Assembly: GCA_016177735.1 (NCBI GenBank)
Contig: JACOUS010000013.1
Coordinates: 1 to 64,000, forward strand
DNA from: Ignavibacteriales bacterium
Lineage (GTDB): Bacteria; Bacteroidota; Ignavibacteria; Ignavibacteriales; Melioribacteraceae
DNA: 64,000 bases
Reading direction: 5' to 3'
The notes under the pieces are model-generated. The model was not told the DNA's origin, did no database searches, and saw only the letters and a list, made by a program, of their open reading frames with translations. Made by a program: the position numbers and the translations under genes. Below, one piece after another: positions 1 to 64,000 of this stretch (positions are counted from its first letter, which is position 1; every line of letters begins with the position of its first letter).

Positions 1-175
1 AAGTTCTGTTTTTTGTCAATCCATCATTGAGGATTTCTAATAATCGCCAAGGCTGGTAAACGCTAAATTGTGAGATTTTTGTTTTGAAAAGATTAATGCT
101 ACCCAAGAGAATATCATTCTTTGTAAATAAAAATTTATTACTTGTTACATCACTATAATTACCTATTCATTTCCT
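1..175. other. Non-coding left edge with repeat copy
   Basis: No convincing coding frame is seen here. The first 21 bases are nearly identical (20 of 21) to bases 1489-1509 on the other side of the nuclease gene, in the same orientation. The following bases share only scattered similarity with the second copy. The element may begin outside the window, so its left boundary is unknown. Confidence 0.5.
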
Positions 176-1225
176 TCACTTATTTTGCGCCATCAAGTTC
201 AAGTTTTTTTTAGAAATTTCAATTGCAAGTTGCAGTTTTTGCCGGAGCAATTTTTTATCGGGCAGTTCGGTAATGTATTCGGCAACTTTAATACCGGATT
301 TACCAAGCTGCAATAATTCAATCTGTTCTTTACTGCCTTCTGAGCAAAGAATTAAACCAAGCGGAGAATTTTCACCGGATTGCATTTCATATTTTTCGAG
401 ATAACGCAAGTAGAGTTCCATCTGTCCTTTATAAGCAGCCTTAAATTTCCCGAGTTTAAGTTCTACAGCAATAAGCCGTTTCAGTTTGCGATGGTAAAAT
501 AAAAGATCAATATAAAAGTCTTCATCATCAACAATAATTCGTTTCTGCCGTTCAATAAAGGTGAAACCATCTCCAAGTTCAAGAATAAATTTTTCCAGTT
601 CATTTAGAATAGCGTCTTCTAAAGATTTTTCGGTGAAAGTATTTTTAAATCCAAGAAAGTTAAGCAAGTAAGGATCTTTGAAAACCAGATCGGGAGTTAA
701 AACATTTTTCTCTCTAATACTTTTTATTTCTTGTTTGATTACCTTATCGGGCATTTTACTTATAGCAGTTCTTTCATACAGCATACCGCCAACTTTTTCA
801 CGCAAAGTTCTTACGCTCCATTTTTCTGTGCGGCACATTTCAGCGTAAAATTCTCTTTGCAATGACTGCCTTAGGGGAATGAGTATAACAAAATGAGACC
901 AGCTTAATTGTCGCGACAGTGAAGCGACAATGTCCTCTTCGGGAAAAATAGAGGCGAATTGAATTATTCTGCGAAGATTTTTTTCTTCAAAGCTGTTACC
1001 ATATTCTTGAACCAATTGTCGTGACAGCGTAACGACAATTTGCTTCCCATATTCAGCTCGTTTGTTTAATAGGATATCTTGATTTATACGTTTTCCAATT
1101 TTCCAGAAAAGCATTGTCATAGAGGCATTAACTGCAACGGCAACAAAGTTTTTGCTTTCTTCAATTAACTTTTTAATATCGCTTAAAAGTTTGCTATCCG
1201 AACCGGGTTTTACTAAGCTTTTCAT
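176..1225 (-). CDS. YhcG-type PDDEXK nuclease family protein (DUF1016)
   Basis: The 349-residue protein has the two-part architecture of the YhcG/DUF1016 family: an N-terminal helical domain (about residues 10-160, with the family-typical LSWSHF segment) and a C-terminal PDDEXK nuclease fold. The likely catalytic residues are D240 (in DLLFYH), E255 and K257 (in VELKLGKF), so the active site looks intact. These proteins are predicted DNA endonucleases resembling archaeal Holliday-junction resolvases; their cellular role is not settled, and they often lie near mobile elements or defence genes. No restriction, methylase or transposase partner is present here. Two related palindromes lie inside the coding sequence (907-931 and 1014-1040) and a direct repeat flanks the gene, which together suggest an acquired gene. 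Family assignment is firm, function is not. Confidence 0.88.
   Translation of the reverse strand: MKSLVKPGSDSKLLSDIKKLIEESKNFVAVAVNASMTMLFWKIGKRINQDILLNKRAEYGKQIVVTLSRQLVQEYGNSFEEKNLRRIIQFASIFPEEDIVASLSRQLSWSHFVILIPLRQSLQREFYAEMCRTEKWSVRTLREKVGGMLYERTAISKMPDKVIKQEIKSIREKNVLTPDLVFKDPYLLNFLGFKNTFTEKSLEDAILNELEKFILELGDGFTFIERQKRIIVDDEDFYIDLLFYHRKLKRLIAVELKLGKFKAAYKGQMELYLRYLEKYEMQSGENSPLGLILCSEGSKEQIELLQLGKSGIKVAEYITELPDKKLLRQKLQLAIEISKKNLNLMAQNK
907..1040. repeat. Two related in-frame palindromes inside the nuclease gene
   Basis: Bases 907-931 form an 8-bp stem (ATTGTCGC with GCGACAAT) and bases 1014-1040 a 9-bp stem (AATTGTCGT with ACGACAATT). Both have 9-base loops beginning GACAG. The two copies differ at a paired position by C-G versus T-A, so pairing is kept. 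On the minus strand both are read in the same frame and give the peptide LSRQL. Confidence 0.75.
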
Positions 1226-1488
1226 AATTTATTTTTTTGGATTTTCTATAATTCTTTTATTCTATTTTTTATGGTATTCTGCAGAGACATGGAAAAAATA
1301 CTTTAGGAAAATTAAGCCAATGCTTTAGTGCCAGCCAAACTTTTTATAGATATTCCTCAGCTTCATTCACTAACAAAATCATAGTTGCCCGTTTACAAGT
1401 TTGCTTTATGTGGTGGTGCTCTTTTATTCGAAGTGAATTTGGAAGTGTTGCCAACATTGCCCTCAAAAAATCGGCAACAAATTAATTC

Positions 1489-1509
1489 AAGTTCCGTTTT
1501 TTGTCAATC
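1489..1509 (+). repeat. Direct repeat copy (partner at 1-21)
   Basis: This 21-base stretch matches bases 1-21 with a single C/T difference. The pair brackets the YhcG-type nuclease gene. It may be a duplicated target, an end of a mobile cassette or simply a dispersed repeat. Confidence 0.6.
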
Positions 1510-1526
1510 AGCCAATCGCGGACTTT

Positions 1527-1554
1527 GAAGGTTGCTGGAAACCTTCAAGGTTTC
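1527..1554. repeat. Palindromic repeat
   Basis: Arms GAAACCTT (1538-1545) and AAGGTTTC (1547-1554) are perfect complements around a single base, preceded by GAAGGTT (1527-1533), which can pair with AACCTTC (1540-1546). The two pairings are mutually exclusive. There is no downstream T-run, so a terminator role is unlikely. Confidence 0.5.
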
Positions 1555-1570
1555 AGTGGAATTTTTTATA

Positions 1571-2584
1571 TCACAAAAATTTTTTCAGCTCGTTTAATAC
1601 TTTATCTGCATCGATTCCGCCGGTGCCGGTGAATCTGCATTTCTTCGGATCGCCGGGGCAGACTGTACTGCAGTAATTTTTTTCGGGAAGAATTATTTTG
1701 CTTTCGTTGCCGAGCGGTCCCCACAATTTTGGAGAACATGCGGTGAGCGGACAAAAAATAGAAATTGTTTTCACTTTTAATGCGGCGGCAATGTGCATCG
1801 GACCGGTGCTTGCGGAAATTAATAAATCGAGAGCGGCAAAATTCAGAAAAGATTCGCGCAAAGTTTTGCCGGTGTTCGGGTAATCAACTCCGTCAATATT
1901 TTTCAGTTCACCGGGAACGCTGTTATCGGTAACAACAACTTTCACATTTGCGAGGTCATTCAATTTATTTATCAACTCACGGTAAGTTTTTGCATGCCAG
2001 TTAGCAGATGAATTTCCGCTTGTTGAATGAACGCCAACTAAAATCTGTTTATCGCTCAAAAGTTTTTTTCTTATTTCAGCCGATCTGTTTTTCTCTCCTT
2101 CCGTTAAAAAAATTTCCGTGTCCAGATTATTTGTTCGCACACCAATTTTGCGCGCGAGGTCCATGCAATAATCTGCTTCGTGCCGCAGCGGAATATATTT
2201 GTTGCGCGAAACATATTTTGTAAAAGTGATGAACTGGTAAAACTTGTGCCCCACTCCAACACGGTACGGAATTCCGGCAAAGAAGAGTAAGTAGTTCAAT
2301 CTTTCGGTAGGAAGCAAAGTAAGCGAGTGAGTGAAGCGGTAACTTCTAATCTCTTTAATTTTTCTAAAAAAATTTTTCAGCGAACCGTCATCGTAATCAT
2401 CAATCAAAATAATTTTATCGACGTAGGGATTATTCACGTAAATATCTGCAGTATATTTGCGGAGAAGCAGCGCAACAAAACTATCCGGGTAAGTTTTTTT
2501 TATTTCGCGCGGCAATGGAGTTGAAAGCACAACATCGCCAATCCGGTCCGGGCGGACAATCAATATTCTTTTTTGCTTCATCAT
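1571..2584 (-). CDS. Glycosyltransferase family 9 (heptosyltransferase-like)
   Basis: This is a 337-residue GT-B enzyme of the ADP-heptose:LPS heptosyltransferase family. It starts with the family signature ILIVRPDRIGDVVLSTPL and carries the C-terminal donor-site motif SASTGPMHIAAAL, followed by a Cys-rich tail that is common in the family. It should transfer a sugar to a lipid-linked core oligosaccharide at the inner face of the inner membrane. The reading frame is open further upstream, but the start at 2584 is chosen because ATGATG there overlaps the TGA stop of the upstream GT4 gene (ATGA), a typical coupled junction; the second ATG at 2581 is equally possible. It is the last gene of the minus-strand operon. 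The donor sugar cannot be told from sequence. Confidence 0.88.
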   Translation of the reverse strand: MMKQKRILIVRPDRIGDVVLSTPLPREIKKTYPDSFVALLLRKYTADIYVNNPYVDKIILIDDYDDGSLKNFFRKIKEIRSYRFTHSLTLLPTERLNYLLFFAGIPYRVGVGHKFYQFITFTKYVSRNKYIPLRHEADYCMDLARKIGVRTNNLDTEIFLTEGEKNRSAEIRKKLLSDKQILVGVHSTSGNSSANWHAKTYRELINKLNDLANVKVVVTDNSVPGELKNIDGVDYPNTGKTLRESFLNFAALDLLISASTGPMHIAAALKVKTISIFCPLTACSPKLWGPLGNESKIILPEKNYCSTVCPGDPKKCRFTGTGGIDADKVLNELKKFL

Positions 2585-3711
2585 CGTTCCGGAAATAATT
2601 TTTTGAATGCTCGTTTGTATTCTTCTTGCCAATTCAAAATTTCTGCGGCGGCTCGCGTATTGTTTTTGTATTCGTTCAAAATTTCCGGGCAGTCAATCCA
2701 TTTTTGAATCGCACTAACAATCTGCACGCTCTGCTCGATATCAACAACTTCGCCGACTTTGAATTGCTCGACAATTTTTTTCATCTGTGGAAGATTGCTT
2801 GAAAGCACCGGCAAACCAGCCATAATGTATTCGAACAATTTATTCGGCAGCGCGTGGTAATAACTGATGCTGATATTTTCAATCAGTGAAAGACCGGCAT
2901 CTGCAGCGGCAGTGTAATTAATCAATTCTTTCTGCGGAATTGTGCCGGCAAAAAATACACGGCTCGCAATTCCCATTTCATCTGCTAAGTTTTTGTAATT
3001 ATTTTTTTGTTCGCCGCCGCCAAGCAAAACAAGAGAGGTGTTCGGAATTTTTTTCATCACATCAAATATGACCGGGATTCCTCTTCCGCCGATAATTATT
3101 CCCTGATAAAGAAGTATCAAATGATTTCCCGGTATCGAAAACATTTTTCTGAAATCTACCGGCGCAGAAGCTTTTTGAAGCAGAGGAATGTTTCTAATTA
3201 CAAGCGTGTCTTTGATGCCGTAAAATTTTTCGATGAACTCCGAATCCATCTCGCCGGTAGTCATCACCAAATCAACTTTTGTGATAAAAAATTTTTCAAT
3301 TCTTTTTATCACTGCTTGTAAAAAAGGACGGCTGTGCAAACCACCGATGAAGGCATACAACTCGCGGCTGTTGTAGTAAACTTTTGCTCTTTTAATTTTT
3401 GCGATCAGCGTAACAAACGGAAGCGTGTAAAAATCTTCCGCGAAAAAAATATCTGCTTTTGTTTTTATTAATTCTCTCACCAGCTTCAACGCAAATCCAA
3501 AATAGAATAGCAAACTTGAGCGGTCTTTTCCGGTAATCTTGATTACTTTTATTTTTGAGTCACACTTCTCAATTTCTTTGTTCGACCAATCGAATGAAAT
3601 TACGGAGACATCAAAGCCGTCGGCGCATAAAGAATTTGTAAGATTGGTAACACGGGAATCGTGGTGGGCATTGCCGAGAAAAGCTATGCAAATTCTTTTT
3701 GAACTATGCAT
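2581..3711 (-). CDS. Glycosyltransferase family 4
   Basis: The 376-residue protein is a GT-B glycosyltransferase. The N-terminal acceptor half begins with ICIAFLGNAHHDSRVTNL, and the C-terminal GT1/GT4 domain contains LYQGIIIGGRGI and the nucleotide-sugar-binding region around residues 270-310 with the LFEYIMAGLPVLSS motif. It probably extends a surface glycan in the cytoplasm. It lies 12 bases after the FemAB-like gene and overlaps the GT9 gene by four bases, so the three are likely translated from one message. The substrate is unknown. Confidence 0.87.
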   Translation of the reverse strand: MHSSKRICIAFLGNAHHDSRVTNLTNSLCADGFDVSVISFDWSNKEIEKCDSKIKVIKITGKDRSSLLFYFGFALKLVRELIKTKADIFFAEDFYTLPFVTLIAKIKRAKVYYNSRELYAFIGGLHSRPFLQAVIKRIEKFFITKVDLVMTTGEMDSEFIEKFYGIKDTLVIRNIPLLQKASAPVDFRKMFSIPGNHLILLYQGIIIGGRGIPVIFDVMKKIPNTSLVLLGGGEQKNNYKNLADEMGIASRVFFAGTIPQKELINYTAAADAGLSLIENISISYYHALPNKLFEYIMAGLPVLSSNLPQMKKIVEQFKVGEVVDIEQSVQIVSAIQKWIDCPEILNEYKNNTRAAAEILNWQEEYKRAFKKLFPER

Positions 3712-3723
3712 AGTATCACTCTT

Positions 3724-4683
3724 CTAAAGTTTGATATACAATGTGTTGCGCATGATTGCCTTCGCATCAAATTTTTCTTTGAACTCGATCAGGCTCATGC
3801 TCGGCGTCATCGGGTTTACGGCTTTTGTATCTTGCGAAACACCGATATCGACATAACTGTAATTATTTTCCGTGCAGTATTTAACAACTTCGTACATTAC
3901 TCTTTGAATCGGTTTGTACTTTTCGTAATCATACAAAAGCATATTGTAGAAACAGAGTGCAACTGTTTTGTTCGGGAAAAACATGAGCGAGCCGCCGATC
4001 GGTTTGTCCTGATAATAGACAATGAAAAGTTTCAGGTAGTCCGGCAGAAGTTCTTTCAATTTCAGAAGGTCATCGTAAGTGTGAGTCGGTTTAACATTGT
4101 GCCGGGCTTTATTTTCGAGAAGTATCGGATAGAATTCATCGTAGCGTTCGTTAATCTCAACTCTCAACTCGAATTCTTTAATTGTTTTTTTTACGTTGCG
4201 CCGGATAGTCGGCGAAAAACGTTCAATGATATCGCGTTCTTTATCAAGTTTAATTGCGCTCGAAATGTAATGCAGTTTGTAATTGAAGCCTTGCCACAGC
4301 ATCGCAAAATCGAGATTCTGGTTTTGGTATTTTTCGTAAACCATCGGTGCGGCTGTAAGCATAATTTCGTTGATCGAATTTTTTCTGCAGTAATCGAGCA
4401 GAGTTGAAACAATCTCCATTGTCCCGGCAAACTTAATATCCTTTGTAACGATTGAACCGTAACTCGCACCAATCGGAGATTCAAACATTCCGTTGATAAT
4501 TGAACCGGGCAGAAGAGCTTGGATTTCTCCTTTGTGCACAAATATCAGATGGTCGAACTTAAACTTGCCGGGTGTGTGGTAATCAAAAAATTTTTGGAGG
4601 TGAAACATCGTGCCGTTATTGGATTCTAAAACGAAACGATCCCATTTCTCTTTCCATTCGGGAGTATATTTTATTACTTCCAT
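3724..4683 (-). CDS. FemAB/GNAT-like acyltransferase
   Basis: The 319-residue protein resembles the FemAB/BioF2-like branch of the GNAT fold, which transfers amino acids or acyl groups to envelope precursors. Visible features are the N-terminal segment WDRFVLESNNGTMFHLQKF, typical of this group, and the C-terminal GNAT half with the substrate-entry segment DKPIGGSLMFFPNKTVALCFY and YVDIGVSQDTKAVNP. No signal peptide is seen, so it acts in the cytoplasm. The start at 4683 (MEVIKYTP) is preferred over the upstream in-frame ATG at 4719, because homologues of this class begin directly with this segment. Its position before two glycosyltransferases suggests modification of a glycan or of a lipid-linked sugar. 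Acceptor and donor are unknown. Confidence 0.7.
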   Translation of the reverse strand: MEVIKYTPEWKEKWDRFVLESNNGTMFHLQKFFDYHTPGKFKFDHLIFVHKGEIQALLPGSIINGMFESPIGASYGSIVTKDIKFAGTMEIVSTLLDYCRKNSINEIMLTAAPMVYEKYQNQNLDFAMLWQGFNYKLHYISSAIKLDKERDIIERFSPTIRRNVKKTIKEFELRVEINERYDEFYPILLENKARHNVKPTHTYDDLLKLKELLPDYLKLFIVYYQDKPIGGSLMFFPNKTVALCFYNMLLYDYEKYKPIQRVMYEVVKYCTENNYSYVDIGVSQDTKAVNPMTPSMSLIEFKEKFDAKAIMRNTLYIKL

Positions 4684-4808
4684 CGATAATTTCCGTATAA
4701 CGAAAAAAAGTTTTGCCAAAGATAAAAAAATAGTATCAACTATGTACCACAGCTACTCTGTGAAAGATATTCCCCGCAGACTTGTCCCGTGGGAGACGCA
4801 GAGAGTCA

Positions 4809-5711
4809 TCAATTGTTAAACGTGTACATGATCGAGATAATATGATAATCACCGAGACTGTAATTTACCGGTGTGTAAGCGTAATCAAGATTTATATTTT
4901 TCCACAGCACACCGAAACCGGCGCTCAAATTTTTTGAATCGTAGCCGGTAACATAACCGCCGCGCAGTGAAAATATATTATTGTATGTTACTTCCGCACC
5001 GATATGAAAATGTGTATCGTCCGTATCGGTATATTTCTGCAAGCCGCCGATTGCAATGACATTAAATTTACTCTCCGGCATTTCAAATTTGTATTCGGCG
5101 CCAAGCCTCAAATCAGCCGGAAGTTTTGTCGCTTCGTTTCTCAAATTATTCATCGAGCCGAAATTTCTAATTGAAGCACCGACTGAAAGATTTTCAATAA
5201 CATTTTTATATGACGCACCGATATCAAAACCGAGCCCGGTTGCATCATCCGAAAAAATATTTTCATAAAGATATTTGATTGTACCGCCGGCAAAAATATT
5301 TTCGGAAATATTAAACCCGGTTGAAAGGCTTGCATAAAAATAATGTGCACCAAAAGTTGATTCTGCATCGCCCGGTTTTGTGCGTACTTCGATATCATTA
5401 ATTGTTGTTGTGTTTACACCGACTGCAAAAGGCAATCCGAACAATTGGAAACTTCCGGCAAACATTTCGGAAGCGAGCCCATCGAACAGACTATTGTGCG
5501 TAAACGATAATTGAGTTTTTTGATCAACTGCGAGCAAAGACGGATTATAATTGAGTGCTGTCAAATCATTAGCACCAATTACGCCGAGATCGCTCATCGC
5601 CACATTCCGCGCACCGAATCCGAGTTTCAAAAATGACAAACCTGATCTGCCGGCTGTCTGCGCGTTTGCAGAAATCGAAGCGACGATTAATAACAAAAAT
5701 ATTTTTTTCAT
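4809..5711 (-). CDS. PorV/PorQ family outer-membrane protein (copy 1)
   Basis: This 300-residue protein has a signal peptide (about residues 1-17, ending NAQ) and then the PorV/PorQ start LKLGFGARNVAMSDLGVIGA with the NYNPSLLA motif. The rest is alternating beta-strand sequence ending in a short aromatic strand, as expected for an outer-membrane barrel of the FadL/UPF0164 type. In T9SS, PorV shuttles cargo from the translocon to the attachment complex. It follows a second PorV/PorQ-like gene by four bases, so they are co-transcribed. Whether it is the general PorV or a dedicated paralogue for the neighbouring cargo cannot be decided from the window. Confidence 0.82.
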   Translation of the reverse strand: MKKIFLLLIVASISANAQTAGRSGLSFLKLGFGARNVAMSDLGVIGANDLTALNYNPSLLAVDQKTQLSFTHNSLFDGLASEMFAGSFQLFGLPFAVGVNTTTINDIEVRTKPGDAESTFGAHYFYASLSTGFNISENIFAGGTIKYLYENIFSDDATGLGFDIGASYKNVIENLSVGASIRNFGSMNNLRNEATKLPADLRLGAEYKFEMPESKFNVIAIGGLQKYTDTDDTHFHIGAEVTYNNIFSLRGGYVTGYDSKNLSAGFGVLWKNINLDYAYTPVNYSLGDYHIISIMYTFNN

Positions 5712-5715
5712 AGAG

Positions 5716-6711
5716 TTAGAAGTTTATGTTTAATCCTATAATGTGTTGATCGCCGGATGAATACGGCTCGATTACAAATGCGTAATCAAATCCGAAACGG
5801 ATTGAATTCAATGAGTAAAAGTAAGAAAATCCGGCGGAAGGACGAACCGGTTCATCAGTGTTCGAAATATTGAAGCGATCCAAACCGGCACGCAAAAAAA
5901 GATCGGTGTAAATGTTGTACTCGCATCCGGCACGCAGATAATTTGTTCCGCCGTTACTGCTTTCAAATTCTACCGACGCTAAAATTTTGGGCTCGGTGAA
6001 TTTGTAAGCCGCACCAATCTTTTTCAGAGTTGGAAATTTTTCTTTTGTAACATTTCCCGATTGACCGTAAAGATTCCCGGTATCCCATTCGTATTTGCTG
6101 TTCAAATCGGAAATCATAAAAGATAAAGTGAGTGACTCGTTGAAAGAATAAAGTGCGCCAATATCGAAACCCAAGCCGGACGAAGTTAAATCTTCGTACA
6201 ATTTGTAGTAATAAAATTTGAACGCGATACCGATTGCAAGTTTTTCGGAGAAACGGTTTGATACTGCAACAAAAAATTGATTCTCACTCGTTGAGAGTTC
6301 GTTGTATTTTTTCCCATCGCCGTCACGTGCATCGATATTCGAAACTCCGGCATTGATTATTCCGACACTAATACCGGCAATCGATCTCGGTTTTACTATG
6401 CCGTCCGGTGTTTCAATTTTTCCGAATTCAAACTTGCGTGTGTAATTCAAAAAGTTGAGCGCTCTATCGAGTGTTAAAAAAGAATAAGAAGTTTGGAAAG
6501 AATTTCCGTCTTGAAAAGAAGCAAGCGCCGGATTGTAATATGAAACAAGCGAACCTTCTTTAATTGCAGACATTGCATTGCCCATTCCGATTCCTCGTGC
6601 GCCGAAACCGATTCTGCTGAATGCGCCGGGCATACTGCTGATTTTTACAAACTCAGGCTGTGCTGAAACCGACACAACAAACATCAACAACGATAAAAAT
6701 ATTTTTTTCAA
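5716..6711 (-). CDS. PorV/PorQ family outer-membrane protein (copy 2)
   Basis: The 331-residue protein has a signal peptide (MKKIFLSLLMFVVSVSAQ) and the family start FSRIGFGARGIGMGNAMSAI with YYNPALAS, followed by barrel-like beta strands up to the C-terminal aromatic strand GLNINF. It is related to, but clearly diverged from, the next gene (4809-5711), so the pair looks like an old duplication rather than a recent tandem copy. It sits 20 bases downstream of the Asp-box propeller gene, which has a FlgD-like C-terminal module and is a plausible cargo. The role as T9SS attachment or shuttle protein is inferred from family and context. Confidence 0.82.
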   Translation of the reverse strand: MKKIFLSLLMFVVSVSAQPEFVKISSMPGAFSRIGFGARGIGMGNAMSAIKEGSLVSYYNPALASFQDGNSFQTSYSFLTLDRALNFLNYTRKFEFGKIETPDGIVKPRSIAGISVGIINAGVSNIDARDGDGKKYNELSTSENQFFVAVSNRFSEKLAIGIAFKFYYYKLYEDLTSSGLGFDIGALYSFNESLTLSFMISDLNSKYEWDTGNLYGQSGNVTKEKFPTLKKIGAAYKFTEPKILASVEFESSNGGTNYLRAGCEYNIYTDLFLRAGLDRFNISNTDEPVRPSAGFSYFYSLNSIRFGFDYAFVIEPYSSGDQHIIGLNINF

Positions 6712-6730
6712 TTCACACCAAAATTTGATT

Positions 6731-8311
6731 TTACATTATTACCAAAATTTTACCGAAGAGCGGCTCGCCGGAACCGAAATCGATCCGGTAAAAATAAACA
6801 CCGTTCGGAACGATCTTGCCGTTTTCATCTTTGCCGTCCCAAATTTCTACTTGTTCGCCGTTCCCCGGCTTCGATAAATTTTGTATTACCGTTCTAACGA
6901 GGTTCATCCCGAAATCCAAAATTCTGATTGTAACATTTGCCGGTTCGGTCAAAGAGTATTTTATATTCACGCCTTCTTCATCGGGAGAAAACGGATTTGG
7001 GAAAGCATAACTTTCATTCGCCGAAGCAGTCTGTTCGGAAGCGAGATAAACTTTCCACTCACCTTCCCACAAAGAATTTGATTCGGTCAATCTCGCAAGT
7101 CCGTTTAGTGAACCGATCCAAATATTTGCTGCATCGTTTTCTTGTTTAACTTCAACGGCACGGAAATGATTTGTGTTGAGAGAAATAAAAGTAACATCGT
7201 CTGAAATTTCAGGAGCGGCAATCCATGTTGTGCCGTTGTTGTTCGAGCGGTAAAGTCCGCTTTGCGATGCGGCAAAAATATCTGCGTGGGTGTAACTGCC
7301 GGGATTTCCGTAATACTTAAATCCGAAATCGAGCACGCGTTCATCGGTTAAAAATGTCTGCCAGTTTTGTCCGCCGTCGCTCGATGAACTCACACCCCAA
7401 TATTCAGTTACGCCTTCTGCTTTCCAGGTAGCCGCCCAAATTGAATTATCATATTTGTTATAGTCGAGTGCGAGAATAAAATTTCCGCTGATCGGGTTTG
7501 CTTGATTAGTGCGGTTAAACTTTGCCCAGCTAATTCCGCCGTCCGTGCTCTTGTTTATTCCTCCCGCAGTGCCGACATAAATTGTATCATCGTCAACAGC
7601 ATAAATTGAAAAAACTCGGTGATTCAAATGTGCTTCGGATCCAAAAGAACCGGCTACAGGCTGTAAAGAGAAATGGAGAGTATCAGTAGGTTTTATTGAA
7701 TTAAGATTATCCGGCGGAAGTACAACCCTTTGCCACGTAACACCTTTATCTGTAGATTTTCTTAAACCACCGGCAAAAGATGCGATCCAAATTGTGTTAT
7801 TAGTTAATTCGATATCGTAAATAAAATTTTGTTCGGGAACAACAACTGGCAGAGCACGCAAAGTATTTATTCCGTAAACAATACTTGAATCATCCGGATT
7901 ATCTACCGGTTGTTCAATTTTGGTCCATGTACTGCCTTCATCTGTTGAATACCGCAGTCCGGTACCAACGGGTACTTCTTCACCAATTTTTGTTTCGAAA
8001 TGCCATGCTGCCGCCAAGATTGTTCCGTCACCGTATGCAATAGCAGAAACATTTTCTTCGGCGAAAGATTCTGTTTTGTAATAGTTGATCCACGTGATTC
8101 CGTTATCGGTTGATTTACTCAATCCTTTCGAAGTAGCGAGCCAAATATTGTTGCCCTGAAATAATATTCTTTCGATTGTGTTGCTTGCCGGAGCCGCATC
8201 GGAAATTTTACTAAGTGATTTTTTACCGGGACTGTAAGCAAACGGCAATTCTTGCGCGAACACTACAGTTGAAGTAATTACAAAAAACAGAAATAAAATT
8301 TTTCTTTTCAT
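6731..8311 (-). CDS. Secreted Asp-box beta-propeller protein with FlgD-like C-terminal domain
   Basis: The 526-residue protein has a Sec signal peptide (about residues 1-19, ending VFAQ). At least six Asp-box/BNR motifs follow (STDNGITW, STDEGSTW, STDKGVTW, STDGGISW, SSDGGQNW, SNNNGTTW), which predicts a sialidase-like or Ycf48-like beta-propeller without evident catalytic residues. The last 90 or so residues, starting at YAFPNPFSP and including WDGKDENGKIVPNGVYFY, form a FlgD-like Ig domain of the kind that acts as a T9SS sorting signal in Ignavibacteria. It is expected at the cell surface or outside the cell. It lies between a lipoprotein gene and two PorV/PorQ genes. Binding partner unknown. 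Confidence 0.83.
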   Translation of the reverse strand: MKRKILFLFFVITSTVVFAQELPFAYSPGKKSLSKISDAAPASNTIERILFQGNNIWLATSKGLSKSTDNGITWINYYKTESFAEENVSAIAYGDGTILAAAWHFETKIGEEVPVGTGLRYSTDEGSTWTKIEQPVDNPDDSSIVYGINTLRALPVVVPEQNFIYDIELTNNTIWIASFAGGLRKSTDKGVTWQRVVLPPDNLNSIKPTDTLHFSLQPVAGSFGSEAHLNHRVFSIYAVDDDTIYVGTAGGINKSTDGGISWAKFNRTNQANPISGNFILALDYNKYDNSIWAATWKAEGVTEYWGVSSSSDGGQNWQTFLTDERVLDFGFKYYGNPGSYTHADIFAASQSGLYRSNNNGTTWIAAPEISDDVTFISLNTNHFRAVEVKQENDAANIWIGSLNGLARLTESNSLWEGEWKVYLASEQTASANESYAFPNPFSPDEEGVNIKYSLTEPANVTIRILDFGMNLVRTVIQNLSKPGNGEQVEIWDGKDENGKIVPNGVYFYRIDFGSGEPLFGKILVIM

Positions 8312-8323
8312 TTTAGAATTATC

Positions 8324-9157
8324 CTAATCGCCGCTTGAAAATGCTGTAACATTTATATTGTGAATAATTGTGTTGCTAAGTACACCGCTTCTATCCAATG
8401 CTGTGAATTCAAACTTCCAAGTGCCGGTTTGGGAACCGGTACCGAATGAATTTCTAAGAGAGTAAACTCCGTCATTCGCCTTTTGATCGCCGTGATTAGT
8501 ATCGCCATCATCAAACATTAAAAAATAATCGATTCCGGTTTGTGGCTCGACAATAGTGCCGTCCGGTCTGTACAATCTGAAATAAACCAAATAGATGTCC
8601 GATAAACCGTTTTGATCTGCTGCTTTGACTGAAAAATTAAACGACTCTCCTTGAGTAACAGCACCCGGCATTGAAAGATTGGAAAGTACCGGCGCATAAT
8701 TTATTTGTGCATTGTCGAAAACAAATGTGTGCACGCCAACTTTGGAAATATTATCCGGTGATTGATGGATATTGTCTTCCACATAATATTCGATTAAATA
8801 TTTTCCTTTGGGATTCGATTTGCTCATCGGAATTTCTGCAGAATAAACCGCTGAAATTTTTTCTTCATCGCCCAATCTTTCTTCTTTTACAAATTTCATT
8901 TCGATTATTTCAAAGACTGTTTGTGTGCCGTCATTATTTGTAACTCTGCACGTTACTCTTCCGACTGTTTGATAATCAACAATTGCAATGCTTGTTTCAA
9001 GAGTTGAATCTGCTGCGGAATAAGTGAATTGTTCGGGAGCGTTAATTACATTAACACCAAAATCGGCTTTCAGCGGTTCAACAATGCCGTCCGGAATATC
9101 ATCACATGCAGAAAAAATAAATAGCAAAGCAATAAACAATTGCGTGAAAAGTTTCAA
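8324..9157 (-). CDS. Lipoprotein with Ig-like repeats
   Basis: The predicted 277-residue product begins with a signal peptide ending in the lipobox FSAC followed by DD, so it should be a lipid-anchored envelope protein. The remainder looks like two beta-sandwich domains; the second contains LMFDDGDTNHGDQKANDGVY, an acidic segment that may bind calcium. The reading frame is open upstream to an ATG at 9238, but the TTG at 9157 is chosen: AAGGAAC (9164-9170) lies seven bases before it, and the resulting N-terminus is a clean lipoprotein signal, while the longer form would have an unusual double hydrophobic start. It is the first gene of the minus-strand operon. Function unknown. Confidence 0.7.
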   Translation of the reverse strand: MKLFTQLFIALLFIFSACDDIPDGIVEPLKADFGVNVINAPEQFTYSAADSTLETSIAIVDYQTVGRVTCRVTNNDGTQTVFEIIEMKFVKEERLGDEEKISAVYSAEIPMSKSNPKGKYLIEYYVEDNIHQSPDNISKVGVHTFVFDNAQINYAPVLSNLSMPGAVTQGESFNFSVKAADQNGLSDIYLVYFRLYRPDGTIVEPQTGIDYFLMFDDGDTNHGDQKANDGVYSLRNSFGTGSQTGTWKFEFTALDRSGVLSNTIIHNINVTAFSSGD

Positions 9158-9209
9158 AGCGAAGTTCCTTTTTGAATTGAACGAAGTATGATCGGTAAGC
9201 AATAAAAAA

Positions 9210-9293
9210 GGAAAAATTATAGAGAGTCTGCTCTTCATTAATAGATGCTCATTAAGTTAAAAACTACCGTAGCAAATTCTCTATAATTTTTCC
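9210..9293. repeat. 16-bp inverted repeat in operon leader
   Basis: Bases 9210-9225 (GGAAAAATTATAGAGA) are the exact reverse complement of 9278-9293, with 52 bases between. The element lies 53 bases upstream of the chosen TTG start of the lipoprotein gene and downstream of the site-2 protease gene's end. It could be a leader hairpin, an operator pair or a miniature inverted-repeat element; no target duplication was seen at its ends. Confidence 0.65.
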
Positions 9294-9363
9294 TCAATTT
9301 GTGGGACAAATGTAATCAATGAATAACGCAATTGTCAAGCCATTTGATTTATCACTTTTAAAA

Positions 9364-10359
9364 TTATAACGACAAAACAAAAGGAGTTGGTGAAAATGAA
9401 AGTATAAAAATAATTATTGCAATGTAACCGAGAATCATTCTGCCAGTACTCAATTTTTCAAAATTCGGCACGGGCGGATGTTTAACTTTTACGACAAAGA
9501 ATAAAACGAACGCCCAAAGAAGCCAGCCCGTCCATCCAAATCCAAGTTCGATTTCCAGAAATGATTCAACAAATCCGCTCAAGCCAATCGCACCAAGAAA
9601 TAACATCGAAATGCTTGCGATTGTTTCATGTATTTTATTTCCGAACATGCTGTAAATTATATGCCCGCCGTCCAATTGCCCGACCGGAATTAGATTCATC
9701 GCAGTTACAAACAACCCAAACCAGCCGACACACAAAAACGGATAGTGATAAACTTCGGACATCGGCGGAACAAAATCCGAAGAATTTGTGAACAACATTT
9801 TGAGTAACTCAAAAAGAAGTGTACTGCCGAATTCAAAATTGAGATTACCCTTTCCGTACCCGGGAGAAAAATAATCCGGATGAATACTCAAAATATATTC
9901 TGCCGGAGGAAGATGAGTGAAGCCGTAAATCAAAACAATGAGACAGGCAACAAATCCGGCGATTGGTCCGGCAATCCCGATATCGAACATCGCTTTATTA
10001 TTCGGTGTAACCGATTTTGTTTTTATCACCGCGCCCATTGTTCCGAAATTAAAAAATCCGGCAATCGGCGGAAACGGAATGAAATACGGAAGCGTTGCTT
10101 TTACTTTGTGATACATCGCCGCAAAGAAATGTCCGAACTCATGCACGCCCAAAATAAAAATTATTGAAAGCGAATACGGCAAACCTTTTAAGAGATCGGA
10201 AAATTCGTATGGACCAACTTTGCCGGTTGTCCATTCGAGCCCGGCGATTGTAGTAGTAATCAGAGTAACAACAAAAAGAATAATGTGGACAAAATATTTT
10301 TGCTTCTTTTCTTTTACGATTGTGAAAGGCTGACTTCCTTCGGGTAATGGATCTGCCAT
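9364..10359 (-). CDS. Site-2 protease family (M50) membrane metalloprotease
   Basis: This 331-residue multi-pass membrane protein carries the zinc motif HEFGH at residues 73-77 and the second M50 motif NLIPVGQLDGGH in a later helix, where the Asp is the third ligand. Several hydrophobic segments flank both motifs. The enzyme cuts membrane-embedded substrates, classically anti-sigma factors or leftover signal peptides. No PDZ domain is visible, in contrast to RseP. The start at 10359 (MADPLPEG) is chosen because it lies one base after the stop of the upstream DUF1207 gene; the in-frame ATG at 10410 would overlap that gene. The substrate is unknown. Confidence 0.88.
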   Translation of the reverse strand: MADPLPEGSQPFTIVKEKKQKYFVHIILFVVTLITTTIAGLEWTTGKVGPYEFSDLLKGLPYSLSIIFILGVHEFGHFFAAMYHKVKATLPYFIPFPPIAGFFNFGTMGAVIKTKSVTPNNKAMFDIGIAGPIAGFVACLIVLIYGFTHLPPAEYILSIHPDYFSPGYGKGNLNFEFGSTLLFELLKMLFTNSSDFVPPMSEVYHYPFLCVGWFGLFVTAMNLIPVGQLDGGHIIYSMFGNKIHETIASISMLFLGAIGLSGFVESFLEIELGFGWTGWLLWAFVLFFVVKVKHPPVPNFEKLSTGRMILGYIAIIIFILSFSPTPFVLSL

Positions 10360-10360
10360 T

Positions 10361-11188
10361 TTATAAATCCAGATTAATACCAAATGCAGAGTACTCTTTA
10401 TTGAAATCAAAATACTCGCCGTGAATACTTTTGCCGGAATAATAATTAAGATACAAACTCAATCCTTTGCCGTTCGGTTTGCCGAATTTAATTCCGGCAG
10501 AGACGGAATGATTGGCTGTGTATTCATCGATGTTCGCAATTTTCAAATCGTATCCCAAAAACGGTGTGATACTTTCGGACAAAATATTTTTTGCAAAGTA
10601 ATCGAAGCCGATCTGGTAATTATCTTTTCCGATGAAAGCCGGATCAACATGAAAAAGATAAGTGAAGCCGGCATAAACTCTGACCGAATTAATTTTATAG
10701 TACGGAATTGCTTCGATGAATTCACGGCTGTAAACACGCGGATTAAGTCCGTCTCTCCACGTACCGTTAACGCCGTCGTAATGCCCGTCAACAAAGTGTG
10801 CACTGATGTGACTGATTCTCACGCGCACACCGTATTCATCATTATCAATATTTTTTTTGTATGTGCCGTTCACGCCGAATAAATAATCTACCGCATCAAC
10901 CGGGAAATGGAAATCATTTTCGCCGCGGAGTAATGTGTAAGTAAAAAGATCGGCACCGAAAGAAATATTTTCATTCCCGCCAAGTTGACATCTTAACACA
11001 TCAACTGAATTTCCTATATCGAGCCGCAGTTCGTTTTTAGTAAGCTGGAAAAGGAATCCGAGTTTTGGTTCAAGCGTGTTTGCCGTGAAAGGCTGAACAT
11101 TAAGATCATCGGGGAAAAATTCCATTTTATCTTGGGCAATGGATTCAATAGTTATAAAAAGAACAATCAGCACAAAATATTTTTTCAT
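10361..11188 (-). CDS. DUF1207 family outer-membrane protein
   Basis: The 275-residue protein has a signal peptide (about residues 1-19, ending ESIAQ) and the DUF1207 pattern: an acidic segment after the signal, a central HISAHFVDGHYDG block, PRVYSREF, and beta-strand-rich sequence ending in a short hydrophobic strand. Members are predicted outer-membrane barrels of unknown function. The gene is directly upstream of the site-2 protease gene (one base apart), suggesting co-transcription but not proving a shared role. Confidence 0.72.
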   Translation of the reverse strand: MKKYFVLIVLFITIESIAQDKMEFFPDDLNVQPFTANTLEPKLGFLFQLTKNELRLDIGNSVDVLRCQLGGNENISFGADLFTYTLLRGENDFHFPVDAVDYLFGVNGTYKKNIDNDEYGVRVRISHISAHFVDGHYDGVNGTWRDGLNPRVYSREFIEAIPYYKINSVRVYAGFTYLFHVDPAFIGKDNYQIGFDYFAKNILSESITPFLGYDLKIANIDEYTANHSVSAGIKFGKPNGKGLSLYLNYYSGKSIHGEYFDFNKEYSAFGINLDL

Positions 11189-11367
11189 AATTTTTTAGAG
11201 AATATGTTTGAGAAATTTTATTAGATACTTCTTATAACTCGGAACCTTTCGAAGGTACGAATTTGAAAGCCAATCTGCAGCACAGAACAAGAAACCCTAA
11301 ATTCGAAACCTAAACTAAAACTTACATTTACTCTTCGTTCATCACCCGTCTTCGCCGGACAAGCTCT

Positions 11368-11398
11368 ACACTCTACGTTCTGCACTCTGCGTTCAAAA
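11368..11398. repeat. Short 14-bp tandem repeat in intergenic region
   Basis: CACTCTACGTTCTG (11369-11382) is followed by the related CACTCTGCGTTCAA (11383-11396), giving two imperfect 14-base units. The second unit runs over the stop codon of the GT2 gene (11393-11395). The rest of the 204-base gap between GT2 and the DUF1207 gene shows no gene. Confidence 0.4.
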
Positions 11399-12484
11399 CT
11401 CTCTCCCTTTCCATTTTACTTTTCTATTTGGCAGAACAACAAACGGCAGAAGAACAACATAAATTATAAAGTACAGTTCGAAAGCGAAAAAGTTGGAAGC
11501 CTTCAGCCTGAGTTTTAATTTTTTAAAGACCGGGTAAACAAAAAAGTAATCCACGGTTATTTTAAAGAGGCACAAATATAAAGCCGTGAGTGAAAAAAAG
11601 AAAGGCGTTAACATCATAAACAAATGGGAAATAAATCCCCAAGCCATAACCAAATAGCCGATCAAATCACTTTCGGCTCCGCCGACTCCCCATCTTTTCT
11701 TCTGCCAGAACAAAGTTTTCCAATCGGGGCAGGCTTTGGAAGTGACAAGGCCACCGGCATCCAGCGGATAAATGATTTTATATTTTTTCAGCTTGTGCAT
11801 TGCCATCAGCAAATTAAAATCTTCTGTGACAGAGAAAGGTAAATTTTCGTAACCGCCTACTTCATCGTAGGCACTTTTTCTGTACGACATATTATTGCCG
11901 ATACAGCTAAGCGGTTTGTTCAAATTTATCGAGCCGGCAGCAACAGTAAGTAAGTAAATGAAATCAACAGCTTGCATTCCAGCAAATGCGGTGTGATCTT
12001 CCTGGGTAGTGTAACCGCCCACAAACCCGACATCTTTTTTGTAATACGATGCGATTGTTTTTGCCCACAGCGGCGAAACGATGCAGTCGGCATCGGTCGT
12101 AAAAATAATTTCGCCCGAAGAAATTTTTAATGCATTGGCAAGCGCGTTTGTTTTCCCTTTCAAGCTGCCGATTGCACTTTGCGGTACAATCGTTTTGAAT
12201 TTAGTTTTATCTTTTATGAATGTTGAAATTAATCCGCCGGTGCTGTCTGTCGAATGGTCGTTCACAATAATTATTTCGATTTTATTTTCGGGATAGACCA
12301 GTGCATCGAGCGATTTCATGCAGTCGAGAATATTATTTTCTTCGTTACGAGCCGCAACAATAATAGAGATTGACGGCAGTTCATCGTCTGCCACTTTCGG
12401 AAATTTCTTGCTTGCGCCTATCGTAAAGATTATAAGCTGAATAAAATAAAGTGAGACCGCAGTTAAAAAGATTATTTCGAACAT
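11393..12484 (-). CDS. Membrane-associated glycosyltransferase family 2
   Basis: The 363-residue protein has an N-terminal membrane helix (residues 1-25), a GT-A domain beginning PSISIIVAARNEENNI, the metal-binding DADC motif (FTTDADCIV), and a KKRWGVGGA segment resembling the QxxRW motif of processive GT2 enzymes. Two or more C-terminal membrane helices follow. This layout fits enzymes that polymerise or transfer sugars at the inner membrane. It stands alone between the DUF1207 gene and the divergent rsmA. The start at ATG 12484 is used; a TTG lies one codon upstream. Product glycan unknown. Confidence 0.83.
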   Translation of the reverse strand: MFEIIFLTAVSLYFIQLIIFTIGASKKFPKVADDELPSISIIVAARNEENNILDCMKSLDALVYPENKIEIIIVNDHSTDSTGGLISTFIKDKTKFKTIVPQSAIGSLKGKTNALANALKISSGEIIFTTDADCIVSPLWAKTIASYYKKDVGFVGGYTTQEDHTAFAGMQAVDFIYLLTVAAGSINLNKPLSCIGNNMSYRKSAYDEVGGYENLPFSVTEDFNLLMAMHKLKKYKIIYPLDAGGLVTSKACPDWKTLFWQKKRWGVGGAESDLIGYLVMAWGFISHLFMMLTPFFFSLTALYLCLFKITVDYFFVYPVFKKLKLRLKASNFFAFELYFIIYVVLLPFVVLPNRKVKWKGREF

Positions 12485-12580
12485 CAATAACTTTCTGTTT
12501 ACTTGAACAAACGAAATATAATGATTTACGATATAATCGTTAAAAGCTATATTGCATTAAGAAATTATTAAATAAAAGTG

Positions 12581-13369
12581 ATGACAAATAGAATCGTTCC
12601 GCTAAAAAAGTTCGGGCAAAATTATCTTCGCGATAAAAACATAATCAACAAAATTATTGAGACCTTTAACCCGGAGCCGGATAATTCGGTTGTAGAAATC
12701 GGACCCGGTACCGGCGCACTCACGAAATTACTTTTCGATAAAGTAAAAAAATTTACCGCAGTAGAAATTGACAAACGCGTAATCGAACAGCTCAAAAATG
12801 AAATGACCGGTTTGAACATCATCAACGAAGATTTTTTGGAAATTGATTTATCGAAATTTACCGGCAGTAAAAATAAAATCAGGATAATCGGTAACATCCC
12901 GTACAATTTAACTTCGCCGATAATTTTTAAGCTGTTCGAGAATCGTGAGTATATTCAAGATGCTATGTTGATGGTTCAGTACGAAGTAGCACAAAGAATG
13001 ACGGCAGCAAGGCAAACGAAAGATTACGGCATCTTCAGCGTTCTGTTAAATTATTTTGCATCTGCAAAACTCTGTTTTAAAATTTCGCCGAATGTTTTCT
13101 TCCCGAAACCAAAAGTTTGGTCGGCAATTGTTCATATTAATTTTGAAAAAGAAGTGAACAATTCTATCGAAGACGAATTATTCATAAAAGTTGTGAAAGC
13201 ATCTTTCGGCAATAGAAGAAAAACTTTAAAAAATTCTCTGAGTAATAGTATATTTCGAAACCTGAATTTCGATACGATGCCGTTTAACTTATCGCGGCGT
13301 GCCGAAGAGCTTACAATTCAGGAGTTCATTGAACTAACCCAAATTATTAAGGGGCGGCTGAATGGCTGA
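12581..13369 (+). CDS. rsmA: 16S rRNA dimethyladenosine transferase RsmA (KsgA)
   Basis: The 262-residue protein dimethylates two adjacent adenines near the 3' end of 16S rRNA during 30S assembly. Recognisable features are the KKFGQNYLRDKNIINKI start, the SAM-binding loop VVEIGPGTGALTKLL, the acidic VEIDKRV, the catalytic GNIPYNLTSPI (NIPY) motif and the C-terminal RRAEELTIQEF helix. The length is normal. Start at ATG 12581; a GTG at 12578 is directly adjacent. The gene is divergent from GT2 and overlaps mgtE by eight bases. Confidence 0.96.
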   Translation: MTNRIVPLKKFGQNYLRDKNIINKIIETFNPEPDNSVVEIGPGTGALTKLLFDKVKKFTAVEIDKRVIEQLKNEMTGLNIINEDFLEIDLSKFTGSKNKIRIIGNIPYNLTSPIIFKLFENREYIQDAMLMVQYEVAQRMTAARQTKDYGIFSVLLNYFASAKLCFKISPNVFFPKPKVWSAIVHINFEKEVNNSIEDELFIKVVKASFGNRRKTLKNSLSNSIFRNLNFDTMPFNLSRRAEELTIQEFIELTQIIKGRLNG

Positions 13370-14741
13370 AGAAATCAAAAGCTTACATGATTTGATTAAT
13401 GAAGATCCGGAAATTCTGGACAACATTAATGTTCTTATTGAAGAGAAAGCAGCCCAATCTATTTTAACAATCTTTGCAGATATCCATCCGGCAGATATTG
13501 CCGAAATTATAAATCACCTCTCTCCGGGAAATGCCCACTATGTTTTTAATCTGCTCGATACAGAAACCGCGAGCGAGTTGATTCTCGAACTCGATGAAAA
13601 CATCCGCGAGAAAATTCTTGAAGAAACCGATGCGTTAAAAATTGCCGACATCGTTGACGAACTCGATACCGACGATGCAACCGATATCGTCAGCGAACTG
13701 CCGGAACAAGTTGCCGAACAAGTCCTCGATAATATCGAGCCGGAATCTTCCGAAGAAGTTAAAGAACTGCTGAAATATTCCGAAGATACCGCCGGCGGTA
13801 TTATGAACAGTGACTTCGTTGGCGTTTACGAAGATGCTACTATTGCCGGTGCGATTGAACAAGTTCAGTTAAAATCGAAAGACATCGATCACATCTACTA
13901 CATTTATGTTTTAAAACAGAATGACGAACTGCTCGGTTACACGCCGTTAAAATCTCTGCTCATTCATCCGCTCAATACAAAGATAAATACGATTCTCGAC
14001 GAAGATATTTTATCAGTAACACCGGAAACAGATCAGGAAGAAGTTGCCAACATCATGAAAAAATACGACATGGTTGCAATCCCGGTTGTTGATGAAAAAG
14101 GAATCATGCTCGGCAGAATTACAATTGATGATGTTGTTGATGTTATCGGCGAAGAAGCCGAAGAAGATATCCAAAAGTTTGCCGGTCTATCCGAAGAAGA
14201 AGAGATCAGCGACAGCTCTCTCACAATTTCGAAGATTCGTCTGCCGTGGCTTTTTGTTGCGCTATTCGGCGAGCTTGTAAGCGCACTTGTGCTCTCATCT
14301 TTTCAGGCGTCGATAGAAAAAATTTTCATTGCAAGTTTTTTTATTCCTATCGTAATGGCAATGGGCGGAAGCTCCGGCACTCAAGCCGCTATTGTTATGG
14401 TGCGAAGATTAACCGAACACGACATCTGGCTGAAAGACAGTTATAAAAAACTTTCAAAAGAATTTTTGGTCGGTCTGTTTAACGGCTTAATATGCAGTGC
14501 GGTCCTACTGCTTGCAACTCATTTTATCTTCAAAGCAGAAATAGAATTTTCAATTGTGCTGTCCGTATCGTTAATTATAATAATGGTATTTGCGACGGTG
14601 CTCGGTTCAACGATTCCGTTGTTTCTAAAAAAATTCGGTGCAGACCCGGCAATTGCAACCGGACCTTTTGTTACAACTATGAATGATATTTTTGCCCTTT
14701 CAATTTACCTTTGGATAATCACATTTTTCTTTTTGCGTTGA
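13362..14741 (+). CDS. mgtE: Magnesium transporter MgtE
   Basis: The 459-residue protein has the standard MgtE order: an N-terminal superhelical acidic domain (about residues 20-130), a pair of CBS domains (about 135-260, with MVAIPVVDEKGIMLGRIT) and five membrane helices (about 285-455), including the family motif GGSSGTQAAIVMVR. It imports Mg2+ and is gated by cytosolic Mg2+ binding to the N and CBS domains. It overlaps rsmA by eight bases upstream, and its TGA overlaps the ATG of the following PAP2 gene by one base, indicating one operon. Confidence 0.95.
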   Translation: MAEEIKSLHDLINEDPEILDNINVLIEEKAAQSILTIFADIHPADIAEIINHLSPGNAHYVFNLLDTETASELILELDENIREKILEETDALKIADIVDELDTDDATDIVSELPEQVAEQVLDNIEPESSEEVKELLKYSEDTAGGIMNSDFVGVYEDATIAGAIEQVQLKSKDIDHIYYIYVLKQNDELLGYTPLKSLLIHPLNTKINTILDEDILSVTPETDQEEVANIMKKYDMVAIPVVDEKGIMLGRITIDDVVDVIGEEAEEDIQKFAGLSEEEEISDSSLTISKIRLPWLFVALFGELVSALVLSSFQASIEKIFIASFFIPIVMAMGGSSGTQAAIVMVRRLTEHDIWLKDSYKKLSKEFLVGLFNGLICSAVLLLATHFIFKAEIEFSIVLSVSLIIIMVFATVLGSTIPLFLKKFGADPAIATGPFVTTMNDIFALSIYLWIITFFFLR

Positions 14742-15688
14742 TGAATAAACTTCAGTCACCCGCTCGTAATTTGAATTCCACGGATGTTATTGTAATCATC
14801 TTCTGTGCACTCCTCACTCTTCTCAATATAATTTTTTCCGCAAAGATTGAAACATGGTACTTGAACATCGCAATGAATTTCGGAATTACGGCTTACATTT
14901 TTTACATCTCGTACAAAGACAATAAAGTTTACAATCTGTTTATCCGCCAGCTTCATTATTGGTATCTCGTTCCGTTGATATTCATGTTTTTCAAAGAACT
15001 CTATTTAATGGTTGATCCGATACGCGGAATTATTTACGATGATATTTTGGTTGAGATTGACCGTTTCATTTTCGGCGCCGATCCGACTGTCGAATTATAC
15101 AAGATTACAAATCCCTACTTAACAGAATTACTGCAGATTGTGTACGGCACTTTTTTCTTTCTGCCGGTAATTCTCGGAATTGATTTGATACTGCGCGATA
15201 AATCCGAAGAGTTTCACCGCGCTGCATTTGCAATTGTTTACGGATTTATACTTTCGTTCATCGGTTATTTGATTGTGCCGGCAATCGGTCCGCGATTTAC
15301 TTTGCATAATTTTGAAACGAACAATATCGAGATGCCCGGCTTGTTTCTTACAAATATATTGCGCGAGATCGTAAACTCCGGTGAATCGATCCCGTTTGGC
15401 ACGCAGAACCCGGCAGCGATTGTTCAGCGCGATGCTTTCCCGAGCGGTCATACACAAATTACTCTGCTCGTTATGTATCTTGCGGTTAAATTTAAAAGCA
15501 GATTTAAATATTTCTTTTTGATCAACGGAACTCTGCTGATCTTTGCTACAGTTTATTTGAGATATCATTACGTTATTGATTTGTTGGGCGGAATCGCTTT
15601 TATGATCTTTACAATTTGGAGCGGCAGTTACATTTTCAATTGGTGGCAGAAAAAAACAAACGAAGGAATTGCGCCGGGGAGCCGGTAA
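14741..15688 (+). CDS. PAP2-superfamily membrane phosphatase
   Basis: This 315-residue protein has about six membrane helices and the PAP2 signature: FPSGHT near residue 235 and RYHYVIDLLGG near 273, which hold the catalytic histidines. It should dephosphorylate a lipid such as undecaprenyl pyrophosphate or phosphatidic acid, or act as an inositol-phosphotransferase-like enzyme; the long loop between helices is reminiscent of the latter group. The start at 14741 is taken from the overlap TGATG with mgtE; the in-frame ATG at 14711 would begin inside mgtE. Substrate unknown. Confidence 0.83.
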   Translation: MNKLQSPARNLNSTDVIVIIFCALLTLLNIIFSAKIETWYLNIAMNFGITAYIFYISYKDNKVYNLFIRQLHYWYLVPLIFMFFKELYLMVDPIRGIIYDDILVEIDRFIFGADPTVELYKITNPYLTELLQIVYGTFFFLPVILGIDLILRDKSEEFHRAAFAIVYGFILSFIGYLIVPAIGPRFTLHNFETNNIEMPGLFLTNILREIVNSGESIPFGTQNPAAIVQRDAFPSGHTQITLLVMYLAVKFKSRFKYFFLINGTLLIFATVYLRYHYVIDLLGGIAFMIFTIWSGSYIFNWWQKKTNEGIAPGSR

Positions 15689-15720
15689 AAAAAATTATAT
15701 TTTGCCGGCGTCAACTTTTT
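15681..15720. terminator. Bidirectional terminator spanning both stop codons
   Basis: GCCGGTAAAA (15681-15690) pairs with TTTTGCCGGC (15700-15709), with one G-T wobble and a 9-base loop. The TAA of the PAP2 gene and the TAA of the convergent Cys-rich gene lie inside the hairpin. A T6 run follows on the plus strand (15715-15720); reading the minus strand, the T-rich loop and arm follow the first GC part. Confidence 0.65.
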
Positions 15721-16018
15721 TGATTGCCTCGATAATTATTGAGTAATATCTGTCAAGTGAGCAATTTGCATCATCGTGCAAGTAACAACTTCCGGCTGAA
15801 CCGTGCTCGTGGCAGTTTTCGCAAATTGTTTCTTTGAGAAGTTTATATATCTCGGCGTTGTTTTCTGATTCCGAAGTGTGGATAACATTTATAATTTGAG
15901 GAAGGTAATATTCAACTGCACACACTTCTTTATCGCTGAGTGTGCAGACTCCGTGGCTTGTTGAATCAACACAAATAGAGCAAACATTTTGTTTGATTGC
16001 CGCTAAATAGTTGTTCAT
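15695..16018 (-). CDS. Small protein with duplicated four-cysteine motif
   Basis: The 107-residue protein contains two copies of the pattern C-x2-C-x8-C-x7-C, roughly residues 12-32 and 66-86 (CSIC...C...C and CENC...C...C), each followed by a similar tail (EYYLPQII and DRYYSIII). It therefore arose by internal duplication and probably binds two metal ions or Fe-S clusters. No signal peptide or membrane helix is visible, so a cytoplasmic location is likely. The start at 16018 has AAAGGAA upstream; the ATG at 16066 would collide with ubiE. I do not recognise the family. It is divergent from ubiE (49 bases apart). Confidence 0.72.
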   Translation of the reverse strand: MNNYLAAIKQNVCSICVDSTSHGVCTLSDKEVCAVEYYLPQIINVIHTSESENNAEIYKLLKETICENCHEHGSAGSCYLHDDANCSLDRYYSIIIEAIKKVDAGKI

Positions 16019-16066
16019 ATTAATTCCTTTATTAACCGTAAAAAATTTAGCAATAAGAAAATTCAA

Positions 16067-16759
16067 ATGGAAGAAATCATTTATAAAAAGAACCGCGTCA
16101 AAAGAATTTTTGATTCAATATCATACAAATACGATTTTTTAAATCACTTTTTAAGTCTCGGCGTTGATTTTTACTGGCGCAAGAAAGCACTTCAATTAAC
16201 AAATTTCGGCAAAGATTCTATTCTGCTTGATGTTGCGTGCGGAACCGGGGATTTTGCAATCTCGGCAAATAAACACGGCATAAAAAAAATTTACGGGGCA
16301 GATTTTTCTTTCAACATGCTCTCTCTTTTTTCCGGCAAAGCAGAGTGGATGCGGGGCAGAACAACACAGTGCGTTGCCGAACATCTGCCGTACAAAAATG
16401 AATCGTTTACAAATATTACGGTTGGTTTCGGCGTGCGCAACTTTTACGATATCCTCGAAGGCTTCAAATCATTTCACCGCGTTTTGAAACATGGCGGCAA
16501 AGCAACCGTACTGGAATTCCGTCTGCCAACGAACAAACTTGTGCGAGGTTTTTATTTATTCTACTTCAATAAAATTCTGCCGTCTATTGGAAGAGTGATC
16601 TCAAAAGACAAAGAAGCTTACACGTATCTGCCGGAATCTGTCGGCGAGTTTGATAAAAAAATTGACCTCGTTGAATTATTAAAACTGAGCGGCTTCAAAA
16701 AAATTGAGAAGCATTCACTCACGTTCGGGTTGGTGCAAGTTGTAATCGCTGAAAAATGA
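16067..16759 (+). CDS. ubiE: Demethylmenaquinone methyltransferase (UbiE/MenG)
   Basis: The 230-residue SAM-dependent methyltransferase carries the UbiE/COQ5 features: FDSISYKYDFLNHFLSLGVD at the N-terminus, the SAM loop LDVACGTGDFAI, NITVGFGVRNF and the C-terminal YLPESVGEF. It performs the last step of menaquinone synthesis, methylating demethylmenaquinone. Menaquinone is the likely electron carrier feeding the Rieske/cytochrome b complex encoded near the right end of this window. The gene ends five bases before the convergent rdgB. Confidence 0.94.
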   Translation: MEEIIYKKNRVKRIFDSISYKYDFLNHFLSLGVDFYWRKKALQLTNFGKDSILLDVACGTGDFAISANKHGIKKIYGADFSFNMLSLFSGKAEWMRGRTTQCVAEHLPYKNESFTNITVGFGVRNFYDILEGFKSFHRVLKHGGKATVLEFRLPTNKLVRGFYLFYFNKILPSIGRVISKDKEAYTYLPESVGEFDKKIDLVELLKLSGFKKIEKHSLTFGLVQVVIAEK

Positions 16760-16764
16760 TAACC

Positions 16765-17352
16765 TCAAAGATTTTTTTGTGTGAGTATTTCTTTCAGCTT
16801 CTCAAAAGATTTTGCTCTGTGACTTATTTTGTTCTTCTCTTCAAAATCCAATTCGCTGATTGTTTTTTCATATCCGTCAGGAATAAAAACCGGGTCGTAA
16901 CCGAAACCGTTTGTTCCTCTCTGCTCTTTAATTATTATGCCGTGCAGTTCTCCGGCAGCTTCAAAAGTATTTTTGCCATCATAAAAAATTGCTGTGCTTA
17001 CAAATTTTGCTTTGTGCGGTTCGGGGAGTTCCAAAAGTTCTTCTATCACTTTTAAATTGTTGTCTTCGTATGTGCAATTTTCACCGGCGTAACGCGCTGA
17101 AATCACTCCGGGTCTGCCATCCAATTGCTCAATCATCAATCCGGAATCATCTGCAAGCACCGGCTCTTTGTAATGATCGTACACAGCCTTAGCTTTTAAA
17201 AATGCGTTCTCGCTGAATGTTGCACCGGTTTCCTCTACATCCATATTATTTCCCAGATCGTAAAGTGAAATGATTTCGAACTGCGAACCGTCAAATATTG
17301 CTTTTACTTCTTGAACCTTTCCACGATTTTGTGTGGCAAAAATAATTTTCAT
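16765..17352 (-). CDS. rdgB: XTP/dITP pyrophosphatase (RdgB/HAM1)
   Basis: The 195-residue enzyme hydrolyses dITP, dXTP and XTP, keeping deaminated purines out of nucleic acids. Family motifs are IIFATQNRGKVQEV at the start, ETGATFSENAFLKAKA, LADDSGLMIEQLDGRPGVIS, GTNGFGYDPVF and the C-terminal KISHRAKSFEKL. The start at 17352 (MKIIFATQN) has GGAG eight bases upstream; longer in-frame starts would add a tail not known in the family. Its 5' end is 40 bases from the AhpD-like gene, so the two may be co-transcribed. Confidence 0.94.
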   Translation of the reverse strand: MKIIFATQNRGKVQEVKAIFDGSQFEIISLYDLGNNMDVEETGATFSENAFLKAKAVYDHYKEPVLADDSGLMIEQLDGRPGVISARYAGENCTYEDNNLKVIEELLELPEPHKAKFVSTAIFYDGKNTFEAAGELHGIIIKEQRGTNGFGYDPVFIPDGYEKTISELDFEEKNKISHRAKSFEKLKEILTQKNL

Positions 17353-17392
17353 ACTTGTCTCCATAAAAGATAAATTGAACAATGTTTTTCCA

Positions 17393-17755
17393 TTATTGAT
17401 CTTCCTTCTGCCTCTCCGCAAAAATCTCATCCATTTTTTCAACCGCGTAACGAAGATGTGGAATTACAATCGAGCCGCCGACAATCAATGCAATGTTGAA
17501 TGTTTCGTAAAGCTCTTGTTCGGTTGCACCCTCTTCAATAGAACGGTCAACGTGATAGAGAATGCAGTCGTTACACCGCAAAACCATTGATGCAGCGAGC
17601 CCCATCAGTTCTTTTGTTTTTGCCGGCAGTGCACCGTTGATGTAAGCTTTGTTATCGAGTGCAAAAAATTTATTGAAATCCCTGAAGCCTGAGTTTAATA
17701 TTCTTTCATTCATCTCCGTACGGTACGCACGGAAATCATTAACGGATGATTTCAT
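17393..17755 (-). CDS. Carboxymuconolactone decarboxylase family protein (AhpD-like)
   Basis: The 120-residue protein is an AhpD/CMD-fold protein. It has the CxxC-x-x-H redox motif CNDCILYHVDRSIEEGAT at about residues 59-76, inside the typical helical core (LMGLAASMVLRC). Members with this motif reduce peroxides or act as thiol oxidoreductases. GAGG lies upstream of the ATG. It sits 12 bases after uvrA and upstream of rdgB on the same strand, so uvrA - CMD - rdgB could be a DNA/nucleotide-protection operon, though this is inference. The exact substrate is unknown. Confidence 0.88.
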   Translation of the reverse strand: MKSSVNDFRAYRTEMNERILNSGFRDFNKFFALDNKAYINGALPAKTKELMGLAASMVLRCNDCILYHVDRSIEEGATEQELYETFNIALIVGGSIVIPHLRYAVEKMDEIFAERQKEDQ

Positions 17756-17767
17756 AACAGCCTCAAA

Positions 17768-20599
17768 TTATTTTCTTGATAATTCTTTTTTCAAAAATTT
17801 TCCGGTAATACTCTGTTTAATTTCCGAAACTTCTTCGGGTGTTCCTTCGGCAATAATTGTTCCGCCGTGCTCGCCGCCGCCGGGTCCCAAATCAATAACA
17901 TAATCGGCAACCTTTATTACATCGAGATTATGTTCAACAACAACGACAGTGTTCCCTTTTTCAACAAGTTGATTCAAAACTTTCAGTAAAATATTTACAT
18001 CCTCGAAGTGAAGGCCGGTAGTTGGTTCATCGAGTACATAAAGAGTTTTGCCGGTTCCTACTTTGCTTAATTCGGTTGCAAGTTTAACACGCTGTGCTTC
18101 TCCGCCGGAAAGTGTTGTTGCCTGCTGTCCGAGTTTTATGTAACCGAGCCCGACATCATTGAGTGATTTAATTTTTCTTTTGAGCGCCGGGAAATCTTCA
18201 AAAAAATCCAAAGCTTCTTCAACGGTCATTTCGAGTACGTCGGAAATCGATTTTGTTTTGTACAAGATTTCAAGAGTTTCGCGGTTGTATCTTTTTCCAC
18301 TGCACACTTCGCAGAGCACATAAACATCGGGCAGAAAATTCATTTCGATTTTTTTAAGTCCGTCGCCTTCGCATTCATCGCATCTTCCGCCGCTCACGTT
18401 AAAACTAAATCTTCCGGAAGCGTAACCTCTCATTTTTGCTTCGGGCAATTGTGCAAAAAGATCCCTGATATGCGTGAACAAACCGGTGTAAGTTGCCGGA
18501 TTTGAACGCGGCGTTCTTCCTATCGGTGATTGATCGATCTCGATAATTTTATCTATCTGTTCTAATCCTTTTATCTCTTTGAACGGAAGCGGAACAACTT
18601 TCGAATCATAAATTTTTCTGAGCAGAATTTTTACAAGCGTTTCATTTATCAACGAAGACTTGCCCGAACCGCTCACACCGGTTATTGACGTAAATGTACC
18701 GAGTGGAATTTTCAGATCAACATTCTTCAAATTGTTTCCGGCAGCATCGATCAGCTGAATAAATTTTCCGTTCCCTTTTCTTCTTTCAGCGGGTATTTCA
18801 ATTTTCTTTTTGTCTTTTAGATATTGAACGGTCAGCGAACTGAAACCGTTTTTCGATTTAATTATTTCCGAAGTTTTTCCCGAAAGACAAACTTCGCCGC
18901 CGTGTTCGCCGGCACGCGGACCGAGATCAACAATATAATCCGAACTTTCAATGGTTTCGCGGTCGTGTTCGACAACAATTATAGTATTGCCGAGGTCCCG
19001 CAAATTTTTCAACGAGCTGATAAGTTTTATATTATCCGATTGATGAAGCCCGATGCTCGGTTCATCGAGAACGTACAGAACGCCGGCAAGCTGCGAACCG
19101 ATTTGTGTTGCAAGCCGGATTCTCTGCGATTCACCGCCGGAAAGTGTGCGCGCCGACCTATCGAGTGTTAAATAATCGAGTCCTACATTTAATAAAAATT
19201 CGAGCCGCGATTTTATCTCTTTCAAAATCTGCCGCGCAATTATTTCCTCACGGTCAACAAATTTTAACGAAGCAAAATATTTCACGGCTTTCTCGATTGA
19301 AAGCGAAGTAACTTCGGAAATATTCAACTCGTTAATTTTTACGGCGAGTGATTCCTTCTTCAATCTTCCGCCGCCGCAAGTTGAGCAGGTCATCGTGTTC
19401 ATGAATGATTCCGCCCACTCGCGGATTTTGTTCGATGAAGTGTTATCGTAATAATGTTTGATATAATTTATCACACCGCCGAATTTGTGCATGTAAGTTA
19501 CTGTTCTTCCACCGCCGTACGTGTACGTGAATGGGATTTTTTCCTTCGTTCCGTATAGAAGAATTTCTTTTTGTTCTTTCGTTAAATCTTTGAACGGAGT
19601 ATCATACGTAAATCCAAATTTCTGTGTGATCCCTTCAAGCTGATTGAAGAACCAAATATTACGCGGCTTGCCGATTGCAGAGATTCCTTCGTCGTTGATT
19701 GATTTATCGTAATCGGGGACAATTAAATTAACATCGAGTTCTTTTTTCTCGCCCAAGCCGTCGCAATCCGGGCATGAACCATACGGCGAATTAAATGAAA
19801 AAGAGTTCGGCGCCAATTCCTGAAAACCGATTCCGCAATGAGCACAAGCAAAATTTCTGCTGAACCAGCTTTCTTCATCGCCGTCATTCACGATTACATT
19901 TCCGTTCCCGTAATTCAACGCTACTTCTACCGACTGCCGTATTCTGTAGCGTGATGATTGATCGACTTTGAGCCGGTCAACAACAATTTCGATATCGTGA
20001 GTTTTGTAACGTGTTACTTTGAAATCGTCAATCAATTCAAAAATTTCGCCGTCAACACGAACGCGAAGAAAACCATCACGAATAATCTCCTGAAACAATT
20101 CGCGGTAATGTCCTTTTCTTCCGCGCACTACCGGTGCGAGTATTTGAATTTTTTTCTCGTTGAAATCATGAAGTATCGAATCAATAATCTGATCCGATGA
20201 TTGTTTTTCGACCGGTCTGCCGCAGTTGTAACAATGTACTTTCCCAACACGCGCATAAAGCAGACGAAGGTAATCATAAATTTCCGTAACGGTTCCAACT
20301 GTTGAGCGCGGATTACCGGCAGTAGATTTTTGTTCGATAGAAATTGCGGGACTCAATCCTTCGATCAAATCCACATCCGGTTTTTCGAGCATATTTAGAA
20401 ATTGCCGCGCATACGATGACAACGATTCGATATACCTTCGCTGCCCTTCTGCATAAATTGTATCGAAAGCCAAAGAAGATTTGCCCGAACCCGATAAGCC
20501 GGTGATAACTACGAGAGAGTCGCGCGGAATTTCCAAATCTATATTTTTAAGATTGTGTTCTCTTGCGCCTTTGATTATGATTTTATTAAAAGAGTCCAT
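17768..20599 (-). CDS. uvrA: Excinuclease ABC subunit A
   Basis: The 943-residue protein is full length for UvrA, the damage-sensing ATPase of nucleotide excision repair. It has two ABC modules, each with Walker A ([13 protein letters not shown] near residue 35; [13 protein letters not shown] in the second half), signature ([13 protein letters not shown] and [13 protein letters not shown]) and Walker B ([11 protein letters not shown] and [11 protein letters not shown]). The zinc-binding Cys pairs are present, including CAHCG...CPDC and CDEC...CEVC. It uses ATP to load UvrB at lesions. No uvrB or uvrC is in this window. Confidence 0.97.
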
Positions 20600-20681
20600 T
20601 TAGATAAATTTGTCCAAGTTCAATTTGTTATTTTAGATAAACACTTTCTTAAAAGCAATTTCAGGATATATTAAATTTTTT

Positions 20682-21311
20682 ATGCAACTTCCTTTTAAAA
20701 TCAACACGGTTGAAAAAACAAGCGAAGCACTTCTGAAAGAAAAAGGATCGGAGTTTTCTTCATATTCATATCCGATTAAAACAGAAGTTGAAGCAAACGA
20801 TCTCCTAAATTCTTTAAGAAAAAAATTTTACGATGCAACACATCATTGCTATGCTTTTAAACTTGCAGACGGCACAATAAAATATTCCGATGACGGCGAG
20901 CCAGGCGGAACTGCCGGAATTAGAATTCTGAACGCAATAAATCATTTTGATCTAAATAACATTATCGTAATTGTCGTCAGATATTTCGGCGGAACGAAAC
21001 TCGGAGTCGGTCCCCTCGGCAAAGCTTATTATGAATCTGCACTTGAATGTTTGAAGCAATCAAAAATCATTTCACAATTTCAGAAACAAAATATGAGCGT
21101 GAAATTCCCTTTTGAGCAGTCGAATTTTGTTCATAAAATTCTGACAAGATATTCTGTAAAAATTTTGAGGACAGATTATACCGATTCACCGGGAATAACT
21201 TGCACCGTTAAAATCGAATCTTCCGACAAGCTTATCACAGAGTTAACAACAAATCCTTCGATTGGAATTAAAGTTAATTTTGTTGATGAAAGTACGTTTT
21301 ATGAAATTTGA
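20682..21311 (+). CDS. YigZ/IMPACT family protein (UPF0029)
   Basis: The 209-residue protein shows the IMPACT N-terminal domain with DDGEPGGTAGIRIL and the strong family block VIVVRYFGGTKLGVGPLGKAY, followed by a ferredoxin-like C-terminal domain of the YigZ type. Bacterial members are of unsettled function; the eukaryotic relative regulates GCN2, and a peptidase role has been suggested for YigZ-like proteins. It is divergent from uvrA (82 bases between starts). The Rrf2 regulator follows 96 bases later. Confidence 0.9.
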   Translation: MQLPFKINTVEKTSEALLKEKGSEFSSYSYPIKTEVEANDLLNSLRKKFYDATHHCYAFKLADGTIKYSDDGEPGGTAGIRILNAINHFDLNNIIVIVVRYFGGTKLGVGPLGKAYYESALECLKQSKIISQFQKQNMSVKFPFEQSNFVHKILTRYSVKILRTDYTDSPGITCTVKIESSDKLITELTTNPSIGIKVNFVDESTFYEI

Positions 21312-21319
21312 GCATATTA

Positions 21320-21366
21320 TTGACAAAGAGTCCCTATTTACTTAATTTTAATTAGGATAAATTCCT
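21320..21366 (+). promoter_or_regulatory. Possible promoter/operator of the Rrf2 gene
   Basis: A TTGACA hexamer lies at 21320-21325 and a small palindromic element, AGGATAAATTCCT, at 21354-21366, both upstream of the regulator's start at 21408. Rrf2 proteins commonly repress their own promoter. The match to a -10 element is poor, so this is a weak call. Confidence 0.25.
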
Positions 21367-21407
21367 CTCTTAAAATGGTAAAAATTCATTAATTATTGGG
21401 GCTTTGT

Positions 21408-21836
21408 ATGATTTATACAAAAACCGGAGAATATGCGATACGAGCTATCCTTTTTTTAGCTCGCCAATCTAAAGAAGACCTTATCATGTCCGCTGAAATA
21501 GCAAAGAGCGAAGACATACCGGCACATTATCTTGCCAAAATTTTACAAAGGATGGCTAAATACGGATACGTTGATTCATTTAAAGGAAGAGGCGGCGGAT
21601 TCAAAATTACGGAACTCGCAAAGAAGAGTTCGATTCTTGAAATTGTTGAACGCGTTGAAGGTCCGGTAATCAATTTGAAATGTGTTACCGGCTTGAAAGA
21701 ATGCTCGGACGAAAATCCTTGCCCGTTACATGAAGAATGGGCTGAACTTAGAAATAGAATTTACAATCTTATTTCGAGCAAGTCGGTTCAGGAAGTTGCA
21801 GAAAAGTACGCCGAAACACTCCGCAGACACAAATAA
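21408..21836 (+). CDS. Rrf2 family transcriptional regulator
   Basis: The 142-residue protein has the Rrf2 winged-helix start YTKTGEYAIRAILFLARQ, the recognition region IPAHYLAKILQRMAKYGYVDS with the family-typical RGRGGGF, and a three-cysteine cluster near residues 91-106 (CVTGLKECSDENPC) that in IscR/NsrR-type members binds an Fe-S cluster. It is therefore likely a redox- or iron-sulfur-responsive regulator. The start at 21408 is chosen because GGGG lies seven bases upstream and homologues begin with M-I/R-Y-T-K; an in-frame ATG four codons earlier lacks a good site. A terminator follows directly. Its targets are unknown. Confidence 0.92.
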   Translation: MIYTKTGEYAIRAILFLARQSKEDLIMSAEIAKSEDIPAHYLAKILQRMAKYGYVDSFKGRGGGFKITELAKKSSILEIVERVEGPVINLKCVTGLKECSDENPCPLHEEWAELRNRIYNLISSKSVQEVAEKYAETLRRHK

Positions 21837-21846
21837 TTTCCATTAC

Positions 21847-21879
21847 GGGGTTTGAATTTTTTCAAGCCCCTCTTTTTTT
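21847..21879 (+). terminator. Rho-independent terminator of the Rrf2 gene
   Basis: GGGGTTTGAA (21847-21856) pairs with TTCAAGCCCC (21861-21870) with one wobble, followed by TCTTTTTTT (21871-21879). It lies 10 bases after the stop codon and overlaps the end of the convergent small gene. Confidence 0.88.
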
Positions 21880-22309
21880 AACCACCCGATCTTTTCAAAT
21901 CATTCAAATATATTTTTAAAAAACCGAGATCATTGCAAAGATCGTTCAGATTGTTCAGGCTTTGATGTGTGAGTTGGAAATATTTTTCTTCGTAAATATT
22001 TTTTATGAATTCACTTGCTGAAGAAAGCAAATCGCGAATGAGCGAATGTATTTTTTGAATATTCTCCGAGAATTCTTTTTGAACTGCCGCGAAATATTCG
22101 TCCTTAAATTCCGTTTCTTTTTTTTGGATTATTTTAATCAAGCCTTGCGAGAACTTCGCCTGAAATGCGAGTTCTTCCAAAATTTTTAATTTGCCGGCGG
22201 CAAGCGCATGTTCAATGATTCTTTGCAAATCATCTTTGCAGTAAAGTTTATTTCCGGCAAGCTGTGAGACTTGTTCAATAATTTTTTCGGGATCGAGTTT
22301 TGCAAACAT
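21878..22309 (-). CDS. Hypothetical helical protein coupled to an O-methyltransferase
   Basis: The 143-residue product is almost entirely predicted alpha-helix (for example KIIEQVSQLAGNKLYCKDDL and a later stretch rich in L, I, E and K), with no signal peptide or membrane segment. I do not recognise its family. Its ATG shares one base with the TAA of the upstream O-methyltransferase (TAATG), so translation is coupled. The tight link suggests a joint role or a simple regulatory partner, but no function can be named. An in-frame ATG at 22363 would lie inside the methyltransferase gene and is not preferred. Confidence 0.68.
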   Translation of the reverse strand: MFAKLDPEKIIEQVSQLAGNKLYCKDDLQRIIEHALAAGKLKILEELAFQAKFSQGLIKIIQKKETEFKDEYFAAVQKEFSENIQKIHSLIRDLLSSASEFIKNIYEEKYFQLTHQSLNNLNDLCNDLGFLKIYLNDLKRSGG

Positions 22310-22950
22310 TAAATTTTTACTCCCAGCCCGATTCCATCCCCAATCGAAAAGATAGTAGTCCAAAGCGCGTCCTGATTCATAAAAAGTTTATTGAACTCAC
22401 GAATCGCCTTTGTTGAGTTGCGGTAATTAGTAGGAACTTTTGATGATGCGGCATAACCGTGCCATAAAAGATTATCGACAAACAGCACTCCCCCTTTTTT
22501 CAACAGCACGAGTGAGTAGTAAAAAAGTTTTTCGTAATCTTCTTTATCGGCATCGAGAAAAATCAGATCGTATTTTTTTTCGAGCTGCGGCATTACTGCA
22601 AGTGCATCGCCTTCTATCAAATTTATTTTTGAAGTTAGTTCCGCTCTGCGAATATACTCGCTTGCAAGAGCAATGTTATCGAGACTTTTCTCGATTGTAT
22701 CGAGTGTGCCCTTCTTTTTAAGTCTGCGTGCAATACGGATTGACGAATATGCAATTGCCGTACCGATTTCCAAAACCCTTTTAGGTTTTATCATCAACAC
22801 AATTTGTTCGAGAAGTTCTGCAGATTTCCAATCCAGAATTGGAACGCGGTTCTCCCGCGCAAACTCTTCCATTTCTTTTATCAGCGGATCAGGTTCCGCA
22901 CGCAGTGATTCCAAATATTCTATTTGATTCGGATAAATTATGCTGCTCAT
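22309..22950 (-). CDS. SAM-dependent O-methyltransferase
   Basis: The 213-residue protein belongs to the class I catechol-O-methyltransferase-like family (COG4122). Features are the SAM loop VLEIGTAIAYSSIRIA, the acidic residue in DTIEKS, and the metal-binding LIFLDADKEDY followed by VLFVDNLLWHG. Such enzymes methylate small hydroxylated molecules, but some methylate tRNA (TrmR/YrrM group); which applies here is uncertain. Start at ATG 22950 with GGTGA upstream; a TTG lies one codon earlier. It follows the T9SS peptidase gene by seven bases and is coupled to the next small gene. Confidence 0.88.
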   Translation of the reverse strand: MSSIIYPNQIEYLESLRAEPDPLIKEMEEFARENRVPILDWKSAELLEQIVLMIKPKRVLEIGTAIAYSSIRIARRLKKKGTLDTIEKSLDNIALASEYIRRAELTSKINLIEGDALAVMPQLEKKYDLIFLDADKEDYEKLFYYSLVLLKKGGVLFVDNLLWHGYAASSKVPTNYRNSTKAIREFNKLFMNQDALWTTIFSIGDGIGLGVKI

Positions 22951-22957
22951 CAATCAC

Positions 22958-24940
22958 CTATTTTAGCAGTACCATTTTGCGGGTCGAAGAATAATCCCCC
23001 ACTGTTAATATGTAGAAATATATTCCCGATGATAATTGCAAGCTGTTATTGGAAAATTTTACGGAATATTTTCCCGGTTGTTTAAACTCATTAACAAGTG
23101 TAACAACCTCTCTGCCAAGAAAATCATAAACTTTCAAGGTGGTGTAACCTGAATCTTGTAATGTGTAACTAATTCTCGTTCCCGGGTTAAATGGATTTGG
23201 GTAATTCTGCGAGAGAGAAAATTCTGTAGGTAAAGAATTATCCGGAATATCCGTAATTATATTTTCTGTAATCAACGAACCGTATTTGAATTTGTAATCT
23301 CCTATTGCCGGTGTACGTATTGCAAGAGTTGCATTTTCATAACCGATATAAAAACTTACCATATCACCGTCATTTAACAGAGGAACTGCAAATGTGTAAT
23401 ACAAACTTCCATCGTAATTCATTTCTGAGGTTTGATAGTCGCCGTTGTTCACTTTGTAATTAATTTTAACCGTTTGCGGCTTCACGGATTTATCGGTAAA
23501 AATTTTATGAAGAGTGTACACATTATTTTCATAACTGAGATTTGGAAACTCAACAGCTCTCTTTGCAGAGATTAAACCATAGCCTCTTTCGTTATTCGGA
23601 GTTATTACATTATCACCGGATTCAATCATTATCTGACGAACTTGTTGATTTGTCAAATGCGGGAAAGCGGATTTCAACAATGCGGCAATACCGGCAGTAA
23701 TCGGCGTTGCATAAGAAGTGCCGTTCCCCGATGCAAATGATGTTGAGCCGGCAACGGCATGTACAACCGAAACACCCATTGCAGCAAGTTCCGGTTTTAT
23801 TCTGCCATCTGAAGTTGGACCGCGGCTGCTGAATGATGCAACATCATTTTGCGAAGTGACTGCACCGACTGTCAAAATGTTAAATGCATCTCCCGGCGAA
23901 GATAAACCGCCTTTGCCAACACCCCAAGAATTTCCTTCGTTGCCGGCGGCAGTGAGTGTAATTACTCCCCTATCAAATGCAAGGTTGGCGGCTTTTGCAA
24001 CAATGGATGTATTTCCATTCATGTCTGCATATGTGTACGAAAAAGTTGTGTTGTCAAATAACGAGTATCCAAGAGAACTACTTGTAATATCAACTCCTTG
24101 CCCTTCCATCCATTCGAGCGCGGCGGCATAATTATCTTCTTCGGCATGTGTTTCGGAAGGAACATATTCTGTTTTTGCTAAAAGAAAACTTGAACCGTAC
24201 GCCGGACCAATCAAATTGCCCGGTGAATTACCGCCGATTAGCGAAAGCACGGATGTTCCATGCGAATCCTGATTTGATGTATCTCCGCTTTGGTTGGCAG
24301 TGTTGTCATCGTTTTGAATAAAATCATGTTCGGCAACTACATTCGTGCTTTGAATTGATGCGGTAACTTTCCATCTGAATCCGGTATCGAGCAGACCGAT
24401 TAACACGCCAGAACCGTTTATACCGAGATCGTGCACAACCGGAATTTGCGACAACTCTGCTTGCGTTAACGAAGCGCCGTAATCGAGATTATATTTTGTT
24501 TTGTTGAGGGATCTGTTTTGTTCGTCCGATAAATCTTTTGTTTCGGGATTTTTATAGCTGATTACTTTCACTTCCTCGATCTTGTTTACGAACGGCAAAC
24601 TTTTAACAAGATTATATTCATCAATAGTTAGATAGCATGAAACAGCGTTAAACCATTTCAGTTTGTTCGCAATTTTTATTCCGCTCTTTTCTATCTGTGA
24701 AATGTACTTCTCATTTATCGGGATGTCTTCGTATGTAACATAATCATCGCCCATAACTTTTTTCCTCCGCTCGATAGCGCGTGCGGATAATTCTTTTTCA
24801 GCCGTTTGAAAATAAGATGATGCTTTGCTAAAGCTTTGAGAATGAGAAATGCCTTTATCTTTGAAGTAGATAAAGTACTTTGTTTGTGCAGATGAAAAAG
24901 AGGTGAGTGCTAAAAAAAGTAAAAGAAAAAATGTGCGCAT
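22958..24940 (-). CDS. Secreted S8 (subtilisin-like) peptidase with T9SS sorting domain
   Basis: The 660-residue protein has a signal peptide (ending SSAQ), a propeptide-like region to about residue 150, and a subtilase domain with the complete triad D185 (GLLDTGF), H227 (DSHGTSV) and S409 (GNGTSYATP). A beta-rich linker precedes the C-terminal T9SS type A sorting domain (about 575-660) with LSQNYPNPFNPGTRISYTL and a GIYFYILTVGDY...KMVLLK end. It should be exported by Sec, carried across the outer membrane by T9SS and either anchored or released. A role in protein degradation for nutrition is likely but not shown. Confidence 0.94.
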   Translation of the reverse strand: MRTFFLLLFLALTSFSSAQTKYFIYFKDKGISHSQSFSKASSYFQTAEKELSARAIERRKKVMGDDYVTYEDIPINEKYISQIEKSGIKIANKLKWFNAVSCYLTIDEYNLVKSLPFVNKIEEVKVISYKNPETKDLSDEQNRSLNKTKYNLDYGASLTQAELSQIPVVHDLGINGSGVLIGLLDTGFRWKVTASIQSTNVVAEHDFIQNDDNTANQSGDTSNQDSHGTSVLSLIGGNSPGNLIGPAYGSSFLLAKTEYVPSETHAEEDNYAAALEWMEGQGVDITSSSLGYSLFDNTTFSYTYADMNGNTSIVAKAANLAFDRGVITLTAAGNEGNSWGVGKGGLSSPGDAFNILTVGAVTSQNDVASFSSRGPTSDGRIKPELAAMGVSVVHAVAGSTSFASGNGTSYATPITAGIAALLKSAFPHLTNQQVRQIMIESGDNVITPNNERGYGLISAKRAVEFPNLSYENNVYTLHKIFTDKSVKPQTVKINYKVNNGDYQTSEMNYDGSLYYTFAVPLLNDGDMVSFYIGYENATLAIRTPAIGDYKFKYGSLITENIITDIPDNSLPTEFSLSQNYPNPFNPGTRISYTLQDSGYTTLKVYDFLGREVVTLVNEFKQPGKYSVKFSNNSLQLSSGIYFYILTVGDYSSTRKMVLLK

Positions 24941-24990
24941 AATTTACCCGATTAGTTATGCGCAATAATAAGAAATTATTTACCGCAGTA

Positions 24991-25899
24991 TCAATGGACT
25001 AATTTTGCAATTCTTCCGAGCCGGACGGAGCCAAGCAGATGGACAAAATCAGAAAATGGAATGTTTGGATCCCACGACCAATAAATCATAAAAGCTTGTC
25101 CGATAATTTTATCACGCGGCACGAATCCCCAAAATCTACTGTCTGCGCTGTCATCGCGGTTATCGCCCATCATGAAATAATAATCTTGTTTCAGAGTGTA
25201 TGAATTCGCCGGCTTGCCGTCAATCATAATTGTACTGCCTTCAACAGTAACAACTCTTCTTCCGAATTCGCGGTCGATGATTGTGCGCCACTGTTCAATG
25301 TTTTCAACGGTAAGCGGAATTACATCACCCTTGCCGGGTACGATCAACGGTCCGTAATTATCTTCGTTGAAAGGAGAATTTTGCGGAAAGATTCTCGGGT
25401 TCGAAACGTCTTTTGGATTTACGTACGGATTAATGTATTGAATATTCGGCGGCCGTAATGATTCTTTATTGTTGACAAAAACAACTTTGTCTTCAATTGT
25501 GATTGTATCGCCGGGTGTACCGACGCACCTCTTCACATAGTTCGTAATTTCTGCCGGCTTCATTTCATCTCTATCACCCGGGTACTCGAACACAACAATA
25601 TCTCCGCGCTCAGGCTCTCTTATTGAAGGGAGTGTGAAATACGGAAGCGCAATATTCGTAAACGGAATACTTCGCGGCGATGATGAACCGTAAATAAATT
25701 TGTTAACAAACAAAAAATCGCCCACCATAATTGTTTTTTCCATAGAGCCGGTAGGAACGCGCGATGTTTCTATTAAAAATGTTTTTATGAAAAATGCCGC
25801 AAGTGCCGCGAATAAAAGATTCTTTATGAATTCGAAAAATTTATTCTGCGGCGTTTTGGTAAACTTTGCCGCCTTCTCTTCTTTTTTAAACAAAGTCAT
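24991..25899 (-). CDS. lepB: Signal peptidase I
   Basis: The 302-residue inner-membrane protease removes Sec signal peptides. It has an N-terminal membrane anchor (about residues 24-43), catalytic Ser52 (VPTGSMEKT) and Lys123 (YVKRCVG), plus the box E segment GDNRDDSADSRFWGFV. The insertion between the catalytic boxes is long, as usual in Bacteroidota. It is directly relevant to the many signal-peptide-bearing proteins in this window. lepA lies 100 bases upstream on the same strand, a common arrangement. Confidence 0.95.
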   Translation of the reverse strand: MTLFKKEEKAAKFTKTPQNKFFEFIKNLLFAALAAFFIKTFLIETSRVPTGSMEKTIMVGDFLFVNKFIYGSSSPRSIPFTNIALPYFTLPSIREPERGDIVVFEYPGDRDEMKPAEITNYVKRCVGTPGDTITIEDKVVFVNNKESLRPPNIQYINPYVNPKDVSNPRIFPQNSPFNEDNYGPLIVPGKGDVIPLTVENIEQWRTIIDREFGRRVVTVEGSTIMIDGKPANSYTLKQDYYFMMGDNRDDSADSRFWGFVPRDKIIGQAFMIYWSWDPNIPFSDFVHLLGSVRLGRIAKLVH

Positions 25900-25999
25900 A
25901 TTTTCTTCCGTAATACTTTCATATAAAAATTATTACACACAGTCCAAACTGATTTATCAGTTGCAATCCGCTGAATCAGTTAAATCAGTGTGCTATTAT

Positions 26000-27793
26000 T
26001 TAGTCTTCAATTTGTAATACTGCCAAAAATGCTTCTTGCGGAATTTCAACATTTCCGACTTGCTTCATCCGCTTCTTTCCTTCTTTCTGTTTCTCAAGCA
26101 ATTTTCTTTTACGCGTAATATCACCGCCGTAACATTTTGCAAGCACGTTCTTCCGCAAAGCTTTTATGTTTGTACGCGAAATAACTTTCGTACCGATTGC
26201 CGCTTGTATGGCTATCTCGAACATCTGACGTGGTATCAAATCTTTCAGCTTGGTGCATACTTTCTGTCCCCACGTGTAAGCTTTCTTTTCATGAACAATA
26301 ATTGAAAGAGCATCAACCTTTTCGCCGTTCAACATAATATCAAGTTTAACAAGATCGGATTCGCGGTAGCCGATATATTCGTAATCGAACGAAGCATATC
26401 CGCGTGATATAGATTTCAGCTTGTCGTAGAAATCAAAAATAATTTCCGAAAGCGGAAATTCAAATTGTATATCTGCACGAGTCGGATCGATGTACGTTGT
26501 ATTTTTATAAACACCCCTTTTTTCAATCGCAAGCTGCATTAAGTTCCCAACATATTCGCTCGGCGTAACAATCTGCGCTTTAACATACGGCTCTTCAACT
26601 TTTTCGATATCGCCTTGAAGAGGCATCTCAGCCGGATTATCAACAATAATTTTTGAGCCGTCTTTTTTGGAAACCCAATACTCAACGTTCGGAAGCGTTG
26701 TAACAATTGATTGATCAAACTCGCGTTCCAATCTTTCTTGCACAATTTCCATGTGAAGCATACCAAGAAATCCGCATCTGAAACCGAAGCCAAGTGCCGC
26801 AGAAGTTTCCGGCACAAAACTGAGCGCCGAATCGTTCAATCTGTATTTATCGAGTGCATCGCGCAAATTTTCGTAATCATCGGAATCGGTTGGATACAAC
26901 CCGCTGAACACCATCGGTTTAATATCTTTATAACCCGGCAGCGGATTTAATGCGCCGCCGCGAGTGTGTGTTACCGTGTCGCCAACTTTTGTATCGTGAA
27001 GTTCTTTCACACCGGCAATTAAATAACCAACGTTGCCGGCTTTCAATTCACCGGTTTTAATTCTTGCCATCCGCAGTGTGCCGACTTCTTCTGCAAGATA
27101 TTTTTTACCGCTCGCAAAAAAAGTAATCTCATCTTTTTCTTTGATCGTTCCGTTAACAACTCGGATATATGCAACTGCGCCGCGGTATGAATCAAAAACC
27201 GAATCGAATACAAGCGCTTGCAATGGAGCGTTTTCATTGCCAACCGGCGGCGGAATTTTTTGCACAACCGCTTCAAGAATTTGCTCGATGCCAGCTCTCG
27301 TTTTTGCACTCGCAAGAATTATATCTTCATCTTTGCATCCGATCAAATCAATGATCTGTTTTTTCACAACATCAACCATTGCGCTCGGAAGATCAATTTT
27401 ATTTACTACCGGCAGAATATCGAGCCCGGCGTCAATTGCCATGTAAAGATTCGAAATCGTCTGCGCTTCAACGCCTTGTGCTGCATCCACAACAAGAATA
27501 GCGCCTTCACAAGCGGCGAGCGAGCGCGATACCTCGTATGAAAAATCAACATGCCCTGGTGTATCAATCAAATTAAGCGTGTAAGTATTTCCGTCTTGTG
27601 CGGAATATTTCATTTGTATCGCATGAGATTTGATTGTAATACCACGTTCACGTTCGAGGTCGAGGCTGTCGAGTAATTGTTCTTTCGCCTCGCGCTGTGA
27701 AATTGTATGCGTGAATTCAAGCAGTCCGTCTGCTATTGTAGATTTACCGTGATCTATGTGAGCTACTATGCAGAAATTTCGAATGTTTTGCAC
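26000..27793 (-). CDS. lepA: Elongation factor 4 (LepA)
   Basis: The 597-residue translational GTPase matches the usual LepA length. It has the G1 motif [16 protein letters not shown]2 [11 protein letters not shown]3 [12 protein letters not shown] and G4 NKIDLP, then EF-G-like domains II, III and V, and ends with the LepA-specific C-terminal domain ([20 protein letters not shown] and [20 protein letters not shown]). It binds ribosomes and is thought to help recover stalled or mistranslocated complexes or aid ribosome assembly. It probably shares a message with lepB. Confidence 0.97.
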
Positions 27794-28164
27794 TTCTTTC
27801 CTTTTACTTTGTCACTTTTGGCTGAATCATTCCTATGGGAGTTACTTTGGCACTTCGCAACTCAGGCACTCTGTTACTGTCTTTGCAAATATTGCGGCGA
27901 AATATAATTATAATGCGAAGGTTTTACAATTTGCTGGATGTGAGACAAAAAATGTTAAATGGGAAAAGGAAGATGGGAAAAGGAAGATGGAAAATGGAAG
28001 ATGGAAAATGGAAGATGGAAAAGAATTATTTGCGAGCCTTGCGCGTCAGCCCTTCGGCAAGCTCACGACAAGTTTTTGTTCAGACAAAGAAGATGCTATT
28101 TTTAAAGTAAGAACATCGTGTCTTTCTTTTTGTTAATTTTACGTTATACAGATATTCGGAATTT
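27794..28164. other. Divergent intergenic region with tandem repeat
   Basis: This 371-base region separates lepA (minus) from the propeller gene (plus), so it must hold two promoters. It contains a purine-rich 14-base tandem repeat (27961-28025). Several short open frames cross it, but their translations are low-complexity read-through of the repeat, so I call no gene here. Confidence 0.5.
27961..28025. repeat. 14-bp purine-rich tandem repeat
   Basis: Four units of 14 bases follow each other: GGGAAAAGGAAGAT twice (27961-27988), then GGAAAATGGAAGAT twice (27989-28016), then a partial unit to about 28025. The plus strand is entirely purine except for the T at unit ends. Such arrays tend to vary in copy number between strains. 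Confidence 0.85.
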
Positions 28165-29964
28165 ATGAAACGACTAATCTTAATAATCATTCTTCTCGCT
28201 TCCGTTGCTTCAAAAGCACAGACCACAAAATTTGCATTTGTACACAGTTCATTTAATGTAACAAATTCTACAGCACAGATCGATTCATTGATATCCAAAT
28301 TGAATGCAGACTCATCTCTTTCGTTTGTCTGTTTTGTAGGAACAGCGGGTGAGGCATTCGGCACCACACAAGATTTTGGAAATTTTAAACTTGCACTTGA
28401 TAAACTAAACAAGCCGTACAACATCGTTCCGTACCAAAAAGAGTGCAGAGATTACAACTGCTTCGCAAATTTTCTCGAATATTTCGGTGATGATAAATTT
28501 GTTATCAACGGCGGAAGTTTTGTTTTCATCGGCATCAACCCGGCACTTCCCTTTTCCAATATTATTCACTACACAATCGAAAATTTGAACTGGCTCGAAG
28601 AGACGCTCGATACTTTCTCGCTTGCAAAAGAAATATACTTTATCTCGCCTATTCCATTTGACGAAATAGGCAACAGCAGAGCAGTCCTTTCATTGCTCGC
28701 AAAAAAAAATATTAAGCTTATAATCAGCGGTAACGCGGCGAAAAATCAACAGCAAAATATTTTAGGAATTAATGCGATTGATTTGAGAAATTCTTTTGAA
28801 AGCGAGAGCACAACCTTTTCGATATTCAACATCACAAAAGATTCTGTGATTGTATATCAAACAGAAAAAGTTTTGGCGGCATTCGATAAAACAATTCAAC
28901 AGCAGATAGAAAACTCTGCAGAAATTGATTACGAAAATTTTTCTGCTGAAGTAAAAACAAAAATTGACCTCGCCTCAACGCTCGGCGGTTCGCTTTATTG
29001 GGAAGACAAAATTTTCACCGCCGAAGAATCCGGTTTGATTAGCTGTTACGATACAACCGGCACTCTTCTTTGGGATTACGATACTTACGGCACTCTAATT
29101 TCAGCGCCGGTCATTTCCGACCGCTTGTTAACTGCCGCAACTGCCAATGGCGATATTATTACACTCAGCGCAATTTCCGGCGAGCAGATTCAATCAATCG
29201 GTTTCGAACAGAACATAACAACAGATTTAACTGTGCTTGGCTACACCGGAAATAAAATTTTAATGATACCGAAACTCACGAAATCCAACAGCGCACTAAT
29301 TTTCGGGACTGCGTCGGGAAAAATTTTCTGCTACGATCTCGAAACTCTCCAAGAATATTGGGTTAACGAAAGCGCAAAGGGAATGATCAAAACAAAACCG
29401 CTGGTTGTTGAAAATAAAATTTTGTTCGGCAGTTACGACGGCTACATCTACTGCATCGATTCGCGGAGCGGACTGCTGATTTGGCGGTGGAAGGAAAAAG
29501 CAGAAACAGATTTTTCTTTTGCACAAATTTTATCGGACGGCAAACGCGTCTTTGCCGTTTCCAATAACGGTACAACTTACTGCATTGATCTTCTGCTCGG
29601 CAAATTGATCTGGAAAAATGAAACGAACATTGCACTCCAACATATCGGTTTTTCTGTCGATAAAAAAAGTTTGTATCTAAAATGCGCCGGTAAAAAAATA
29701 TGTCGTTTGAAATCGGATAACGGAAAACTTGAAAAAGAATTTAAGGTAGCACAAGAGTTTGATAATTCTTTCGACTCTATTTTAGAATTGAACGGCACTA
29801 TTATTTATTCAAATAGAGGAACACTTTATTCGGTAAATGAAAAATCGAAAGAAGAAAAACTCGTGCACATCGATAACGCGCCGGTAATTGCTTTGGAAAA
29901 GATTAATAACAAAATATTTGCTGCAACACTTGACGGAAGAATACTACTCTTCACTTTGAGGTAA
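28165..29964 (+). CDS. Exported PQQ-type propeller protein with degenerate phosphoesterase-like N-terminus
   Basis: The 599-residue protein has a signal peptide (about residues 1-19, ending SKAQ). Residues 20-220 follow the strand order of calcineurin-like phosphoesterases (KFAFVHSSFN, SLSFVCFVGTAGEA, FVINGGSFVFIGIN, NIKLIISGNA), but the metal ligands expected in DxH, GDxxD, GNH and the later histidines are absent. From about 260 on it has PQQ-type beta-propeller repeats, such as GLISCYDTTGTLLWDYDT, GKIFCYDLETLQEYW, GYIYCIDSRSGLLIWRW and GTTYCIDLLLGKLIW. It probably acts in the periplasm or at the surface as a binding or scaffold protein. The phosphoesterase relationship is by eye and moderately certain; the propeller is clear. 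Confidence 0.75.
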   Translation: MKRLILIIILLASVASKAQTTKFAFVHSSFNVTNSTAQIDSLISKLNADSSLSFVCFVGTAGEAFGTTQDFGNFKLALDKLNKPYNIVPYQKECRDYNCFANFLEYFGDDKFVINGGSFVFIGINPALPFSNIIHYTIENLNWLEETLDTFSLAKEIYFISPIPFDEIGNSRAVLSLLAKKNIKLIISGNAAKNQQQNILGINAIDLRNSFESESTTFSIFNITKDSVIVYQTEKVLAAFDKTIQQQIENSAEIDYENFSAEVKTKIDLASTLGGSLYWEDKIFTAEESGLISCYDTTGTLLWDYDTYGTLISAPVISDRLLTAATANGDIITLSAISGEQIQSIGFEQNITTDLTVLGYTGNKILMIPKLTKSNSALIFGTASGKIFCYDLETLQEYWVNESAKGMIKTKPLVVENKILFGSYDGYIYCIDSRSGLLIWRWKEKAETDFSFAQILSDGKRVFAVSNNGTTYCIDLLLGKLIWKNETNIALQHIGFSVDKKSLYLKCAGKKICRLKSDNGKLEKEFKVAQEFDNSFDSILELNGTIIYSNRGTLYSVNEKSKEEKLVHIDNAPVIALEKINNKIFAATLDGRILLFTLR

Positions 29965-29967
29965 ACT

Positions 29968-30615
29968 TTGAAAAACTTTGACGGAATAATTTTTGATATT
30001 GACGGCACATTGGCTGAAACACACGAACTGATTTTTGCGAGCTTCAATCATATTGCCGAAAAATATCTGCACAAAAGATTAAGCAACGATGAGATTGTAG
30101 CGCTTTTCGGTCCGACCGAAGATGTAATATTGAAAGAATGGATGAAAGAACATTACGACGCCGCACGTGTTGATTATTATTATTTCTACGAATCGCAGCA
30201 TCAAGAATTGGCAGATATTTTTCCGGGTTTGCACGACACCATCGCAATGATAAAAAGTAAAAACATACCGCTCGGAATTTTTACCGGCAAAGGGAAGGAC
30301 TCATCGCTCATTACACTCAAAGCTATCGGTCTGCATAAATATTTTGATCTCATAATTACAGGAGATGATGTTACGGCACACAAACCTTCGCCGGAAGGAA
30401 TTAACAAATTTACTGCCGCTTACAACCTTGAGCCGCAGCGAGTTTTGATGATCGGCGATACAATTCATGATGTGATTGCTTCGCGCGATGCCGGTGTTAT
30501 GTGTGCGCTCGTTTTATGGGATGAATATTCACGAAGTAAATATTCGGACGTTGATGCGGATTTCGTGTTCAAGTCGGTGGAAGAGTTTAATTTGTTCATC
30601 GGCAATGATATTTAA
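29968..30615 (+). CDS. HAD-superfamily phosphatase (phosphoglycolate-phosphatase-like)
   Basis: The 215-residue enzyme has all four HAD motifs: FDIDGTLAETHE (nucleophile Asp), IFTGKGKDS, the Lys in HKPSPEG, and MIGDTIHDVIASRDAG. A helical cap lies between motifs I and II, as in the Gph/PgmB group. It dephosphorylates a small metabolite, perhaps 2-phosphoglycolate or a sugar phosphate. The start is TTG at 29968, supported by GAGG at 29958-29961 that overlaps the end of the preceding gene; there is no in-frame ATG before motif I. Co-transcription with the upstream gene is likely. Confidence 0.88.
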   Translation: MKNFDGIIFDIDGTLAETHELIFASFNHIAEKYLHKRLSNDEIVALFGPTEDVILKEWMKEHYDAARVDYYYFYESQHQELADIFPGLHDTIAMIKSKNIPLGIFTGKGKDSSLITLKAIGLHKYFDLIITGDDVTAHKPSPEGINKFTAAYNLEPQRVLMIGDTIHDVIASRDAGVMCALVLWDEYSRSKYSDVDADFVFKSVEEFNLFIGNDI

Positions 30616-30638
30616 GAATCATCGCACACAAAATAATC

Positions 30639-31379
30639 ATGACAAAAAAAGAAGAACTGACTCAAAAACTAAAATTAATTGTTAACGACCGGAAAAAGTT
30701 AGAGCAGTTCATTCTGAAAAATTCTAATCTCCCCGGACCAAGAGGAAACATTGAACTCGCATTTGCACTCGCGGAAATATTCGACCAGATTGATGTTTTA
30801 TTTGATTGGCTAAAAATTACGGAAGAGGAAGCCGACACCAACAATCCGAAAGCATTTTTACCGTTCTGTGCCGCAGTTTGTCTCGGAAAGATTTATACAA
30901 AAAAGAAAAACAAAAAGATTATCACGGTTCTGAAAAAATCAGCCAATGACGGCAGATGGCGCATGAGGGAGGCTGTAGCGTTCGCATTTCAAATTATCGG
31001 CGAAAATAATTTTGACGAGCTAAAAAATATTTTCTCTGAGTGGAATAACAAGTCGAACAATTTTGAAAAGAGAGCAATACTTGTTTCGCTCGCACATCCA
31101 AAATTTTTGAACGAAGGGAATGCAAAATTCTGTTTCGAAATTGCTGAAGTAGTTTTAAAAGAAATGAATCGTGAAAATAACTTTGATGTTTTGCGGAAAG
31201 GTTTGGAGTTTACGATCAGCGTGTTTGCGGCAGCAAATCCAAAGCTGGGTTTCACTTTTATCAAAAGATGGATCGGCAAAGACAAAGTGATTGATAAAAT
31301 AATGAAAGAAAATCTTAAGAAGGATCGGCTTGTTAAAAAGAATCCCGAAGAAGTAAAAAAGATATTGGAAAGTATTTAG
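30639..31379 (+). CDS. HEAT-repeat-like helical protein
   Basis: The 246-residue protein is helical throughout and contains segments typical of HEAT/DNA-alkylation-repeat folds, notably ANDGRWRMREAVAFAFQIIGE at about residues 103-123 and FEKRAILVSLAHP. No enzyme motif, signal peptide or membrane helix is visible. It may recognise DNA or a protein partner. It follows the HAD gene by 23 bases on the same strand. Function unknown. Confidence 0.7.
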   Translation: MTKKEELTQKLKLIVNDRKKLEQFILKNSNLPGPRGNIELAFALAEIFDQIDVLFDWLKITEEEADTNNPKAFLPFCAAVCLGKIYTKKKNKKIITVLKKSANDGRWRMREAVAFAFQIIGENNFDELKNIFSEWNNKSNNFEKRAILVSLAHPKFLNEGNAKFCFEIAEVVLKEMNRENNFDVLRKGLEFTISVFAAANPKLGFTFIKRWIGKDKVIDKIMKENLKKDRLVKKNPEEVKKILESI

Positions 31380-31477
31380 GTTCTCCCATAGCAAATTCAT
31401 CCCTAGAGCATCTATCTGATTCAGCCCAAATTTAAACCTATATTTCGACCGGTATTAAGACATTGATCGGAGACAAA

Positions 31478-31768
31478 ATGAAAGAGATATCTATTTCAAA
31501 CGATATAATTCCGATCGGACGATTCAAAGCCGGCTTAGCAAAATATCTTCAAGAAATTCAGCAGAAAAAAAACTCGCTTATAATCACGCAAAACGGTAAA
31601 CCGGCTGGCGTACTTATCTCCCCTTCCGAATTTGATGAATTGAGACAGATAAAATTATTCATCGGTTCAATTTCCCTTGGATTATCAGATTCCGAAAAAG
31701 AGGATGTGTTATCAACGGCTCAGCTTAGAAATGAATTAAAGAAAACACGTTCAGGCAACCAAAGTTGA
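31478..31768 (+). CDS. Type II antitoxin, Phd/YefM family
   Basis: The 96-residue protein has the Phd/YefM N-terminal DNA-binding fold: IIPIGRFKAGLAKYLQEI, then NSLIITQNGKPAGVLISPSEFDEL, followed by a tail expected to wrap the toxin. It should neutralise the adjacent RelE/ParE-type toxin and repress the operon. ATG 31478 is chosen because CGGAGA lies about seven bases upstream; an ATG five codons earlier lacks a site. Its TGA overlaps the TTG start of the toxin by three bases. Confidence 0.88.
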   Translation: MKEISISNDIIPIGRFKAGLAKYLQEIQQKKNSLIITQNGKPAGVLISPSEFDELRQIKLFIGSISLGLSDSEKEDVLSTAQLRNELKKTRSGNQS

Positions 31769-32037
31769 AAATCTACTGGACAAAAGAAGCTATGAGTTGC
31801 CTTCAAAAAAATGAAGCATCTATCGCACAAGATAACCTGCTTGCAGCTGCCGAATTTGTGGATAAATTAATTTCTGCTGCCGAAACATTAGTTAATCATC
31901 CTGAAAAAGGGAGAGTTGTTTCTGAATTGGCTCTTGAAAACATTAGGGAATTACTATATAAAAATTACAGAATTGTTTATCTGACTAAAGAGAAATCTAT
32001 TGACATACTTACTGTATTTGAAGGGTACCAATTATAA
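31765..32037 (+). CDS. Type II toxin, RelE/ParE family
   Basis: The 90-residue protein fits the RelE/ParE fold: IYWTKEAMSCLQKNEASIAQ at the N-terminus, a helical middle, GRVVSEL, then IRELLYKNYRIVYLTKEKSIDILTVFEGYQL, where the Arg and Tyr residues are those usually used for mRNA binding or cleavage in RelE-like toxins. Toxicity could be by ribosome-dependent mRNA cleavage or gyrase inhibition. The gene begins with TTG inside the antitoxin's last codons (TTGA overlap), which keeps toxin translation low and coupled. The gene looks intact. Confidence 0.88.
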   Translation: MKIYWTKEAMSCLQKNEASIAQDNLLAAAEFVDKLISAAETLVNHPEKGRVVSELALENIRELLYKNYRIVYLTKEKSIDILTVFEGYQL

Positions 32038-32097
32038 AAAAAAGAAGAGATACTAAAAACATAGATTTAACTGCAATGTTTGAAAAGAACATGAGTT

Positions 32098-35000
32098 TTA
32101 TCTAACAACCGCCAGCTTTTGTACCGCAGTAATTATTTCACTCCCCTTTTTCAAAATTATTTTGTAAAGGTAAACACCGTTGGCAATCAAATCACCGTCT
32201 TCATCGCGACCATTCCAATAGATGCGGTTAAAATCATAATTCAGTTCGGATGAGCTTTTTGTTATTTCTTTTATCATCCGCCCGGCAAGTGTGAAGATTT
32301 TTATTTTCAATTCATCGGGAATTTGTGTTAGCTTAAAAGTAAAATATGTTTTGTTTGCAAAAGGATTAGGATAGTTATAAACATCCAGTAACTGCACATC
32401 GTTTGCAACGGAAAATGTTTTTGTTAACGTAACGTTTTCTAATTCGTTATTGTAAATATTTTTTGCAATGATTTTTAATTCGTGTGCGCCGTCTTCAAGT
32501 TCTGCATTATAAAGAATAATCACTTTCGGATTAGCCGGGGAAAAGCTCCAGCTAAGTTTTGCATTCTGGAAATAATCGATTCTAATATTATCAAGAAAAA
32601 TTTCAACGGCGGAAGTATCATTCACCGGCAGAATTGATTCATCTGAGACTTCAATTTTAATTGACGGATTTGGCGATATAAAATCCCCGTCAGAAATATC
32701 AACATCATCAAACTTTACATCCAGTGCGGGCAAAGACGAATCACGTTTGATAAATACATCCGCAGAGTAATAGTTGTTGTCTTCGTACCGTTCGTGGATT
32801 ATATTATCCGCGTCAATCACAATTCTGAATTGAGTATCATCGCTGTCATTGTTTGTATTAATCGGCACATCTATTTTTATTTTCATTTCCTTGCCAAGCG
32901 AGTCAATTGTTTGCGTTAAAATATTCTCGACAGAATAATCTTTTCTAACCGTTTCAACAGTTATCTTAAATTTTTCTGCTGAAGTTTCACCAACATTGTA
33001 AACATAAAACGAGAGCAGAGCAGTTTCGCCTTGCTGTAATGTGTCTTTATCAACTGCGACTGTTTGATAATTTATGCCAAGCTCTGCTAAACTGTTGTAA
33101 TCAACACTGATGGTTTGCAATGACGGAGTTTCGCCGGTTGGTGACGCCGTGTATTCGCAGAACAATTTTATTGTTGAATATTTTGGAGCATCAACAAAAC
33201 TCAAATCAATTTTCCCTCCGCTCAGCGAAAGATATTCTGTTGTATCAACATCTCCGGATATATTTTGCAGAAGCAATCTGTATTTAATCTCAGAGCCTGC
33301 CGGAGTGTTCTCTTTAATTTCTGCCGTGTTAAATTTTTCTGCCGGACCGATCGAAGGCGTTATGTAACAGCCGGTGTTGTTCATAATTTCAGGTTGTAAA
33401 TTCAATTCAACAGAGCCTTCATACGGTCTGCTGAAATTTTCAGGCACCGTGCCGGGAGCCGCGCCTTTCCTACCGATAATTGCCCACGAACCTCTGAATG
33501 TGAGACTGTCTATATATTTACTGCCGAGACTTTTAATTTTATTTCTTAATCCGGTAGAACCGACAGAACCTTCATCGGCAACTGCAATCAATACTAAAAA
33601 TTTTGCACTGAGTGTATCGAGAAAATGAATATACTCTGTTGTTGTGTTTTCACTGCTGTAAAAATCAAAAAGTTTGTACTGAACAAAATCATAAGTTTTG
33701 CTATCAAGCAAACAGACATGATGCCCGTTGATTGTATTTTCGGGAATCAAATTCTGATTGTTGATCGAAATGATTGCGGTTTTGCCGTCGTAGTATCCGG
33801 CAGAAAAAACTCTGATATCTATTTTCTTTTTGGCAAGTTGCAATGCGTTGCCCGGGTATTCAACATTTTGTTTTTCACCCGAGGCAAAACTTGTATTATC
33901 TGAAATAGAAAAATCTTTTTGACTGCCGACAACAAACGACTTAACAGCTCCATACTCACTTTGATCTTCCAATTTAGTTTTCAACCAGTAACGTTCACCC
34001 TTTTGTAAATCGCTTAAATCAATTTTTGTATAGAAAGTGTCTAAGCTGACATTAAGATTTGTGTGATCGGGAAAATCAGGAGTTCGGCTTAACAGAATAT
34101 TTATTTTCTCAGATTGTTGATCTTCAGAAGGACTCAAAATCGTCAGTTCATTTTCGATTTCATTCTCGACTTCATAATTCAAATTCGTACGCAGACTCGA
34201 GTTGTACACATTAAAAGTGAACCCGGTACTGTTATCGCTTTCGTATATCTCATCAATTGCATTTTCATTATCCAGATCAACAAAGAGCCGGTGTTCGCCG
34301 GGTCTTTCTTTGACCGGCAGCTTTACAATTATCGAATCACCGTTCAACGGAAGATTTTTTTCAATAGTTTTTTCGAAGAGGATAGAATTCAGATGAACAT
34401 CTTTAATATAAATTTTGAATCCACTCTTTTCGGTTTTCCCAAGATTCACAAATTTAATTTTTACTTCAACACTATCTTCACTGCTTGATGGTTTCTGTTC
34501 GCTCAAAACAATTCCGGTTGAATTGATATTCAAATTCGGTTTCTGTGGAATCGGAAGCCGAACGACCGGATCGCCAATCAAAGTATTCGTCAACGTGAAC
34601 AATTGATTTACAGTATTACTTCCATATTGTTTTATTAATTCTATTTTAGATCGATTCAAAGCCTCGCAAATATTGGTGACCCCTTTGTCCAAAATTTGCT
34701 CATAAAAAAGTTTCGGAGCCGTAATTGCGGTCGATAAAAAACCAAGCGAAGAATTTCCGACATATGCGATTGCTTGCCCGTTCTGCGATAACAAAAACAA
34801 TTGCGAAAAAGATTTGATATCCGGCTCGGCAAAACGCGCAGTTGAACATCCGAAATCCGTAATCAACGGATATCGGTTTGATTTGTTCATAAGCTGCGAA
34901 GGTTCGGTGATCGAGTTATCCCATGTTTGTGTTCCGCTGTGACCGAGATATGAAATAAAAACGCTTCCTTCATCAAGCGTTTGCTGAAATTGCTGCGGTG

Positions 35001-37398
35001 AATACGGACCAAAATTCGTAACCGGATTAACAGTTTTATAAAAATGATTAAACATCCCTCCGATTGGTTGAGGCGCAACATAATTTTGGATGATAAAATT
35101 ATTCACACTTTTAAACTGCGCAATTTGAGTTTCATCGTTACCTTTGCCGCCGGTGAAGAACAAAAATTTTTTATTCCATTCATCAAACAACCCGTTAATG
35201 TACTCTCTGTGCTTTGTGAAGTACCAATCGAATTCTTCAACTGTGTTAACGGGAACTCTGCCGATATTCATCTGCGGCATAAATGCACCGGTTGTATCCC
35301 ACGCAACGAACCAATTATCGCTTGCCGACGCACCGTACGAAGGGACATAATTAAAAGTCTGCGGTGCACCTTGATTGCGGTTTTTATTGCCGTGATAATC
35401 ATATGTTGCGGCGCCGATTAAACAAACATAATTAGGACGCGGGCTTTGCCAGTTTGTGTAAGTAGCTTTCAAAAAATCCTTAATCGGTTCCGCACTAAAA
35501 GTTCCGTATGCAAATTCATCGTAAATATCGTCAACATCGATTACTTTTGTTTTCAACCCGTAGCTCGCAGAAATAAATTGCGAATACTCGTTAACTTTAT
35601 CCATAAATTTTTTATTCGTGATTGCAATGTAATCGGTATTATTGGCTGAACTTCGCAGATTAACAAATTGCTTCACATAAAAAAATTTGGGAGAGAGAAC
35701 TTTTGCAGACTCGGCAAAGAACAGTTTGCAATCGGCGCCGAGTGTATCTTTGAAAATAATTTCTTCGTTCAATCTCTGCACAGAATATTTTGCAGAGTTA
35801 TTTCCTAAAATCCACAAAGAGTAATCATCCGTTGTTACATCGCTGATTTCAATTTGATAAACATTCCTTCCGCTTAAAAACGTGAACGAAGCAGTGAGTC
35901 TTCCATTTTGCGGTTTGAGATAACGCGGATATTCAATTTCATACCAATCGACAGCACACGCATTTATCGCAGCAGCAGTCTGCATCGAATGCAGCTTAAT
36001 TGTGTTATTCCCGTCATTCAGCCAGTTGGAACTGATCTCTGCCTTCAACACTTTCTGTTGATATTTATCGATGTACGTGCGGTTATAAATTGCAGTATCG
36101 GAATTGATGCCGAGACCAACATAATGTGCGTTGTAAAAAATATCCGATGCAAAATCCATAAGCTTTGCGTAAAAATGTGCCGGTTTATTTTTATAAACAT
36201 CGCTCAGATGTATGTTAATATTTTTCGTCCCAACTCCAAGCTGGCTTTCAACCCACGTTTTGTTTCCAATCCAAAACGGGCTCTCACGTTTAACAATATC
36301 AGCCATTGAAAAATCAAACCAGTTATCCGTCTCGAGATGCACAACTTCATTGTAATAATCAATTACACCGGCAGAGTTAGATTGCGTGTTATCACTTCTC
36401 TGCATAACTCTTTCACCATCTGCGCCGCCCCACGCCAGCCAATAAATTGTTGTATCGGAATAAAGATTTAAATATTCGTTGTAAGGCTCGTCGAAATTAT
36501 TTTCTTCTCTGTGCTTGCCGCCCATATTCCGCAGACCGATGAATTCGATAAAATCATTTTCATCAAAACTTTCGTCCGTTTCACCTTCAACAAAAATCGG
36601 GATCTCGCTGCCTCGCAAAAACATTTTAAATGTCCTCGGGTCAATTATATTAACTCCAATGCCAAGATTCAGCAAATCATTTTTTGTAATTCTGTAAATG
36701 CCGTCCCGTGCTGTTCCTATTTTCAAATATGTTTTTGAATAATCGATCCATGAATCCGTCGGCAGAATATCAAAAGATTCTTTTGCTGAAAACTTTTCGG
36801 CAAAAGAAGAATTGACGACAAAATCATTTTTATTTTTTGCCGCTGTCAACAAATTTAATTCTGGCAGTGGTATATCGAACAATAATTCGACAAGAATTTT
36901 TTTAGGAATAGAGATAAAACCTTTGGAGCGGTCATAAACGAACAACGGCACGGAGATGTGCAAACAATAATTTCTGTTTACCCACAAAAAACCTTTTACA
37001 AAAAATTTTTCTTCGGTGGAGAGTTTTACTTCAGAAACTTCAACATAAGATAAAGTTGAATCGCTTGTTCGAATTACACTCGGATTTATTTGCGGATGTG
37101 CGTTAAGTATTTCACTTTCAGTCACAGATATTTTTACGGTAGGATTGCTATTCTGTGGAACAGCGATAAAAAAATCTTTGTACGGTATGTTAAGCTGCCC
37201 GGTTTTGGATTCATCAAAAACATTTTGCATGTAAATATATTTTACGCCGTTCACATCTTTCAATTCGTAATCAAGTTTTCCCGGTTCGATGGTGAGGCGG
37301 TAAATATTTTTTTTAATTTCCTCGTGGACTAATTTGAATTGCGCAGCAATCTTTAGTTGAAGAATCAAAAGAAGAATAACTATATTGAATACACGCAT
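32098..37398 (-). CDS. Giant C25 (gingipain/PorU-like) cysteine peptidase with CARDB-like domains and C-terminal sorting module
   Basis: The 1766-residue protein has a signal peptide, a beta-rich N-terminal region with a PorU-type module (TYLKIGTARDGIYRITKNDL, near residue 230), and a C25 caspase-like domain (about 590-960) with His820 in YLGHSGTQTW and Cys851 in DFGCSTARF as the catalytic dyad. After it come two CARDB-like Ig domains (about 965-1090 and 1455-1575; NENAIDEIYESDNSTGF and DNIIHERYEDNNYYS) and a C-terminal FlgD-like domain with YNYPNPFANKTYF and WNGRDEDGDLIANGVYLYK. C25 members in Bacteroidota include PorU, the T9SS sortase that cuts and attaches cargo, and secreted proteases. 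It is much longer than typical PorU, so this may be a fusion-like relative or a surface protease. Located convergently to the toxin gene. Confidence 0.85.
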   Translation of the reverse strand: MRVFNIVILLLILQLKIAAQFKLVHEEIKKNIYRLTIEPGKLDYELKDVNGVKYIYMQNVFDESKTGQLNIPYKDFFIAVPQNSNPTVKISVTESEILNAHPQINPSVIRTSDSTLSYVEVSEVKLSTEEKFFVKGFLWVNRNYCLHISVPLFVYDRSKGFISIPKKILVELLFDIPLPELNLLTAAKNKNDFVVNSSFAEKFSAKESFDILPTDSWIDYSKTYLKIGTARDGIYRITKNDLLNLGIGVNIIDPRTFKMFLRGSEIPIFVEGETDESFDENDFIEFIGLRNMGGKHREENNFDEPYNEYLNLYSDTTIYWLAWGGADGERVMQRSDNTQSNSAGVIDYYNEVVHLETDNWFDFSMADIVKRESPFWIGNKTWVESQLGVGTKNINIHLSDVYKNKPAHFYAKLMDFASDIFYNAHYVGLGINSDTAIYNRTYIDKYQQKVLKAEISSNWLNDGNNTIKLHSMQTAAAINACAVDWYEIEYPRYLKPQNGRLTASFTFLSGRNVYQIEISDVTTDDYSLWILGNNSAKYSVQRLNEEIIFKDTLGADCKLFFAESAKVLSPKFFYVKQFVNLRSSANNTDYIAITNKKFMDKVNEYSQFISASYGLKTKVIDVDDIYDEFAYGTFSAEPIKDFLKATYTNWQSPRPNYVCLIGAATYDYHGNKNRNQGAPQTFNYVPSYGASASDNWFVAWDTTGAFMPQMNIGRVPVNTVEEFDWYFTKHREYINGLFDEWNKKFLFFTGGKGNDETQIAQFKSVNNFIIQNYVAPQPIGGMFNHFYKTVNPVTNFGPYSPQQFQQTLDEGSVFISYLGHSGTQTWDNSITEPSQLMNKSNRYPLITDFGCSTARFAEPDIKSFSQLFLLSQNGQAIAYVGNSSLGFLSTAITAPKLFYEQILDKGVTNICEALNRSKIELIKQYGSNTVNQLFTLTNTLIGDPVVRLPIPQKPNLNINSTGIVLSEQKPSSSEDSVEVKIKFVNLGKTEKSGFKIYIKDVHLNSILFEKTIEKNLPLNGDSIIVKLPVKERPGEHRLFVDLDNENAIDEIYESDNSTGFTFNVYNSSLRTNLNYEVENEIENELTILSPSEDQQSEKINILLSRTPDFPDHTNLNVSLDTFYTKIDLSDLQKGERYWLKTKLEDQSEYGAVKSFVVGSQKDFSISDNTSFASGEKQNVEYPGNALQLAKKKIDIRVFSAGYYDGKTAIISINNQNLIPENTINGHHVCLLDSKTYDFVQYKLFDFYSSENTTTEYIHFLDTLSAKFLVLIAVADEGSVGSTGLRNKIKSLGSKYIDSLTFRGSWAIIGRKGAAPGTVPENFSRPYEGSVELNLQPEIMNNTGCYITPSIGPAEKFNTAEIKENTPAGSEIKYRLLLQNISGDVDTTEYLSLSGGKIDLSFVDAPKYSTIKLFCEYTASPTGETPSLQTISVDYNSLAELGINYQTVAVDKDTLQQGETALLSFYVYNVGETSAEKFKITVETVRKDYSVENILTQTIDSLGKEMKIKIDVPINTNNDSDDTQFRIVIDADNIIHERYEDNNYYSADVFIKRDSSLPALDVKFDDVDISDGDFISPNPSIKIEVSDESILPVNDTSAVEIFLDNIRIDYFQNAKLSWSFSPANPKVIILYNAELEDGAHELKIIAKNIYNNELENVTLTKTFSVANDVQLLDVYNYPNPFANKTYFTFKLTQIPDELKIKIFTLAGRMIKEITKSSSELNYDFNRIYWNGRDEDGDLIANGVYLYKIILKKGSEIITAVQKLAVVR

Positions 37399-37436
37399 AG
37401 CCGGCTAATGCTGTTTTTCAAAATGAGTTACTAATT

Positions 37437-38210
37437 ATGAATAGAATTCAGAAGCCCTCGCTGAAATATGAATTAAATAATATTCCGATTCAAGATTTAT
37501 CTTTGGAAGAATTGAGTTTTTTTGGGAAACGGCAATTATCCGATGGAACGGAGCCGATTCAAATTATCACATTCAATTTGGATTTTTTGAAAACAGCCGC
37601 AGAGAATGACGGCTTCAAAAATATTTGCACTAACGGTTCTTTGGTTGTTGCCGATGGTTTCGGAATAACAAGTTTAATCCGGATGAAATATCATAAAAAA
37701 ATTGAACGGATTACCGGTCATCATTTTTTTTATGAGCTAATCAAACTATCTCGCAAGCAAGAAATTAAAATCGCACTGCTCGGTTCTTCAAAGTTTGTGC
37801 AAGAAAAAGTGATACAAAAAATCACGAACGAATTCCCGGATTGTAAAATTGTTTCCGCACTTTCGCCGCCGCTTAATTTCGAAGTGGATAAAAAAGTTAA
37901 CGAGGAAGTGATTCGAAAATTGGAGAAAGCGCAACCGGATATTCTTTTCGTCGCACTCGGTTCGCCGCGTCAAGAAATTTGGATCAACCATTACAAATAT
38001 ATCATCGGCGCAAAAATAAATATGGGAATCGGTTCCGTACTCGATTACTATTCCGGTTACAAAAAACGCGCTCCGCAATTCATGCAACAAATCGGAATGG
38101 AATGGTTCTGGAGAATGATATCGGAGCCAAAAAGATTAGCACGCAGATATCTTCTCAACGATCTTCCTTTTTATTTCAAGACAATAAAAAAAATTTACTC
38201 GGAGAAATGA
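37437..38210 (+). CDS. WecG/TagA/CpsF family glycosyltransferase (GT26)
   Basis: The 257-residue protein shows the GT26 pattern: QIITFNLDFLKTAAEND, SLVVADGFGITSLIR, KIALLGSSKFVQEKVIQKI and the hallmark LFVALGSPRQEIWI, followed by GIGSVLDYYSGYKKRAPQFM. These enzymes transfer ManNAc, ManNAcA or glucose-like residues to an undecaprenyl-linked primer, usually as the second sugar of a surface polysaccharide. It is coupled by a four-base ATGA overlap to the next GT4 gene and is divergent from the C25 peptidase gene. Confidence 0.92.
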   Translation: MNRIQKPSLKYELNNIPIQDLSLEELSFFGKRQLSDGTEPIQIITFNLDFLKTAAENDGFKNICTNGSLVVADGFGITSLIRMKYHKKIERITGHHFFYELIKLSRKQEIKIALLGSSKFVQEKVIQKITNEFPDCKIVSALSPPLNFEVDKKVNEEVIRKLEKAQPDILFVALGSPRQEIWINHYKYIIGAKINMGIGSVLDYYSGYKKRAPQFMQQIGMEWFWRMISEPKRLARRYLLNDLPFYFKTIKKIYSEK

Positions 38211-39286
38211 ACGAACTGAGAACCAAAAAAATTCTTTACCTAACCAAAACGATGAACCTCGGCGGGGCGGAGCGGTTTACATTCGAGCTTGCAAAACATT
38301 TTGGGAGAATTTTTTCGGAAGTAGTTATCGTCTCGTCCGGCGGCTTTTGGGAAAGCGAGTTATCAAAGAATGGGATCGTTCATATCAAAATTCCCGAAAT
38401 CGGTTTATCAAAACCCGTGAATAACATTCGTGCGCTCACAATTATCAACGGGTTAATCAAAAAACATCGGTTTGATATAATTCATATCCAGCACAGAATC
38501 TTTTTCATCTTCCTTCCTTTTTTATTTTACGGGAAATTCAAAAGTGTTTACACAGCTCTAAATGTCTTCAATGGCTTCGCACAAAAATTTATTACGCCGG
38601 GCACAGCAATCGGCGTGAGCAAAATTGTTACTGAAAATTTGTTAGCAACGCTTCCGATTAAATCCGCAAAGATAAATTGTATTAACTTCGGCGTTCACGT
38701 TCCGCAAAAAGTGATTAGCAATTCAATAGCAAGTAAACACAAAATAAGAATCGGTTATACCGGCAGATTCATAAAAGAAAAGGGTCTGTTTGTAATTCTG
38801 GATGCGTTGAAAATTTTGCTCGATGCAAAGAAAGATGCCGAATTATTTCTCATCGGCGCCGGACGTGAGCAGCAAAATATTTTGGCTTACATCAATAAAC
38901 ATAATTTGAATCACAATATTACACTCGTACCGCCGCAGCATAATTTGGATTCTGTTTATGAACTGTTTGATATTTTTGTTTTGCCATCAGTTTACAACGA
39001 AGGCTTGCCGATTTCAATTTTGGAAGCTGCAGCGCACGGCAAAATAATTATTACGAACACAGTAGGCGGAATTACTGATTTTGTGCGGAATAATGAAACC
39101 GGTTTCATTTTGCAAAATGTTGATGCACAATCGCTTGCAGAAAAAATAAATTTTGCAGTAGAAAACCCCGAACTCACACAAAAAATAAAAAAGAATGCCT
39201 TCGATTTAGTTCAAGAAAAATTTAGTATCGAGAAGATGTTGGAAGAATATGAAAAGCTTTATTCGAATGTGCTCACACTTTCTTAA
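38207..39286 (+). CDS. Glycosyltransferase family 4
   Basis: The 359-residue GT-B enzyme has the N-terminal KTMNLGGAERFTFELAKHF segment, KIRIGYTGRFIKEKGLFVIL, and the donor-binding VLPSVYNEGLPISILEAAAHG characteristic of GT4. It adds a sugar to a growing lipid-linked glycan in the cytoplasm. The reading frame is open much further upstream, but the start at 38207 is used: ATGA overlaps the GT26 stop, with GGAG just before. Its last 14 bases overlap the end of the convergent methyltransferase gene. Confidence 0.9.
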   Translation: MNELRTKKILYLTKTMNLGGAERFTFELAKHFGRIFSEVVIVSSGGFWESELSKNGIVHIKIPEIGLSKPVNNIRALTIINGLIKKHRFDIIHIQHRIFFIFLPFLFYGKFKSVYTALNVFNGFAQKFITPGTAIGVSKIVTENLLATLPIKSAKINCINFGVHVPQKVISNSIASKHKIRIGYTGRFIKEKGLFVILDALKILLDAKKDAELFLIGAGREQQNILAYINKHNLNHNITLVPPQHNLDSVYELFDIFVLPSVYNEGLPISILEAAAHGKIIITNTVGGITDFVRNNETGFILQNVDAQSLAEKINFAVENPELTQKIKKNAFDLVQEKFSIEKMLEEYEKLYSNVLTLS

Positions 39287-39977
39287 ATACCGCAATTAAT
39301 GTAGGACTAAAAACTTTCAACGGAGTTTTAATCAAAAATTCCGTAAGCGGTTTAATCAGCAAACGTCCCAAAATAAAATTATCGAACGGAAGCGAAAAGT
39401 AATCGCAACTTATCAAAGCAAAGCCATGTTCCGTAAAAAGTTCGGTTAAATTTTTTCTACTGAATCTTCTCGCCGAACCGATTTTTTCATGAATAAAATC
39501 AAACATGCAAACGATAGGCACGAAACGTCCGTCAAATCTTTTCTTGCCGAAATAAACGTGATGAGTTTCAATCGGGAAATATTTGTTCGGAGCGGAGACA
39601 AATACATGTCCACCGCGTTTCGTGATCCGCTTGATTTCGCTAATAGTGCCGGATAGATCTTTAACGTGATCAAGTACTTCAATGCAGAAAACCGATTCCA
39701 TGCTTTCGCTTTCCAGCGGTATATTTTTCGCAGAGGAAACAAAGCTGAAAATATTTTTATTGCCGTTCAGCGAAATGCCGCGTACATATTCCTTTTGGAT
39801 ATCCGTGCAAAATAATTTTTCCACTTTAGTGCTTAACAAAAATGAATAAGCGCCTTTGCCCGCTCCGAGATCGAGTCCGTTCTTAAAATTTATCGGATGA
39901 ATTTTTTCCAGAACTTGTAATCGTTTTAACCCGTCCTCTTTTCCGGGTTCAAGCGGCGAACCGAAGTCAAGCTTCAT
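39273..39977 (-). CDS. Class I SAM-dependent methyltransferase
   Basis: The 234-residue protein has the Methyltransf_11 features: GLDLGAGKGAYSFLL (SAM loop), LFCTDIQKEYV (acidic adenosine-binding residue) and a VFCIEVLDHVKDL post-I region; ITKRGGHVFVSAPN follows. Placed inside a sugar-transfer locus, it most likely methylates a glycan residue or a lipid-linked intermediate, for example as chain-terminating modification. It overlaps the upstream GT9 gene by 11 bases and the convergent GT4 gene by 14. The true acceptor is unknown. Confidence 0.85.
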   Translation of the reverse strand: MKLDFGSPLEPGKEDGLKRLQVLEKIHPINFKNGLDLGAGKGAYSFLLSTKVEKLFCTDIQKEYVRGISLNGNKNIFSFVSSAKNIPLESESMESVFCIEVLDHVKDLSGTISEIKRITKRGGHVFVSAPNKYFPIETHHVYFGKKRFDGRFVPIVCMFDFIHEKIGSARRFSRKNLTELFTEHGFALISCDYFSLPFDNFILGRLLIKPLTEFLIKTPLKVFSPTLIAVFKKV

Positions 39978-41088
39978 TTTGTCCTATCATTTTTATTGCT
40001 GCGGAATAAATTTCATCTACATCTACTTTCGTTAAACAATACATTTCTTTTTGCGAGCAAACCCACTCGCATCCGAAACAATCGAGCGGATGATATTGAT
40101 AAGCGCGTGTTTTATTTGCGGCATAAGGGAAATATTTTTTGTATGCACCGCCGCCTATTATTGCAATCATCGGCATGTTGAGCCGCAAAGCCAAATGACT
40201 CAATCCGGAATCATTCCCGACAAACAACAGACTGTTTTTTATCGCCGAAGATAAATCGTGCAGTGCAATTTCGCCGGCAAAGTTTTTGATTTCATCGTTT
40301 CCGTTTTTGATCGTTTCCAAATGTTTGAACTCGTTTCCCGCCCCTAATAAAATCACAGAATATTTCGCCGAAAGTTTTTTACACAGCAATTGAAATTTAT
40401 CCACTCCCCAGGTTCTTGAAAAATTTTGTGCAAGCGGAGCAATCGCAATATATTTTTTGTTATTCGGCAAAGTAAAATTCTTTTCATGAAATATTCCGCT
40501 CCCATTGCCGATGATATTAATGTTCTTCGAACCGGTTAACTTTTTTATCAGTTCTACATGCCGTTCATATTCATTTTCAATTCCCTCAAAAAGCACTTCA
40601 TCATAACAAGCATCCATTCTTTTCGAGAAGGCTTTTTTGAGATTCTTCCACGTGTTTGCAAAACAATAAACTTTTTGTGCGCCGGAAAGAAGTGCGATTT
40701 CATCGCTCGATATTCCGCGTGCAGAGGTTAAATTGCAACAAAGACTCAAATTCAATGAGTGTAATTGTTTCAAAAATTTTATTCTGTAGAAGGGATTCCA
40801 TTTGTAATGGGATGACTGCAAGCAGATTACCTTCGCCCGTCCGTTATAATTTTTCAGTAAGCCGGTGTATTCATTTTTGATAAGCATAAAAAGTTTGAGC
40901 GATTCATCAAATAATTTTTCGTTTCCCAAAATCATAGTAGAAATTATAACATCGCCGAGCGAGCCGGTGTTCATGAACAAAATAGCACCGGAAGAATTTT
41001 GACCTCTCCTAAAGAATAGCCGCAAGACATTAAAAACAAAAAACGCAATAACATTGTTGAGATAATATTTGAGATAGGTAAAACGCAT
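39967..41088 (-). CDS. Glycosyltransferase family 9 (heptosyltransferase-like)
   Basis: The 373-residue protein has the GT9 pattern, with SSGAILFMNTGSLGDVIIST near the N-terminus and FVGNDSGLSHLALRLNMPMI in the donor domain, and a C-terminal Cys-rich tail (CFGCEWVC). It is only distantly similar to the other GT9 in this window (1571-2584). The start at 41088 is used because it lies one base after the upstream gene's stop; the earlier ATG (41136) would overlap that gene by 47 bases. It presumably acts on an LPS-like core. Confidence 0.87.
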   Translation of the reverse strand: MRFTYLKYYLNNVIAFFVFNVLRLFFRRGQNSSGAILFMNTGSLGDVIISTMILGNEKLFDESLKLFMLIKNEYTGLLKNYNGRAKVICLQSSHYKWNPFYRIKFLKQLHSLNLSLCCNLTSARGISSDEIALLSGAQKVYCFANTWKNLKKAFSKRMDACYDEVLFEGIENEYERHVELIKKLTGSKNINIIGNGSGIFHEKNFTLPNNKKYIAIAPLAQNFSRTWGVDKFQLLCKKLSAKYSVILLGAGNEFKHLETIKNGNDEIKNFAGEIALHDLSSAIKNSLLFVGNDSGLSHLALRLNMPMIAIIGGGAYKKYFPYAANKTRAYQYHPLDCFGCEWVCSQKEMYCLTKVDVDEIYSAAIKMIGQNEA

Positions 41089-41089
41089 A

Positions 41090-42016
41090 TCAAAAAAATT
41101 TTGGCTTTTTGAAGTTAGGGAAATATGTGCGGTCAACCAGTGCTTCGCTGCCGTATCTGTAAAATTTTTGCGTCTCGTTATTCAGTACTTCCCTCTTTTT
41201 TATAATATGAATTGAATTGACAAGTAAATAGAAAAGAGCTTTTACAAAAATTTTGTAATAGCCGAAGCGAACACAAATAATAAGCCTGTTCATTATCCAT
41301 TTGAGAAAGTAGAACAAACAATGACGGAAATAAAATCTCTGCAGTAAAAAGATTGAGTAGCTAATGAAGTGATGATAATAGCGGTATCCCGATACAAATG
41401 GGTTGAAGTTTTTATCATCTCCCCGTGATTTCACACTTTGATTATGAATAACAACAGCATCCTCAAGAATAACAACATCATAATATTTTGAATAGCACCT
41501 TGCAGTGAAATCATGCTCGTGGTAATACACAAAAATGTTTGAGTTGTAATATCCCACATCAGAAAAAATTTCTTTCTTTATTAAAGCACCGCATCCAATA
41601 AAAAATTTTGGGTTGTGAACCGGCTTACTAATTTCAAATTCTTTTAAAAACGTATTGAATATTTGAAAGCCGGCGACAGCTAATTTATTGTTTGCCCAAA
41701 ACTTCTCTATACCTTTTTGTATGCAGTCATCGGTTGGATAACTGTCGTCATCGAGCACAAAAATGTATTCACCTTTTGCAGATTTAAATCCTTCGTTCCA
41801 TCCGGCTATACCGATATTCTTTTCCAACCCGATATATTTAACAAAAGGAAATTCGCCGCGGATCATTTCGGCGGTTCCGTCAGTTGAAGCATTATCAACA
41901 ACGACCGTTTCAATGTTCTTATAATTTTGAGAAGAAACTTTTTGAAGCGTATTTCTCAAATCTTCTCTTCTGTTGTAAGTGAGTATGTTAACAGTTACAA
42001 GCGGGCTATTTCCCAT
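41090..42016 (-). CDS. Glycosyltransferase family 2 (rhamnosyl/galactofuranosyl-transferase-like)
   Basis: The 308-residue GT-A enzyme has LVTVNILTYNRREDLRNTL, VVVDNASTDGTAEMI, the metal-binding FVLDDDSYPTDD, and HEHDFTARCYSKY as the catalytic region. A weakly hydrophobic C-terminal segment may attach it to the membrane. The next upstream gene encodes UDP-galactopyranose mutase and overlaps it by 11 bases, so it is the best candidate in the window for a galactofuranosyltransferase, though that is inferred from position only. ATG 42016 is chosen; TTG 42022 is possible. Confidence 0.87.
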   Translation of the reverse strand: MGNSPLVTVNILTYNRREDLRNTLQKVSSQNYKNIETVVVDNASTDGTAEMIRGEFPFVKYIGLEKNIGIAGWNEGFKSAKGEYIFVLDDDSYPTDDCIQKGIEKFWANNKLAVAGFQIFNTFLKEFEISKPVHNPKFFIGCGALIKKEIFSDVGYYNSNIFVYYHEHDFTARCYSKYYDVVILEDAVVIHNQSVKSRGDDKNFNPFVSGYRYYHHFISYSIFLLQRFYFRHCLFYFLKWIMNRLIICVRFGYYKIFVKALFYLLVNSIHIIKKREVLNNETQKFYRYGSEALVDRTYFPNFKKPKFF

Positions 42017-43106
42017 TGGCAATCTTGTTAAATATTTTTAACGCGTTGGCAATTACCTGATCCATATTATAGTATTGGTATTCAGCAAGCCTTCCGCAAA
42101 AAATTACGTTTTTTAATTCCCCGGTTTCAGCTTTGTACTTTTTATACGCGCTTCTATTTTCATCTGTTGGAATCGGATAGAAAGGCTCGCCGTCAAACTG
42201 CGGATATTCTTTACTGATTGTCGTGGTGTTTGATTTCTGTCCGCTTAAATATTTGTGTTCAACCACGCGTGTAAATGGAACGGAATCATCTACATAATTT
42301 ACTTGCGGACACGGCTGAAAATATTCTTGCCGTAAACTTTCGTATTCGAAACGGATCGATCTGTACGGCAGATGTCCGTGCACAAAGTCGAAAAAATAAT
42401 CAATCGGTCCGGTGTAAATTAATTTATCGAACTTCACACTGTTAATTATTGAGCGGTAATCTGTATTCAACTCTACTTCGATGTTCCGGTTACTCAACAT
42501 ATTTTTGAATAGAATATGATACCCTTCCGCCGGCATGAATTGGTACTTGTCGGAAAAATATCTGTCGTCTTCATCAACTCTTATCGGAATTCTTCCGCAC
42601 ACCGATGCGTTCAGTTCCTTCGGATACTTGTGCCACTGTTTGTAAGTATATGTTTCAAAAAACACTTTGAATAATTCTGTTCCGATTTGATTAACAATCA
42701 TGTCTTCGGAATTTAAAATCGGATGCCTCTTCTCGCTGAGTGAGTTCAATAATTTTCTGGCATAGCCGTCCTTTCTAAATTCTTTGTTGAAATATTTTTC
42801 CAACGTGGTGCGGTTAATCGGAATCGGGTACAATTTGTTTTGATAATTTGCCATTACTTTGTGTTCGTAAAACCGCCACGTTGTAAAGTTGGACAGATAT
42901 TTAAAAACTTTACTGCTGTTTGTATGAAAAATATGCGGACCGTATCGGTGAACGAGAATTCCATTGTCGTCAAATTCATCATATGCATTCCCACCAATGT
43001 GATTTCGTTTCTCGACGAGCAGAATTCTTTTATCCAGTTTTGATGCAATTCTTTCCGCCAAAACTGAGCCGGCAAACCCCGAACCGACAATTAAAAAATC
43101 ATACAT
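42006..43106 (-). CDS. glf: UDP-galactopyranose mutase
   Basis: The 366-residue flavoenzyme converts UDP-galactopyranose into UDP-galactofuranose. It has the FAD-binding FLIVGSGFAGSVLAERIA, VEKRNHIGGNAYDE, GPHIFHTNSSKVFKYL, YTYKQWHKYP, and the C-terminal FCGRLAEYQYYNMDQVIA typical of Glf. Length is normal. The start at 43106 (MYDFLIVG) fits the family; another ATG six codons earlier exists. It shows that the polysaccharide made by this locus contains galactofuranose, a sugar absent from mammals but frequent in bacterial O-antigens. Confidence 0.96.
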   Translation of the reverse strand: MYDFLIVGSGFAGSVLAERIASKLDKRILLVEKRNHIGGNAYDEFDDNGILVHRYGPHIFHTNSSKVFKYLSNFTTWRFYEHKVMANYQNKLYPIPINRTTLEKYFNKEFRKDGYARKLLNSLSEKRHPILNSEDMIVNQIGTELFKVFFETYTYKQWHKYPKELNASVCGRIPIRVDEDDRYFSDKYQFMPAEGYHILFKNMLSNRNIEVELNTDYRSIINSVKFDKLIYTGPIDYFFDFVHGHLPYRSIRFEYESLRQEYFQPCPQVNYVDDSVPFTRVVEHKYLSGQKSNTTTISKEYPQFDGEPFYPIPTDENRSAYKKYKAETGELKNVIFCGRLAEYQYYNMDQVIANALKIFNKIANGK

Positions 43107-43317
43107 GAATATTTCCCAAAACACTGTGTAAATGTGCGGCGATGTTCATTTATGATTGTATCAGATTTTTTATAAAAGATTCTACGTTTTCGCCGCAAAG
43201 TCACAAAGATTTTTTCAAGATTTCATGGTGCCTCAGTATCTTTGCGGCAATTGCTTAAAACGAATGTCTAACTTTTATGAATAATCTATTCCTTTAAAAA
43301 ATTTCAAACGGAATAAA
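43107..43317. other. Intergenic region with inverted repeat
   Basis: This 211-base gap between the flippase and glf contains GCCGCAAAG (43192-43200) and its reverse complement CTTTGCGGC (43240-43248), 39 bases apart. There is no T-run after the hairpin, and no gene is seen. It may hold a promoter for glf. Confidence 0.45.
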
Positions 43318-44736
43318 TCAGCCCTCGTAAATTTGCAGTATGCTTTTGAAATTTCTGAACGAAATCACTTTCGACAAAATCAAAAATAAAATAAAGAGAA
43401 CGGTGAAGATGAATCCGTTCAACAACCCAAAATATTTCTGACTGTCGAAAACTGCTGCAAGAATATAAGAAATTAATCCGCTCATGAAAACTTTTGCGAG
43501 AAGCGGAAAATGAATAACGCCGGTGTACTTCCGGTAGTAATAGAACACACCGCCAAACACAACCGCTTCGCTGCAAATTGTTGCAGCAGCCGCACCGGTT
43601 GATTTGTATGCCGGTATCAAAATGAAATTTAATACAACATTGATGACCGCACCGAGTGCAATTGCAGTTAAATATTGGCGGTTTCGATTCCACGCGAGCA
43701 ACGGATTGCCGTAAGTCATGTTGATAAAAACCAGCACTGTGTTTATAAAAAGTAATTTCAATAATAGAACTGAAGAAAAATATTCTCCGCCAAAAATTAA
43801 ATGAATTATTGTCTCAGCATTTAGCAAACCGAAAAAGCAAATGAAAAATCCGGCAATAAACATTAGCTTCGAATAAGTGCCGAGGAGTTGAGACAGTTTT
43901 TCAAAGTCATTGGAAAAACGGGACATCTGCGGAAAGAAAGCGTTTAATATAATTGATGCCGGAATTATCACAATGTAAAAAATCTTATACGCCGCCGAAT
44001 AGTAACCGAGGTCGGATTGCGAACTCATAAAACCAAGCATCACTTGATCCAGGTTGTAATAAATCCCAATCAAAAAATATGAGAGACCAATTGGAGAGGA
44101 ATTGCGAACAGTTTCATAAAAAAAAATTTTATCTATTCTCAGACTGAGTTTGTACTTACTTTTATAAAATTGCGCAAGCAAAATTACGGCGTTGAGAAAA
44201 CTTGAGAAAACAACAATCCAGACGGCAGTAAGCAAATCGTGCGATAAGTGAACGAAGAAAATTATACCGAGAAGATTAGCAAGCGCGGAAACTATTTGTG
44301 CAATTGAAATCGGTAAAGTTTTTTCGATCCCTTTATAAAACCAGTTTATCAGCAATGCGTTTGTGAAAAGTGAGAGTCCATAAATAGAGACAGCCGTTTT
44401 TACGAGTGAGGGAATCTTAACAAAATAGATTACTGTGATCAGAAAAAAATATCCGGCAACAGCAAGTAGTAAACGAAGAGAAATAAGTTTGGAAACATAT
44501 TCAGACGGGTCGCAGCGGCTTTGTGCAATTTCCCGCGTGCCGGTCGTATCAAATCCGAAGTTAACAACCAATAAAAAATATGAAGCAAACGAAAAGGCGA
44601 AGTTGATGATGCCGAAACCATCGGGCAAAATAATTCTTGCAAGCAGAGCAAACGAAACAAAATTTAACATTCTGCCGATCAGTTCAGAAACAGAGAGAGA
44701 TAAAATATTTTTGAAAATAATTTTGTACGATATCAA
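43318..44736 (-). CDS. Polysaccharide flippase (MATE/Wzx-like)
   Basis: The roughly 472-residue protein has about 12-14 membrane helices and typical Wzx/RfbX features such as SELIGRMLNFVSFALLARIIL near the start, GIINFAFSFASYF, and repeated hydrophobic blocks with Gly and Tyr. It should flip lipid-linked oligosaccharides made by the neighbouring transferases to the periplasmic side. The open frame continues far upstream into the M23 gene, but that part is shadow. TTG at 44736, 17 bases after the M23 stop, is the best start codon near the first helix; an ATT is an alternative. No ATG occurs there. Confidence 0.8.
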   Translation of the reverse strand: MISYKIIFKNILSLSVSELIGRMLNFVSFALLARIILPDGFGIINFAFSFASYFLLVVNFGFDTTGTREIAQSRCDPSEYVSKLISLRLLLAVAGYFFLITVIYFVKIPSLVKTAVSIYGLSLFTNALLINWFYKGIEKTLPISIAQIVSALANLLGIIFFVHLSHDLLTAVWIVVFSSFLNAVILLAQFYKSKYKLSLRIDKIFFYETVRNSSPIGLSYFLIGIYYNLDQVMLGFMSSQSDLGYYSAAYKIFYIVIIPASIILNAFFPQMSRFSNDFEKLSQLLGTYSKLMFIAGFFICFFGLLNAETIIHLIFGGEYFSSVLLLKLLFINTVLVFINMTYGNPLLAWNRNRQYLTAIALGAVINVVLNFILIPAYKSTGAAAATICSEAVVFGGVFYYYRKYTGVIHFPLLAKVFMSGLISYILAAVFDSQKYFGLLNGFIFTVLFILFLILSKVISFRNFKSILQIYEG

Positions 44737-44752
44737 ATCGATAATCGAAATA

Positions 44753-45958
44753 TTATTTTTTTGCGAGCCACAATTCCGGATTTTGATAATTTCTTTCGTT
44801 CCAAATTTCGAAGTGGAGAATGTTTCCTTCCAAACTTTCGTTAACTCTGCCGATAGATTTTCCGCCCGAGATTTTTTCGCCCTCTTTAACGGTAATTTCG
44901 GAAACGTGTCCGTACACAGTACGGAATTCATCGCGGTGTGTAATGATAACAATACTTCCGTAGCCGGGTACCCAGTCGATTGCAGAAACGATTCCCTCTG
45001 CAACGGCGCGCACTTGCTCATTTTTATCGGCTTGAATATCGATACCGTAATTCAATGTAACGGTATTGAGCCGAACATTTTTATTCTCCCCGAATTTGCG
45101 AACAACTTTGCCGCGGTTAACGGGCCAGCCAAGATTCCCTTTTAGAAGCGAAAAGTTTTCGAGATTTGCATAATTATACGAAGGAACAGATTTTCTTTCA
45201 CCCGGTTTTTTCTCAAGTAATTTGGCTCTCCGCTCGCGTTCTTCATCAACGAGCCGTGCAATTATATTTTTGATTTCTATTTCAGCGCGTCTCTTCGATT
45301 CTATTTCCGCTGTAATCATTTTCTGATCTTTGCGCAAATCGGAAAGAAGATCCTTGCTTTCATTTTCCCTTTCAGAAAGATTTTTCTGCTCAACGTATTT
45401 TTGTCCTACAAGCAATTCTTTTTCCGAAAGTTCTACGCTGAATCTTGTACGCAGATTGTTCAATTCAATTTTTGCCGAAACAAGCTGTGAAATAGTTTTT
45501 TTGTTCTGTGCGGAAATAAATTGAAGGTACTGATAACGTTTCAATGTTTTGTTGAACGAATCCGTGTTGAGTAAAAATCTAAGCACTGATAAACCTCTGT
45601 TTTTATAAACCCAGACAACATACTTCGCATATTTTTCTTTTAAGAGAGCGATACTGTCTTCCACCCCCGTCATTTCGTTTTCTGTCTGCTGGATTTGTTC
45701 TTCTTTATTTTTTTCTTCTGCAAGCAGATCATTTATAAGTTTGTTGAGCAAAAGTTTCTGACGGTTAATGTTTTCAAGCGTGCGGAGAGATTCTTTCTCT
45801 TTCGTTGTTTTATTTTTTAATTCCGATTGGAGCCGGAAAATTTCTTTTTTGATAGTGCTTAACTGCTGATTCTTTAATTGGAGACTGTCTTTGGATTGTG
45901 CAAAAAGCGCAGCACACAGAAATGAAATAGATGCTATGTGTAAAAACTTTTTTACCAT
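44753..45958 (-). CDS. EnvC-like murein hydrolase activator with M23 domain
   Basis: The 401-residue protein has a signal peptide (ending FAQ), long coiled coils (about residues 20-255, rich in K, E and L) and a C-terminal LytM/M23 fold. The zinc motif is partly degraded: the region TVTLNYGIDIQADKNEQV has no HxxxD-type first His, while VIITHRDEFRTVYGHVSEI and HFEIWNERNYQNP are present. This matches EnvC-type activators, which lost catalysis and switch on amidases at the septum. It overlaps the DUF4292 gene by seven bases. Confidence 0.88.
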   Translation of the reverse strand: MVKKFLHIASISFLCAALFAQSKDSLQLKNQQLSTIKKEIFRLQSELKNKTTKEKESLRTLENINRQKLLLNKLINDLLAEEKNKEEQIQQTENEMTGVEDSIALLKEKYAKYVVWVYKNRGLSVLRFLLNTDSFNKTLKRYQYLQFISAQNKKTISQLVSAKIELNNLRTRFSVELSEKELLVGQKYVEQKNLSERENESKDLLSDLRKDQKMITAEIESKRRAEIEIKNIIARLVDEERERRAKLLEKKPGERKSVPSYNYANLENFSLLKGNLGWPVNRGKVVRKFGENKNVRLNTVTLNYGIDIQADKNEQVRAVAEGIVSAIDWVPGYGSIVIITHRDEFRTVYGHVSEITVKEGEKISGGKSIGRVNESLEGNILHFEIWNERNYQNPELWLAKK

Positions 45959-46740
45959 TCTATGATATTTACATCATTTGGCAATTCCAGTTTGAAGCTG
46001 ATATCGTTCTTGTTCACCTCGATATTCCGGTATTCAACTTTTAATCTCTGCTTGTTGGCAAAATCTTCAATGTTAATTTCAAGCGGAACCAAAACATCAT
46101 CAATAGATTTGAAACGGGAATACTTTCCTTCAAAAAGTCTTGTGCCGTTAAATTTTTGTACAACACCTTCCGTGATTGCAAGGTCTTTGCTTCTAACATT
46201 ATAAATATTGATTACGGAATTGATCGAATCGGCGTAAATCAATCTGTAATAATCTTCTGTTGCTTCGTATTTGTCGGGTTCTTTCCTTAGTTTGTCTGTT
46301 AGATTTACAGAGCCGCCAAGAATATCGACAAGATCGTTCAAAGACATATCAACTTTTAAAACTTGTTTCATCACACCGCTTTTGTTGCTTCCACGGTATA
46401 GATTGTTGTTGATTATATCGTAGAATTTAAAATCTTTAGAAGTAACAAGCGCTTGTGCCAAATCTATGTTGAAAGGTCCGTAGAAAGAAATCTTCAACGA
46501 GTCCGGCTTTTTAATCACTACTTCAAAATTACTTTTTGCATTAAGACTGTTCGAGTTGATCGAGATTGAACCGGTCGCGCGAAAAGTTTTGACCTTTCTT
46601 CTGTTTGCTTCAAGTTTTTTGACAAGTCTGTCAACAGACATCACTCTTTCCGTTTCAACCGGTTTTGAAGGAGAACACGCACTGATTAAAATTATGCCAA
46701 ACAGAAAAGCAAGCGGTATAAGAACAAATTTATTTTTCAA
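45952..46740 (-). CDS. DUF4292 lipoprotein
   Basis: The 262-residue protein begins with a lipoprotein signal (lipobox ISAC, Cys22) and continues as a beta-rich LolA/LolB-like fold: VKTFRATGSISINSNSLNA, KPDSLKISFYGPFNIDLAQA and later repeats. Such folds often carry lipids or lipoproteins, so a role in outer-membrane lipid traffic is possible. The start is TTG at 46740, overlapping the TGA of the TPR gene (TTGA); no ATG precedes the lipobox. The gene order TPR - DUF4292 - M23 is widely kept in Bacteroidota. Confidence 0.8.
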   Translation of the reverse strand: MKNKFVLIPLAFLFGIILISACSPSKPVETERVMSVDRLVKKLEANRRKVKTFRATGSISINSNSLNAKSNFEVVIKKPDSLKISFYGPFNIDLAQALVTSKDFKFYDIINNNLYRGSNKSGVMKQVLKVDMSLNDLVDILGGSVNLTDKLRKEPDKYEATEDYYRLIYADSINSVINIYNVRSKDLAITEGVVQKFNGTRLFEGKYSRFKSIDDVLVPLEINIEDFANKQRLKVEYRNIEVNKNDISFKLELPNDVNIIEW

Positions 46741-48539
46741 AGTTCACCCTTCGCAATTTTGGTTTTCAATTTTTCGTTATCAAGATCGTTTGCCAGAGCT
46801 TTTTCCCAGTGCCTCATTGCTTTTTCTTTATCGCCGAGTTTGAAATAAATATCACCGAGATGCTCTGCTAACGTTGCGTTTTTATCTTCGAGCAAAAGAG
46901 CTTTTTCAATATATTCTTTTGCCTTTTTATAATCACCAAGCTGATAAAAAATCCAACCGTAAGTATCGAGGTACGAAGCACTGTTCGGTTCTTGTTCAAC
47001 CGCTTTCTTAGACATTCTGAGTGCATCTTCGAGACGTTCCCGGCGCTCAGCAAGCGAGTAAGCATAATTGTTTAGTATCAATGCGTTTGATGAATCAAGT
47101 TTCATCGCTTCGCCGTACAACGAATCGGACATTTTAAAATTCTCTTTCGAATCGTAGATCAACGCCGTCATCCCGATTGTCTGCACATCATTTGGATTTA
47201 TTGCAAGCGCCTGATTTAAATACTTCAACGCTTCGTCGTATTCTTCCAATTGATTGAGAGTGAAACCGAGAGCAGTTAATGCAGTTAAATCCGATGGATT
47301 AACTCTCTGCGCTTTCTGCAAATAAATTTTTGCAGAGGCGTGGTCATTTTCCTGGGAAAGAGACAAACCGTAAATAAGATTTATTGCAAAATCATTCGGA
47401 AATTTTTCAACGGCTTTGCTCATTAGCTGAACAGCTTCGCTATATTTTCTTTTGTCGAAAAGCAACCCGCCGAGCCTAATCCAAATTTGTGCATTCCATT
47501 CCGCAGCTTCGGCGGCTTTGGTAAAATATTTTACTGCGCTTGAATCATTTTTCAATCTCAATTCAATTTCGCCGAGATACGCATTCACTTGCCAATCGAG
47601 AGAATCCTTGTTGAGTTCGTTAAAAATTTCTTTTGCATAGATCAAATTCGTTGAATCTTTTTCCGAAGCAGATAAAAAGATTCCGCCAATCTGCATTTTA
47701 TTTTCAAATCCGATTTCCTCACGCGCCAAAAGCTTTTTGTATTCTTCAAAAGCCTTTTTGTACTCATCTTTGCTAATCCACGCTTTGGCTTTCATTTCGA
47801 TCAGTTCAATATCGCCCGGAAAACTTGTTAATGCTTCGTCAATAAGTTTCAGCGCCCTATCGCCGCTGTTGGTTTTCAAATATGATTCAATCAACACTTT
47901 CTGCAAACGCAAATCGGACGGATTCAATTTCAAAAGTTCTTCGACAGTATTGATTGTTTCGTTCACATTTCCGAGCCTCTCGTTTACATCGATCAGCCGA
48001 ATCAGTACATTCCATTCGGGACCGATTAAATCAATTACTTTTTTATAAAGAGAAATCGAATATAAAGGTTTGCTCTTTTCGTTCAGCAGAGCCAATTGAA
48101 AATATGAAGTGGCATCTGTCGAATCGAGTTTTATTATTTTTTCGTACACTGCTGCTGAAGAATCTTCGAGCCTCGATGCATTATAAACCGAAGCCAGCAG
48201 ATAGAGATACTCTTTATTCTGCGGTTCCGATTGAGTTGCTTTTTGCGCACAATCGAGCGCCGGAGAGAGTTTGTTAATCAAATAATAATTTTTTGCAAGT
48301 GCATAGTAGATACCGGGCTGAGGATCGAGACTCAATGCTTCTTGATAATTAGCAATCGCTTCGGGAATTTCTCCTTTCGCTTCAAACACAGAACCTTTGA
48401 TAAATTTATCTTGTGCTACTTTGCGTGCATCCAAAACAATTCCGGTATCCTCCGGCTTCGTTTCTTCCTCCTTCACAACATTAGAAGAACATGCCGCAGC
48501 TATCAATGCAATAGCAGCTATGTATAATAAGTGTTTCAT
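46737..48539 (-). CDS. TPR-repeat lipoprotein
   Basis: The 600-residue protein has a lipobox (IAAAC, Cys17) and more than ten tetratricopeptide repeats, for example AIANYQEALSLDPQPGIYYA and ALKYLNQALAINPNDVQTIG. It is expected at the inner face of the outer membrane as a protein-protein interaction platform. It is the first gene of the minus-strand run that leads through DUF4292, M23 and flippase to the sugar genes. The exact partner is unknown. Confidence 0.9.
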   Translation of the reverse strand: MKHLLYIAAIALIAAACSSNVVKEEETKPEDTGIVLDARKVAQDKFIKGSVFEAKGEIPEAIANYQEALSLDPQPGIYYALAKNYYLINKLSPALDCAQKATQSEPQNKEYLYLLASVYNASRLEDSSAAVYEKIIKLDSTDATSYFQLALLNEKSKPLYSISLYKKVIDLIGPEWNVLIRLIDVNERLGNVNETINTVEELLKLNPSDLRLQKVLIESYLKTNSGDRALKLIDEALTSFPGDIELIEMKAKAWISKDEYKKAFEEYKKLLAREEIGFENKMQIGGIFLSASEKDSTNLIYAKEIFNELNKDSLDWQVNAYLGEIELRLKNDSSAVKYFTKAAEAAEWNAQIWIRLGGLLFDKRKYSEAVQLMSKAVEKFPNDFAINLIYGLSLSQENDHASAKIYLQKAQRVNPSDLTALTALGFTLNQLEEYDEALKYLNQALAINPNDVQTIGMTALIYDSKENFKMSDSLYGEAMKLDSSNALILNNYAYSLAERRERLEDALRMSKKAVEQEPNSASYLDTYGWIFYQLGDYKKAKEYIEKALLLEDKNATLAEHLGDIYFKLGDKEKAMRHWEKALANDLDNEKLKTKIAKGEL

Positions 48540-48648
48540 AAAATCCTATAGTTTGTATCAAAAAATACTCTAACACGGTTTTATTAACAAGGCTAAAGAT
48601 TGAACCGTCTGATTGTATTCCCTATCTTTGCAAAAATTTTTTGAGGCT

Positions 48649-49548
48649 ATGCACAAATACGATCTTGCAATTTCTTACGTCTGGCAATTCGATAAAAAAT
48701 TTGTCGAGCTGATTGAAAAACGATTTCAAAAAGCCGGCTTAAAAACTTATGTGATCGAAAAATTCAATTTATACGAAACAGCCGGATTGCTGAGAACGAA
48801 ACGGTTATCTTTCAAAGCTTACCTTGACCGTGCTTCCGATGAAGATCACAACTTTGACTCGATTACAAAAATTTTGAAGCGCCGGAAATGCCATCTCATA
48901 AATCCTCATGATAAAATCCGTAAAGTGACCGACAAAGCTTACATGCACAAAAAGCTTGAGAAGAAAAATTTAAGACTTCCCAAAACATTCATTCTTCCGC
49001 CGTATGATTGCGATGATGAAATTAATCTCAGCGGAACCGAGCTCGAACAACTCGGCAAACAATTTGTAGTCAAACCATCTATTTTTTCCGGCGGCGGAGA
49101 AGGCGTTGTAAAGAATGCATCATCTGTCGAACAAATTCAGGAAGCGCGGATGCAGAGCCACACCGAAAAATATCTTATCCAGGAAAAAATATTACCGCGT
49201 ACTCTCGACGGCAAACGAGCGTGGTTCAGAATTTTTTGGGCGTTCGACAAAGTTATTCCGTGCTGGTGGAACGACCATACACATATTTATCAGCGGCTGA
49301 CAAAAGAACAAATTAAAAAATATCACTTACTTCAACTTATTAGAATTACTTCACGGCTTGCGCGTTTAACATTTCTCGATTACTTCTCCACAGAAATTGC
49401 ATTAACAAAAAAACACAAATTCATTCTGATCGATTACATCAACGATCAATGCGACATGAGATTGAAATCAAATCACACTAACGGCGTGCCGGATAGAGTT
49501 GTTATTGAATTTATCGATGCGATGCAAAAGAAAATCATTTCGCTTTAA
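48649..49548 (+). CDS. ATP-grasp-like protein
   Basis: The 299-residue protein shows ATP-grasp features: DKAYMHKKLEKKNLRLPKTF (linker before the ATP site), KQFVVKPSIFSGGGEGVVKN (nucleotide-binding Lys and glycine loop), KYLIQEKILPR, and near the end FILIDYINDQCDMRLKS, in which Asp and Asn may bind Mg2+. ATP-grasp enzymes form amide or thioester links through acyl phosphates. No signal peptide is present. Start at 48649 with GAGG four bases upstream; another ATG at 48613 lacks a site. It stands alone among envelope genes. Substrate unknown. Confidence 0.68.
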   Translation: MHKYDLAISYVWQFDKKFVELIEKRFQKAGLKTYVIEKFNLYETAGLLRTKRLSFKAYLDRASDEDHNFDSITKILKRRKCHLINPHDKIRKVTDKAYMHKKLEKKNLRLPKTFILPPYDCDDEINLSGTELEQLGKQFVVKPSIFSGGGEGVVKNASSVEQIQEARMQSHTEKYLIQEKILPRTLDGKRAWFRIFWAFDKVIPCWWNDHTHIYQRLTKEQIKKYHLLQLIRITSRLARLTFLDYFSTEIALTKKHKFILIDYINDQCDMRLKSNHTNGVPDRVVIEFIDAMQKKIISL

Positions 49549-49577
49549 TTGCCACGAGCTAAAGCTCGCGGCAATTA
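49546..49577. terminator. Palindromic hairpin between convergent genes
   Basis: TAATTGCCACGAGCT (49546-49560) pairs with AGCTCGCGGCAATTA (49563-49577) with a single mismatch and a two-base loop. The stop codon of the ATP-grasp gene forms the base of the stem. It probably ends transcription from both sides, although T-runs are weak. The sequence also looks like a dispersed palindromic repeat. Confidence 0.6.
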
Positions 49578-49611
49578 TAAAATATCTTAATATAAATTTT
49601 GTTTTACCTAG

Positions 49612-50580
49612 TTAGAAATTAATATCTTCTTCCACAGTTTCAATAATGTTTAGATAACTTTGGTAACGCCCGCTGTTGATTATTTTTTTTTCTACGGCAT
49701 CAATTACCGCACAGCCCGGCTCGTGATGGTGTGTGCACGTATTAAATTTGCATCCGCCGATAAAATCGGAAAACTCTTTGAAATAATGACCGACATCTTC
49801 TTTGCGGATTCCGTACGGATCGATTTCTCGAATCCCCGGTGTATCGATTACAAAAGTTTTGTCGTCAACTTTTTTCATTAACGATGTAACGGTTGTATGC
49901 TTCCCTTTCGAAGTAGCTTTGCTTATCACTCCGGTTTTCAGACTTAATCCAGGATACATCAAATTCAGCAAAGATGATTTGCCGACACCGGATGTACCCC
50001 AAAATAAATTAATGCTGCCGGCAAGCAATTTTTTCAGTTTATCAATTCCAATATTTTGAGGAACACACGTTTCAATAACTTTGTAACCAATTGCACGATA
50101 CAATTCCGACCATTCGGTACATTGTTTACCGCTGTCAAGATCAATTTTATTAATAACAATAATAGAATTTATGTGAGAACATTCTGCGGCAACAATAAAG
50201 CGGTCAATCGTACGGTTGTTAAATTTCGGCTGTTGACAGCTCGATACAATAATTAAATTATCAACGTTGGCGGCAACAATCTGTTCCAATCTTTCACCGC
50301 GAGTACTTGCACCTTTAATTCGCGGCGCTTTCCGCGAGATATAGTTCCTTCTTTCATTAATTTTTGTGATTACTCCCGTTCCATCTTTGTTGAGATTAAA
50401 TTCAACTTTATCGCCAACAGTTGCAACATCAACGGCATAAAGTTTTTCAAATTTCAGTTCATATTCTTTTTTGAATTTGCCGCGCAGCGAACATCTAATT
50501 TCTTCGCCGTTATTATTGAATATGTAATAATCTTTACTCTCTATTTTGAATACTATACCTTGGATATCACCACCGGTTTG
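49612..50580 (-). CDS. rsgA: Ribosome small-subunit GTPase RsgA; N-terminal start unclear
   Basis: The circularly permuted GTPase that helps mature the 30S subunit. The clear part carries the G4 motif INKID near the start, G1 FWGTSGVGKSSLLN, G3 DTPGIRE and the C-terminal zinc motif C-x4-C-x-HxxxxGC (CKFNTCTHHHEPGC). The OB-fold expected before it is encoded in the same frame up to 50580 (GIVFKIESKDYYIFNNNGE, then a KFKKEYELKFEKL-type region), but no ATG, GTG or TTG occurs in that stretch; the first is TTG at 50289, which would remove the OB domain. A TAA lies at 50581-50583. A rare ATC/ATA start or a single-base deletion is likely. The coordinates give the whole open frame. Confidence 0.85.
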   Translation of the reverse strand, partial: QTGGDIQGIVFKIESKDYYIFNNNGEEIRCSLRGKFKKEYELKFEKLYAVDVATVGDKVEFNLNKDGTGVITKINERRNYISRKAPRIKGASTRGERLEQIVAANVDNLIIVSSCQQPKFNNRTIDRFIVAAECSHINSIIVINKIDLDSGKQCTEWSELYRAIGYKVIETCVPQNIGIDKLKKLLAGSINLFWGTSGVGKSSLLNLMYPGLSLKTGVISKATSKGKHTTVTSLMKKVDDKTFVIDTPGIREIDPYGIRKEDVGHYFKEFSDFIGGCKFNTCTHHHEPGCAVIDAVEKKIINSGRYQSYLNIIETVEEDINF

Positions 50581-50583
50581 TTA

Positions 50584-50611
50584 TAAAAAAAGCACCTTAA
50601 GATAAGGTGCT
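50584..50611 (-). terminator. Rho-independent terminator of the FadL-like gene
   Basis: AGCACCTTA (50591-50599) and TAAGGTGCT (50603-50611) form a perfect 9-bp stem with a three-base loop. On the minus strand seven T residues (50584-50590) follow. It ends the transcript of the outer-membrane transporter gene and lies immediately before rsgA. Confidence 0.92.
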
Positions 50612-50644
50612 TTGGGAGTGTTGTCAATTAAGGAGAGTGGTGTG

Positions 50645-52096
50645 CTAAAAATTATATTTGACGCCGAACATCAAATTATTTTTTGTAATATCCTGATACG
50701 TGCGCGATTCGCCGCTGCCGTAGTTATCACCGAAATCTTTCCACCAGCCGTACGAATAAGCAAAGTTGAACACAAGTCCTTTACCGCTGCCGATACCAAC
50801 GCCGGCAGTCACAATTTTTTTATCGTATTCGGAAGAATCATCTTTAAATGGTGAAGGCAATAACATGAAACCGCCGCGTAGTGCAATTGATGTGTTCGGA
50901 ATTATATATTCCGCACCGGCATGAAGATTGTAAACTGCCCGCATCAAATCATTGATAGCTCTGTTGTTGCTTACTCTCGTGCTTACTTCGAGTCCGTCGG
51001 TAAATTCCATTTGTGTGTAATCGATAAAATTGATATCCGCGCTCACCAAATAATTTTCATCATGAAAAGAACCGCCAACGGTCAATTCATACGGCGTTGT
51101 AATATCATATTCAATCCGGTCTTCGATTGGCGGATCTAAAACAAAGCTTATTCCGGTGCCGAAATCACTGTATGCATCAACAAAATAAGTTTCTTTGATC
51201 GTATAACTTTTAGGAAGTTTAACTGTGAACCCGAGATTAATATTCTTATCCATCTTTGCGAGCAAACCGAGTGTTGCATTCCAGCCGGAAACATCCCAAT
51301 CAATTATATCGTTGATATAAAATGTCTCAAAATCTGCTGTTGCCGGTTCTTCCGGATCGAGCAATAAATCGGCGCCGTAATTATCATATATATCGGTTTC
51401 TGTGTATTCTCTGTTTCTCTTAAAATCTCCGCTAAGAATATTTAACGTTGCACCAACAAAAATATTTTCTTCAATTTCCATTGCGCCGGAAAAAGACCAG
51501 CTATTCAACCCGCCTTCTTGATAAATATTTCCGCTTTGGTTCAACTTGCCGTTTATACGAGTTTCATCGCCAAGATAAGAGTTACTTGCATCGTAAACGG
51601 GATAACTCAGACCAAGTTCATAAGCAATATCATCGTTGTAATAAGCAAGGTCTTGTATCATCGAATTGTTGTTGTTATTGTAACCGTTGAATGTCATTGT
51701 TCTGTTGAAATCTTTGATGCGGTTGTATCCAAATCCAATAACAAAACTTCCGCGATTAGTTGGAAAAGGAAAAGCAAAACCGAATTGATTGAACCGCGCG
51801 GATGTGCGGTTATCATCTTCGGTGTTATTAAAAAAGTTGGTGCGATTGTTAAAAGAATTGTGCTGAAGACTGCCGGAAAATTCCGCTTTCTTAATTAATG
51901 CAAATCCAGCCGGATTAAATAACGAAGCCGAGAAATCATTACTTACAGCAGTGTACGCGTTGCCCATCGATAACGAACGTGCACTCGTGAAAATTTCAGG
52001 TTCGGATAATCTTAATGCATCATTATAATTTTGAGCGAAAAGATTCAATGTGATAAAAAATAAAACTGTCGACAAAAAAATTTTTTTACTATTCAT
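50645..52096 (-). CDS. OmpP1/FadL-family outer-membrane transporter
   Basis: The 483-residue protein has a signal peptide (MNSKKIFLSTVLFFITLNLFAQ region) and the FadL/OmpP1 start ARSLSMGNAYTAVSNDFSASLFNPAGFALI with its NPAG motif. It continues as a long-chain-fatty-acid-type beta-barrel and ends in an aromatic strand (LMFGVKYNF). Members bring hydrophobic compounds across the outer membrane. The start at 52096 has a strong GGAGG seven bases upstream. A terminator follows. Whether it imports fatty acids or aromatic compounds is unknown. Confidence 0.88.
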   Translation of the reverse strand: MNSKKIFLSTVLFFITLNLFAQNYNDALRLSEPEIFTSARSLSMGNAYTAVSNDFSASLFNPAGFALIKKAEFSGSLQHNSFNNRTNFFNNTEDDNRTSARFNQFGFAFPFPTNRGSFVIGFGYNRIKDFNRTMTFNGYNNNNNSMIQDLAYYNDDIAYELGLSYPVYDASNSYLGDETRINGKLNQSGNIYQEGGLNSWSFSGAMEIEENIFVGATLNILSGDFKRNREYTETDIYDNYGADLLLDPEEPATADFETFYINDIIDWDVSGWNATLGLLAKMDKNINLGFTVKLPKSYTIKETYFVDAYSDFGTGISFVLDPPIEDRIEYDITTPYELTVGGSFHDENYLVSADINFIDYTQMEFTDGLEVSTRVSNNRAINDLMRAVYNLHAGAEYIIPNTSIALRGGFMLLPSPFKDDSSEYDKKIVTAGVGIGSGKGLVFNFAYSYGWWKDFGDNYGSGESRTYQDITKNNLMFGVKYNF

Positions 52097-52128
52097 AATT
52101 CCTCCACACACTAAATTTCAATTAAGAA

Positions 52129-53046
52129 TTATCTTCTTCTTCCCGAATCACCCGAAGATCTGGTAGAGCCGCCAGACGAACGTGAAGAACCTCCCGAAGA
52201 TCTTGAACCGCTATCAGAGCCTGAACTTGGAGGCGGACTGTAAGACGGTGATGAAGAAGAGGTCGGCGGATTATATGACGGGGCTTCACGTTTTTCTGAA
52301 GAACTCTGACCACCGGACGATGATTTTCTTTCACTATCTCCCGAACTGCTTCTGCCTCTATCTCTACTGCCGCTGCTTCTCGTTGAAGAATTATCGCGTG
52401 ATGAACTTCTATCTCTCGATCTAACTCCCGACGAGCCGGATTTATTTGTATTGCCCTTTGATAAACCGGTTCCGCTTTTACTTCCGCTGCGCGAAACACC
52501 GGTACGATTAAGATCAACATCGCGGCTTCTTTCATTATCATGGCTTCCGATGCTTGTTCTGCCTCCGCCGTTTCTACTGCCGCGGTCGCGTGTTGTTACA
52601 CTTCTGCCATCGCCGTTGTTTCGTAATCGTGTCGCAACACTTCGGTCTTTATAGTAACCTGAAGAATAATTCCCATGCCCATAATGGTATGGATAGTAAT
52701 AAGGATAATACCACGGATCATAATATGTCCAGTAATTATAAGAGTAAGGCCAAACTGCGGGATAGCAGCTTCCCCAATTCCACCAATAAGGATAGCCGTA
52801 AGGATCTCCGAAATGATAACCGAAGGAAGGATAGTAACCAAAATAAAATCTGCGGTAACCGGCAAAGCCGTCGTCGTAATAATAATCATCGGCATCGGTG
52901 TACGCTTCATCCAAAGAATCTTGATCTTCATCGTAAACATATTCGTCTTCTTCGTCAGCGCGAGGTTCTCGTAATGCAAGTTGTGTGTAGCATCCTCCGA
53001 GGGAGAGGGCTAAAACGAAAAGTAAAATTAGGTTAATCTTTTTCAT
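52129..53046 (-). CDS. Low-complexity lipoprotein: acidic, aromatic-rich, then Arg/Ser-rich
   Basis: The 305-residue protein has a lipobox (LGGC, near residue 18), then an acidic tyrosine-rich stretch, then about 80 residues dominated by Tyr, Trp, Phe, Pro and Gly (YYPYYYPYHYGHGN type), and a tail of about 170 residues of Arg, Ser, Gly, Asp and Asn with RS-like repeats. It should be anchored in the outer membrane and intrinsically disordered. The start is ATG 53046 with GGTGGTT before it. A second frame on the same strand also stays open for 139 codons, which is explained by the biased composition. I do not recognise a family or function. Confidence 0.78.
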   Translation of the reverse strand: MKKINLILLFVLALSLGGCYTQLALREPRADEEDEYVYDEDQDSLDEAYTDADDYYYDDGFAGYRRFYFGYYPSFGYHFGDPYGYPYWWNWGSCYPAVWPYSYNYWTYYDPWYYPYYYPYHYGHGNYSSGYYKDRSVATRLRNNGDGRSVTTRDRGSRNGGGRTSIGSHDNERSRDVDLNRTGVSRSGSKSGTGLSKGNTNKSGSSGVRSRDRSSSRDNSSTRSSGSRDRGRSSSGDSERKSSSGGQSSSEKREAPSYNPPTSSSSPSYSPPPSSGSDSGSRSSGGSSRSSGGSTRSSGDSGRRR

Positions 53047-53180
53047 ACCAACCACCAAACTGTTTTTAAATATTAAACAAAATTTGTGCCCTAAGAAGTT
53101 TAAAAAAGAAGGGTAAAAAATCAGTACAATTCTTGGGAGTGTATAAGATAATGTACTATTGTGTTCGCGAATTAATACAA

Positions 53181-53951
53181 TCAGAAAATCGGCTGAACAT
53201 ACTCAACAAAAATTCCTCGGTCTGCTTTCTGGCTTACAAATTTTTTATTGTCCAAAAGATCACGCAAGTTAAACCCTACGGTCAGGCCGTCGCCAATTGA
53301 ATATTTAATTCCTAAATTGAGGAAACCGTTCCCTTCTCCGAGAGCCTTGCCTGAATTATCGTTGACGGCAAAATCATATTCACCAACAATAGAAACTTTG
53401 GCACCGATAGTTTTTTCGAATCCAATACCGAGATTTAAATCTTTATCACCATCTTCCCTTTCGAGAGAATAGTTTACTACACCGTGAATGCTGAGGTAAC
53501 CAAGAAGATCAAAATTTTTTGAAGCCGCGACAAAAATACCCGGCGATTTAATTTGGAAACGATCCAAATCTTTATCGTAATAACCCTTTCCTTGTGAATC
53601 AAAACCAAGGGTAATTGCCGGTACCATTTCGCTCTCGTCGGTAATTCTTGCACGCACATTTACACCCGGAAGTTTGTACATTTCAACTTTTCCGGAACCA
53701 ATTATATTTGCACCGCCGTAAGAAATTCCGAAGCTGAAATTTTCAAACACACCTACTTCAATTCTGGAAACGAGTACACCGTCCGGCATTATGTCCATCA
53801 CTATCGCAGCATATCCTCGTTGAAGAATGCCGGCAGTCGGCAAATCGATTAAGCTGCGATATTCATATTTTGCATTTGAGCCGCTTGTTCCTTGAGAGTA
53901 AACAAGGTTTGATAAAATTATTATCAACACGAGAGCAAGATTTTTTTTCAT
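53181..53951 (-). CDS. Exported beta-barrel-like protein
   Basis: The 256-residue protein has a signal peptide (ending LVYSQ) and beta-strand-rich sequence with alternating hydrophobic residues, for example FSFGISYGGANIIGSG, LGFDSQGKGYYDKDLDRF, LNLGIGFEKTIGAKVSIVGEY and FLNLGIKYSIGDGLTVGF. It probably forms an outer-membrane barrel. No family signature is recognised and no operon partner is obvious (the cysS gene lies 69 bases downstream). Confidence 0.72.
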   Translation of the reverse strand: MKKNLALVLIIILSNLVYSQGTSGSNAKYEYRSLIDLPTAGILQRGYAAIVMDIMPDGVLVSRIEVGVFENFSFGISYGGANIIGSGKVEMYKLPGVNVRARITDESEMVPAITLGFDSQGKGYYDKDLDRFQIKSPGIFVAASKNFDLLGYLSIHGVVNYSLEREDGDKDLNLGIGFEKTIGAKVSIVGEYDFAVNDNSGKALGEGNGFLNLGIKYSIGDGLTVGFNLRDLLDNKKFVSQKADRGIFVEYVQPIF

Positions 53952-54020
53952 TTTATACCGGATTTAATTTTTATCAAGATAACAATTCTAAATTAATTTT
54001 TTGAATAAATTTTTTGTTAA

Positions 54021-55430
54021 TCATTTCTTTTTGTAGGTCGTTCCTTCTTTCCCGTCCTTCAATTCAATGCCAAGTTTGTTCAAATCGTTACGGATTTGAT
54101 CTGCAAGCGGAAAGTTTTTCTCTTTCTTCAAAATATTCCTAACGGAAAGAAGCAATTCTATCACTTCGTTTTCAAGCGAAGCGGAAACTTCTTTTTGCAA
54201 AGAATCGAAATGGATTATACCAAGCACATTCTCTGCCGTATCAACTAAGAATTTTTTCGTTTCGGAAAAGAATGAAGAATTGATCCTCTCGTTTTCAGAA
54301 ACGATCTTGTTTACATTTTTAACAAAATCAAAAATTACTGCAACGGCTTTGGAAGTGTTGAAATCATCGTCCATCACTTCCGTGAATTGCATGTAATAAT
54401 TCTTGAAATCAATATCAGGTTGTGCGCCATCTTCAATATTCTTTTTAATACCGGCATCAATCATTTCGGCGAGGTTAACAATTTTTTCAACGCCTTTTTC
54501 TGCAGCACTCAACAATTCTTCGCTGAAATTTAACGGACCACCGTAATACGTCTGCGCAAAGAATAACCTGATAGCCTCTGCAGAATATTTTTTTAGAATT
54601 TCTCTCGCAGTAAAAAAATTACCGAGCGATTTCGACATTTTTTCGTTTTGGATATTCAAAAACCCAAAATGCATCCAGTACTTCACAAATTTCTGATTGA
54701 AGCAAGCTTCGCTCTGCGCAATTTCATTTTCGTGATGTGGAAAAATTAAATCGTTGCCGCCGGCATGAATATCAATTGTATTACCGAGATATTTAGTACT
54801 CATCGCAGAACATTCAATATGCCAACCGGGTCTTCCTTTGCCCCACGGGCTATCCCAGCTTGGCTCACCTTCTTTTGCTTTTTTCCAGAGAGCGAAATCA
54901 AGCGGATTCTTTTTTTGTTCGTTCACTTCAATACGGGCACCGGCTTCAAGTTCTTCCAAATTTTTTCCGCTCAACTTTCCGTAATCGGGAAATTTTGTTA
55001 CATCATAAAACAAATTTCCGTCAACGTTGTAAGCGATCCCTTTTTCAACAAGACCCGCAATTATTGAAATCATTTCATTGATGTGCTCGGTTGCTTTTGG
55101 ATTTCTTGTTGCCGGTTTTACTTTCAGACTTGCTAAATCATTATTAAAAGCTTTGGCGTAAAATTCCGAAACTTCTTGCGCAGTTTTGTTTTCTTCTTTT
55201 GATCTTCTAATAATTTTGTCTTCGATATCAGTGATGTTCAAAAGAAAATTTACCGAGTAGCCTTTAAATTCTAAATAGCGGCGGATTATATCTGCCATAA
55301 TAAAAGAACGTGCGTTGCCAATATGGAAATAATCGTAAACAGTAGGACCACAAACATACATCGTAACATTGGGTGGATTGATCGGGCGGAATTCTTCTTT
55401 TGTTTTAGAAAAAGTATTATTGATCAGCAT
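54021..55430 (-). CDS. cysS: Cysteinyl-tRNA synthetase
   Basis: The 469-residue class I synthetase has the HIGH-type motif HIGN at residues 36-39, KMSKS at 264-268, and the zinc-binding cysteine/histidine elements in MYVCGPTVYD, WHIECSAMS and HHENEIAQSEA. The C-terminal DALR-like helical domain is present, and the length is normal. It charges tRNA-Cys. No neighbouring gene explains its position. Confidence 0.97.
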   Translation of the reverse strand: MLINNTFSKTKEEFRPINPPNVTMYVCGPTVYDYFHIGNARSFIMADIIRRYLEFKGYSVNFLLNITDIEDKIIRRSKEENKTAQEVSEFYAKAFNNDLASLKVKPATRNPKATEHINEMISIIAGLVEKGIAYNVDGNLFYDVTKFPDYGKLSGKNLEELEAGARIEVNEQKKNPLDFALWKKAKEGEPSWDSPWGKGRPGWHIECSAMSTKYLGNTIDIHAGGNDLIFPHHENEIAQSEACFNQKFVKYWMHFGFLNIQNEKMSKSLGNFFTAREILKKYSAEAIRLFFAQTYYGGPLNFSEELLSAAEKGVEKIVNLAEMIDAGIKKNIEDGAQPDIDFKNYYMQFTEVMDDDFNTSKAVAVIFDFVKNVNKIVSENERINSSFFSETKKFLVDTAENVLGIIHFDSLQKEVSASLENEVIELLLSVRNILKKEKNFPLADQIRNDLNKLGIELKDGKEGTTYKKK

Positions 55431-55664
55431 TATTTTTCCAGATTTTGGGAAAAAATATACGAATAGGTCGCTGTTTATTCAAATTTTGCATGGAACAGTT
55501 TTTGTGTAATAATCAGATAAAAAGATAATAAAACATTTAATTTGGACTTCAGTATCTTTATTAATATTTTTATATTGGACAAAGAAATCCGAATAAAGAA
55601 GGGATAACAAAAATATCTCTGAATTGGATTCAACTAACAAAACTCAAATCAAGGGAGGAGTTAT

Positions 55665-57680
55665 ATGCAAAAGAGACTTACAACATTAGCTCTTGCAATA
55701 TTTCTTTTTGCCGGAGTTGTATTTTCTCAAACCATGAAAGTAACAACTTACGGTGTGTCTCCAAGAGAAGCCGGGATTAGCACAACTGATATTTTTACCT
55801 CTGCCTACAACGGCTTAACAAATGTCGGTGCCGGTACAAAAATGTATCTTCAAGTAAAGTTGACCGGTGGAAGATTGGACAATCCGACTTTCGCAACAAC
55901 AGAAAGACCATCAGGTTCAAGCCCCAAATTCGGTGGTACACCTTTCGAAGCAGATACGTCAACAGCCATTACATCTTTCTTACCGGACAAACCGGGGAAA
56001 TATGTTGTTCAAGTTACCGATGGACCATACACTGCAACGATTACAATTAATGCCGCTAAATATATCGGCGTTTTAAACACCGTTAATAATGTAAACTGCC
56101 AAACATGCCATCCGAGTTATGTTGAAAAATGGCAGCAGACCGGACATGCAACAATGTTAGTCCGCGGTTTGGAAGGTACACTTAGTAGTCATTACGGTGG
56201 AAGCTGTATTTCATGCCATACAACCGGGTACAATGCAGACACGACAGCGGTTAACGATGGTTTCGATGATCTAACTTTCACATTTCCTACTACATTAACA
56301 ACCGGAACTTACCAAAGCATGGTAGATCAATTTCCGGATGCGATGCAAAAAGCAAACATCCAGTGCGAAGCGTGCCATGGACCGGCAAGCGGTCACTTCG
56401 GCGAAACAAAAGATTCAAGAATTCAAGTTACTTATGATGCGGCAAACTGCGCTATTTGTCATGACGACGGACATTACCATGTTTATCCGGAACAATGGGA
56501 TTATTCACGACATGCTGTTGCAACAAATTATCCGACCGGACCCGGACGTGAAAGCTGCGTACGCTGCCATACAGCAAAAGGTTTCGCACAATATGCAAAA
56601 GGCGTTTCAACAACCGATCCGTATTTTGATCCATCGTATCAACCGATTACTTGCGCCGGATGCCACGATCCACATGATGTAACAAATCCAAATCAAATAA
56701 GAAAGATGACAGCAAAATTAGCAAGCGGCGTTGAGATTACAGACGGCGGAAAAGGTTTGCTTTGTATGAATTGCCATCAAAGCCGCACTAATGCTAATGA
56801 TGCTTATGTAGCTCCGAAAACTTCTTATTCGCGTTTCGGTACACACTATTCCGATCCGGCTGATATTATCAACGGACAAAATGTTTACACGTTTGGTGCA
56901 ACACTTGGTTTTACAGATCATATTAAAATTACAGAGAACGGATGCGTTACTTGCCATATGGCGGCATACACTGTCGATCCTGATCTCAAGATTCAATTAG
57001 CCGGCAAACATACATTCTCGATGAGCACTCCGGGCGGACAAGATAATATGCAAGCTTGTGCAGCATGCCATGGCAGTTCGTTGGGTGCTTCTTTTGATGA
57101 TGTGAGATATTTCCCGGGAGGCAGAGGCGATCTTGATCAAGACGGAACAATCGAAGGAATACAAGCTGAAATTCACGGCTTACTTGATGCTTGCGCTGTT
57201 CTTCTTCCGTTAAAGAATCCGGCTGATTGGGCACACGAAGACCCGACATCTGCATGGACAAAAACACAATTGATGGCATTCTACAACATGAAAGCTATCT
57301 ATTATGACGGCAGTTACGGTATTCACAATCCGGAATTCATCTACACACTTTTAATTGAATCGTATCGTCAAATAGGCGGTGTTGTTGGTGTTGAAGATGA
57401 ATTGCAAACAGTGCCGGCTGAATATGCTCTGTTTAACAACTATCCGAATCCGTTTAACCCGTCAACCAACATCCGTTTTGCATTGCCAAAAACTTCTAAC
57501 GTTAAATTGACTGTTTATGATGCAATCGGAAGAGAAGTGAGAACGTTGGTAAATAACGAATTAACAGCCGGAACGCATACGATTGCATTCAATGCAAGTA
57601 ATCTGGCATCCGGTGTTTATCTCTATAAAATAGAGGCTGGTGATTTTGTTAAAGTAAATAAAATGTTGTTGATTAAATAA
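55665..57680 (+). CDS. Nine-haem c-type cytochrome with T9SS sorting domain
   Basis: The 671-residue protein has a signal peptide (ending VFSQ), an Ig-like N-terminal domain (about 25-140), a cytochrome region with nine CxxCH motifs between residues 145 and about 470 (CQTCH, CISCH, CEACH, CAICH, CVRCH, CAGCH, CMNCH, CVTCH, CAACH) and a C-terminal T9SS type A sorting domain (about 588-671) with NNYPNPFNPSTNIRFALPK and a SGVYLYKIEAGD...KMLLIK end. It should receive haem in the periplasm and then cross the outer membrane by T9SS. A strong GGGAGGAG precedes the ATG. A role as surface electron carrier is inferred. Confidence 0.93.
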   Translation: MQKRLTTLALAIFLFAGVVFSQTMKVTTYGVSPREAGISTTDIFTSAYNGLTNVGAGTKMYLQVKLTGGRLDNPTFATTERPSGSSPKFGGTPFEADTSTAITSFLPDKPGKYVVQVTDGPYTATITINAAKYIGVLNTVNNVNCQTCHPSYVEKWQQTGHATMLVRGLEGTLSSHYGGSCISCHTTGYNADTTAVNDGFDDLTFTFPTTLTTGTYQSMVDQFPDAMQKANIQCEACHGPASGHFGETKDSRIQVTYDAANCAICHDDGHYHVYPEQWDYSRHAVATNYPTGPGRESCVRCHTAKGFAQYAKGVSTTDPYFDPSYQPITCAGCHDPHDVTNPNQIRKMTAKLASGVEITDGGKGLLCMNCHQSRTNANDAYVAPKTSYSRFGTHYSDPADIINGQNVYTFGATLGFTDHIKITENGCVTCHMAAYTVDPDLKIQLAGKHTFSMSTPGGQDNMQACAACHGSSLGASFDDVRYFPGGRGDLDQDGTIEGIQAEIHGLLDACAVLLPLKNPADWAHEDPTSAWTKTQLMAFYNMKAIYYDGSYGIHNPEFIYTLLIESYRQIGGVVGVEDELQTVPAEYALFNNYPNPFNPSTNIRFALPKTSNVKLTVYDAIGREVRTLVNNELTAGTHTIAFNASNLASGVYLYKIEAGDFVKVNKMLLIK

Positions 57681-57711
57681 GCAGTTCTTTTCATAGCCTC
57701 CTTATAAAAAG

Positions 57712-57739
57712 ACCCCGTCTATTGCGGGGTCTTTTTTTA
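57712..57739. terminator. Terminator, probably bidirectional
   Basis: GACCCCG (57712-57718) pairs with CGGGGTC (57726-57732), followed by seven T residues on the plus strand; the minus strand has a shorter T-run beyond the stem. It ends the cytochrome gene and likely also the convergent membrane-protein gene. Confidence 0.9.
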
Positions 57740-57743
57740 AATG

Positions 57744-59399
57744 CTAAAGGCGATGCGTACCGCTGTGTGTGTCTTTAATTTTTCTTTTCGTATATAAGAC
57801 AGAAATAGTAATCAGCACAATTCCCAGTGCGAGAAATGAAACTATTTTATAGACAAGATCACTGCCGGTAATTCCGATAATTGCTGTGTAAACCAGCGTT
57901 AACAAAAAAGTTATCAACGACATCCATCTGTACTTTTTGTTATTCAACACAATACTAAGCAGATAATAGATCACTGCAACAATAATCCACGAAATACTGA
58001 TCAAACTTTCAGGCACTGTGTTATAAAGTGCATATGGAATTGTAAAGAGTGCGGCGGCAAGATATGCATTCCTCATTTGTTCAGTTTGTAATTCGAGTCT
58101 CTCCTTTTTCCAATTCAAAATTCTTGCGCTCAACAAAGCCGTAACACCAAAACTGAGACTGAAAAAATTAATCTCTTCACCCGAAGTTAGATACGCAAGC
58201 AGTACGGCGAGGTAGATTATAAAATTCGTGACAACAATAAATTTTGATCTGAACCAGACAGCAGTAACAACAACAAGAAGGCTTTGCCAGCAGAGCCAGA
58301 TTAAATAATCCGGTACTTGCCAATGAAGTATCGCAAGACTTAACGAAAGATACCCAGCCATTGCCAAATAAAATGTTGAATACTTGCTCTTTTCTTTAAT
58401 CCAGAATAGCATTGCGGCAAGCATGAAGAACAAAAATGCCGACAGATAAACCGGCAATGCCGGTTCATATTTTGATGTAAGCTGAATCAGCAGAATAGAT
58501 ACAAATGCAAATGCAGAATTGAAAAACGTGAACAAACCGGCGTTCAAAGTTTCCGGGAAAGGTTCTTCTCTTTTCAAATGAGCAGAAGAAAAAATCGAGG
58601 CATACACTAATATGAAAAGCAGATTCAACGGAATTGAAATACCGTTTTCATAAATATTAACATCCCGTGCATATATTAAATACCAAAGCACATGAGTTAA
58701 ATACGCGAGAGGCATGAGATATGAAACAACGTTACCCCATTTGTATTTATTTCTGATTAGTATCCCGGCAATAGAAATTAAAGTAACTATAACATAGAGA
58801 TATAAAGCGCCCGTACTAATAAGTACGGTTATTAATCCCAATGTTAAACTTATACAAACGAGATAGAATGAATCCCGTTTCAACGAAATCAAAATATTTG
58901 CAAGAACAATTATACTTAAGAGAAGAATTTCAATCGTATTTGATTGTATTGCATCTACTGCACCGAAAAAATAGAAACGAAGTGTACTGAAATAAAGTAA
59001 AATCATTCCGCCGCCGAGAAGAAAACTCGAAATATTTTTGGAAGTAGCCCGCAAATAAGATGATAAAGAAAAGATCGCTACAGTTAAAAAATAACCGATC
59101 GTACCCGGTAAATATGCAGAGAAATTTTCGTATGGAAGAGACAACATAAAACAAAATCCGATTATCAATACAGTTGTGCCGAGCAAAGCAAACCACGATT
59201 GCCCGATTCGCAGTTCGAGTTTTTCTTCCCTTTCTTCGTCGGTTTCGATAATACCATCGGGAATACTTTTTTCAACGGTCAAATCACTTGCCGATGGTGT
59301 AAATTTTAAAACGTCTTCGATTCTGGATATTCTATGTTCGAGTTTTTGAATCAGTTCTTTCAATTCGGAATAACCGTCATTTTTTATTGAAGGTTCCAT
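57744..59399 (-). CDS. Multi-pass membrane protein (DUF2339-like)
   Basis: The 551-residue protein begins with a short coiled coil (ELKELIQKLEHRISRIEDVL) and an acidic linker, then LELRIGQSWFALLGTTVLIIG, which resembles the start of the DUF2339 membrane domain. After it come roughly 14-16 hydrophobic helices to the end. No catalytic motif is visible. A strong AGGAGG lies upstream. It is the last gene of a minus-strand run after the multihaem cytochrome (66 bases apart). Function unknown; a link to electron transfer is only positional. Confidence 0.72.
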   Translation of the reverse strand: MEPSIKNDGYSELKELIQKLEHRISRIEDVLKFTPSASDLTVEKSIPDGIIETDEEREEKLELRIGQSWFALLGTTVLIIGFCFMLSLPYENFSAYLPGTIGYFLTVAIFSLSSYLRATSKNISSFLLGGGMILLYFSTLRFYFFGAVDAIQSNTIEILLLSIIVLANILISLKRDSFYLVCISLTLGLITVLISTGALYLYVIVTLISIAGILIRNKYKWGNVVSYLMPLAYLTHVLWYLIYARDVNIYENGISIPLNLLFILVYASIFSSAHLKREEPFPETLNAGLFTFFNSAFAFVSILLIQLTSKYEPALPVYLSAFLFFMLAAMLFWIKEKSKYSTFYLAMAGYLSLSLAILHWQVPDYLIWLCWQSLLVVVTAVWFRSKFIVVTNFIIYLAVLLAYLTSGEEINFFSLSFGVTALLSARILNWKKERLELQTEQMRNAYLAAALFTIPYALYNTVPESLISISWIIVAVIYYLLSIVLNNKKYRWMSLITFLLTLVYTAIIGITGSDLVYKIVSFLALGIVLITISVLYTKRKIKDTHSGTHRL

Positions 59400-59465
59400 T
59401 CAGCCGCCTCCTCTTTTTGTTCAATCTCTTTCTACAAAAAAATAGAAGTTGTAATTAATCTTTAT

Positions 59466-60929
59466 TCAAAAATTTTTCTTCTTTTCAATTTTTCTTATGT
59501 ACAAAAAAATTGTGAACGCCAAACCGGAGATTATCAGCACTGAAACTCCGAGTCCATAACGCCGGAAATAATAATCGTTAATCGCTTTTTTTGATTCATC
59601 GATAACCGAAGATGCGACCGTCAATCCTTTTTGCTCAACAACCTCTTTAAATTTTTCGATATCAAACGAGTGAATTATGGTGCGTGTTTCTTGTTTGGCT
59701 TGATTTGCATCGCGGAGTTTAAATTTTGCTTCGCTGATCTCCATTCCCTTTTGCTCGGCTTCATCAATAAGTTTTTTTGCATAAAGTATTTGCACATCCA
59801 AACTATCAATCAACTTTCTCATCAGTCGTGCCGATTTAAATCCTTCTGCGTTCAAATTTTCTTTGTGGCACTTGCCGCAAATTTCATTCTTCCCCACTCC
59901 GAGCAATTCGTTTGTCGCGGTTAAAATATGATGATTGCCGTGACAAGTTTCGCACTCGGGATAATTTTTCTCATCGAATGCCTTTTTGTGCGGACTGCCC
60001 GAGAACAATTCCGCATTAAGCGCATGGCATGTGCCGCAGACTTTTGAAATCGATTCTACACCCGGAGGAGTTGCCGCATGATTTCCATGACAACTATTGC
60101 ACGCCGGTGCGTTGAGATCATTCTTTTCAAGTAATGCTATGCCGTGCACACCCGATGAAAATTTTTTGTACTGATCCGTAGGAATTTTGTATCCGCTCAT
60201 ATATTCCGAATTGCTGTGACAGTTCGAACAAGTTTTCGGAATGTTCGAAGGATAAACTTTTGATTTCACATCGGAAGCTTTTCTTATTTCGTGAGAGCCG
60301 TGGCAATCCGAACAATCTGCCGTTTTTGTATCCCCTCTTTCATTTTTCAAACCGTGAACGCTCGTTCGATATTTTTGAAACTGATCAACCGGAAGCGAAG
60401 GATTGTACGACCTCATATAAACAGCGTTGTTGTGGCACTTAGCACACAGCGCCGGAAGATTCAAAGAATAAGCCGGCGATGACGGATTTTTTACCGATAC
60501 AATTCCATGCGCATTATGGCATGTTGTGCATTGAAGAATATGCGAGCTGCCTGAAATAGATTTTTGCCAGTGAACACTGTTTTGAATAAGCGATTGCTGA
60601 TTAACCGGCAATGTTGAGTTGTATTTTTTCATCTGCTCTTTATTTGAATGGCAGTTTACACAGCGGTTGGAAATGTCATCACCTTTTGGAACACCGATAA
60701 ATCCTTCTTTTCCGCTCATCGCAATTTCCATATCGTCGGTTCTGCTGTTTCCGCCGTGGCATGCATTGCATGAAATATTTCTTTGGGAGTGAACATCATG
60801 TTTATACAATTCAGCAATCTCATCTCCGGTTGACTCGTGACAAATGAAACATTGATCATCATTTGTTTGCGCGTAAATAAAACTGCAGACGAATAACATT
60901 GCAGATAATATGTTCAACATTCCTTTCAT
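59466..60929 (-). CDS. Membrane-anchored eleven-haem cytochrome c
   Basis: The 487-residue protein has a signal peptide (ending IYAQ), eleven CxxCH motifs between residues 27 and 355 (CFICH, CNACH, CVNCH, CTTCH, CAKCH, CSDCH, CSNCH, CNSCH, CGTCH, CETCH, CGKCH), a helical stalk (about 365-460) and a C-terminal membrane helix (LGVSVLIISGLAFTIFLYI) with a short KKK-rich cytoplasmic tail. The start at 60929 (ATGA overlap with cytochrome b) is preferred to ATG 60938. Its place in the Rieske/cytochrome b operon suggests that it takes the place of cytochrome c1 as electron acceptor in a quinol-oxidising complex. That role is inferred from gene order. Confidence 0.92.
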   Translation of the reverse strand: MKGMLNILSAMLFVCSFIYAQTNDDQCFICHESTGDEIAELYKHDVHSQRNISCNACHGGNSRTDDMEIAMSGKEGFIGVPKGDDISNRCVNCHSNKEQMKKYNSTLPVNQQSLIQNSVHWQKSISGSSHILQCTTCHNAHGIVSVKNPSSPAYSLNLPALCAKCHNNAVYMRSYNPSLPVDQFQKYRTSVHGLKNERGDTKTADCSDCHGSHEIRKASDVKSKVYPSNIPKTCSNCHSNSEYMSGYKIPTDQYKKFSSGVHGIALLEKNDLNAPACNSCHGNHAATPPGVESISKVCGTCHALNAELFSGSPHKKAFDEKNYPECETCHGNHHILTATNELLGVGKNEICGKCHKENLNAEGFKSARLMRKLIDSLDVQILYAKKLIDEAEQKGMEISEAKFKLRDANQAKQETRTIIHSFDIEKFKEVVEQKGLTVASSVIDESKKAINDYYFRRYGLGVSVLIISGLAFTIFLYIRKIEKKKNF

Positions 60930-62005
60930 GAGATCCATCCGAGGATTGTTAATACGATTATAAAGATTACAGCAAATAGCCCGATATAATTCGTCAATCT
61001 ATTTTTTTGACCGCGCGAACTTTTCGTATCCCAAAAAGGAACCATCAGCCAGAGAAATCCGGCGGCAACAAAAAGAATAATGCCGAGCATCTCTCCTTCA
61101 ACAATCCAGATATTAGCCGGAAAGTATTTCAAAGTTTGGAACATGAACAAGAAATACCATTCGGGTTTAATTCCAGCCGGCGCCGGTGCAAACGGGTCTG
61201 CTTTGCGTCCCAATTCAGAAGGGAAAAAGACTGCAAGTACAGCAAGCAGATTTAATACCAAAAGCCAAAACAAAATATCCCGCAAAAAGAAATTTGGGAA
61301 GAACGGCATCTTGCTGATTTCATTTCCCGAATTATTTTCAAAATCAATCGGCTGGCTCATTCCTTGCCGCTGAATCAATAAAAGATGAATGATCAACAAA
61401 ATTGAAAAGAGAGCCGGAAACAACGCAACATGAAAACCAAACATTCTCGATAATGTAGCGCCGGTAACATCTTCGCCGCCCCTCATAAAAATTTTCAACT
61501 CCTCGCCGATGAACGGAATATCGCCGATTATATCCGAGCCTACTTTCGTTGCAAAAAATGCAAGCTCATTCCACGGCAGTAAATATCCGCTGAATCCGAA
61601 ACCTAACCCGAGCAACAGCATCAGCATTCCGGTAATCCATGTTATCTCTCGCGGCTTGCGGTAAGATTTTTCGAAGTAAACACTGAACATGTGTATGAAT
61701 GCAGAGAGAATAAATAAATTTGCAGACCATGTATGAATTGAACGAATCAACCAGCCGAAACTAACTTTTGACATGATGAATTGAATACTTTCGAACGCGA
61801 GATCGGCGCTTCCTTTGTAATAGAACAAAAGAAGTATGCCGGTAAAAACCTGAATGATGAAAAGAAAAAGCGTTACTCCGCCAAAGTAATACCAAACAGA
61901 ATGACGATGAACCGGGACGTATTTCTTCCCCATGAAATTAATCAAGTCTTGAAGCTGAACTCTTTGGTCAATCCATTCATAAATTTTTTGTAAGCGGACT
62001 TTCAT
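60926..62005 (-). CDS. Cytochrome b of a bc-type complex
   Basis: The 359-residue membrane protein combines the b6-like N-terminal half with the subunit-IV-like C-terminal half. Haem-ligand histidines are in SIHTWSANLFILSAFIHMF and FHVALFPALFSILLIIHLL, the second pair separated by 14 residues as in b6-type proteins. The quinol-site motif PEWY is present in GIKPEWYFLFMF. The Cys that holds haem c(i) in b6 proteins is replaced (WYYFGG). Together with the Rieske protein it should oxidise menaquinol. The start at ATG 62005 follows the Rieske stop by a few bases; two TTG codons lie directly before it. Confidence 0.92.
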   Translation of the reverse strand: MKVRLQKIYEWIDQRVQLQDLINFMGKKYVPVHRHSVWYYFGGVTLFLFIIQVFTGILLLFYYKGSADLAFESIQFIMSKVSFGWLIRSIHTWSANLFILSAFIHMFSVYFEKSYRKPREITWITGMLMLLLGLGFGFSGYLLPWNELAFFATKVGSDIIGDIPFIGEELKIFMRGGEDVTGATLSRMFGFHVALFPALFSILLIIHLLLIQRQGMSQPIDFENNSGNEISKMPFFPNFFLRDILFWLLVLNLLAVLAVFFPSELGRKADPFAPAPAGIKPEWYFLFMFQTLKYFPANIWIVEGEMLGIILFVAAGFLWLMVPFWDTKSSRGQKNRLTNYIGLFAVIFIIVLTILGWIS

Positions 62006-62012
62006 CAACAAC

Positions 62013-62468
62013 TCAGGTTAATTTTGAAATGTAAATTTCTTCTCCTTTCAGGATTACGCGGTACGGCTGTAAAGGCTTTGGAGGAGGTCCGGAAATATTA
62101 CGGCCTGTTAAATCATATTTGCCGTTGTGGCATGCACACCAAATAACCCCCATCTCTTTTTTGTATTGAACGGTGCAGTCGAGATGCGTACAAACCGCAT
62201 CGAATGCAAGCAGTTTGTCGTCCGCTGTTCTAATTAATATCACGGGTTTATTACCGAAGCGGATAATCTTGCCGCTTTCTTTTTCGATATCGGAAATTTT
62301 TCCGGCAGAAACGGAAGAGACTGCAACTTCATTTTGTTCGGGCGGTTTCAAATAAGAAATCAGCGGATACAACAGCGCCGCACAAAATCCGGTTATGCCG
62401 CCGGTTAGAAGATATTTAAGAAATTCTCTTCTGCCGTTCTTCTGTTGAAGAGAATCAACAGCTTCCAT
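62013..62468 (-). CDS. Rieske iron-sulfur protein
   Basis: The 151-residue protein starts with a Tat-like RREFLK motif and a membrane helix (about residues 18-40), followed by a Rieske domain with both ligand boxes, CTHLDC and CACHNGKYDLTG; the disulfide cysteines of classical Rieske proteins are visible. It holds a [2Fe-2S] cluster and takes one electron from quinol at the cytochrome b site. It is the first gene of the operon Rieske - cytochrome b - eleven-haem cytochrome. Confidence 0.94.
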   Translation of the reverse strand: MEAVDSLQQKNGRREFLKYLLTGGITGFCAALLYPLISYLKPPEQNEVAVSSVSAGKISDIEKESGKIIRFGNKPVILIRTADDKLLAFDAVCTHLDCTVQYKKEMGVIWCACHNGKYDLTGRNISGPPPKPLQPYRVILKGEEIYISKLT

Positions 62469-62994
62469 AATTATCTCTTTATTTTTTGTGTACTAAACTT
62501 TTCTCAAATTTGGTTTAAAAAATTCGTATTTGTGCCCTATCAATAAAATGACATTTGCTTTGTTGGCACATTCAAGATTGTAATAGAGTAAGTACGGGCG
62601 GCGGAATGGAATAAGGAGATTTAGGAAATCCTTAATTGGGATGGAGTACAGAAAATATTCGAGACAAAAAATACTTGACAGCATCGGTGAAGATTCCCTT
62701 AAGTTAATAGTTAATGCTTGTTCATTAATATCAACTTACCTACAACACTGCTCAATTCTTATCATGCAAGTCAGAAACAAATAGCAAGTTTATCATCGCT
62801 GAAAAAGAAGACCGGGAAATTAACACTGCAATTGCTGTTTGAAACTAAGAAGAATTTGTAATTATTCCTATAAAAAAAATGGATAATGAGACAACTTATA
62901 TATTTTCCCTTCGTTATATTCCCAAAGAATAAATTCAGCAAGCGAAATCTTGAATATCTTTTTTGATATTTTTGAGTAACAAAAAACTGCAGAT
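62469..62994. other. Intergenic region upstream of aspA and the Rieske gene
   Basis: This 526-base gap lies between divergent genes and should contain both promoters. Small open frames on the minus strand (about 60-80 codons) have no ribosome-binding site or recognisable domain. No RNA gene, repeat or terminator was recognised. Confidence 0.45.
62967..62974 (+). promoter_or_regulatory. Possible Bacteroidota-type -7 element for aspA
   Basis: TATTTTTG matches the TAnnTTTG core of Bacteroidota promoters and lies 20 bases before the ATG. The -33 element is not convincing, so this is weak. Confidence 0.22.
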
Positions 62995-64000
62995 ATGAGA
63001 ACAGAAAAAGATTCAATCGGCGAACAGCAGTTAGACGATGATGCCGTTTACGGAATTCATTCTTTGCGAAGTTCTAAAAATTTTCCTCAATCGGGTGAGA
63101 TATCTAATCTCTACTTGATTAAAGCTTTCTTACTCGTCAAAAAAGCGGCGGCAGAAACAAATTATAAGTGCGGACTTTTATTCAAAGACAAATACAATGC
63201 AATTGATGAAGCAATTGATAACCTATTGAAAGAAACCGAAGATGCTTTGCAGAACAATTCGGATTCGATTTACAAAAAAATAATTGTCGATCCGTACCAA
63301 GGCGGCGCCGGTACGTCTCTCAATATGAATATCAACGAGATTATTGCAAATACGGCACTCCGGCTGATGGATCGTCAATACGGAGATTACAACATTATCA
63401 ATCCGCTCGATGATGTAAATCTCAGCCAATCAACAAACGATACTTTTCCCACTGCGTTAAAAATTGCATCAATCTATTTATTGAGAGAGCTCGCCGATTC
63501 ATTTGCAAGATTACAAAACTCTCTTCAGAAAAAAGAAGAAGAATTTAAAAACATACTTAAACTCGGCAGAACACAATTGCAAGATGCAGTGCCGATTACA
63601 TTGGGTCAGGAATTCGGCGCGTATGCGCAAGCAATAGCGCGGGATAGATGGCGTTTGTACAATGCAGAAGAAAGACTACGCTCTGTTAATTTGGGTGGAA
63701 CTGCCGTCGGTAATTCTGTTTCTGCAACAAAAGAATACGTGCTGAATGTTAACAGCATTCTTAAAAAAATTACAAAGCTGCCGGTTGCAAAAAGCGAAGA
63801 CTTGATCGATGCGACACAAAATCTTGATGTATTTGTTGAAGTACACGGCATCGTAAAAGCCGGAGCCGTTTCAATCATAAAAATCTGCAACGATCTCCGC
63901 TTCCTTTCGAGTGGGCCAACCGGAGGAATTGGCGAAATAAATTTGCCGCCGATGCAAGCCGGCTCGAGCATAATGCCGGGCAAAGTCAATCCGGTTATTC
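62995..64000 (+). CDS. aspA: Aspartate ammonia-lyase (partial, 3' end cut by window)
   Basis: The first 335 codons are present. The protein starts RTEKDSIGEQQLDDDAVYGIHSLR and contains the superfamily blocks GGAGTSLNMNINEIIAN, NLSQSTNDTFPTALKI, LGRTQLQDAVPITLGQEF and the active-site loop GSSIMPGKVNPVI at the window edge, with the catalytic Ser in GSS. The QGGAGTS and GRTQLQDA forms fit aspartase rather than class II fumarase. It deaminates aspartate to fumarate and ammonia. The ATG at 62995 is the first codon before this conserved start; no good Shine-Dalgarno was seen. Confidence 0.9.
   Translation, partial: MRTEKDSIGEQQLDDDAVYGIHSLRSSKNFPQSGEISNLYLIKAFLLVKKAAAETNYKCGLLFKDKYNAIDEAIDNLLKETEDALQNNSDSIYKKIIVDPYQGGAGTSLNMNINEIIANTALRLMDRQYGDYNIINPLDDVNLSQSTNDTFPTALKIASIYLLRELADSFARLQNSLQKKEEEFKNILKLGRTQLQDAVPITLGQEFGAYAQAIARDRWRLYNAEERLRSVNLGGTAVGNSVSATKEYVLNVNSILKKITKLPVAKSEDLIDATQNLDVFVEVHGIVKAGAVSIIKICNDLRFLSSGPTGGIGEINLPPMQAGSSIMPGKVNPVI

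Follow-up and report, generated by a model that had tools for sequence, protein, structure and literature searches.

A nine-haem OcwA-type cytochrome carrying a type IX secretion sorting domain in an Ignavibacteriales bacterium

Results

Structure of the gene and its protein

The window that we analyzed is the whole stretch of 64,000 nucleotides at the start of contig JACOUS010000013.1 from an Ignavibacteriales bacterium. Near its 3' end lies a gene for a 671-aa multihaem protein (Table 1). The original prediction had placed here a protein that begins with a signal-like segment, carries nine CxxCH motifs and ends in a sorting domain of the type IX secretion system (T9SS). The open reading frame, the motif count and the HMM searches bear out this description and its coordinates. 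The N-terminus, MQKRLTTLALAIFLFAGVVFSQ, is signal-peptide-like when the translation is inspected by eye. The nine motifs start at residues 145, 181, 234, 262, 298, 330, 367, 427 and 465, whereas 20,000 shuffles of the residues gave an average of 0.016 CxxCH per protein and never more than two.

Table 1. Parts of the nine-haem gene, in positions of the window.
Feature	Position	Strand	Evidence
Complete gene for the 671-aa nine-haem cytochrome (OcwA-type, with T9SS type A sorting domain)	55665..57680	+	Open reading frame, ATG start, family matches
Signal-peptide-like segment, residues 1-21	55665..55727	+	Translation by eye; helix at residues 2-19 in AF2 model
N-terminal beta-rich domain, residues 22-131, outside the OcwA match	55728..56057	+	AF2 strands
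Haems 1-4, cytochrome c554-like: CQTCH 56097, CISCH 56205, CEACH 56364, CAICH 56448	56097..56462	+	Motifs; Pfam and PDB profile matches
Haems 5-9, NrfA-like pentahaem part: CVRCH 56556, CAGCH 56652, CMNCH 56763, CVTCH 56943, CAACH 57057	56556..57071	+	OcwA i-Evalue 2.7e-16
C-terminal helices, residues 499-571: three longer and one short, where OcwA has its three-helix bundle	57159..57377	+	AF2 helices; OcwA alignment
T9SS type A sorting domain, residues 593-667	57441..57665	+	TIGR04183, PF18962

The AF2 model of the protein, computed from a 13-row alignment (A1), was poor overall (mean pLDDT of 55.5). Confidence per block ranged from 60 to 89 across residues 22-131, except for residues 31-50 (40-45), and from 68 to 85 across the C-terminal helices. 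The model suggests that the N-terminal beta-rich domain may be Ig-like.

Sorting domain and secretion machinery

The end of the protein (residues 593-667 of 671) matched the type A sorting domain model TIGR04183 with 47.8 bits (cut-off 23), and PF18962 matched the same protein with 46.6 bits (cut-off 27). The absence of a domain recognizable by HMM had been named beforehand as grounds for abandoning the prediction; the domain scores above both curated cut-offs. Nine residues of this tag (P594, N595, P596, F597, N598, P599, K666, M667 and K671) show no variation across the 20 members that were aligned. We considered a chance fusion of the tag to a cytochrome and rejected it in view of the conservation across relatives.

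T9SS type A cargo crosses the outer membrane as folded protein through SprA with PorV; PorU cleaves the tag, and the cargo is then attached to the surface or released. The genome to which the window belongs (3.87 Mb, 44 contigs, stated completeness of 99.99%) gave 101 matches to the sorting-domain model. It also encodes SprA (1042.7 bits across its frame), PorU (970.5 bits) and, immediately following PorU, PorV (320.5 bits), each above its curated cut-off, and 13 PorV-family matches exceeded the cut-off genome-wide. The GldL and GldM models (TIGR03513 and TIGR03517) matched nothing in this genome; no control genome matched in our first search, which is therefore no evidence of absence, and in the second search a single control genome gave a match, which was below the cut-off.

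The window itself carries, on the reverse strand at 32098-37398 and 4809-6711, a 1766-aa PorU2-like protein with a sorting domain of its own and two PorV-family proteins. The PorU2-like protein scored 419.5 bits, below the curated cut-off of 450, and one of the two PorV-family proteins was above its cut-off.

Relatives of the haem core

Searching the PDB with the single sequence returned OcwA (6i5b) as the best match (E = 2.6e-9); antibody light chains also appeared in this search, were gone when a profile was used, and were discarded. With the 13-sequence profile A1, 6i5b again ranked first (E = 2.3e-26). The second match was 6qvm ('Multiheme cytochrome cf', E = 8.3e-19), which we take to be OmhA of Carboxydothermus ferrireducens (the string '6qvm' is absent from the text of the OmhA paper), and further matches included NrfA (E of about 4e-9), octahaem nitrite reductases and MccA. 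In the alignment to OcwA, eight of the nine haem motifs pair in order, while haem 2 falls unaligned between the aligned blocks and the block with haem 1 scores poorly (i-Evalue 1.4).

OcwA (TherJR_2595, PDB 6I5B) of Thermincola potens is described as a nonahaem surface terminal reductase for solid acceptors (PMC6703420). It consists of a c554-like tetrahaem part, then an NrfA-like pentahaem part and a C-terminal three-helix bundle; haems 1, 3, 4, 6, 7 and 8 are bis-His, haem 9 is His-Met and two haems are open (PMC6703420). The window protein resembles it in its nine haems, in the order of eight motifs, in eight aligned extra His or Met residues and in its C-terminal helices. In contrast to OcwA, which comes from a Gram-positive cell, the window protein adds the N-terminal beta-rich domain and the sorting domain, before which the OcwA match stops, and it is without OcwA's His-His at haem 2. 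An outer-surface type of cytochrome had been predicted, and the closest solved relative is of this type; the OcwA/NrfA/c554 lineage had been missed. According to Gavrilov and others, OcwA is the sole monoderm protein in a subclade of Gram-negative nonahaem cytochromes, and their account of this subclade names no sorting domain (PMC7829351).

OmhA, whose core is homologous to that of the window protein via 6qvm, differs in its eleven haems and in being Gram-positive, whereas the window protein has nine CxxCH motifs. It is presented as a surface-associated candidate for Fe(III) reduction; this relative of OcwA was loosely bound and washed off biogenic magnetite (PMC7829351). The likeness to NrfA (2j7a, 2vr0) covers the region of haems 5-9 and the helices. 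NrfA is a periplasmic protein with five haems; the window protein has nine haem motifs, and the genome has a separate NrfA.

A further match, to PF22113 (MtrC/MtrF domains II/IV; 66.9 bits, cut-off 30), recalls the MtrC/OmcA cytochromes, whose role in extracellular electron transfer at the surface the window protein might share by analogy. MtrC and OmcA are lipoproteins on the MtrAB conduit, with ten haems in two pentahaem domains. We dropped MtrC as a relative: the PDB profile ranks OcwA first, and the decahaem family model TIGR03507 gave no match up to E = 0.1. The window protein has nine motifs, not ten.

Conservation of the axial ligand residues

Eight residues (H161, H244, H283, H337, H394, M432, H449 and H554) are matched in OcwA by residues of the same type, and none of the eight varies among the 58 full-length sorting-domain proteins in the alignment (longer than 600 aa, with at least seven motifs and a 5' end that is not open). 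Six distal His and one Met fit the ligand count of OcwA, and their order suggests which haem each would serve. H394 aligns to the active-site His of OcwA at haem 5 and is found in every one of these 58 proteins. OcwA's His-His arrangement at haem 2 is not conserved, with H270 present in 7 of the 58 and H272 in 46. At haem 5 the window protein has His-Tyr where OcwA has His-His; the second position is Tyr in 29 of the 58 and His in 20. Because these two His-His arrangements are missing, we call the window protein OcwA-type by homology only, and the name makes no claim to the two open active sites of OcwA.

Distribution of the family

We searched 58 near-relative genomes. In 14 of them the best match was weaker than E = 1e-35, which indicates that the nonahaem protein is not universal; for those of the 14 that are among the matches listed, only the sorting-domain region is covered. 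The best-match loci of 30 of the 58 genomes (our own included; one locus, L050, has Ns near its start) all encode nine CxxCH motifs and a sorting-domain-like C-terminus, as judged by eye. In a wider homologue search, 25 of 80 loci were translated, and for the remaining 55 the match was confined to residues 543-671. Further proteins combining CxxCH motifs with a sorting domain, which the original prediction had proposed to look for in Ignavibacteria genomes, were found both there and beyond. In a plasmid collection, four records matched and none covered 80% of the query; the best rows covered 14-24%, near the sorting domain.

An orthologue with 68% identity is carried by Melioribacter roseus. 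This species is cultured and reduces Fe(III) (PMC3534657), and in a figure legend of that paper its carbohydrate-active enzymes are shown with sorting domains. The main text of a multi-omics paper on M. roseus (PMC5492636) contains neither 'multiheme' nor 'extracellular'.

We then sampled 395 genomes of the phylum and found at least 88 matches to the core (haems 4-9) in 65 of them (E = 1e-25), a lower bound since at most five candidates were scored per genome. One match (G216:C7) is truncated at the end of its contig and was left unclassified. Of the 87 proteins that could be classified, 67 carry a C-terminal sorting domain and 20 have a lipoprotein-like start; none is without both, so that one or the other persists in all classified members of the family. 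Sorting domains were called with a home-made model built from 28 domains of our own genome (E = 1e-4), on which the 67 tagged members score 82-119 bits; nine CxxCH motifs were counted by pattern in 54 of them. The 20 untagged proteins are complete and begin, by eye, with a run of hydrophobic residues up to a Cys, followed by a GPxG-like motif or GPxG-rich linker; a crude lipoprotein pattern caught 13 of these 20. These lipoprotein-like Bacteroidota relatives (L095, L116, L122 and L134 among those seen; 20 sampled) share the haems 4-9 core, with the ligands kept in 20 of 20. Unlike the window protein, they possess five or six CxxCH motifs (ten proteins each), no sorting domain and a lipoprotein-like start. 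Three such relatives lie close together in a single genome (G200:C15:18226-25194).

A tree of 85 core sequences (65 tagged and 20 lipoprotein-like, leaving out two tagged rows open at the 5' end and the contig-cut G216:C7) has one change between the two anchors (SH-aLRT 96). This suggests that the swap was one old event, with no repeated convergence. SprA was found in 65 of 65 core-bearing genomes versus 303 of 395 in the whole sample (5e-9 by chance), an association confounded by kinship: 19 of the 20 SprA-less genomes that are listed belong to one family, and a further 72 SprA-less genomes lie outside this listing.

Gene neighborhood and other cytochromes of the genome

The neighbors of the nine-haem gene are a gene that we take to be cysteinyl-tRNA-synthetase-like, a gene for a DUF2339 protein, and genes for an 11-CxxCH protein, a cytochrome b and a Rieske protein. 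Across 57 loci (with unequal flanks of 3 or 6 kb), the two commonest neighbor families, one of them cysteinyl-tRNA-synthetase-like, occur in 16 of 57 each; another multihaem family adjoins in 8 of 57, and there is no constant partner. In the window, the Rieske protein, the cytochrome b and the 11-CxxCH cytochrome, the latter with a C-terminal hydrophobic stretch, lie in a row on the reverse strand (59466-62468). They would make a plausible quinol-oxidizing unit, and possibly a partner of the nine-haem protein. An 11-CxxCH protein in the same cluster of families also lies near the orthologue in a genome of the same genus (G001).

The stretches of our genome that were examined hold 14 proteins with four or more CxxCH motifs, and just two of these are tagged, the nine-haem protein and P0002, which suggests that the tag is selective; the inventory came from one family search (PF14522) and is a lower bound. 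P0002 (contig C15, 2673-4211 of locus L173, forward strand) is a 512-aa octahaem protein with a sorting domain. It was found in 3 of the 58 near relatives at E = 1e-20, our own included, and the other two proteins have a sorting-domain-like end by eye; we rejected P0002 as a general companion of the nine-haem protein, since only these three genomes have it. P0003 (contig C23, 4442-5560 of locus L175, reverse strand) is split-Soret-like (147.6 bits, below the curated cut-off of 400), has two CxxCH motifs and a sorting domain (35.6 bits, cut-off 23), and by eye starts with an RK-type Tat-like segment.

No pair of a porin and a periplasmic cytochrome was found at the locus of the nine-haem gene. 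On contig C15 (locus L174, 3652-10423, reverse strand) there is a cluster of proteins with 16 CxxCH motifs and cytochrome b, with four motifs, of 421 aa, with 14 motifs and with seven motifs (lipoprotein-like), and beside it lies a 13-CxxCH protein with HmcB-like and HybB/HmcC-like genes. The 421-aa protein has no family match and is probably a beta-barrel. In its make-up the cluster resembles a porin-cytochrome conduit. It could supply electrons to an exported cytochrome, which would still depend on a conduit of some kind. A CcsB-like c-type cytochrome maturation protein is also present at L174 (105.1 bits, below the cut-off of 187.6). Porin-cytochrome clusters were reported earlier for Ignavibacteria (PMC7399161). 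The predicted contrast between the nine-haem protein and porin-cytochrome conduits is not exclusive, because the same genome has the porin-cytochrome-like L174. The genome also has a separate NrfA/NrfH and an octahaem protein of the tetrathionate-reductase family, which indicates that periplasmic nitrite reduction is independent of the nine-haem protein.

Discussion

The gene structure, the tag, SprA, PorU and PorV, the kinship to OcwA and the conserved ligand residues were computed directly, and they lead us to favor, with moderate confidence, the reading that a Gram-negative cell of the Ignavibacteria type exports an OcwA-type nonahaem terminal reductase by T9SS and then holds it at the surface or releases it. 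In this scheme, the protein would be exported by Sec and lose its signal segment. Haem attachment at CxxCH in the periplasm is established, and the nine c-type haems would presumably be attached there. The tag and the machinery present in the genome suggest that the C-terminal sorting domain would then be recognized and the folded holo-protein moved through SprA with PorV, after which PorU would cut the tag and the cytochrome would be fixed to the surface or released. By homology to OcwA and OmhA, electrons may pass from periplasmic and porin-bound cytochromes to the nine-haem wire and from there to Fe(III), to shuttles or to further acceptors outside the cell.

It is possible, if unlikely, that the exported cytochrome acts on a soluble oxyanion and not on solids: as an extracellular, detoxifying catalyst it would reduce nitrite, hydroxylamine or a sulfur compound. 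The core belongs to the NrfA/c554/MccA lineage, chains of both NrfA and MccA are among the profile matches, and the residue at the position of the active-site His at haem 5 of OcwA, H394, is invariant. OcwA itself reduces nitrite and hydroxylamine slowly, but its nitrite turnover is just one per minute (PMC6703420). Moreover, the genome already has NrfA, NrfH and the octahaem tetrathionate-reductase-family protein, and export would presumably bring little gain when a soluble acceptor is able to enter the periplasm.

A row of nine haems can form a wire, and sorting-domain cargo may be released from the cell. An anchored or released cytochrome that stores or relays electrons, as a coat, a wire or an intercellular shuttle, could therefore be envisaged in place of a terminal reductase, and the loose binding of OmhA, which washed off biogenic magnetite (PMC7829351), would agree with it. 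We regard this as improbable: similarity points to terminal reductases, and none of the 21 distinct sequences at E ≤ 0.001 is named as one of the filament-forming cytochromes (OmcS, OmcE or OmcZ). That the tag is non-functional here and the cytochrome stays in the periplasm appears very improbable. The GldL and GldM models matched nothing in the genome, with controls silent or below the cut-off, which would be in line with such an idle tag, but the tag is kept in 67 of the 87 classifiable members, with a lipoprotein-like start in the other 20, and its nine residues are invariant in all 20 aligned members.

T9SS is known for the export of enzymes, adhesins and virulence proteins. A full-text search, with most subscription journals outside its scope and many of the hits judged by title and the opening of the abstract, found no work that joins T9SS with multihaem cytochromes. 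T9SS export and OcwA-type cytochromes are thus each known, and their union is apparently undescribed. Extending the preferred reading of a T9SS-exported terminal reductase, we think it somewhat likely that T9SS of Bacteroidota, above all of Ignavibacteria and their kin, carries a multihaem terminal reductase, already folded and loaded with haem, across the outer membrane, as a separate general solution beside porin-bound lipoprotein cytochromes; at least two further tagged haem proteins (the octahaem and the split-Soret-like dihaem protein) occur in the same genome.

In short, the nine-haem protein would work like OcwA and travel like T9SS cargo, a reading that is directly testable in a cultured organism, M. 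roseus. If it is true, a holo-cytochrome can pass the T9SS translocon, and a Gram-positive surface reductase, OcwA, is linked with a Gram-negative lineage that brings its protein out of the cell by another route. T9SS would then also build the respiratory surface of iron-reducing Bacteroidota.
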